A program made the translations under genes and the position numbers. The notes under the pieces are model-generated. The model searched no databases, was not told the origin of the DNA, and saw only the letters and a program-made list of their open reading frames with translations. Below are positions 1 to 35,190 of a stretch of DNA of 35,190 nt, piece by piece. The stretch is from Heliophilum fasciatum (GTDB lineage Bacteria; Bacillota; Desulfitobacteriia; Heliobacteriales; Heliobacteriaceae): the NCBI RefSeq assembly GCF_004341395.1, contig NZ_SLXT01000027.1:1-35190 (forward strand), in the 5' to 3' direction. The first letter of the stretch is position 1, and every line of letters starts with the position of its first letter.

Positions 1-95
1 AGCGAAGCCAAAATACCTTTAAATGGCACAAAATACCATTGAATACTGAGTTTTATGAATCGACCCTTGGGATGCGGAGGTTTTTAGACAGACTC
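1..95. mobile_element. Insertion-sequence end (left copy)
   Basis: Positions 6-95 are the reverse complement of 35101-35190 with one mismatch (A at 78), a 90-bp match. The outer edge is the sequence GACAGACTC at 87-95, which on the other strand reads GAGTCTGTCTAAAAACC, a typical transposon-like terminus. The element body would lie to the left of the window. A match of 90 bp is longer than usual IS terminal inverted repeats, so the two window ends are probably the same terminus of two oppositely oriented copies. No transposase is visible and the family is not assigned. Confidence 0.7.
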
Positions 96-189
96 AGATA
101 TTGCTTTATAGAATGATGAGGACAGCGATGATGAGGGGGCAACAATGGACTAGATCCTAATCTTGAAGATCGGAAGAGGAGGGCTAGCG

Positions 190-1332
190 ATGGAGAAAAA
201 ACGTCAGATCGCGATCGCCGGTGTGGCGCTATTGCTCATCGGTTTGGTAGGAACGGTGGCGCTGGCCAGCGGCGGGGCACAAACGGGCGCAGCATCAGGC
301 TGGAACTGGTTTCGCCCGGCCGTCGCAGAATATTCGGGTACGCTGGAAGGGACGATGGTACCGGTGCAGCCGGAGAACGGTGGGCGGGTAACAGAGATCC
401 TTGTCGAAGAAGGCCAGGAAGTTCATGTCGGTGATGTGATCGCCCGCATGGATGATCGCGCCGCCAAAATCGCCGTGGCCGCTGCGCAAGCCGAAGTACG
501 GCAAGGGGAAGCGAAGCTGACCGATCTGCTTGGCGGCAGTCGGGCCGAAGAAGTGCGGCGCTTGCAAGCCAACCGCGAGCAGTTTCGGGCCAATGCCGAT
601 CAAGTCCGAGCTGTGCAGGCGCAGTATGAAGCCAATCTGGAACGGGATCGCACCAATCTAGCCCATGAAACCAAGCGGCTGCAAGAAGTGCAAGCGCTCT
701 ATGAAGGCGGTGCTTTAAGTCAACGGGACTATGATCTGCAGGTCAACAAATACGAAGTTGCCAAAACCCAACTGGCCGGAACGGAAGCGCAGCTTGCCAG
801 CGTGCGGGCGCAGGTAGAAAGTGCGCAAGCGCAGGTTGCCTCGGCACAGGCCGGGCTCGATCTGGCCCTAGCTGGCGCCACCGGTGCCGCCATTGAAGCG
901 CAAAAAGCGGCTGTTCAGGGGGCGCAGGAACGGCTGCGGCAAGCGGAATTGACGCTGCAAAAACTGGAGATCGCTTCGCCGGTCAATGGCCGGGTGCTTC
1001 ATCAGCATGTTGAGTTAGGACAAGTTGTTTCAACCGGCAGCCGCATCGCGACCATCCTCAATGAACGGGATCTTTGGGTCAAAGTCTACGTACCGGAAGC
1101 CAAACTGGGTACCGTGGCGGTCGGTGCCGAGGCGCAAATCACCGTCGATGCCTATCCCGGACAACACTTTGCCGGTGTGGTCACTCACATCAGTGAAAAG
1201 GCGGAATTTACGCCGCGCAACATGCAGACCAAAGAAGCGCGAACGACGCTGGTTTTCGCCGTGAAAGTTCAGGTGCGCGAAGGCGGGGAGCAACTGAAGC
1301 CCGGGATGCCTGCCGATGTTCGGTTTCCCTAA
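190..1332 (+). CDS. HlyD/AcrA-type membrane fusion (adaptor) protein
   Basis: Periplasmic or extracytoplasmic adaptor of an ABC exporter, 380 aa. Residues about 6-27 form one hydrophobic segment (signal anchor). A biotinyl/lipoyl-like half follows (PENGGRVTEILVEEGQEV...GDVIARMDD), then a long Ala/Gln/Glu-rich coiled coil (about 95-260, VRAQVESAQAQVASAQAG), the second lipoyl half (ASPVNGRVLHQHVELGQVV) and a beta-barrel C-terminus. The ATG at 190 is chosen because AGAGGAGGG lies 7 nt upstream; an in-frame TTG at 163 lacks a site. It is followed by an ATPase and a permease, the order of YbhG/YbhF/YbhR-like exporters. The substrate is unknown. The upstream flank is cut by the IS end at 95, so a regulator or promoter may have been lost. 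Confidence 0.88.
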   Translation: MEKKRQIAIAGVALLLIGLVGTVALASGGAQTGAASGWNWFRPAVAEYSGTLEGTMVPVQPENGGRVTEILVEEGQEVHVGDVIARMDDRAAKIAVAAAQAEVRQGEAKLTDLLGGSRAEEVRRLQANREQFRANADQVRAVQAQYEANLERDRTNLAHETKRLQEVQALYEGGALSQRDYDLQVNKYEVAKTQLAGTEAQLASVRAQVESAQAQVASAQAGLDLALAGATGAAIEAQKAAVQGAQERLRQAELTLQKLEIASPVNGRVLHQHVELGQVVSTGSRIATILNERDLWVKVYVPEAKLGTVAVGAEAQITVDAYPGQHFAGVVTHISEKAEFTPRNMQTKEARTTLVFAVKVQVREGGEQLKPGMPADVRFP

Positions 1333-1422
1333 CGCCGAAAAATGCTGCCTGCTCAACAAACAGCAACAACGGGCAGAGATTGAGAACGATGGAATCATGG
1401 AATGGGCGGGAAGGTGAAGGCC

Positions 1423-2181
1423 GTGGAACTGGCGATCCAGTGCCGTGGTTTAGGTAAGCGTTTTGGTAAATATACAGCCGTGCAAAACGTGAGTTTTGAT
1501 CTGCCGGCAGGGACGATCATGGGGTTTGTCGGCCCCAATGGCGCCGGCAAGACAACGACCATCCGCATGCTCTGCGGTGTTTCGATTCCTTCCGAGGGTA
1601 CGGCGCAAGTGCTTGGGTATGATGTGTACAAGCAACCGGAAGAGATCAAGCAACATATCGGCTATATGACGCAAAAATTCAGCCTTTACGATGACTTGAC
1701 GGTGGAAGAAAACATTGATTTTTATGGGGGGATCTACAACCTCAGCGGGGAAACGGCAGCGAACGATAAAGCGCGGACGGTGGCACGGATCAATCTGGCC
1801 GAGCGCATGGACCAACTGGTAGCATCGCTTTCCGGTGGCTGGAAGCAGCGTGTGGCTTTGGCCTGTGCGATCCTCCATGGGCCGAAACTGCTGGTGTTGG
1901 ACGAACCGACGGCCGGTGTCGATCCCGTATCGCGGCGGGTCTTTTGGCAGATCATCCGACAATTGGCCAAGGAAGGCATGACGGTGCTCGTCAGCACCCA
2001 TTATATGGATGAAGCCGAGACGTGTGATTACCTGGGCTTTATCTTCTACGGGCAGTTGATCGCCTTTGGCCCGCCGGCCGAGATGAAAGCACGGGAGCAA
2101 AAAGCGACGTTGGATGATCTTTTTGTTTATTTTGTCGAGCGGGAGGCCGTTGATGACCCCCGGAATCAACGAGGGCGCTGA
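1423..2181 (+). CDS. ABC transporter ATP-binding protein (ABC-2 exporter, drug/lipid type)
   Basis: ATPase subunit of the exporter formed with the adjacent permease and adaptor. It shows Walker A GPNGAGKTT (about residues 37-45), the signature LSGGWKQR, Walker B LLVLDEPTAGVDP and the H-loop STHYMDEAE. The length (252 aa) is normal for CcmA/YbhF-type subunits with a single nucleotide-binding domain. The GTG at 1423 is preferred because AAGGTG lies 6 nt upstream; an ATG at 1402 would add seven residues but has a weaker site. The 3' end overlaps the permease gene by 29 nt, implying translational coupling. Confidence 0.9.
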   Translation: MELAIQCRGLGKRFGKYTAVQNVSFDLPAGTIMGFVGPNGAGKTTTIRMLCGVSIPSEGTAQVLGYDVYKQPEEIKQHIGYMTQKFSLYDDLTVEENIDFYGGIYNLSGETAANDKARTVARINLAERMDQLVASLSGGWKQRVALACAILHGPKLLVLDEPTAGVDPVSRRVFWQIIRQLAKEGMTVLVSTHYMDEAETCDYLGFIFYGQLIAFGPPAEMKAREQKATLDDLFVYFVEREAVDDPRNQRGR

Positions 2182-3352
2182 TCGAACGACCCAAGAGAGG
2201 ATGGTGCCGGTGGCGGGATTTAGCTGGACACGGTTTATGGCGGTCTTGAAAAAAGAGTTTATCCAAACCAAGCGGGATGTGCCAAGCGTGATCATGGCCG
2301 TCGTCATGCCGGTGGTCATGCTGTTGCTCTTTGGCTATGCCGTGAATACGGACGTCGATCACATCCCCATGGTTGTCTGGGATCAGTCGATGACGGCGGA
2401 CAGTCGTGAGGTGGTGCAGGCATTGCGTAACTCCACCTATCTCGATCCCGATCAGTATGTGCAGGGCTACGGGGAAATTGAAGACGCCATGAACAGCGCT
2501 AAAGCACGGGCGGCCTTGATCATCCCGCCCGATTACGGGAAGGCGATTCAAGGTGGCGACACGGCAACGCTGCAAGTGTTTGTCGACGGTGCCGATCCCA
2601 CGACGGCGCGGGCGGCCCTTTCGGCAGTGCAAGCGGTCGGCACGGAACGGGCCTGGCAGTTGCAAAGTGAGCGCATGAACCTGCAGGGCCTGGGCGGCGC
2701 TATCGGCCGGCCCATCGAAGTGGAGACACGGGTCTGGTACAACCCGGAGATGAAATCGACGCTTTTCAATATCCCGGCACTGATCGGGCTGATCCTGCAA
2801 AACGTCATCGCCTTGCTGACAGCCTTTTCCCTGGTGCGGGAAAAAGAGCGGGGCACCATGGAACAACTGGTGGTCACGCCGATTCGTCCGGTGGAACTGC
2901 TTCTGGGCAAGCTCGTGCCTTTTGTCGGCATCGGTTTTGTGGCCTTTGCAGTAGCGCTGCTGATGGCGATCTTTTGGTTTGACGTGGTACCGCAAGGCAG
3001 TTGGGTGCTCTTGATCTTGTTGTCGATTTTGTTCCTGGTGACCATCTTGGCCATCGGCCTGTTGATCTCCACCATTGCCAGCACGCAGATTCAAGCGATG
3101 CAGATGACGGTGCTGTTGGTGTTGCCGTCGATCTTGCTTTCCGGCTTTATCTTTCCCCGAGAAACGATGCCGCTTTTTTTGCAAGCTCTTGGCGGGATGA
3201 TCCCGCTGACCTATTATATAACGATCATGCGCGGGATCTTCTTAAAAGGCGTAGGCCTGGAGTATCTTTGGCAGGATACGCTGATCTTGCTGGTGTTCCT
3301 GGTGGGGATCTTGACGCTGGCCATGAAGAAGTTTAAGAAAAATCTCGATTAA
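2153..3352 (+). CDS. ABC-2 type transporter permease
   Basis: Membrane subunit of the exporter, 399 aa. One N-terminal membrane helix (about 44-64, VIMAVVMPVVMLLLFGYAV) is followed by a large extracytoplasmic domain of about 150 residues. Five helices in the C-terminal half come next, with the cytoplasmic loop SLVREKERGTMEQLVVTPI typical of ABC2_membrane_3 proteins. This topology matches the YbhR/YhhJ type, which works as a dimer with the ATPase encoded just upstream. The ATG at 2153 has GGGAGG 6 nt before it and lies inside the 3' end of the ATPase gene. Only one permease gene is present although two ATPase genes flank it. The substrate cannot be read from sequence. Confidence 0.88.
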   Translation: MTPGINEGADRTTQERMVPVAGFSWTRFMAVLKKEFIQTKRDVPSVIMAVVMPVVMLLLFGYAVNTDVDHIPMVVWDQSMTADSREVVQALRNSTYLDPDQYVQGYGEIEDAMNSAKARAALIIPPDYGKAIQGGDTATLQVFVDGADPTTARAALSAVQAVGTERAWQLQSERMNLQGLGGAIGRPIEVETRVWYNPEMKSTLFNIPALIGLILQNVIALLTAFSLVREKERGTMEQLVVTPIRPVELLLGKLVPFVGIGFVAFAVALLMAIFWFDVVPQGSWVLLILLSILFLVTILAIGLLISTIASTQIQAMQMTVLLVLPSILLSGFIFPRETMPLFLQALGGMIPLTYYITIMRGIFLKGVGLEYLWQDTLILLVFLVGILTLAMKKFKKNLD

Positions 3353-3466
3353 TCTGGGCATAATCAGGGGAACGATGGTGAACAATAGGAGGCGATCAAA
3401 AGAAGCGGCCGGCAACAGTATGTTCGTGAGCACGGTCAGTTTGCCGGTACGGTAGGAGTGGCGCCG

Positions 3467-4267
3467 ATGTGGGCGATTGAAACAAAGCAACTTACGAAGA
3501 CCTATGGCGAACGGGGCGGTTGCCAGGGAATTTCTCTGCAAGTGCCCCGTGGTTCGATCTTTGGCCTTTTAGGTCCCAATGGAGCCGGGAAAAGCACCCT
3601 CGTCAAGGTGCTGGTCGGCCTGCTCCATAAGACGTCGGGGGAAGCGACCATCTTGGGCCGGCCAGTGACGGATGTCAGCGCGCGGCGGCGCGTCGGCTTT
3701 TTGCCGGAAAACTTCCGTTATCATGAGTGGCTGACCGGTGAAGATCTCTTGCGCTTGCATGGCGTGCTGTTTGGCCTTTCGGCAAGGGAAATGGAAGAAC
3801 GGCTTGACAAGGTGCTTAACCAAGTCGGATTAGCGGAGAAACGCAAGCAAAAGGTCGGTACGTACAGCAAGGGGATGCAGCAGCGTATCGGTCTGGCTTG
3901 CGCGCTGTTGCCCGATCCGGAATTGCTTTTTCTTGATGAGCCCACGTCGGCCATGGATCCGGTGGGGCGTAAAGAAGTGCGTGATTTGCTTCTCCAGTGG
4001 CAGGCGGAGGGAAAGACGATTTTTCTCAACAGCCATTTGCTCAGTGAATTGGAGACGATCTGCGATCAGATCGCCGTCATCAAAGAGGGGCAGTTGCTTT
4101 ATCAGGGAGATTGGCGGGCACTGGCGAAGCGGCCCAAGCAAGTCCGCGTTGTGATGGATGAAGCTGAGTTGGAGCGAGCCCGAATGCTGGGGGTTAAGAT
4201 GGATGACGTCACCCCGGTGGCGGAGTCGCTGGAGGATTTATTTCTGGCGATGGTGGCAGGTCAGTAA
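3467..4267 (+). CDS. ABC transporter ATP-binding protein, second copy
   Basis: A second, divergent nucleotide-binding subunit of 266 aa. It has Walker A GPNGAGKST, the signature YSKGMQQRIGLA (Lys for one Gly in the LSGGQ position), Walker B LLFLDEPTSAMDP and the H-loop Ser-His of NSHLLSELE. The C-terminal 70 residues resemble the regulatory tail of CcmA-type ATPases. It begins 114 nt after the permease gene (ATG 3467, GGAG upstream; a GTG at 3458 is possible). No second permease follows: the gene ends in a noncoding stretch with a strong terminator. It may serve the same permease or one encoded elsewhere. Confidence 0.87.
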   Translation: MWAIETKQLTKTYGERGGCQGISLQVPRGSIFGLLGPNGAGKSTLVKVLVGLLHKTSGEATILGRPVTDVSARRRVGFLPENFRYHEWLTGEDLLRLHGVLFGLSAREMEERLDKVLNQVGLAEKRKQKVGTYSKGMQQRIGLACALLPDPELLFLDEPTSAMDPVGRKEVRDLLLQWQAEGKTIFLNSHLLSELETICDQIAVIKEGQLLYQGDWRALAKRPKQVRVVMDEAELERARMLGVKMDDVTPVAESLEDLFLAMVAGQ

Positions 4268-4322
4268 AATAAAATTGGGCTAGCAAAATAAAGGCAGGTC
4301 GGCAAAATAAAATCGGAACAAC

Positions 4323-4366
4323 AAAACAGCCATGGACAGTAGGAGCGTCCATGGCTGTTTTATTTT
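4323..4366 (+). terminator. Intrinsic terminator of the exporter cluster
   Basis: A perfect 15-bp stem (4323-4337 with 4347-4361, core CAGCCATGGAC) and a 9-nt loop, followed by a T-rich tail. Because the stem begins with AAAA it could also stop transcription from the other side. Confidence 0.9.
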
Positions 4367-4370
4367 TACC

Positions 4371-4403
4371 GACGCATACATGGGCACTGACGCATACATG
4401 GGC
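4371..4403. repeat. Two-copy 18-bp-period direct repeat
   Basis: GACGCATACATGGGC occurs at 4371-4385 and 4389-4403, directly after the terminator. Function unknown. Confidence 0.8.
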
Positions 4404-4662
4404 GTAAATGAGAGTGAAAATGAGTATCGAAGAGAAAAATGAGATTTTTTCGTTTTGCCCATAGCATTCATCGGGCATTCGAGTATAATAAAAGAACCTT
4501 GCAAGGCGTGAAGGGCCATAGAGAGCGGATGAAGCCGGTGGTGGACCTGTTGATGGACTTTTTGATGGACTCGTTGACAGGCGGGAATGTTATGGGTGTG
4601 GGGAAGAAAAAGAGAAAACGTAGGTTAGGTTCCGGCGGGGCCAAGAAAGGGGTCGTAGTATT

Positions 4663-5559
4663 TTGGATGCTTCCGTAAAGGCTGCCCGGTTGTCCGTAAT
4701 TTCGAATACGGTCTTGGTCGGTGGCAAGCTGGCCATCGGGTGGATGATTGGATCGGTCAGTGTGATCTCTGAAGGGATTCATTCCTCGTTAGACTTGGTG
4801 GCGGCGATGATCGCTTTGTTTGCGGTGCGGGCGGCAGCGCAACCGCCTGATGAGCGTCATCAATATGGCCATGGCAAAATGGAGAATGTTTCTGGTACGA
4901 TTGAAGCATTGTTGATCTTCGTTGCGGCCATTTGGATCATCTATGAAGGAGTTCAGCGCTTGCTCCATCCTCAGCCGCTGGAGACGGTCGGTTGGGGTAT
5001 TGCGGTGATGGCGGTTTCAGCCATCACGAACTGGTTTATCTCCACGTACTTGATGCGAGTAGGCAAGGAGACGGAATCGGTGGCGCTACAAGCCGATGCC
5101 CTGCACCTGCGGACCGATGTGTACACATCGGTGGGGGTTGTGGTGGGACTCATTGCCGTCGCTGTAACGGGCTTAAGTTGGCTTGACCCGGTAGCGGCCA
5201 TTGCTGTGGCATTTTTTATCATCCATGCGTCGTGGGAGTTGACGCGGGAATCGTTTTTACCGTTGCTCGACACACGGCTGCCGGAAGAAGAAGAAAAGCT
5301 GATCGAAGAAGGTATCAACCAGTATGCCGATCGCTTTCAGGAGTTTCATAAGTTGCGGACGCGGCGATCCGGTGCCGAGCGGCATGTGGACTTGCATTTG
5401 GTCGTTTGTCGTCATCAAACGATGCAGGAAGCTCATGAGTTGGCCCACAATATTGAAGATGAAATCCAACTCCGCTCACCGAAAGCGCAAGTCCTCATTC
5501 ATCAAGAGCCTTGTGAGCGCGAATGTTTCGGTTGTTCCGATGAAGGGCGCCATCGTTAG
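4663..5559 (+). CDS. Cation diffusion facilitator (CDF) family metal exporter
   Basis: Inner-membrane metal/proton antiporter, 298 aa, with about six membrane helices and a soluble C-terminal domain. TM2 carries HSSLD (H40, D44) and TM5 carries HLRTD (H148, D152). The HxxxD pattern in both helices is associated with zinc-type CDF proteins, whereas FieF/YiiP has DxxxD in TM2. The motif HQYGHGKMENVSG in the first cytoplasmic loop is typical. The C-terminal domain contains RHVDLHLVV and ends with a Cys/Glu cluster (CERECFGC) that could bind metal. The TTG at 4663 is the only usable start, since an in-frame stop lies at 4621-4623; GAAAGGGG lies 11 nt upstream. It is a single gene, ending at a terminator shared with pgi. 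Confidence 0.9.
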   Translation: MDASVKAARLSVISNTVLVGGKLAIGWMIGSVSVISEGIHSSLDLVAAMIALFAVRAAAQPPDERHQYGHGKMENVSGTIEALLIFVAAIWIIYEGVQRLLHPQPLETVGWGIAVMAVSAITNWFISTYLMRVGKETESVALQADALHLRTDVYTSVGVVVGLIAVAVTGLSWLDPVAAIAVAFFIIHASWELTRESFLPLLDTRLPEEEEKLIEEGINQYADRFQEFHKLRTRRSGAERHVDLHLVVCRHQTMQEAHELAHNIEDEIQLRSPKAQVLIHQEPCERECFGCSDEGRHR

Positions 5560-5567
5560 AGTTGATC

Positions 5568-5625
5568 AAAAAAAGGCAACGCAGTACGCGGGGGTAGTGG
5601 CCCCCAGTACGCGTCGCCTTTTTTT
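5568..5625. terminator. Bidirectional terminator between CDF gene and pgi
   Basis: AAAAAAAGGCAACGC at 5568-5582 pairs with GCGTCGCCTTTTTTT at 5611-5625 (one mismatch), and a GC-rich inner hairpin (GGGGG/CCCCC) lies between. A-run and T-run on the two sides make it suitable for both convergent genes. Confidence 0.88.
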
Positions 5626-5672
5626 CTTCAGGTATCTTTTCGGATGGAACCGGGTGACCGGCCGATCCGTAC

Positions 5673-7019
5673 TTACCGCTGCAAGCGTTTTTCCAGTTCG
5701 GCTTTGGCCGCTTCGTAGCCGGGCTTGCCCAGAAGGGCGAACATGTTTTTCTTGTACGATTCCACACCAGGTTGGTCAAAGGGGTTGACGCCCAGCATGT
5801 AGCCGCTGATGGCGCAGGCTTTTTCAAAGAAGTAAAAGAGATGGCCCAAGTTATAAGCGTCCGGTTCCGGCAAGGCGATGTGGATATTCGGTACGCCGCC
5901 GTCAACATGAGCGAGCAGGGTACCGGCCATGGCTCGTTCGTTGACATAGTGCATGGATTGGCCGGCGAGGAAATTCAGCCCATCACCGTCGCTTTCCACA
6001 CGGGGAATCTGCAGGTCCCGGCGCGGACGGTCGAAGGTCAGCACCGTCTCAAAAAGCTGGCGCAAACCGTCTTGAATATACTGGCCCATGGAGTGCAAGT
6101 CTGTCGTCAACTGCAGCGACGCCGGGAAAAGCCCTTTGTTGTCTTTGCCTTCACTTTCACCGTAAAGCTGCTTCCACCACTCGACGAGATATTGCGTCCC
6201 CGGTTCGTAGGCGGCGAGCACCTCAATCGATTTGCCCTGCCGGTAGAGATGCTGGCGGGCAGCGGCATAGCGATAGCAAGCGTTGGACGCCAGCGACGGT
6301 TCACGGTAGGCATTCATGGCATCAGCGGCGCCGGCCATCAAGGCATTGATGTCGATGCCGGCCGCAGCGATAGGCAGGAGGCCGACGGCCGTCAACACGG
6401 AGTAGCGTCCACCGATATCGTCGGGGACAACGAAGGTTTCATAGCCTTCATCATCGGCCAACTGCTTTAAGGCACCGCGAGCGCGATCGGTCGTGGCATA
6501 GATGCGGCGCCGCGCTTCGGCTTGGCCGTATTTTTGCTCCATCCACTGGCGCAGGTGGCGAAAGGCGATGGCCGGTTCCGTCGTCGTACCCGATTTGGAG
6601 ATCACATTGATCACCACATCTTTGTCGCCGATGATATCGATCAGATCATTGAGGTAGGTCGGACTGAGTTGGTGGCCGGCAAAATAAACGGCCGTGCCAG
6701 GTCGGCGGTCACGGGGCAACTGGTTATGGAAGCTATGGGAAAGCAATTCCAGGGTGGCCCGGGTGCCGAGGTAGGAGCCGCCGATACCGATGACGATCAA
6801 GACGTCGGCAGCGCAGCGGATACGGGCGGCCGCATTTTGGATGCGGATAAATTCTTCCCGGTCAAAGCTGGACGGCAGATCGAGCCAGCCGGTGAACTCG
6901 CTTCCGGCGCCGCGCCCGCTGTGGAGAAGTTCATGGGCTTCCAGGATGTTGGGTTGAAGCAGTTGCAGATCGGTGTCGGTTACGGCATGGGTCAGATCGA
7001 GGCGGAGTTGGGTACTCAC
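5673..7019 (-). CDS. pgi: Glucose-6-phosphate isomerase
   Basis: Interconverts glucose-6-phosphate and fructose-6-phosphate in glycolysis and gluconeogenesis (cytosol). The 448-aa length matches the short Bacillus-type enzyme. SIS-fold motifs are present: [11 protein letters not shown], the phosphate-binding loop [24 protein letters not shown], the catalytic-glutamate region [12 protein letters not shown] and the C-terminal lysine region [12 protein letters not shown]. The start is the GTG at 7019 (on the minus strand), with AAGGAGG 11 nt upstream. An upstream frame to 7190 would add 57 residues unlike the family. It lies alone on the minus strand, divergent from uvrC, and would join the glucokinase product (13969-14964) to lower glycolysis. 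Confidence 0.95.
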
Positions 7020-7220
7020 AGTTTGAAAAACCTCCTTGTTGGCGTAAACCTGTTTAGCCCGATTAGTCTGTTCTATTCTAGTATTTCCCAAGTTCGCGAT
7101 GGAAGGTGCCCGATCCTCTTTTTGGTGGGTTTTTTTACGGTTATCTTTTGGCAGTTGGCTTTTTCGAAAGCAGGAAGCAAGCGAAGGCACTTGGCTGTGG
7201 TATCATAAGAAGGAGGTGAA

Positions 7221-9116
7221 GTGAGCGTGAACGTACGGCTCCAAGAAAAGCTACAGCACTTGCCGGAAAAGCCCGGTGTGTACTTGATGCGCGATGCCCA
7301 GGGACAGGTCATTTATGTGGGCAAAGCGATCCATCTGAAAAACCGGGTGCGCTCCTATTTTCAGGCGGCGAAAAATCTCACGGCCAAGACGCAAGCCTTG
7401 GTTTCCCATATTGATGATCTGGAGACGATCGTCACCGATTCCGAGTTGGAAGCGCTGATCTTAGAATGTAACTTAATTAAACAACATAAACCTCAATACA
7501 ACATCATGCTGCGCGATGACAAAACCTATCCCTACATCAAGGTCAATGTGCAGGAACGGTTTCCGCGCTTGGTGATCACGCGGCGTCTGGAGAAAGATGG
7601 CGCCAAGTATTTTGGCCCCTACCCGTCGGCCGGCGCCGTCAAAGAAACGGTACAGCTATTACGGCAGCTTTTTCCGCTGCGCACCTGCTCCCGGCAAATG
7701 ATGGAGCAGCGGCGGCGCCCCTGTCTCAATCATCATATTGGCCGGTGCTTGGCACCTTGCTCCGGCGAGGTGGAACCGGGAACGTACCGAGCGATGATCG
7801 ATCATATTCTCGCTTTTTTAGAAGGCAAGACAGATGAACTCTTACGGCGGCTCCGTGCCGAAATGATGGAAGCGGCGGCGGAGCTGGACTTTGAACGGGC
7901 CGCTGAGCGGCGCGATCAGATTCAAGCGCTGGAGCAAGTCTTGGAAAAGCAAAAAGTCTTTTCGGCCGATCAAGCCGATGAAGATGTGATCGCCATGGCC
8001 CGCGGCTTGGATCAAGCTTGTGTGCAAGTGTTTTTTGTGCGTGGCGGCAAGTTGATCGGGCGGGAGCATTTTTTCCTCGGCGGTACGGCCGAGATGGAAC
8101 CGGCGGAGATCTTGACGGCCTTTGTCAAACAATACTACAGCCGCACGGACTACATTCCCGAAGCGATCTTGCTGCAAGCAGCGCTGGAGCCTGAAGCCGA
8201 GGCGGTGCTGATTACGCAGTTTTTGCGGAATAAGCGCGGGAAAAAGGTCGAAGTGCGTGTGCCCAAGCGCGGCGACAAAAAGCAACTGATCGATATGGTC
8301 GCCAAGAATGCCTTGCTGACCTTAGAACAAACTGAGCAGGATCAGCAACGCAAAAAATCGATGACGGAACAAGCGGTGCTCGACCTGCAGGGCTATCTTC
8401 ACTTGGACGAAGTCCCCTGGCGCATTGAATGTTACGATATTTCCAACACCATGGGCACCGAGACGGTGGCGTCGATGGTCGTCTTTGAAGGCGGCGCGCC
8501 GAAAAATGCCGATTACCGGCGGTTTCGCATTCGTACCGTCGAAGGCCCCAACGATTTTGCTTCCATGCAGGAAGTGTTGACGCGGCGCTTTTCCCGGGCC
8601 CGCGCCGAAACGGAGGAGATCGAAGCGGGACGACTCGATCCGATGAGCGCCAAGTTTGCCGTGCTGCCTGACCTGGTGATCATCGACGGCGGCAAGGGGC
8701 AACTCAGTTCGGCGCGGGAAGTGATGCATCAATTGGGCTACGGGGGCATAGCGACCTTTGGCCTAGCCAAGGAAAATGAATGGCTTTTTGCCGAGGGCAA
8801 TCCGGAGCCGATCATCTTACCGCGCCATTCCAAGGCGCTTTATCTGGTGCAGCGGATTCGCGATGAAGCGCACCGCTTTGCCATTACCTATCACCGGCAG
8901 TTACGGGGCAAAGCGCAATTGGTGTCCTTGCTGGATGAAGTGCCCGGTATCGGTCCCAAACGCAAAACAGCGCTCTTGCGCCACTTTGGTTCCGTGACGG
9001 CCATCGCTGCCGCACCGGAGCGGGACGTGGCGGCCGTGGAAGGCATGACCGTGGAATTGGCGGAGCAGGTTATTGCCCACCTGCGCAAGGCGCAAGCAGC
9101 GCAGGCGAACAGGTAG
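7221..9116 (+). CDS. uvrC: UvrABC excinuclease subunit C
   Basis: Makes both incisions around a DNA lesion in nucleotide excision repair. The N-terminal GIY-YIG nuclease (KPGVYLMRDAQGQVIYVGKA) comes first. Four cysteines at about 156, 168, 176 and 180 have the spacing C-x11-C-x7-C-x3-C known for the UvrC iron-sulfur cluster. Then come a UVR motif (ELDFERAAERRDQIQALE), the RNase-H-like nuclease (ECYDISNTMGTETVASMVVF, LPDLVIIDGGKGQL) and a C-terminal double helix-hairpin-helix (VPGIGPKRKTALLRHFG). It is 631 aa, full length. AGGAGGTGA lies just upstream; the GTG at 7227 is an equally plausible start. A small membrane-protein gene follows after 11 nt. Confidence 0.96.
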   Translation: MSVNVRLQEKLQHLPEKPGVYLMRDAQGQVIYVGKAIHLKNRVRSYFQAAKNLTAKTQALVSHIDDLETIVTDSELEALILECNLIKQHKPQYNIMLRDDKTYPYIKVNVQERFPRLVITRRLEKDGAKYFGPYPSAGAVKETVQLLRQLFPLRTCSRQMMEQRRRPCLNHHIGRCLAPCSGEVEPGTYRAMIDHILAFLEGKTDELLRRLRAEMMEAAAELDFERAAERRDQIQALEQVLEKQKVFSADQADEDVIAMARGLDQACVQVFFVRGGKLIGREHFFLGGTAEMEPAEILTAFVKQYYSRTDYIPEAILLQAALEPEAEAVLITQFLRNKRGKKVEVRVPKRGDKKQLIDMVAKNALLTLEQTEQDQQRKKSMTEQAVLDLQGYLHLDEVPWRIECYDISNTMGTETVASMVVFEGGAPKNADYRRFRIRTVEGPNDFASMQEVLTRRFSRARAETEEIEAGRLDPMSAKFAVLPDLVIIDGGKGQLSSAREVMHQLGYGGIATFGLAKENEWLFAEGNPEPIILPRHSKALYLVQRIRDEAHRFAITYHRQLRGKAQLVSLLDEVPGIGPKRKTALLRHFGSVTAIAAAPERDVAAVEGMTVELAEQVIAHLRKAQAAQANR

Positions 9117-9127
9117 GAGGTGGTGGG

Positions 9128-9475
9128 ATGCATTCATTAGTGCTACGGTGGCTGCTTAACACGCTGGCTTTGGTCGTAACGGCATGGCTGATACCGGGGA
9201 TTGCGATTCAAGGCTTTATGGCGGCACTGTTTGCGGCCTTTGTCCTGGGCGTCGTCAATGCAGTGATCCGGCCGATCATTGTCATCTTTACGTTGCCGGT
9301 GAACTTACTGACCTTAGGTTTATTTACGCTGGTGATCAATGCCTTGATGCTGATGCTCGTGTCCTCGCTGGTACGCGGTTTTGATGTCAGCGGTTTTGGC
9401 GCCGCTTTCTTTGGCTCGATATTCTTGGCCATTTCCAGCACCATGTTAAGCTGGTTTGTCCGCGATAGGGAGTAA
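9128..9475 (+). CDS. Phage holin family 4-like four-helix membrane protein
   Basis: A 115-aa hydrophobic protein with four predicted membrane helices and short loops. The motif FAAFVLGVVNAVIRPI and the segment LPVNLLTLGLFTLVINALML are characteristic of the widespread chromosomal YvlD/Phage_holin_4_2 family, which is distinct from true lytic holins. Function is poorly known; some members are linked to envelope stress. AGGAGGTGG lies upstream, and the gene starts 11 nt after uvrC, so the two are probably co-transcribed. Confidence 0.85.
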   Translation: MHSLVLRWLLNTLALVVTAWLIPGIAIQGFMAALFAAFVLGVVNAVIRPIIVIFTLPVNLLTLGLFTLVINALMLMLVSSLVRGFDVSGFGAAFFGSIFLAISSTMLSWFVRDRE

Positions 9476-9512
9476 CGCGATAAGGAGTACCGAGATCGGG
9501 AGTAACAGGTAG

Positions 9513-9549
9513 CAAAAAAGCGATGGCTGTCAGAGAGACTGCCATCGCT
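9513..9549 (-). terminator. Terminator of the diguanylate cyclase gene
   Basis: AGCGATGGC-T-GTC (9519-9531) pairs with GAC-T-GCCATCGCT (9537-9549), with a 5-nt loop and one T-T mismatch. On the minus strand the stem is followed by TTTTTT (A-run at 9513-9519 on the plus strand). Confidence 0.82.
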
Positions 9550-9569
9550 TCGTTGATTCGTGGGGGAAA

Positions 9570-10463
9570 TCAGGCACCGTAATTATGTTTGGTCCGCTTA
9601 ACGGCGTACATTTTTTCGTCGGCTACACTCAACAACTTATCAATGGTCACCTTTTGTTCTGGCACATAAGTGGTGACACCGATGCTGAAGGAGAGCCGAT
9701 AGGGAAGCCGTTCTTGCTGATTAAAATGGAGCAAGTTGAGGCTGAGCCGCTGTTGCATGAGCATGGCAACATCGGCATCCGTGTCCGCGTTCAGGGCCAA
9801 GACGGTGAACTCATCGCCGCCGATGCGCGCGATAATGTCCGAAGTGCGGAACGTGGACTGGAGCAATCGACCCGTCTCGAGCAAAGCGCGATCCCCTTCG
9901 GCGTGACCGAATTTGTCGTTAATCTGTTTGAGGTCGTCCAAGTCAATGTAAAAAAGCAACATGTTCTGGTGATCGCGTTGGGCTAACCGGAGATGACGTT
10001 CACCTAAATGTAAGAAGCCGCGCCGATTGTATAAGCTCGTCAGTTCATCCATTAGGGCCATTTGACACAGTTCATACTGACGGCGATGTCGTTCCAAGGT
10101 ACAATGCAGCGCTAGTGACAGTTGATCCGGATCAAGGAAATGGCTGCACAGAACGTCCTGAGCGCCCTTACGAATCGCTTGGATCGCCAGGGCCGGATCG
10201 ATCTGGTCGGTGAGGACGATCAACGGAATATGGGGGAAGCGTTCGTGGAGATAATGGATATTTTCAATATCATGATCATTGGCGTGATGTAAGGCAAGGA
10301 TCATCAAAGTGATCGGCTCATTGGTCAGAAACGAAATGGCTTCGAAGTAATGATTCACATGGCGAATCGAGAAAAACCAATTATTCTCTCGAAGTAGCGC
10401 CTGAATCAGCATTGCTTCTTGCGGACGGTTGTCCACAAGTAAAATTGTATGCGAATTCGTCAT
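9570..10463 (-). CDS. Receiver-GGDEF diguanylate cyclase with degenerate receiver
   Basis: Predicted to make cyclic di-GMP from two GTP, 297 aa. Residues 1-120 have a response-regulator receiver fold and about 135-297 a GGDEF domain. The active site is intact (GGDEF 215-219, RIGGDEFTVLAL), and an inhibitory I-site RTSD lies exactly five residues before it (206-209). The receiver lacks the phosphoacceptor aspartate: the third strand reads LMILALHH with Ala57 in that place. The acidic pair is D11-N12, and the usual Lys-Pro near residue 107 is Ser-His. Control by phosphorylation is therefore unlikely. No kinase is adjacent. A GGGAGGG lies about 10 nt before the ATG. Confidence 0.9.
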   Translation of the reverse strand: MTNSHTILLVDNRPQEAMLIQALLRENNWFFSIRHVNHYFEAISFLTNEPITLMILALHHANDHDIENIHYLHERFPHIPLIVLTDQIDPALAIQAIRKGAQDVLCSHFLDPDQLSLALHCTLERHRRQYELCQMALMDELTSLYNRRGFLHLGERHLRLAQRDHQNMLLFYIDLDDLKQINDKFGHAEGDRALLETGRLLQSTFRTSDIIARIGGDEFTVLALNADTDADVAMLMQQRLSLNLLHFNQQERLPYRLSFSIGVTTYVPEQKVTIDKLLSVADEKMYAVKRTKHNYGA

Positions 10464-10828
10464 GGAGCAACAACCCTCCCATGATTTGCCTTCCGCTTAA
10501 ATTGTTTCCTATTTTTATGATAGCACAGGATTTAAGTTTGTTAAACCTTCGTATAATAATAAGTATAGTAATACAATAGCATTGAGACAAAGATGCAGCA
10601 AGATGAGTGCAGCAAAAGCACAAAAGCAAACGCCTCGGTAGGTGAATCAGGCAGGATTTCGATCGGCGATCGCGAATATCTGAAAAAACTGGATAAATCG
10701 CATCAAGGCAGGGCAGTCTGGAGAATAATGACGAGCTCTGCTGTTTTTTATCATGGTAAAAATAAACAACGAGCAGGAAGACGAAATGAAAAAAACGAAA
10801 TGGTTAGATCATAATTAAGGAGGGGATC
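10464..10828. other. Long intergenic region upstream of the glucan operon
   Basis: A 365-bp region between divergent genes. An AT-rich block (10501-10580) contains several -10-like hexamers (TATAAT 10552-10557, TATAGT 10564-10569) without good -35 boxes. The rest, about 10600-10800, is transcribed leader if the promoter is there. It includes GATCGGCGATCGCG (10661-10674) and a weak stem ending in TTTTTT near 10742-10749, which could act as an attenuator. I recognise no known riboswitch. A 73-codon frame at 10593-10814 shows no protein-like features. Confidence 0.4.
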
Positions 10829-12409
10829 ATGATGAACACGCCATGGATGGACGATGCAGTGATCTATCAGATCTACTTGCGCGTGTATGGTGAGGAAAAA
10901 GGCAAGTTTGGCACCTTTACCGATGTGCAGGAAGATCTGCCACGGTTACGTGACCTGGGCATCAATACGATCTGGCTCATGCCCTTTTTTCCTGTCGGTC
11001 AGATCCGGCGCAAGGGCGAGGCCGGTTCTCCCTATGCGATTCGGGACTTCAAAGCGATCGCGCCGGAATATGTTGATTGTTCCAAAAAGCAGCGTGATGA
11101 TGAAGCTAAAGTGAATGAACTGGGCCGCAAGCAGTTCAAAAACCTGGTCAAGAAAGCCCATGAATTGAAGATGCGCGTACTCATTGATTTTGTCGGCGAT
11201 CATACGGCTGTCGACAATGTCCTGTTGGATCCGGCCAATCCACCGGAAAAAGGCGGCTATCATCCCGAATGGTTTCTATGGCCTTACGGGACCCGCCGCC
11301 AGATCCTGCTCGGTGACTATCCCCTGGCCCCGGCTGACGATTGGACCGACACGGCGGAGCTGAATTACGGGATTCCCGTGGCCGGCAAGCCCCATGGTGA
11401 TCAATTGTGGTACCACGATGACGGCGATCGCCAGGCCATGTGGGAATATATGATCGGTGTGCTGGAATACTGGGTGCGCGAGTTTGACGTTGACGGCTAT
11501 CGCTGCGATTTTGCCCACTGGGTGCCGCTGGAATTCTGGAAAACGGCCATTTCTCGAGTCAAAGCTTTGAAGCCCGATGTAGCTTTTGTAGCGGAAGCCT
11601 ATGAGCGGACGGCGGAACTGGTCCAAGCCGGCTTTGATGGGATATACGCTTTCGAGCTTTACAACCAACTCAAGACGTTACATCATGAGGTGCGCAACGG
11701 CGATCCTTATTATGAAGTGCCCTATATCCGGAATAAAATCGAGTGGGAAAACAGCCACTATCCGGCAGGCTACCGGATGATGCGCTACACGGAAAATCAT
11801 GATGAGATTCGCGCTACCGTCATGTACGGCGGCATCGAACGCAGTCAAGCCGCTTTTTTGCTGGCATTGACGCTGCCCGGCATGCCGATGATCTATGCTG
11901 GCCAAGAGTGGGGAGAGACGGTGCGGCCGCCGCTGTTTGAAGGTAATTTCGAAGAGATGACCTTCAAACCATTGAACCGGCAGGGAAACTCCGCCTTGGA
12001 GGCCTGGTATCAGCATGTGCTGGCGATTCGCCGGGACAAAACAGCGTTACGTAAAGGTGCGATCCACTTCGTCAACACCAGCAGCGGGCGGGTCGTCGCT
12101 TTTCTCCGGCAAACCGAGAAACAGATCATGCTGATCCTGGTTAACTTTAACGGCGACGCTGCCGGAGAAGAAGTGCACATCGAATTGCCCCAGGCGATCC
12201 TTGATGCCTGTGCCCAAGAAGGCGGCCAGCTTGACGATGTGCTCGGCAAAGGCTTACGCATCCATGTCGGTTCCCATGGGGTTCGCCAGGAAGTGCAATT
12301 GCATCTGGCGCCGTGGCAATCGTTGATTCTGGAATTACGGAAGCCGACGCATCCAGAGCAAGCGAAAACAGTCAGCGGGAAAGAAAAGAAAAACGGAAAA
12401 AAACGCTAA
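10829..12409 (+). CDS. GH13 alpha-amylase-family glycosidase
   Basis: A glycoside hydrolase of the alpha-amylase clan acting on alpha-glucans such as maltodextrin, glycogen or trehalose, 526 aa. The (beta/alpha)8 barrel begins almost at the N-terminus (DDAVIYQIYLRVYG). Conserved regions: RVLIDFVGDHT (region I), DGYRCDFAH with the nucleophile D227, FVAEAYE with acid/base E256, and YTENHDEIR with D325. A beta-sandwich C domain and a Lys-rich tail follow. There is no signal peptide, so it acts in the cytosol. The site AAGGAGGGG precedes tandem ATGs at 10829 and 10832. First gene of an operon with malQ and a glucokinase. The exact subfamily (amylase, trehalose-cleaving or trehalose synthase-like) cannot be fixed by eye. 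Confidence 0.88.
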   Translation: MMNTPWMDDAVIYQIYLRVYGEEKGKFGTFTDVQEDLPRLRDLGINTIWLMPFFPVGQIRRKGEAGSPYAIRDFKAIAPEYVDCSKKQRDDEAKVNELGRKQFKNLVKKAHELKMRVLIDFVGDHTAVDNVLLDPANPPEKGGYHPEWFLWPYGTRRQILLGDYPLAPADDWTDTAELNYGIPVAGKPHGDQLWYHDDGDRQAMWEYMIGVLEYWVREFDVDGYRCDFAHWVPLEFWKTAISRVKALKPDVAFVAEAYERTAELVQAGFDGIYAFELYNQLKTLHHEVRNGDPYYEVPYIRNKIEWENSHYPAGYRMMRYTENHDEIRATVMYGGIERSQAAFLLALTLPGMPMIYAGQEWGETVRPPLFEGNFEEMTFKPLNRQGNSALEAWYQHVLAIRRDKTALRKGAIHFVNTSSGRVVAFLRQTEKQIMLILVNFNGDAAGEEVHIELPQAILDACAQEGGQLDDVLGKGLRIHVGSHGVRQEVQLHLAPWQSLILELRKPTHPEQAKTVSGKEKKNGKKR

Positions 12410-12422
12410 GGGGGCTTACCGG

Positions 12423-13964
12423 TTGAACGAACGAGCCAGCGGAATCTTGCTGCATGTCACGTCTTTGCCCGGACCCCACGGCATTGGTGACCTCGGTCCG
12501 ACGGCCTACCGTTTTGTCGATATGTTAAAGGAAGGGAAGCAACGCTACTGGCAGGTGCTTCCCCTTGGCCCTTTAGGGTATGGCGATTCGCCCTACTCGG
12601 CATTGTCGGCTTTTGCCGGTAATCCCTTATTGATCAGCCTGGAGATGCTGGTTGATGCGGGACTCCTCAGCGAGCATGAAGTGGCCGAGGCCGTGCAAGG
12701 CATCGATCCGGAAAGTACCTTGGTGGATTATGAGGCTGTACGCCGGGCCAAGGGTCATTGTCTGCGCATCGCCGTCGAGCGCTTCCTGGCGTCAAGCGAA
12801 GGGCGCCAGGCTTGGGAGCATTTTTGCGCAGCTCAGGCTGCTTGGTTGGAACCGTACGCGTTGTTTATGGCGATCAAAGAAGACCAGGGTGGCGTGGCCT
12901 GGACAGACTGGACCGTGGCCCGAGATGGCGTTGATGCCGGGCGTGCCTATGTACAGGGGCGTGCCGACCTGCAAGCACGGGTCGCCTACTATCAAGGCGA
13001 ACAATATTTCTTTTTTCAGCAGTGGGCCGCCTTAAAAGCCTATGGGGCTGAGCAAGGTGTGTGCTTTATCGGTGATATGCCGATCTATGTCGCCTGGGAC
13101 AGCGCCGATACGTGGAGCCAACGCCATTTGTTTGTGCTCGATAGTAACGGTGTACCGGCCGAAGTCGGCGGTGTACCCCCGGATTACTTCAGCGAAGAAG
13201 GACAGCTCTGGGGCAACCCGATCTATGACTGGGCGCAACTGAGCAAACAGAATTTTGCCTGGTGGGTGGACCGTTTTCGCCATACCTTGACGTTCGTCGA
13301 TATTGTGCGCCTCGATCATTTTCGCGGGTTTCAAGCTTACTGGGCCGTTCCCTATGGGGAAAAAACGGCCATCAACGGTGCTTGGAAGCTGGCGCCGGGT
13401 GAGGCGCTTTTTCAAGCGCTGACCGATGCCTTCGGCGGATCCTTGCCGGTGATTGCCGAAGATCTCGGCGTAATCACTGACGAAGTGATTCAGTTGCGCG
13501 ATCACTTTGGTTTTCCCGGCATTAAGCTGTTACAGTTTGCTTTTGATTCGCGGGAAACGAGCGATTTTATTCCCTACCGGTACGAGCGCAATTGTGTTGT
13601 TTATACGGGAACCCATGATAATGATACGACCCGGGGATGGCTGGAGGCAGCGTCCCCGGAGGACCGGGCGTTGGCGCTGGACTACATGAACAGTGACGGT
13701 CGTGACGGCGTCTGGGATTTTATCCGGTTAGGCATGGCGACTGTTGCCAATACGGCCTTATTCCCCTGGCAAGATGTGCTGGGCATCGGCAGCGAGGGCC
13801 GGATGAATCTGCCGGGCAAGATGGGCGGCAATTGGGCCTGGCGCTTTACTTGGGCAGCGTGTACACCGGAGCAGTTGGAACGGCTGGCCCACTTGACCTG
13901 CCTTTACGGCAGGCAGCCGGTAGCGGATAAAAGGGTTGGTAATGAGCCCGATGGGGAGGCGTAG
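12423..13964 (+). CDS. malQ: 4-alpha-glucanotransferase (GH77, amylomaltase)
   Basis: Transfers alpha-1,4-glucan segments between maltodextrins and releases glucose. The 513-aa length fits bacterial MalQ. Typical motifs: SGILLHVTSLPGPHGIGDLG at the N-terminus, the nucleophile region FVDIVRLDHFRGFQAYW, the acid/base region VIAEDLGVIT and the third carboxylate region YTGTHDNDTTRGW. The start is TTG at 12423, 13 nt after the GH13 stop, with GGGGG upstream. The next gene begins 4 nt after its stop. Glucose released here would be phosphorylated by that ROK kinase. Confidence 0.94.
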   Translation: MNERASGILLHVTSLPGPHGIGDLGPTAYRFVDMLKEGKQRYWQVLPLGPLGYGDSPYSALSAFAGNPLLISLEMLVDAGLLSEHEVAEAVQGIDPESTLVDYEAVRRAKGHCLRIAVERFLASSEGRQAWEHFCAAQAAWLEPYALFMAIKEDQGGVAWTDWTVARDGVDAGRAYVQGRADLQARVAYYQGEQYFFFQQWAALKAYGAEQGVCFIGDMPIYVAWDSADTWSQRHLFVLDSNGVPAEVGGVPPDYFSEEGQLWGNPIYDWAQLSKQNFAWWVDRFRHTLTFVDIVRLDHFRGFQAYWAVPYGEKTAINGAWKLAPGEALFQALTDAFGGSLPVIAEDLGVITDEVIQLRDHFGFPGIKLLQFAFDSRETSDFIPYRYERNCVVYTGTHDNDTTRGWLEAASPEDRALALDYMNSDGRDGVWDFIRLGMATVANTALFPWQDVLGIGSEGRMNLPGKMGGNWAWRFTWAACTPEQLERLAHLTCLYGRQPVADKRVGNEPDGEA

Positions 13965-13968
13965 CCAT

Positions 13969-14964
13969 TTGAGTCAGCAAGCATCGCCGCTGGCGATTGC
14001 CATTGATCTGGGCGGTACATCGATTAAAGGTGCCCTGATTGATCGTTCGGGACAAATCAAAGCACGGCAAACGGCGGTGACGCAGGTCGACAAAGGGTAC
14101 GATGCGGTCAAAGAGCAGTTGCTGGGGATGGTTGCAACGTTTTGCGCCGACGCAGGGCAGGAACAAGTAGCCGGTGTGGGCATCGGGATCCCCGGTACGC
14201 TTCGTCCCGGCTATCCGGAAGTGGTCACCTTGGCCCCGAACTTACACTGGCGGGAAAAGCCGCTCGGTGCGGATTTGCGGCGGGAAATGAATCTCCCGCT
14301 GGTGCTGGAAAATGACGCAAACTTGGCCGCCCTGGGTGAGCAATGGCAGGGAGCCGGCCGGGGCGCGGCGACGGTGGCCATGATTACGGTGGGCACGGGC
14401 ATCGGTTGCGGTCTGATCTTGGACGGACGCCTACACCGGGGAATTAGCGGCGCTGCCGGTGAATTCGGTCATGTCTGTGTCGAGCCGGAAGGTTGGCGTT
14501 GTACCTGCGGACGGCAAGGGTGCTTGGAAACACGGGCCGGCATCGGCGGCATTGTGCGGACGGCCCACGATCTGTTAGCTCATTCCGATCGGGGCAGCGT
14601 GATGCGTGGCCAGGAATTAAATCCTAAATTGATTTTTGCACTGGCTGCCCGAGGTGACGCATTGGCGGCGGCTGTTGTAGAAAAAACAGCTTTTTATCTG
14701 GGATGGAGCTTGGCCAACTTGATCAATCTCTTGAATCCCGAGCGCATCATTATCGGTGGCGGTGTGGCCGCTGCCGGCGAGGTCCTGTTAACACCGCTGC
14801 GTGAAGTGGTGAAGCAGATGGCCTGGCCGGCGTCGGTGGCCGATTGTGCCTTGGTGCCGGCCGAACTGGGCAATCAAGCCGGCATGATGGGCGCCGCTGG
14901 GGCTGTTTTTCAGGCCGCAGCAACTGGCAGCAGGCCGGATAAAGATCCAACAAGGGGCAAATGA
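13969..14964 (+). CDS. glk: ROK-family glucokinase
   Basis: ATP-dependent glucose kinase, 331 aa. N-terminal phosphate-binding motif AIDLGGTSIKGALID; ENDANLAALGE contains the sugar-binding Asn-Asp; the ROK signature region carries a zinc-type cysteine motif, CTCGRQGCLE. No N-terminal DNA-binding domain is present, so it is an enzyme and not a NagC/XylR-type repressor. The TTG at 13969 is chosen because GGGGAGG lies 9 nt upstream; earlier in-frame ATGs (13942, 13951) lie inside malQ and the binding site itself. It is the last gene of the glucan operon, ending at a strong terminator. Confidence 0.9.
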   Translation: MSQQASPLAIAIDLGGTSIKGALIDRSGQIKARQTAVTQVDKGYDAVKEQLLGMVATFCADAGQEQVAGVGIGIPGTLRPGYPEVVTLAPNLHWREKPLGADLRREMNLPLVLENDANLAALGEQWQGAGRGAATVAMITVGTGIGCGLILDGRLHRGISGAAGEFGHVCVEPEGWRCTCGRQGCLETRAGIGGIVRTAHDLLAHSDRGSVMRGQELNPKLIFALAARGDALAAAVVEKTAFYLGWSLANLINLLNPERIIIGGGVAAAGEVLLTPLREVVKQMAWPASVADCALVPAELGNQAGMMGAAGAVFQAAATGSRPDKDPTRGK

Positions 14965-14985
14965 TCGGACCGACCGGTTCGGCAG

Positions 14986-15036
14986 CAAGAGCAGCGTGAG
15001 CGCGGGAAACCTCGCCATCGCTGCTCTTGTTTTTTA
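14986..15036 (+). terminator. Terminator of the glucan operon
   Basis: CAAGAGCAGCG (14986-14996) pairs perfectly with CGCTGCTCTTG (15019-15029), followed by TTTTTTA. The loop is 22 nt. Confidence 0.88.
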
Positions 15037-15085
15037 CATATGATTGCAAGGTTAGTGGAATTTGAAGCCACGAGGCTAAAAAATA

Positions 15086-15094
15086 TGCTACAAT
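15086..15094 (+). promoter_or_regulatory. Candidate extended -10 promoter for rapZ-yvcK-whiA
   Basis: TGC-TACAAT (15086-15094) is an extended -10 element. TTGAAG at 15062-15067 is 21 nt away, longer than ideal. A start near 15101 would open the transcript with the leader hairpin at 15098-15136. Confidence 0.5.
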
Positions 15095-15097
15095 CAA

Positions 15098-15136
15098 AAG
15101 GGCTCGGGCAGCAAAAAAGCAGCCGGGAAAGCCCTT
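15098..15136 (+). promoter_or_regulatory. Leader hairpin upstream of rapZ
   Basis: AAGGGCT (15098-15104) pairs with AGCCCTT (15130-15136), enclosing an imperfect inner stem of CGGGCAGC and GCAGCCGGG around an A6 loop. There is no following T-run, so it is not an ordinary terminator. It would sit at the very 5' end of the mRNA, where it could protect the message or bind a regulator. Confidence 0.5.
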
Positions 15137-15182
15137 GTTTCCTGGCGACATGATCAAAGGGGAAGAGACAGGAGGCCTCGCG

Positions 15183-16079
15183 ATGGACGAAAAGTCAAAA
15201 ATCCGTGTTGTCGTGATTACCGGACTGTCAGGGGCCGGGAAGTCCCAAGCGGTGCGTGCGTTAGAGGATCTGGGCTTTTTCTGTGTTGACAATTTACCGC
15301 CCAATCTCCTGCCCAAGTTTGGTGAACTGGTCGTTCAATCCAAGGGCAAGATCCGCAAAATCGCCCTGGTGATCGATATCCGGGGGGGCGAATTTTTTGC
15401 CAGCATCAATGACGGCATGGAGTCACTGCGGGGCCTGGGGATCGATCTGGAAGTTCTCTTTTTGGAAGCATCTGATGAAACGCTGATTCGCCGCTTCAAA
15501 GAATCACGGCGGCGCCACCCGCTTTCCGAATCGGGCCGGATCAGTGAAGGCATCAAGCTGGAACGAAAAATGCTGTCTCACCTGCGAGGGGCGGCCAACA
15601 AAGTGATCGACACGTCCGATCTCAGTGCCAGTCAATTGAAAAATCAAGTGATCGAACAGTTCGGACAAGAAGAGCAAAGCAATCAACTGCAAGTGACGGT
15701 CATGTCCTTTGGCTATAAGTACGGCATTCCCCGCGATGCCGATTTGCTCGTGGACGTGCGATTTTTGCCGAATCCCTACTATATTCCGGAATTACGGGCT
15801 TTGACCGGTAATGATGAGCCGGTGCAAAGCTATGTGATGCAATCGCCGATCAGCAAAGTATTTTTACGCAAGTATTATTCGCTGCTGCGCTTTTTGATCC
15901 CCCGCTACATCAAAGAGGGGAAGACCCACTTGGTGGTGGGCATCGGCTGTACCGGCGGTCAGCATCGTTCGGTGACGTTGACGAACCGACTGGCAGCGGC
16001 GCTGGCCAAACAGGAAATCGTCATCACTGTAAAACATCGTGATATTACCAAGGATCGAAAGGGCGATGAGCGACCGTGA
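15183..16079 (+). CDS. rapZ: RapZ/YvcJ nucleotide-binding protein
   Basis: P-loop protein of the RapZ family, 298 aa. In Escherichia coli RapZ is an RNA-binding adaptor controlling amino-sugar synthesis; Bacillus YvcJ hydrolyses GTP and affects competence. Walker A is GLSGAGKS in VVVITGLSGAGKSQAVRAL, followed by the family motif DLGFFCVDNLPPNLL. C-terminal family motifs include FGYKYGIPRDADLLVDVRFLPNP and GIGCTGGQHRSV. The ATG at 183 of this kilobase (15183) has AGGAGG 8 nt upstream; an ATG farther upstream is unlikely. It overlaps yvcK by 4 nt (GTGA), showing tight coupling. Confidence 0.95.
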   Translation: MDEKSKIRVVVITGLSGAGKSQAVRALEDLGFFCVDNLPPNLLPKFGELVVQSKGKIRKIALVIDIRGGEFFASINDGMESLRGLGIDLEVLFLEASDETLIRRFKESRRRHPLSESGRISEGIKLERKMLSHLRGAANKVIDTSDLSASQLKNQVIEQFGQEEQSNQLQVTVMSFGYKYGIPRDADLLVDVRFLPNPYYIPELRALTGNDEPVQSYVMQSPISKVFLRKYYSLLRFLIPRYIKEGKTHLVVGIGCTGGQHRSVTLTNRLAAALAKQEIVITVKHRDITKDRKGDERP

Positions 16080-17461
16080 AATGGCTGATGTGGTTCTATC
16101 CGGGACTTAAGGTCAAACGATGGTTGTTCGTTTCTTTTATCGGCTTTCTCTTGCTCGGGATCAGCATGTCTTTGTTATTTGACGGCGAGTTTTTTGGGTA
16201 TCTGGAAAATAAACTGCGCCACATGTCGTACGGCTTGCCGGGATCGACGCTGGCCGTTTTTGCGTTGTCCGTATTTCTCATCGGCCTGGTGCTGCATGTC
16301 TTTGGCTTTAATGCCTTGATGAGTTCCATCTTTGAGGCCTTAACACCGGAGATGGAAGCACGCTTTGTGGAAGTGCTGTACCGGCGCCGGTCCCGTGAAC
16401 GGGGACCGAAAATCGTCGTCATCGGCGGTGGGACGGGCCTGTCCGTACTCCTGCGTGGGCTCAAGGAATACACATCGAACGTAACGGCCATTGTCACCGT
16501 TGCCGATGACGGCGGCAGTTCCGGGCGGCTCCGGGATGATCTGGGCATCGTTGCGCCCGGTGATGTGCGCAACTGCATGATCGCCTTGGCCGATACGGAA
16601 GCCGAGATGGAGCAAGTGCTTAATTATCGTTTTGATCAAGGCCATGGGTTGACCGGCCATAACCTGGGCAATCTGTTGTTAGCCGGAGCCGCCCGTTCGG
16701 CTGGTGCTTTTGACAAAGCGGTGGCGCTGCTCAGTAAGGTCTTGGCGGTACGCGGTCGAGTATTGCCGTCGACGCTGGCCAACGTGACGCTTTGCGCGGA
16801 ATTGATGAGCGGCCGGATCGTGCGGGGGGAATCGTCGATCACTTCGGCCGGCGAAGGCATCAAGCGCGTTTTTTGCGATCCGCCGGAATGCCCGCCGGTG
16901 CCGCAGGCGCTGCAAGCGATTGCCGAAGCCGATGCGATTATCCTTGGACCGGGCAGTTTGTACACCAGCGTCTTGCCGAACTTATTGGTCCAAGGGATGG
17001 GCGATGCGCTGCGCCGCAGCAAGGCACCGAAAGTCTACGTTTGTAATGTGATGACCCAGCCCGGGGAGACTGACGGCTTTTCGGCAGCCCAGCATGTGGC
17101 CGTTTTTGACCGCCATTGCGGGGCCGGTTTGATCGATCAGGTCATTGTCAACACCGAAGGCGTACCGAGAGACCTGCTGCTCAAATACCAGCGCAAAGGG
17201 CAGCGGCCGGTCACGGTGGATTATAAAAACCTCGAACGCATGCAATGTCATGTGGTGCGGGCGCGGTTGATCAATAAAGAGAACCTGGTCCGCCATGATC
17301 CGGTGCGCTTGGCGCAGACGGTCATGCGGCTGGTCTTGCGGGAAAAAGGTTTGCAAAGCGGCGTCGGTTTTATCGATGGCCTTTTGTTCAAGCGTAAATT
17401 GTCGCGCAGCAAGGTTACGCCGGGCACCACGACGAATCCCAAGGTTTTTACCCAGGAGTGA
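16076..17461 (+). CDS. yvcK: YvcK/CofD-like protein with membrane-anchored N-terminus
   Basis: A member of the CofD-like family of which Bacillus YvcK binds UDP-sugars and is needed for growth on gluconeogenic carbon sources and for cell shape. The catalytic-type domain begins at about residue 112: IVVIGGGTGLSVLLRGLKEYT, then TVADDGGSSGRLR and GDVRNCMIAL, and later LGPGSLYTSVLPNLLV. The protein is 461 aa, about 140 longer than Bacillus YvcK. The extra N-terminus has two hydrophobic helices (about 17-35 and 57-79), so the protein is probably held at the inner face of the membrane. The GTG at 16076 overlaps rapZ by 4 nt. whiA follows after 7 nt. Confidence 0.93.
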   Translation: MKWLMWFYPGLKVKRWLFVSFIGFLLLGISMSLLFDGEFFGYLENKLRHMSYGLPGSTLAVFALSVFLIGLVLHVFGFNALMSSIFEALTPEMEARFVEVLYRRRSRERGPKIVVIGGGTGLSVLLRGLKEYTSNVTAIVTVADDGGSSGRLRDDLGIVAPGDVRNCMIALADTEAEMEQVLNYRFDQGHGLTGHNLGNLLLAGAARSAGAFDKAVALLSKVLAVRGRVLPSTLANVTLCAELMSGRIVRGESSITSAGEGIKRVFCDPPECPPVPQALQAIAEADAIILGPGSLYTSVLPNLLVQGMGDALRRSKAPKVYVCNVMTQPGETDGFSAAQHVAVFDRHCGAGLIDQVIVNTEGVPRDLLLKYQRKGQRPVTVDYKNLERMQCHVVRARLINKENLVRHDPVRLAQTVMRLVLREKGLQSGVGFIDGLLFKRKLSRSKVTPGTTTNPKVFTQE

Positions 17462-17468
17462 AACAATC

Positions 17469-18434
17469 GTGTCTTTTTCCGTAGAAACCAAAGAAGAGCT
17501 GGCCCGCGTACTGGCGGAAAAGCGTTGTTGTCAATTGGCCGAGTTATCGGCCCTTTTTCGCATGGACGGCTCCTTGCAGATCAGCGCCGAACACCATGTG
17601 GCCTTGACGATCACCACCGAAAGTGCCAGCGTGGCCCGCAAGATCTTTCGTTTGATCAAAGCCGTCTTTGGCTTGCAAACGCAGATCATGGTGCGGCACA
17701 AACGGCGGTTGAAAAAAAGCAATGTCTACGTGATCTCACTGCCGGCACGAATCGACAGTCAAAACGTACTGCAAGCGCTGGGCATCATGGACCAGGAGGG
17801 GAATTTCTCCTTAGAGCCTGATGAAGGGATGCTCAAGCGGCACTGTTGCCGGCGCGCTTATTTGCGAGGCGCTTTTTTAGGCGGTGGTTCCGTTAACAGT
17901 CCGGAAGGGGCCTACCACCTGGAGATCATCACCAATGATGAGCACCATGCCAAAACGATCTGCGAACTGCTGCAGCGCTTTGAGCTGGCCGCCAAGATCA
18001 GCCAGCGGAAAGGCTGGTACATTGTTTATCTCAAAGAAAGCGATCAGATTGTGGAGATGCTCAACATCATCGGCGCCCATACGGCGTTGTTCAGTTTTGA
18101 GAATGTACGCATCGTCAAAGGCATGCGCAACCAAGTGAACCGCCTTGTCAACTGTGAGACGGCGAACCTCAACAAAACCGTATCGGCATCGCTCCGCCAA
18201 AAAGAGCTGATCGAAGCGTTGATGAGCCGCATCAGTGTGGATTCCCTGCCGGCACCGCTTAAAGAAATCGCCGAACTGCGCTTGCAGTATCCTGACGCCA
18301 GCTTAAAAGAGTTGGGCCAGATGCTGACACCGCCGGTGGGCAAATCCGGTGTCAACCATCGCTTTCGCAAGCTCGAAGCCCTGGCCGAACAACTGGGCGT
18401 TTCCGGCAAGAGTAACCCGGAAGGAGAGCACTGA
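17469..18434 (+). CDS. whiA: WhiA sporulation/cell-division regulator
   Basis: DNA-binding protein with a LAGLIDADG homing-endonuclease-like N-terminal fold and a C-terminal helix-turn-helix, 321 aa. Typical segments: FSVETKEELARV at the start, YLRGAFLGGGSVNSPEGAYH (the LAGLIDADG-like helix), and the C-terminal ELRLQYPDASLKELGQML plus GKSGVNHRFRKL. In Streptomyces it controls sporulation; in Bacillus it affects chromosome segregation and division. The GTG at 17469 has AGGAGTG upstream. The stop overlaps the next ATG by one nucleotide. Its place after rapZ and yvcK is the standard Gram-positive arrangement. Confidence 0.95.
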   Translation: MSFSVETKEELARVLAEKRCCQLAELSALFRMDGSLQISAEHHVALTITTESASVARKIFRLIKAVFGLQTQIMVRHKRRLKKSNVYVISLPARIDSQNVLQALGIMDQEGNFSLEPDEGMLKRHCCRRAYLRGAFLGGGSVNSPEGAYHLEIITNDEHHAKTICELLQRFELAAKISQRKGWYIVYLKESDQIVEMLNIIGAHTALFSFENVRIVKGMRNQVNRLVNCETANLNKTVSASLRQKELIEALMSRISVDSLPAPLKEIAELRLQYPDASLKELGQMLTPPVGKSGVNHRFRKLEALAEQLGVSGKSNPEGEH

Positions 18435-18994
18435 TGGCACGGCGCACCACCATTTACCCTGTCGAAGAAAAAAATTCGCTTCATTATGTCTATGAGCACG
18501 TGCCGTACTGGCGCGTGTTTAAAAATTTTATCGTTATCTGGCTGTCGCGGTACACGCCCTTCCTTCGTTTAAAAAACTTATTCTACAGGCGTTTTTTAGG
18601 GATGCAAGTCGGGAAAGATACCTCCGTAGCGTTAATGGTGATGGTGGATATCTTGTACCCTGAGCGGATACGCATCGGTGAAGATTGTGTCATTGGTTAT
18701 AACACGACGATTCTCGCCCATGAATACCTGCTCCGGGAGTATCGTGTCGGTGACGTGGTGATCGGTGATCGTGTGGTCATCGGTGCCAACTGCACCTTGC
18801 TGCCGGGAATCGAGATCGGTGAGCGAGCGGTGATTGCCGCCGGTTCCGTCGTCACTGCCGACGTGCCGGCCAATACGCTCGTGGGCGGTGTGCCGGCGCG
18901 GGTGATTCGTACACCCTATTATCGCCAAGGTGACGGTGAAGAAGCGGTCCATGGCCGATCACCGGGAGCTGCAGAAGCGTGCCGGGTACGTTAA
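18434..18994 (+). CDS. Left-handed beta-helix (hexapeptide repeat) acyltransferase
   Basis: A 186-aa protein. An N-terminal helical part (1-55, many aromatic and basic residues) is followed by hexapeptide repeats of the left-handed beta-helix type, such as RIRIGEDCVIGYNTTIL, VVIGDRVVIGANCTLLPGI and ERAVIAAGSVVTADVPANT. It ends with the family motif VGGVPARVIR. This resembles maltose/galactoside O-acetyltransferases and cell-wall or capsule acetylases. The putative catalytic His is in ILAHEYLL. The acceptor is unknown. Its ATG overlaps the whiA stop (TGATG), so it is the last gene of the rapZ operon. Confidence 0.87.
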   Translation: MARRTTIYPVEEKNSLHYVYEHVPYWRVFKNFIVIWLSRYTPFLRLKNLFYRRFLGMQVGKDTSVALMVMVDILYPERIRIGEDCVIGYNTTILAHEYLLREYRVGDVVIGDRVVIGANCTLLPGIEIGERAVIAAGSVVTADVPANTLVGGVPARVIRTPYYRQGDGEEAVHGRSPGAAEACRVR

Positions 18995-19141
18995 ATCTAT
19001 GGAAAACATGTATCGTTTGGGCGGATTTCCATCACATACGGAAGGATTTAGTTGATTAGTGTGGAATGTTTTAGATGACTTGAAATAGGTCGCCCAAGGT
19101 GGATGCGGCAGTTTCAAGGGATGGAATGGTTGAGAAAATGA

Positions 19142-20164
<1,023 letters not shown>

Positions 20165-20201
20165 AAAAAGAAATCAAACCGATCAGATGGGGGTCAAACG
20201 C

Positions 20202-21386
20202 TTGAATAAGCAAACGATTCGCGACGTCGATGTTCAGGGCAAACGCGTATTGGTACGTTGTGATTTTAACGTACCGCAAGATGATACGGGCCATATCACC
20301 GATGACACCCGAATTCGCGCTGCGTTACCGACGATCCAATACCTGATCGCTCAGGGGGCCAAGGTTATCTTGGCCTCCCATTTTGGGCGACCAAAAGGCA
20401 AAGTCAATGAAAAGTACCGCTTGACGGCTGTTGCTGCACGTCTGTCGGAACTGCTCGGCCAGCCGGTGCCGAAAGCGGATGACTGCATCGGCGAAGCGGT
20501 AGCCGCGCAAGTAGCGGCGCTGGCACCCGGTCAAGTGCTTTTGCTTGAGAATGTGCGTTTTTACGCAGAAGAAGAGAAAAACGATCCGGCGTTTGCCCGT
20601 CAACTGGCGGACCTGGCCGACCTTTTTGTCAACGACGCTTTTGGCACGGCCCACCGCGCCCATGCGTCCACAGCCGGCGTCACGGCGTTCTTGCCGGCCG
20701 TTGCCGGATTCTTGATGGATAAGGAACTGACGATCATGGGCGGCGCGTTAGCCAAACCGGAACGTCCCTTCGTCGCCATCATGGGCGGCGCCAAAGTCGC
20801 CGACAAGATCGGCGTCATTGAGAACCTGCTTGGCAAAGTGGATACGCTGATCATCGGCGGCGGCATGGCCAACACCTTCTTCTATGCCCAAGGGCATGAA
20901 GTGGGCCGCTCGCTTTGTGAAAAAGATAAGCTCGATCTGGCCAAAGGGCTTTTGGAAAAAGCGAAGGAAGCCGGCGTGAAACTGATGCTGCCGGTGGACG
21001 TGGCCATTGCCGACAAGCTGGAAGTGGGCGTACCGATGGCTATCGTTCCTGTCGATGTGATCCCGGCGGACAAGTCGGCCCTCGATATCGGGCCGGCGAG
21101 CTTGCAAGCCTTTGCTGATGAACTGGCCCAAGCTAAAACGGTGGTTTGGAACGGCCCTATGGGCGCTTTTGAGTTCCCGCCCTTTGATCAAGGCACTTTC
21201 GGTGTGGCCCGTGCCCTGACTGCTGTGCAAGGTACGACGATCATCGGCGGCGGCGACTCGGTGGCGGCCGTGGAAAAAGCCGGACTGGCCGATCAAATGA
21301 CCCACGTGTCGACTGGTGGCGGTGCATCACTGGAATTCATGGAAGGCCGCGTTCTGCCCGGTGTGGCCGCCCTTCAAGACCGATAA
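20202..21386 (+). CDS. pgk: Phosphoglycerate kinase
   Basis: Makes ATP from 1,3-bisphosphoglycerate, 394 aa, a normal length. The N-terminal substrate-binding motif is [12 protein letters not shown], with the arginines of SHFGRPKG and [10 protein letters not shown]. The nucleotide-binding half has [12 protein letters not shown], the Gly-rich loop NGPMGAFE and [13 protein letters not shown]. The TTG at 20202 is chosen: GGGGG lies about 8 nt upstream, and [11 protein letters not shown] is the usual beginning. The ATG at 20187 would place the start inside a poor context. It follows gap by 37 nt. Confidence 0.96.
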
Positions 21387-21407
21387 TCAAGACAGGAGCG
21401 AGGAAGC

Positions 21408-22163
21408 ATGCGTACGCCTGTGATTGCGGGAAACTGGAAGATGTATCTGACGCCGGCGGAAGGCAAAGCGATGGTACAGGAACTGCAAACCTTGACGGCC
21501 GGAGTAACCGGCAGGGAAATCGTCCTTTGCCCGCCCTTTGTGACGTTGCCGGCGGTGGCGGAAGCGGCCCAAGAAAGCGCCATTGGTATTGGCGGACAAA
21601 ATATGCACCCGGCCAACGAAGGTGCTTTTACCGGCGAAATTGCAGCACCGATGCTGCGCGCCTGCGGTTGCACTTATGTGATCCTGGGCCATTCGGAACG
21701 GCGGCAGTATTTTGGCGAAACCGATGCCGCTGTGGCAGCCAAAACCAAAGCGGCTTTGGCCGGTCAATTGGTGCCTATTGTTTGTGTTGGCGAAACGCTG
21801 GATGAACGGGAACAAGGGATTACGCAGGCGGTGATTGAAATCCAACTGCGCCGTGCCTTAGGTGGTTTGACAGCGGCGGAGTTGACCGGCGTGATCGTGG
21901 CCTACGAGCCGGTCTGGGCGATCGGCACCGGGCGCACGGCATCACCGGCTGATGCGCAAGATGTTTGTGCTTTTATCCGTACCGTTCTGGCGGCATTGCA
22001 AGCGGAGGCAGCGCCGAAGGTGCGTATCCTTTACGGCGGCAGTGTCAAACCAGATAACATACGGGAATTGATGGCGCAGTCCGATATTGACGGTGCTTTG
22101 GTTGGCGGTGCCAGCTTGCAAGCGGCCTCTTTTGCCAAGATCGTCCGTTTTGAGGAACAATAA
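21408..22163 (+). CDS. tpiA: Triosephosphate isomerase
   Basis: Interconverts dihydroxyacetone phosphate and glyceraldehyde-3-phosphate. TIM barrel of 251 aa with Lys11 in GNWKM, His95 in GHSERR and catalytic Glu167 in AYEPVWAIGTGR. The phosphate-binding loop is YGGSVKPDN with VGGASL following. AGGAGCGAGG precedes the ATG, and it lies 21 nt after pgk. Confidence 0.97.
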   Translation: MRTPVIAGNWKMYLTPAEGKAMVQELQTLTAGVTGREIVLCPPFVTLPAVAEAAQESAIGIGGQNMHPANEGAFTGEIAAPMLRACGCTYVILGHSERRQYFGETDAAVAAKTKAALAGQLVPIVCVGETLDEREQGITQAVIEIQLRRALGGLTAAELTGVIVAYEPVWAIGTGRTASPADAQDVCAFIRTVLAALQAEAAPKVRILYGGSVKPDNIRELMAQSDIDGALVGGASLQAASFAKIVRFEEQ

Positions 22164-22177
22164 AGGAAGTGAAACCC

Positions 22178-23737
22178 TTGTCCAAGCCAGTTATGCTCAT
22201 GGTGCTTGACGGCTGGGGACTGCGTGAAGAAGCGGAGGGCAACGCGCTGAAAGTGGCTGCCCTGCCCGCCTTTACGCGCCTCTGGGAAACGTACCCGCAT
22301 ACGGCCATTCAGGCGTCCGGTGAGTTTGTAGGCTTGCCGAAAGGGCAAATCGGCAACTCCGAAGTAGGGCATCTGAACATCGGTGCAGGCCGCGTCGTCT
22401 ATCAAGAACTGACGCGCATTTTCAAAGCCATCGAAACAGGCGCACTGGCGCAAAATCCGGTAATTCAAAAAGCGATCGATCATGCCCGGACTACCGGACG
22501 GCCGTTGCATTTGTTGGGACTGCTTTCCGACGGCGGCGTACACAGCCACATCGATCATCTTTTTGCGCTGCTGGACATGGCGGTGGCTGCCGGCGTGCGC
22601 AACTTGTTTGTTCACGCTTTTTTAGATGGACGGGATGTGCCGCCGGCTAATGCGGCAACCTATATTCAAGCACTGGAAGCGAAGTTCAAAGAACTGGGTA
22701 CGGGCCACCTGGCGACGGTGATGGGCCGCTACTATGCGATGGATCGTGATCAACGCTGGGATCGGGTCAACTTGGCCTGGGACGCTATCGTCCATGGCGA
22801 AGGGGAAAAAGCGACCTTCGGTATGGCGGCGTTGGAGCATAACTATCACCTGCGCATTACTGATGAGTTTGTCCTGCCTACGGTGATCGTCGATGAACAG
22901 GGCAATCCCCGCGGGACGATCCAAGACGGTGATACGGTGCTCTTTTTTAACTTCCGTGCCGATCGCATTCGCCAGTTGACGCGCTGTTTCGTTGATTCGG
23001 CTTTTACCGGCTTTGACCGCGGCGCGGTGCCGAAAGTGCATGCGGTGTGCTTGACGCAATATGATGCGGCGCTGGATGTACCGGTCGCGTTCATGCCGCA
23101 GAATTTGGAAAACACTTTGGGCGACGTGGTGGCGGCAGCCGGATTGCACCAACTGCGGATTGCTGAAACCGAAAAGTATGCCCATGTGACCTTTTTCTTC
23201 AACGGCGGCGTGGAAACGCCATTGTCTGAAGAACAACGGGTTCTTGTGCCGTCACCGAAAGTGGCCACGTACAACTTGCAGCCGGAAATGAGCGCCGCTA
23301 CGGTGACGGAGCAAGCGCTGGCAGCCATCGAAGCGGACAGATACGATTTGATCGTGCTTAACTTTGCCAACCCCGATATGGTCGGCCATACGGGAATGCT
23401 CGATGCGGCCGTCAAGGCGGTGGAAGCCGTCGACGGTTGTATCGACCAAATCGCGTCAGCAGTGCTGAAAAAAGGCGGCGCGCTGCTGATTACGGCCGAT
23501 CACGGCAATGTGGAAATGATGATCGATCCGGAAACAAATGGCCCCCATACGGCCCATACGACGAATCCCGTACCGGTGATCCTGATCAGTGAAACCCATC
23601 GCCGGCAAGAATTGCGCTCCGGCGGTGCTTTAGAAGATATTGCCCCAACCTTGCTGGAACTTTTGGGGCTGGCCAAACCGATGGAGATGACAGGGAATTC
23701 CTTGCTGACGGCTACCGGTCAAGCAGCAGGGAACTAA
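22178..23737 (+). CDS. gpmI: 2,3-bisphosphoglycerate-independent phosphoglycerate mutase
   Basis: Converts 3-phosphoglycerate to 2-phosphoglycerate through a phosphoserine intermediate, using two manganese ions, 519 aa. The alkaline phosphatase fold starts with VMLMVLDGWG (metal ligand Asp11). Ser61 in GQIGNSEVGHLNIGAG is the phosphate acceptor. Further metal ligands are in LNFANPDMVGHTGM and ITADHGNVEMM. The TTG at 22178 fits the family N-terminus (MSKPVMLMVLDGWG) and has AAAGGAAG 8 nt upstream; GTG 22169 overlaps that site. In Bacillus, Mn dependence makes this enzyme sensitive to pH during sporulation. Confidence 0.96.
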   Translation: MSKPVMLMVLDGWGLREEAEGNALKVAALPAFTRLWETYPHTAIQASGEFVGLPKGQIGNSEVGHLNIGAGRVVYQELTRIFKAIETGALAQNPVIQKAIDHARTTGRPLHLLGLLSDGGVHSHIDHLFALLDMAVAAGVRNLFVHAFLDGRDVPPANAATYIQALEAKFKELGTGHLATVMGRYYAMDRDQRWDRVNLAWDAIVHGEGEKATFGMAALEHNYHLRITDEFVLPTVIVDEQGNPRGTIQDGDTVLFFNFRADRIRQLTRCFVDSAFTGFDRGAVPKVHAVCLTQYDAALDVPVAFMPQNLENTLGDVVAAAGLHQLRIAETEKYAHVTFFFNGGVETPLSEEQRVLVPSPKVATYNLQPEMSAATVTEQALAAIEADRYDLIVLNFANPDMVGHTGMLDAAVKAVEAVDGCIDQIASAVLKKGGALLITADHGNVEMMIDPETNGPHTAHTTNPVPVILISETHRRQELRSGGALEDIAPTLLELLGLAKPMEMTGNSLLTATGQAAGN

Positions 23738-23773
23738 GATAGATCCTGAATACATTCTGAAGAGTTAATATGA

Positions 23774-25078
<1,305 letters not shown>

Positions 25079-25188
25079 AACGTTCATGACCCGGTAGGTT
25101 GTAAAACCTGAAAGATATCAACTTTGATGAATAAGCCGCATCGTCACGTATAAAAACGGCGATAACGTACAAGCATATATGTAATGAC

Positions 25189-25221
25189 GCAAAGAGCCCG
25201 GATCAACGCCGGGTTCTTTGC
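25189..25221 (+). terminator. 3' hairpin after eno, probable terminator without T-run
   Basis: GCAAAGAGCCCGG (25189-25201) pairs with CCGGGTTCTTTGC (25209-25221), 13 bp with one G-T pair and a 7-nt loop. The T-tract expected after a strong terminator is missing, so it may stop transcription inefficiently or act as a 3'-end stabiliser. Confidence 0.6.
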
Positions 25222-25285
25222 ACTATCGGCAATATGGGGATATTTGGTTTTATGCACCAAAAAGGTACAAAAACTACCAATAAAC

Positions 25286-25314
25286 TTGCCGAGTCTACTT
25301 GCGTATGCTAGAAT
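25286..25314 (+). promoter_or_regulatory. Sigma-A type promoter of secG
   Basis: TTGCCG (25286-25291), a 17-nt spacer, then TAGAAT (25309-25314) with an extended TGC just before it. A transcription start near 25321 lies about 37 nt before the chosen secG start. Confidence 0.72.
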
Positions 25315-25357
25315 GCTTTTATCATAAAGTTAGGTTATGGAAAAGGAGGTGGATTGG

Positions 25358-25585
25358 TTGTCAACGGCTATCACCATTATTCATGTCATCGCAAGCCTTG
25401 GCCTGATTGCAGCGATTGTCATGCAATCAGGAAAAAGTGCAGGGTTGTCGGGATCGATTGCCGGCGGCTCAGAGTCCTTTTTTGGCAAGTCCAAAGGGAT
25501 TGATGCGCTGCTTGTGAAAGTCAGTACCGTACTTGCTACCATTTTTTTGCTTAGTGCACTGGGCTTGTCAATTTTTGCTGCGTAA
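25358..25585 (+). CDS. secG: Preprotein translocase subunit SecG
   Basis: Small SecYEG component, 75 aa, with two membrane helices (ITIIHVIASLGLIAAIVMQ and KVSTVLATIFLLSALGLSIF) joined by the conserved loop QSGKSAGLSGSIAGGSESFFGKSKG. The TTG at 25358 is chosen because AAGGAGGTG lies 6 nt upstream. An ATG at 25337 would put the binding site inside the coding sequence. secG after eno is a common Bacillota arrangement. Here it has its own promoter. Confidence 0.93.
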   Translation: MSTAITIIHVIASLGLIAAIVMQSGKSAGLSGSIAGGSESFFGKSKGIDALLVKVSTVLATIFLLSALGLSIFAA

Positions 25586-25643
25586 TCCGATGGTGATATC
25601 CAAAGGTGTACCTGGAGCGAAGTGAATAAGGAAGTGAGCGTCT

Positions 25644-27707
25644 GTGAACTATCCGCTTATCGCGGCGGGTGCCGGTTTACTTGGGTTGCTCTTTGCCGCC
25701 TATCTGGCGATGAGCGTGCTCAAAGAAGATCAAGGCACTCAGCGCATGAAGGAACTGTCTCAAGCGATTTTCGAAGGGGCAATGGCATTCCTGAATCGAC
25801 AGTACAGAACACTGATTCCTTTCGTCGTGGTTATCTTTGGGGCATTATTAATCGGCAACTGGGGCAATCAGAAGCTTGCCTGGGGGCAAGCAATTTCCTT
25901 CTTGGTAGGTGCTCTTTTCTCGGCAGTGGCCGGTTATGTGGGCATGTCGATTGCCACCAAATCGAATGCACGGACCACGGCAGCGGCTATGCGCGGTTTG
26001 AGTCACGCCTTGTCCGTTGCGTTTCGTGCCGGTGCAGTCATGGGAATGGCTGTGGCTGGATTGGCGCTCCTGGGTGTGTCGGTCTTATACATGATCTATC
26101 AAGATGCGGTGATTATTAACTCCTTTGCATTTGGAGCGTCGGTCATTGCCTTGTTCGCCCGCGTTGGCGGCGGAATTTTTACCAAAGCTGCTGACGTCGG
26201 TGCGGACTTAGTCGGTAAGGTCGAAGCCGGAATTCCGGAAGACGACCCGCGGAATCCGGCCGTAATTGCCGATAACGTTGGCGATAACGTGGGCGATACA
26301 GCCGGCATGGGCGCTGACTTGTACGAATCCTATGCTGCAACGGCCATTGCGGCCATGCTGATCGGTGTTACGGTGTTTCCGGGACGCCTGGAAGGACTTT
26401 TTTACCCGCTGTTGATCGGCGCCGCCGGTATCATTGCTGCCATTCTCTCGTCGTTTTTGGTGCGGACCACGGAAGACGGCAACCCGCAGATGGCCTTGAA
26501 CAAAGGGCTCTGGGGTACGAACATTCTTGTGGCGATCTCCACGTATTTCATTGCGACGACGTTGTTTGCGAACGTTCCGGCACCGGCGGCATTTACGTCA
26601 GGGGTTCCGGTCGGGCTGACGATCTCGGTTATCGCCGGGTTGCTTGTCAACGTAGCCATTGGCTGGATCACCGAGTACTACACATCCTATGGCTATAAGC
26701 CGGCCCAACACATTGCGGAAGCGTCGATGACCGGTGCGGCTACGAACATCATTGCCGGGATTGGCGTGGGATTGAAGTCGACAGCTCTGCCTATCGGTGT
26801 GATTGTAATTGCAATTGCCGTTTCATACCACTTCGCCGGGATCTACGGTATTGCTATGGCGGCCATGGGGATGCTTTGCACGGCCGGTATGGTCGTAGCG
26901 ATTGACTCCTTTGGCCCGGTCGCTGACAATGCCGGCGGGATTGCCGAGATGGCGGAACTAGGTCCGGATGTCCGTAAAAAAACTGACAAACTGGATGCTG
27001 TCGGCAACACGACGGCGGCTGTGGCCAAAGGCTTTGCGATTGGATCGGCGGCGTTGACGGCGCTGGCGCTGTTTACGGCGTTTGCCGAAGAAGTTGTCAA
27101 GTCGCCGGCGATCGCCCAGGCGCTGATGGCCGGATCAGAAGGGCACTTTGTGCTTAACCTCCTGGAGCCGAAGATCATCATCGGCCTCTTTATCGGTGGT
27201 ACGGTACCGTTCCTCTTCTGCGCCTTTGCCATGGAAGCGGTCGGTGAAGCTGCTTTTGAAATGATCGGTGAAGTGCGGCGCCAGTTCCGCGAAATCCCTG
27301 GTCTGATGGAAGGGAAAGCCAAACCGGATTATGCGCGCTGCGTTGATATTTCCACACGGGCGGCGATCAGGCAGATGATCGCTCCGGGTTTGCTGGCTGT
27401 GCTGACGCCGCTCATCGTGGGCTTTGGTTTTGGTGCAAAAGCACTTGGCGGCATGTTGGCCGGTGTGACTGTGGCCGGCGTGTTGTTGGCCATCTTCATG
27501 GCCAATGCCGGCGGTGCTTGGGACAATGCGAAAAAATACATTGAATCGGGCAAACATGGTGGCAAGGGAACGGATGCCCATGCGGCGGCCGTTATCGGCG
27601 ACACCGTCGGTGACCCGTTCAAAGACACGGCCGGACCTTCACTCAATGCGTTGATCAAAGTGACGGGAACCATCTCCTTGATTATTGCGCCGTTCTTGTC
27701 CCTGTAA
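25644..27707 (+). CDS. hppA: Membrane-bound, ion-translocating pyrophosphatase
   Basis: Couples pyrophosphate hydrolysis to pumping of protons or sodium ions, 687 aa with about 16 membrane helices. Substrate-site motifs are intact: [20 protein letters not shown], the Asp-rich [18 protein letters not shown], and the C-terminal [12 protein letters not shown] with [15 protein letters not shown]. The sequence GNTTAA at the position that distinguishes subfamilies (Ala, not Lys, in the A460 position) indicates the potassium-dependent class, which includes sodium pumps. The GTG at 25644 follows AAGGAAGTG, 58 nt after secG, so the two may share a transcript. Confidence 0.94.
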
Positions 27708-27780
27708 GGGAAGTCGGTGCAGGCGGGGTGGCTCACAAGTGAGTTGTATGGACGAAGAGCCCCTGACGGGTGCCCTGACG

Positions 27781-27817
27781 AAAAGCACCGGTGACCACGT
27801 GGTTGCCGGTGCTTTTT
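27781..27817. terminator. Terminator after hppA
   Basis: AAAAGCACCGG (27781-27791) pairs with CCGGTGCTTTT (27806-27816); the inner ACCACGTGGT is itself palindromic. T-run follows, and the A-run on the other side allows termination both ways. Confidence 0.9.
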
Positions 27818-27852
27818 GCAGTACTGTAATGATTCGAAACGTGCCATGAGGT

Positions 27853-27926
27853 ATTTTTACGATCTGTTCACACATTTTTACGATCTGCTCTCGTCTCTTC
27901 GGTCTCTTCACGATCTATGGTATAAT
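27853..27926 (+). promoter_or_regulatory. Promoter of tatA with phased direct repeats
   Basis: ATTTTTACGATCTG occurs twice, at 27853-27866 and 27874-27887, exactly 21 bp apart (two helical turns). A shorter copy, ACGATCT, is at 27910-27916. A perfect -10 with extended TG (TGG-TATAAT, box at 27921-27926) follows, while the -35 region (near TTCGGT at 27898) is poor. The layout suits an activator or repressor binding in tandem. Confidence 0.6.
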
Positions 27927-27966
27927 AACCCCATTACAGCAGTATGGAGAGAAAGGGGTAAGAACC

Positions 27967-28443
27967 TTGTTTAATATCGGATTTCCGGAACTCATGCTCA
28001 TCCTCGTCGTGGCGTTGATCGTGTTGGGGCCGGGTAAATTGCCGGAAGTGGGGCGCGGCATCGGTAAAGCGCTCAATGAATTTCGTAAGACTGCTGATGG
28101 CTTGAAATCAGAGTTCGGCGATGTAATGAAGCCGGTGCAAGACATTAAAACAACAGTGCAAGAAGTGGCTGGGACGAAACCAGTAACCGCCGCGCCAACG
28201 GCGACGGCAGCCCCGGTAGCGGCGGCAACAACGGCAGCCCCGGTAGCCCCAGCAGCGGCGACGGCTCCGGCAGCAGCAGCCCCGGCAACGTCAGCAGATC
28301 CGGCGGCTACGGCGGCAACAGATGCGCCCGCAGCGACTGCGCCCACGGCAAATTTGGCAAATGCGCCCGCAGCATCGGAAGTTCCGGGTACTGGACAAGA
28401 TACTGCGTCGTCACAGGAACCGGCCAAGCAGGCCCAAGCCTAA
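27967..28443 (+). CDS. tatA: Twin-arginine translocase subunit TatA/E family, with Ala/Pro/Thr-rich tail
   Basis: Pore-forming subunit of the Tat exporter of folded proteins, 158 aa. One membrane helix (about 7-22, PELMLILVVALIVLGP) with the hinge GPGKLPEVG is followed by the amphipathic helix RGIGKALNEFRKTADGLKSE. Residues from about 70 to the end are a low-complexity tail of Ala, Pro and Thr, longer than in most TatA proteins, with GC-rich repeated codons. The TTG at 27967 has AAAGGGG upstream. No tatC is nearby. Confidence 0.88.
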   Translation: MFNIGFPELMLILVVALIVLGPGKLPEVGRGIGKALNEFRKTADGLKSEFGDVMKPVQDIKTTVQEVAGTKPVTAAPTATAAPVAAATTAAPVAPAAATAPAAAAPATSADPAATAATDAPAATAPTANLANAPAASEVPGTGQDTASSQEPAKQAQA

Positions 28444-28501
28444 GTAGGCCAAAGGGGATAAGCGGGGCAGGTAAACGGGGAAAAAGGGGACGAACAGTGC
28501 G

Positions 28502-28927
28502 ATGACGGAGATTTTTGATTTAAGTAACTATAATATGTGTTTTTGCTGCGGCAAGGACAATCCCATCGGCTTGCATCTGGATTTTGGTTTTGAAGGTGAC
28601 GAATATGTTACCTATTTTACGCCGTCGGAAGTGCATCAAAGTTATCCCGGTGTGACCCATGGCGGTTTGATCAGCACCGTGCTTGATGAAGTAATGGGTA
28701 AACAGATCAATGAGATGGGGATGGCCGCTTTTACGGCACGGATGGATGTACGCTGGCGCCATGCCATTCCCATCGGCGAAAAAGTGCGTGTGGCTTCGCG
28801 ATTAGTGCGCCATAAAGGCAAGCTGATGGAAATGGCAGCCACCGTTCACCGCGCTGATGGCAGCCTGGCCGCAGAAGCGACAGCCCGTTTTATGGTGAAA
28901 GGCGACTTTGTAAGAACGGCAGAGTAA
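28502..28927 (+). CDS. Hotdog-fold thioesterase, PaaI type
   Basis: Probable acyl-CoA thioesterase, 141 aa. The N-terminus has CFCCGKDNPIGL, a Cys-Cys motif shared by a subgroup of PaaI-like proteins. The hotdog core contains GVTHGGLISTVLDEVMG, with the His-Gly-Gly motif and an acidic Asp/Glu on the central helix typical of the active site, and RWRHAIPIGEKVRVASRLV. Substrate unknown. The ATG at 28502 has only a distant GGGG site. It stands between tatA and smpB, probably co-transcribed. Confidence 0.88.
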   Translation: MTEIFDLSNYNMCFCCGKDNPIGLHLDFGFEGDEYVTYFTPSEVHQSYPGVTHGGLISTVLDEVMGKQINEMGMAAFTARMDVRWRHAIPIGEKVRVASRLVRHKGKLMEMAATVHRADGSLAAEATARFMVKGDFVRTAE

Positions 28928-28948
28928 CACAGTAAGTGAGGGATTGCC

Positions 28949-29413
28949 ATGAGCGAGGGAGTCAAAACGGTTTGTGAGAACCGCCGTGCTCGCCATGATT
29001 ATCATATCGAAGATACCTATGAGGCCGGCATTGTGCTGAAGGGAACAGAGATCAAGTCGCTACGTAACGGTAAAGGCAATCTCAAAGATTCCTTTGCCCG
29101 TGTCGTGCAAGGCGAAGCGTTTCTCTACAATATGCACATCAGCCCCTTTGAACAGGGCAACCGGTACAATCACGAGCCCTTGCGCACCCGCAAGCTACTG
29201 CTCAACAAAAGCGAGATCCGTAAGCTCTTGGCCGCTGTGCAGCAGCAAGGGCTCACGTTGGTGCCGCTGCGAATCTATCTTAAGCGCGGTATGGCCAAGC
29301 TGGAACTGGCCATCGCTCGTGGTAAAAAGCAGTTTGACAAGCGCCAGGATATTGCCAAAAAGGACGCAGAACGGGAAATGGCACGGGCCGTACGCGAACG
29401 TCAAAAAATGTAG
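28949..29413 (+). CDS. smpB: SsrA-binding protein SmpB
   Basis: Binds tmRNA and delivers it to stalled ribosomes, 154 aa. Oligonucleotide-binding fold with [36 protein letters not shown] and [15 protein letters not shown]. The basic C-terminal tail ([19 protein letters not shown]) mimics mRNA in the ribosome channel. Its partner ssrA lies 2.1 kb downstream. It ends 1 nt before a bidirectional terminator. Confidence 0.97.
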
Positions 29414-29445
29414 AAAACCCGGCACAAGTGAAGTGCCGGGTTTTT
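29414..29445. terminator. Bidirectional terminator between smpB and the histidine kinase
   Basis: AAAACCCGGCAC (29414-29425) pairs perfectly with GTGCCGGGTTTT (29433-29444), with a 7-nt loop. T-runs on both strands serve both convergent genes. Confidence 0.93.
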
Positions 29446-29446
29446 C

Positions 29447-31171
29447 TTATGGTGATTGCCAACGCAAAAGCAGGTGGCGAAGATCGTCAAGGCGGGCAGG
29501 CTTACCGAGAAAATCATCAAAATCGGCACGCAAGGTCATCTGCGCAAAAGGTTGCGAGAAATCGGCAGTCAGCGCGATAATCGGTATACGATGAGGCAAC
29601 ACCTCACGAAGGCGGTTCGTCGTCTCAAAGCCATCCATTTCGGGCATATGTAAATCCATCAAGATAATATCAAAATCCTGCTCCTGGCAGGCCGATAAAA
29701 CTTCATAGCCATGATTGGCCACCAAGATATGGTCAATACCAAGCTTTTTTAACTGGGTGGCAATCACTTTTTGATTGACCAGATTATCTTCGGCCACCAA
29801 GACGTGCAGATCCGGTCGTAGCGACGATGATTCGGGCGTAGACGGTCCTTGGGCAGCATGATTCTCCGCTGGGGCGGCCGGTGCAAGCGTAGGGGAATAG
29901 GGTATGGTGAACCAAAACCGGGATCCCGATCCTTCGCGGCTTTCAACGCCAATCTCACCTTGCATCAAGTGAAGTAGTTTTCGACAAATGGAAAGACCGA
30001 GGCCGGAGCCACCGTAGATGCGACACGTGGCTGAATTCGCTTGAATAAAGGGTGCAAACAGTTTGGCTTGTACAGCCGGTGAGATACCTACACCGGTGTC
30101 TTCCACGGTAAAGTATAGTTTGGTTTCGTGGGGAAGAAACCGGAGATGGAGCAGAATGCCACCGGTGGAGGTAAACTTTACGGCGTTCATCGTCAAGTTA
30201 AAAAGGATTTGCCGTAAACGTAAGGGATCACCACAGATCACTTTAGGAACATGCTGATCGATATATGTATTAAAGAAAAGACCTTTGGCGCGGGCCTGGG
30301 CACCAACGATAAGATTGACGTCTTCAAAGAGCGGAGCCAGCCCAATGTCTTTCTTTTCGAGTTCCACTTTGCCGGCTTCAGCTTTGGCTAAATCGAGAAT
30401 ATCATTGATCATATCCAGGAGCAGCATCGAGGAGGTGCGGGCTACCTGGATAAAATCTTGTTGTTCCGGTGTTAGTTCGGTGCGCTCCAACAGATCAAGC
30501 ATACCGATGATGCCGGTTGTTGGTGTGCGAATCTCGTGACCCATCGAGGCAAGAAAGAGATTTTTCGCTTGATTGGCCGACTCGGCAGCCTCTTTGGCTT
30601 GAATCAATTGCTGTTCGGCATCTTTTCTTTCGGTGATGTCGAGGGCGAAGCCGATGGTCATCTGCGGTGTATGAGGTTGACTGGGTAAGGGGAAGATCCG
30701 GGTGCGAACCCAGCGGATCGAACCGTCGGGGCGGAGAATGCGGTATTCTGATTGATAATGGCGTGTGTGATCGGCATCTATGAAGAGGCGATCGACATGG
30801 TGGTGATCATCGGGATGTACGGAGTCCCAGAAGGTGGACGGTTTCTCATATAAGCTTTGGCTGGTACGGCCCCAGACTTTTTCGTACCCGGGGGTGATAT
30901 AAAGAAACCTATGCTGGCAGCGCAGCCAGAAGACTTCCCGCATGTTTTCGGTGATCATGTGTAGGCGGGATTCGATATTGTCCCAGTCGTTGCCGATCGA
31001 CAGTCGTTGAATCGCTTGCAGTAAGGAAGCGGGAAGTTGCAGATCTGGGGGAAGTGCCGTGTGGCACAGGCCATGGCAATAGTTTTGCCCTTTGCTTTTG
31101 CAATGGCTATGGCAATGGGGGTGTAATTCATGAGTAGCCCCGTTGTCGCGATGATGAAACGGTGACTCCAT
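29447..31171 (-). CDS. Hybrid sensor histidine kinase with Cys/His-rich N-terminus
   Basis: Soluble sensor kinase, 574 aa, with no membrane helix. Order: a Cys/His-rich segment (residues 6-37, C20, C24, C32, C36 plus nine His); a PAS domain with PAC (about 75-180, [21 protein letters not shown] and [17 protein letters not shown]); a HisKA helix with His212 in MGHEIRTP; an HATPase domain ([21 protein letters not shown]); a Pro/Ala linker; and a C-terminal receiver with Asp506 in [13 protein letters not shown]. The ATG at 31171 follows AAGGAGGG; an in-frame ATG at 31210 is weaker. The signal may be a metal, heme or redox state through the Cys/His segment (inference). No output partner is adjacent. 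Confidence 0.93.
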
Positions 31172-31362
31172 CTGAATCCCTCCTTGATAATCGTTTGTTG
31201 AATTAGACAAGATTTAAAAAATATTGCGACGCCAAGGTGAGCGTGAGATTATTAGTATTAATCTAGTACTGCGTACCTATTCAACAAGAAGCACAGATTA
31301 CCTTCAACAAAGTGTTCACAAAAACAAATTTAAAACACGCAAGTAATGGAACGAACTTACTA

Positions 31363-31391
31363 TTGTTTTTATGCTGGCTATTGGGTATACT
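31363..31391 (+). promoter_or_regulatory. Promoter of ssrA
   Basis: TTGTTT (31363-31368), a 17-nt spacer, and TATACT (31386-31391). A start near 31398 would give a roughly 96-nt leader that RNase P removes to create the mature tmRNA 5' end at 31494. Confidence 0.7.
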
Positions 31392-31444
31392 ACGAATAGG
31401 CTGCTTGTGATAAGTTTTATCGATCAGTGCAGTCGCGATGGGCA

Positions 31445-31478
31445 GCGATGTCATCAAGGAATACAGTGATGACATCGC
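31445..31478 (+). promoter_or_regulatory. 12-bp perfect palindrome in the tmRNA leader
   Basis: GCGATGTCATCA (31445-31456) pairs with TGATGACATCGC (31467-31478), with a 10-nt loop, 16 nt before the mature tmRNA. No T-run follows, so it is not a terminator. It may be an operator or a precursor hairpin that helps processing. Confidence 0.6.
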
Positions 31479-31493
31479 GAAGCCGCCGAATAT

Positions 31494-31847
31494 GGGGGCG
31501 TAATGGTTTCGACGGGGAATGGGTAGGTACAGGAAGCGAGCAGTGGTCACCGCAGGCCACTTTAAACAGGCGGTACTGCTTAACTGCAGAAGATAACTAC
31601 GCTTTAGCTGCTTAATTGCAGCCTAACCTCTTACCTTCTGTACTCCCGGTGAGGGATAAGGGGTCATTTTAGGGAGTTAGTCACGGTCAATTCTCGGAGA
31701 CTGGTGGCGAAATTTATCGAGATAGCCTGACCAACGCTTTGTCGCTTGTGCGGAAGGATGGCGAAATCTAAAACAAGAGACTACGCTCGTAGATGCCTCT
31801 GTTGACTCTTCTTCGGACGCTGGGTTCGACTCCCGCCGCCTCCACCA
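31494..31847 (+). ncRNA. ssrA: tmRNA (SsrA RNA), tag AEDNYALAA
   Basis: Rescues stalled ribosomes with SmpB. The 354-nt RNA begins GGGGGCG (31494-31500), which pairs with CGCCTCC (31837-31843) before the encoded ACCA end, giving the acceptor-like stem. The T-arm loop TTCGA with its GGG/CCC stem lies in CTGGGTTCGACTCCCG near the 3' end. The tag frame is GCAGAAGATAACTACGCT onward (31586-31615), giving AEDNYALAA with a TAA stop. The tag ends in LAA, the ClpXP-recognised form. A tyrosine recombinase gene directly downstream suggests the 3' end serves as an integration site. Confidence 0.97.
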
Positions 31848-31993
31848 AAACATAACGAAAAGACCAGCTAAAACGCTTGTTTTTTCCCGACCATAAAGCA
31901 ATAAAATGGACGTGTCCGAAGAAGCATAATTTGCGTTTTGAGTTCTTCGGACGGGCAAGAGATGTACGTGTTTTTGTTCATCGGACTCTTGCC
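31809..31993. repeat. Putative attachment-site region: repeats at the ssrA 3' end
   Basis: TTCTTCGGACG occurs inside ssrA (31809-31819) and again at 31943-31953. An inverted copy, GTCCGAAGAA, is at 31914-31923, forming a 10-bp palindrome with the second copy. A separate inverted repeat GGCAAGAG/CTCTTGCC lies at 31954-31961 and 31986-31993. Such clustered sites between a tRNA-like 3' end and a recombinase gene fit the island-side attachment region. The far attachment site is outside the window. Confidence 0.5.
31858..31885 (+). terminator. Probable ssrA terminator
   Basis: AAAAGACCAGC (31858-31868) pairs with GCTTGTTTTTT (31875-31885), with one mismatch and one G-T pair and a 6-nt loop; the T6 is inside the stem's 3' arm. 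Weaker than the other terminators here. Confidence 0.5.
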
Positions 31994-32020
31994 AAGTCAT
32001 TCGGTTAAATGTTATTCGAA

Positions 32021-32051
32021 CCACTCTTTTGGGGCATAGCCAAAGGAGTGG
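32021..32051 (+). promoter_or_regulatory. Hairpin covering the recombinase ribosome binding site
   Basis: CCACTCTTTTGG (32021-32032) pairs with CCAAAGGAGTGG (32040-32051), 12 bp with one G-T pair and a 7-nt loop. The right arm contains the binding site AAAGGAG (32042-32048), and the GTG start is 5 nt after the stem. Translation would be low unless the hairpin is opened. Confidence 0.72.
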
Positions 32052-32056
32052 TTTTT

Positions 32057-33010
32057 GTGTCTGTAAAGAAGAAAACTCGTCTGGTAAAGCTGGCGGAACG
32101 CCGGGAAATGTCCTGGGAGAGGGCCACGCAAGAGTTTTTAATGACCAAAAAGGCGGAAGGCAAGTCCGAGCGAACATTGAAGGATTATGGGTATCATTTG
32201 CGGTGGTTTATCGAGCGGTATCCTGATGTTACCTTCAATGATGAGACCGGACTCAAAAGACGGGCTATTGAGTATATGGCCCAAGATGCAAAGCCAGCGT
32301 ATTACAATAATAAGCTGACCTACTTGCGAACCTTCTTTAACTGGTGCCTGGCGGAAGAGGTGCTTGTGGAAAATCCGCTGCGGAATTTTAAGAAGCGAAA
32401 AGCCGATGAGCGGATCGTTCAAATGGATCACGATACAATAAAAAAGTTGTTGGCCCAGCCGGACCAGACAACCTATCCAGGGTTGCGTGACTATGCCCTG
32501 TTGCTTTTGCAGTTGGATACTGGGATACGACCAAATGAAGCTCTTACACTGTTTCCCGGGGATCTTAACCTGCCAGCATATGAGGTTCGTGTGAGGGCAG
32601 AGAATGCCAAAACGCGAATTGCCAGGACGTTGCCCATTAGCCCGGTAACGGCAAAAGCGATAGAAAAGCTATTGCATGTTCGTCCCGATGATTGGGGTGA
32701 TAAGGCCCCTGTATTTTGTTCCTGTGAAGGAATAAAAATGACACCGACGGGGTGGTATCGCCGGGTAAGTGCTTATGGGGAGAAGATGGGGGTTGCGATT
32801 TATCCGTATCAGTTGAGGCATACGTTTGCTTTGGAGTTTTTGCGGAATGGCGGGAATTCATTTGCCTTACAGAAGACGATGGGGCATTCAGATATGAATA
32901 TGACGAAGAGGTATGTGGCTCTGGCAGATAAGGATATGAAGCAGCAGCATGAGTTGGCGTCGCCTGTGGCGAAGTTGGTGCAGGAGAGAAAACGAATAAC
33001 AAAGCTATAA
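32057..33010 (+). CDS. Tyrosine recombinase (phage-type integrase)
   Basis: Site-specific recombinase, 317 aa. SAM-like N-terminal DNA-binding domain (about 19-108, WERATQEFLMTKKAEGKSERT) and a C-terminal catalytic domain. Catalytic residues seen: Arg158 in DTGIRPNEAL, Arg254-His255 in YQLRHTFA (the first His of HxxR is Tyr251), His277 in MGHSDM and the nucleophile Tyr286 in KRYVAL. It probably inserts its element at the 3' end of ssrA, which lies 209 nt upstream. The GTG at 32057 has AAAGGAG 8 nt upstream, inside a hairpin; a start at 32009 would place the hairpin in the coding region. A strong terminator follows. Base composition is between that of the host genes and of the AT-rich genes behind it. 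Confidence 0.92.
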   Translation: MSVKKKTRLVKLAERREMSWERATQEFLMTKKAEGKSERTLKDYGYHLRWFIERYPDVTFNDETGLKRRAIEYMAQDAKPAYYNNKLTYLRTFFNWCLAEEVLVENPLRNFKKRKADERIVQMDHDTIKKLLAQPDQTTYPGLRDYALLLLQLDTGIRPNEALTLFPGDLNLPAYEVRVRAENAKTRIARTLPISPVTAKAIEKLLHVRPDDWGDKAPVFCSCEGIKMTPTGWYRRVSAYGEKMGVAIYPYQLRHTFALEFLRNGGNSFALQKTMGHSDMNMTKRYVALADKDMKQQHELASPVAKLVQERKRITKL

Positions 33011-33028
33011 AAATTACTTCTCGGTAAG

Positions 33029-33057
33029 AGGCTAGGATACAACCTAGCCTTTTTTTG
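33029..33057 (+). terminator. Terminator of the recombinase gene
   Basis: AGGCTAGG (33029-33036) pairs with CCTAGCCT (33043-33050), with a 6-nt loop, followed by TTTTTTT. Confidence 0.9.
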
Positions 33058-33212
33058 TATGAACAACCCGGTGGGAAGGCACTGTATAGCTTTGTTCAAA
33101 AAACGTAATGATATTAGCGAAAAACGTGCATATATACTTGTAAAATGTTATTATCAAAGCGGGTAGTGTCAAGCCGCAATCATACGCCATAACTTGGAGT
33201 GGAGTGAACGTA

Positions 33213-34337
33213 ATGAAGTTTAGAACAGAGATAATTAAAATAATCGAAGGAGGACTAGAAAGAAACAAAGATAAAGTGAAAAATTACGCAATGTTACTTG
33301 GTCAAAAGCTTCGTGATGAGGGTGACGAGAAGTTTGCCGAAAGAATCGTACAGATAATTAATAATAAATCAGTTCACCCAGTTTATATGGATGAATTTAT
33401 GTCAAAGCCGCTAGATCAAGATAGCAAACTTGACATGGTTGATGTATTAACGTCGTCAGAAATAAAACAAGATAAAATAATTTTGTCTGAGAACACATGG
33501 AAGAAAATAGATAATTTTATCTTATCCATAGAGCATAAAAGTGAATTCATAGATTTAGGGGTAAGTTTACCAGATACCTTACTGTTATACGGACATCCGG
33601 GGTGTGGAAAGACTAGTATTGCGGAGTATGTTGCCAGTCGAGTTGAACTACCTTTAGTTACAGCGAAACTCGACGGTTTGGTATCGTCTCTCCTAGGAAG
33701 TACAGCGAAGAATATTAGGAAAATCTTTGATTACGCAAAGGAACGGCCTTGTATTCTCTTCTTGGACGAATTTGATGCTATTGCAAAAGCAAGAAATGAT
33801 GTTCATGAGGTTGGGGAACTAAAAAGAGTAGTAAATAGCCTAATACAAAATATTGATGATTTTAGCAAAAACAATATTCTGATCGCCGCAACTAATCACG
33901 AAACGTTATTAGACCCTGCGGTTTGGAGAAGATTCTCCTTTGTGGTTGAGGTCCCGAAGCCTTGTGATAAAGAAATTATAAAACTTATCAAACTCTTTTT
34001 AGGGCCATTCAATTATGAATTTCTTAATGAAGCAAGAAAAAGCCAAATATTGATAGGCTTGTTAAATGGGTTATCCCCATCGATTATTAAGAACATTTGC
34101 TATAACGCAGTTAAGGCCATGGTGATTAATAAGGAATCTATGGTTTCGTTTGCAAGGATAGTATCAGAAATCTACTATTATATAGGGATTAAAGATATTC
34201 CCTTGCCAAAATTTTTAAGTAATAATGGCGTTAGCCAGCAGGAAATATCCAAAGTAATGGGAATTTCTTTAAGGCAAGTAAGAAACCATCTTTGTGAGGG
34301 GGCTTTAAAAAATGAAAGGCAAACCACTTCCGATTAA
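33213..34337 (+). CDS. AAA+ ATPase (FtsH/Cdc48-like) paired with an S8-type protein
   Basis: A 374-aa ATPase in an AT-rich segment. The N-terminal helical part is residues 1-110. The AAA+ core has Walker A GHPGCGKTS (127-135), Walker B ILFLDEFD (D185, E186), sensor-1 Asn228 in AATNHE and arginine-finger candidates R239/R240 in WRRF. A C-terminal helix-turn-helix follows (about 338-361, GVSQQEISKVMGISLRQVRNHL). In other bacteria similar ATPases are encoded beside subtilisin-like proteins and found in accessory regions; the role (proteolysis or defence) is inferred, not shown. The ATG at 33213 has GGAG 8 nt before it. The next gene starts inside its 3' end (26-nt overlap), so the two are translationally coupled. 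Confidence 0.85.
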   Translation: MKFRTEIIKIIEGGLERNKDKVKNYAMLLGQKLRDEGDEKFAERIVQIINNKSVHPVYMDEFMSKPLDQDSKLDMVDVLTSSEIKQDKIILSENTWKKIDNFILSIEHKSEFIDLGVSLPDTLLLYGHPGCGKTSIAEYVASRVELPLVTAKLDGLVSSLLGSTAKNIRKIFDYAKERPCILFLDEFDAIAKARNDVHEVGELKRVVNSLIQNIDDFSKNNILIAATNHETLLDPAVWRRFSFVVEVPKPCDKEIIKLIKLFLGPFNYEFLNEARKSQILIGLLNGLSPSIIKNICYNAVKAMVINKESMVSFARIVSEIYYYIGIKDIPLPKFLSNNGVSQQEISKVMGISLRQVRNHLCEGALKNERQTTSD

Positions 34338-35112
34338 AATCTTTGAAAAAAGAGATGTTGACGAGAGGGCAGTAGAAGCTGGGGGAGATAAAAAACCCCC
34401 CAAGTGGGTATTAAAAGGAAAAGAATTAAAAGAGAGAGCTATGACCTTGAAGAAAGACTTAGATGATAGCCAACCTATAATTGAATCAAGAATGAAGAAG
34501 CATAAAATTCCTGCTATAGTCAAGGCTTGTGTAATTGATGACGCTTTAGCCAAAACACATCGTAATGATATTGCCCAACTGCTTTCGGGTAGGGGACCGG
34601 ATTATACAATAGGCATTATCGGTGAAAATGAACTATTAATAAGGATTGATAAGCCGGGGCAATTAAAAGAAGTATCTGATAATATAAGTGATTTGGAGAA
34701 AAATGCGAAGGCTATATCAGGGGTTAAAAAAATTGATGTTTTCAACCCCAACATTAGTATAGGCAAAATTGTTGCCAATAATGAAGGTAAGTTTGTCTTA
34801 AAAGTAATACTGGTTGATTTTAATGATAAAAGAATTAATGAAACAAATCTACAATATTTCAAGCGGTGGATAACAAATAGGCAGGGCATAAGCTTGGATA
34901 AATCCGTAAGGTATTCTTCTAAGCTTGAAGTGCATCAAGTAGTTGTTGACTCATTAGATAAAATAGAAGATTTAACCGATTTTAGTGGCATTCTATCCGT
35001 TGAAGAAATGCCAAGAATGGAGGGGATAGAGGATGATTTTTTTCCTGGGACTTGGATTGAAGTACCTAATCCCGAAGAAAATGTAGAATACCCTATAATA
35101 GAGTCTGTCTAA
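34312..35112 (+). CDS. N-terminal part of a subtilase (S8)-like partner protein, truncated by the IS end
   Basis: The 266 codons show no catalytic triad. The first 263 residues are native: a Lys/Asp-rich N-terminus (KIFEKRDVDERAVEAGGDKK), a charged mixed fold and an acidic end (EGIEDDFFPGTWIEVPNPEE). The last three codons (ESV) and the stop are supplied by the IS terminus that begins at 35101. From memory, related proteins continue after YPII with a GxxDSGI-type segment holding the catalytic Asp, so the break would sit at the domain border; this is inference. ATG 34312 has GAGGGGG upstream within the ATPase gene. AT-rich like its partner. Probably non-functional as a protease here. Confidence 0.72.
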   Translation: MKGKPLPIKIFEKRDVDERAVEAGGDKKPPKWVLKGKELKERAMTLKKDLDDSQPIIESRMKKHKIPAIVKACVIDDALAKTHRNDIAQLLSGRGPDYTIGIIGENELLIRIDKPGQLKEVSDNISDLEKNAKAISGVKKIDVFNPNISIGKIVANNEGKFVLKVILVDFNDKRINETNLQYFKRWITNRQGISLDKSVRYSSKLEVHQVVVDSLDKIEDLTDFSGILSVEEMPRMEGIEDDFFPGTWIEVPNPEENVEYPIIESV

Positions 35113-35190
35113 AAACCCCCGCATCCCAAGGGTCGATTCATAAAACTCAGTATTCAATGGTATTTTGTGCCATTTAAAGGTATTTTGGCT
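35101..35190. mobile_element. Insertion-sequence end (right copy)
   Basis: Begins GAGTCTGTCTAAAAACCCCC and is the inverted copy of positions 6-95 with one mismatch. It interrupts the S8-like gene. The element body continues beyond the window. The internal sequence contains AAAATACC-type repeats (GGTATTTT twice at 35159-35186). Confidence 0.75.

Follow-up and report, generated by a model that had tools for sequence, protein, structure and literature searches.

An IetAS locus in the ssrA-recombinase island of Heliophilum fasciatum, with ietS very probably split by a multi-copy insertion sequence

What is the unusually small gene that overlaps an AAA+ ATPase gene at one extremity of a Heliophilum fasciatum contig, and does the pair represent a new type of defence module? 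The window, a stretch of 35,190 nt, is contig C27 in full, and its 3' end falls within an insertion sequence (IS). The two overlapping genes that had been predicted there proved to be real when recomputed: ORFs of 374 aa (33213-34337) and 266 aa (34312-35112) overlap by 26 nt. They occupy an AT-rich island, as had also been proposed, with a GC content of 35% against 54.6% for positions 1-31000 of the window, where the lowest-GC stretch of 1.9 kb has 48%; the expected recombinase associated with ssrA is likewise present upstream. The features of this region are as follows.

31494..31847, + strand: ssrA (tmRNA), with the tag AEDNYALAA (ARAGORN)
32009..33010, + strand: tyrosine recombinase gene adjoining ssrA (PF00589, E=3e-26)
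33213..34337, + strand: ietA, encoding an AAA+ ATPase of 374 aa, uninterrupted (PADLOC, NCBIfam, Walker motifs, AlphaFold)
34312..35100, + strand: ietS, 5' part only, 263 codons, stopping at the start of the IS (PADLOC IetS profile)
35096..35100, no strand: TAATA, a 5-bp flank with a copy on contig C19 beside the opposite IS end, forming a target-site duplication (flank comparison)
35101..35190, + strand: left end of an IS with a DUF772-type transposase, inverted repeat GAGTCTGTCTAAAAAC (multi-copy termini)
1..95, - strand: left end of the same IS at the opposite end of the contig (multi-copy termini)

The locus is a member, by descent rather than as an intact system, of IetAS (IteAS/SgiAT), which has already been named both as an anti-phage system and as a toxin-antitoxin pair; DefenseFinder calls it Gao_ietAS, as printed in PMC11811056. 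The ATPase matches the PADLOC IetA profile PDLC02196 over almost its entire length (E=8e-132; residues 1-360 against profile positions 1-368 of 374), and the small partner matches positions 1-257 of the 781 in the IetS profile PDLC02201 (E=6e-63). In NCBIfam, where the proteins are named IteA and IteS, both scores fall under the strict equivalog cut-offs (for IteA, NF042959, 368.9 bits and E=3e-110 against a cut-off of 510 bits), hence the pair is a divergent IetAS. It shares with the described systems (PADLOC IetA/IetS; NF042959, NF042956) the order of ATPase then S8 peptidase on one strand, overlapping or adjacent, and its IetS covers nearly all of PDLC02201 when sequence from two contigs is counted. 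It differs from them in that ietS is split by an IS, in the NCBIfam scores below cut-off and in a host distant from the bacteria that have been tested. The original prediction of a defence-type module was therefore sound in recognising a conserved AAA+/S8 pair, but missed both the existing name of the system and the IS break.

The identification of IetA as an AAA+ ATPase is borne out by the nearly full-length profile match and by the Walker A (G127-T134) and Walker B (D185/E186) motifs, which are invariant among 26 homologues. Its AlphaFold model (pLDDT 86.5) has the AAA domain of PAN as its top PDB fold match, and the predicted AAA domain lies nearest to the unfoldases PAN, FtsH and p97. The PDB contained no full-length match to a solved structure for either protein, only the AAA domain of IetA and the subtilase domain of IetS being covered. 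Less secure is the proposed C-terminal helix-turn-helix: three helices are predicted at residues 331-371, but the Pfam matches lie below the curated cut-offs (Sigma70_r4_2, 20.0 bits against 25.7; HTH_23, 16.6 against 24.6) and alignment with homologues reveals that the segment is missing from some IetA subfamilies.

Paenibacillus jilunlii, Sporomusa malonica and S. silvacetica possess the same pair, with IetA identities of 54-58%; the overlap of ietA and ietS measures 26 nt both in S. malonica and in another genome (G048), and 14 nt in P. jilunlii. IetS has 792-796 aa in this set, nearly the sum of the 263 and 528 residues of H. fasciatum, and 783-796 aa across the intact relatives; the predicted structure of an uninterrupted one begins with alpha/beta modules, followed by a subtilase domain and then a beta-rich C-terminal part. 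For a wider census, the IetA profiles and the IetS profiles were each searched on their own, every search covering 83-398 related genomes, and around 65 loci were scanned in all six frames; general subtilases of 413-455 aa (L110-L112) and a 198-aa fragment (L114) were excluded. Each of the 49 loci whose IetS is continuous had IetA directly upstream on the same strand, and none of the roughly 65 loci combined a continuous IetS with a missing or broken IetA. Homologues of the two proteins are thus adjacent, as the original prediction anticipated, and the full-length partner homologues scanned do have a Peptidase_S8 domain.

Published work on SgiAT of Salmonella genomic island 1 offers the closest guide to how an intact pair behaves: its S8 protein is toxic in Escherichia coli, the ATPase counteracts this toxicity, and among 412 ATPase and 187 S8 homologues the latter are always beside one of the former (PMC5006074). 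SgiAT and the IetA/IetS pair of Agrobacterium pTi resemble the present locus in being an ATPase antitoxin and a subtilisin-like toxin in a mobile or integrated element (PMC5006074). SgiAT is intact and active whereas the toxin gene here is broken, and its likeness to the H. fasciatum locus rests on the published description. By analogy with these relatives, IetS in the intact family would be a cytoplasmic subtilisin-like toxin, kept inactive by IetA. Interference with IetA, or the sensing of phage replication, might free IetS, which would cleave cell proteins and stop growth, thereby restricting the spread of phage or guarding against loss of the mobile element; IetAS has been listed with the systems that phage core replication proteins activate (PMC10732053). 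The original prediction had instead envisaged an ATPase that senses or unfolds a target and a protease that acts on it. The module itself is conserved, but the antitoxin-toxin relation is better supported (PMC5006074). Applied to the intact module, that proposal would make the pair a processive AAA+ protease, in which the ATPase unfolds phage or host targets and feeds them to the subtilase; this would suit both the resemblance of the AAA fold to PAN, FtsH and p97 and the strict pairing of ietA with ietS. We consider it unlikely, as the toxicity of the S8 partner alone, and its suppression by the ATPase (PMC5006074), argue for restraint rather than feeding, and such a machine would in any case be broken in this genome.

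That break lies at the 3' end of the window. Only 263 residues of the 266-aa ORF belong to IetS, the final three (ESV) and the stop codon being encoded by the IS. Contig C19 carries the remaining 528 residues, from 264 onward, at its end; this part was located by a match to IetS profile positions 255-779, and it matches PDLC02201 from 257 to 779 (E=8e-237) and PF00082 (E=3e-34). On the window side the reading frame ends with YPII, within a sequence finishing in TATAATA, at which point the IS begins. On C19, the opposite terminus of the IS, which has the inverted repeat GAGTCCGTCTAGGAAC, is followed by TAATA and then by an open frame beginning IGVLDSGI, such that the protein runs on exactly as YPII-IGVLDSG. 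We infer from the IS ends and their flanks that this C27-IS-C19 junction is real. The break precedes the catalytic Asp by four residues, and lies directly ahead of the Asp motif in an alignment with 26 relatives; consequently the 266-aa ORF cannot give rise to an active protease. Counting the parts on both contigs, ietA is followed on the same strand by an S8 peptidase gene matching IetS, yet the window copy lacks a continuous frame carrying Asp, His and Ser. These residues (motifs GVLDSG, HGTFVA and GTSFSTP) are all on C19, which is why the locus qualifies by descent and not as an intact system. From these sequences it is very probable that ietS has been split by a multi-copy IS within the IetAS locus of the ssrA-recombinase island, with ietA left intact; recombination among the copies of the IS may later have moved the two halves apart.

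The unusual shortness of the partner gene is thereby explained by an IS having cut a protease gene in two, and the pair ceases to be a candidate for a new defence system: it is probably a dead, inactivated copy of a known one. This copy would have lost its protease activity, leaving IetA as an orphan antitoxin, perhaps accompanied by the 266-aa N-terminal fragment. It appears very improbable that the pair works as it stands, with the fragment acting despite its lack of a protease domain, say by pairing with or inhibiting a different IetS. The reading frame of the fragment runs unbroken from a start to a stop codon, and the N-terminal third is modelled in the intact relative as distinct alpha/beta modules, in which the beta-alpha-beta-beta-alpha-beta order of subtilisin prodomains occurs twice; the best PDB match is a subtilisin with its prodomain (ProN-Tk-SP). 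However, the IS supplies the C-terminal three residues and the stop codon, the end of the ORF has been fixed by the insertion and not by selection, and all 49 continuous IetS relatives are full length. Still harder to credit is an assembly artefact, with the gene intact and contigs misjoined to IS ends, for although the assembly is fragmented (73 contigs) and its contigs often end at IS copies, the two junctions each join a proper IS terminus to the same TAATA flank in exact frame, the signature of a true insertion, and assemblers do not create target-site duplications.

The inverted repeat of this IS reads GAGTC[T/C]GTCTA, and the element bounds contig C27 at both ends, breaking the assembly. 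Approximately 22 left-end and 22 right-end sites occur in the genome, nearly all at the ends of contigs, and a copy that reaches further into contig C4 encodes the DUF772 transposase (E=9e-11). The variants of the IS ends differ in identity, which suggests that there are at least two subtypes. At one site (L020:928; C2:145925-145997) a left end is almost directly joined to a right end, producing what looks like a MITE derived from the IS.

A similar chromosomal setting was seen in another genome of the same family (G001), in which a recombinase 64% identical to that of H. fasciatum also lies behind ssrA, with different AT-rich cargo (L125, G001:C1:198000-216000, positions 5300-11645, compared with 31494-33010 of the window). 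A second recombinase family is found at the far side in both genomes, in the opposite orientation. We considered whether ssrA, the first recombinase, the cargo and the second recombinase might constitute a bounded two-recombinase element, also represented in G001, but make no such claim, as the second recombinase is multi-copy in this family and its orientation differs. The ssrA 3' end has no second copy, as expected of an att duplicate, at up to two mismatches, and it has no 12-mer or longer in common with the C19 stretch; hence the far end of the island was not placed.

A second, divergent IetAS locus is present in the same genome at C22:20204-22919 (L047:6205-8920), adjoining type I restriction genes. 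Its IetA is uninterrupted, but its IetS breaks off after 539 aa and lacks the catalytic Ser region. A search with PDLC02198 did not find the missing part in the assembly, and it appears to have been lost rather than split. Judged by sequence, single-chain protease activity is precluded for both IetS proteins of this genome.

Across the census, IetA was retained with IetS broken or gone at 14 loci. In eight, an interrupted or truncated IetS lies beside a continuous IetA (C27, C22, L052, L056, L070/L108, L076, L086 and L109), and in the other six IetA is alone, five of these coming from one family. At L080, IetA is broken and IetS absent. In one genome (G349) ietS is cut near codon 107 between two contigs, and in its sister (G326) the frame break is much further downstream. 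That the toxin gene never occurs without its antitoxin gene is the pattern of a toxin-antitoxin pair, and one-sided decay, with IetS lost and IetA kept, fits IetS being the toxin and IetA the antitoxin. The census is no more than suggestive in this respect, given that IetS is twice the length of IetA and the loci are not independent; were breakage to depend on length only, with IetS making up 68% of the pair, all eight of eight falling in IetS would have a chance of about 0.046. Since both loci of H. fasciatum combine an intact IetA with a broken IetS, it is conceivable, if rather improbable, that orphan IetA is kept by selection after the loss of IetS, either as an anti-addiction factor against IetS on incoming plasmids or islands or for some other task. 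The decay pattern is the sole mildly interesting aspect of the locus: seen twice here, it recurs in further genomes and on a plasmid of Enterococcus faecium, and offers simple genomic support for harm by IetS and restraint by IetA in a system the mechanism of which is still described as unknown in published papers.

Separately, L059, L060 and L071-L073, all from one family with genomes of 5.6-7.3 Mb, contain a clade of stand-alone IetA-like ATPases that are missing the first 40-70 residues and have no S8 neighbour.

The E. faecium example is plasmid pVB6171_p1 (NZ_CP072732), on which IetA is intact and ietS is cut by an IS256-family element of around 1.3 kb flanked by an 8-bp duplication. Both the IS and the insertion site (nt 1783 of 2346) differ from those of the window copy, and a sister plasmid carries an uninterrupted version of ietS. 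On these E. faecium plasmids, the ietAS pair is flanked by two genes encoding TIR-domain proteins (L126, NZ_CP072732, 2236-9052).
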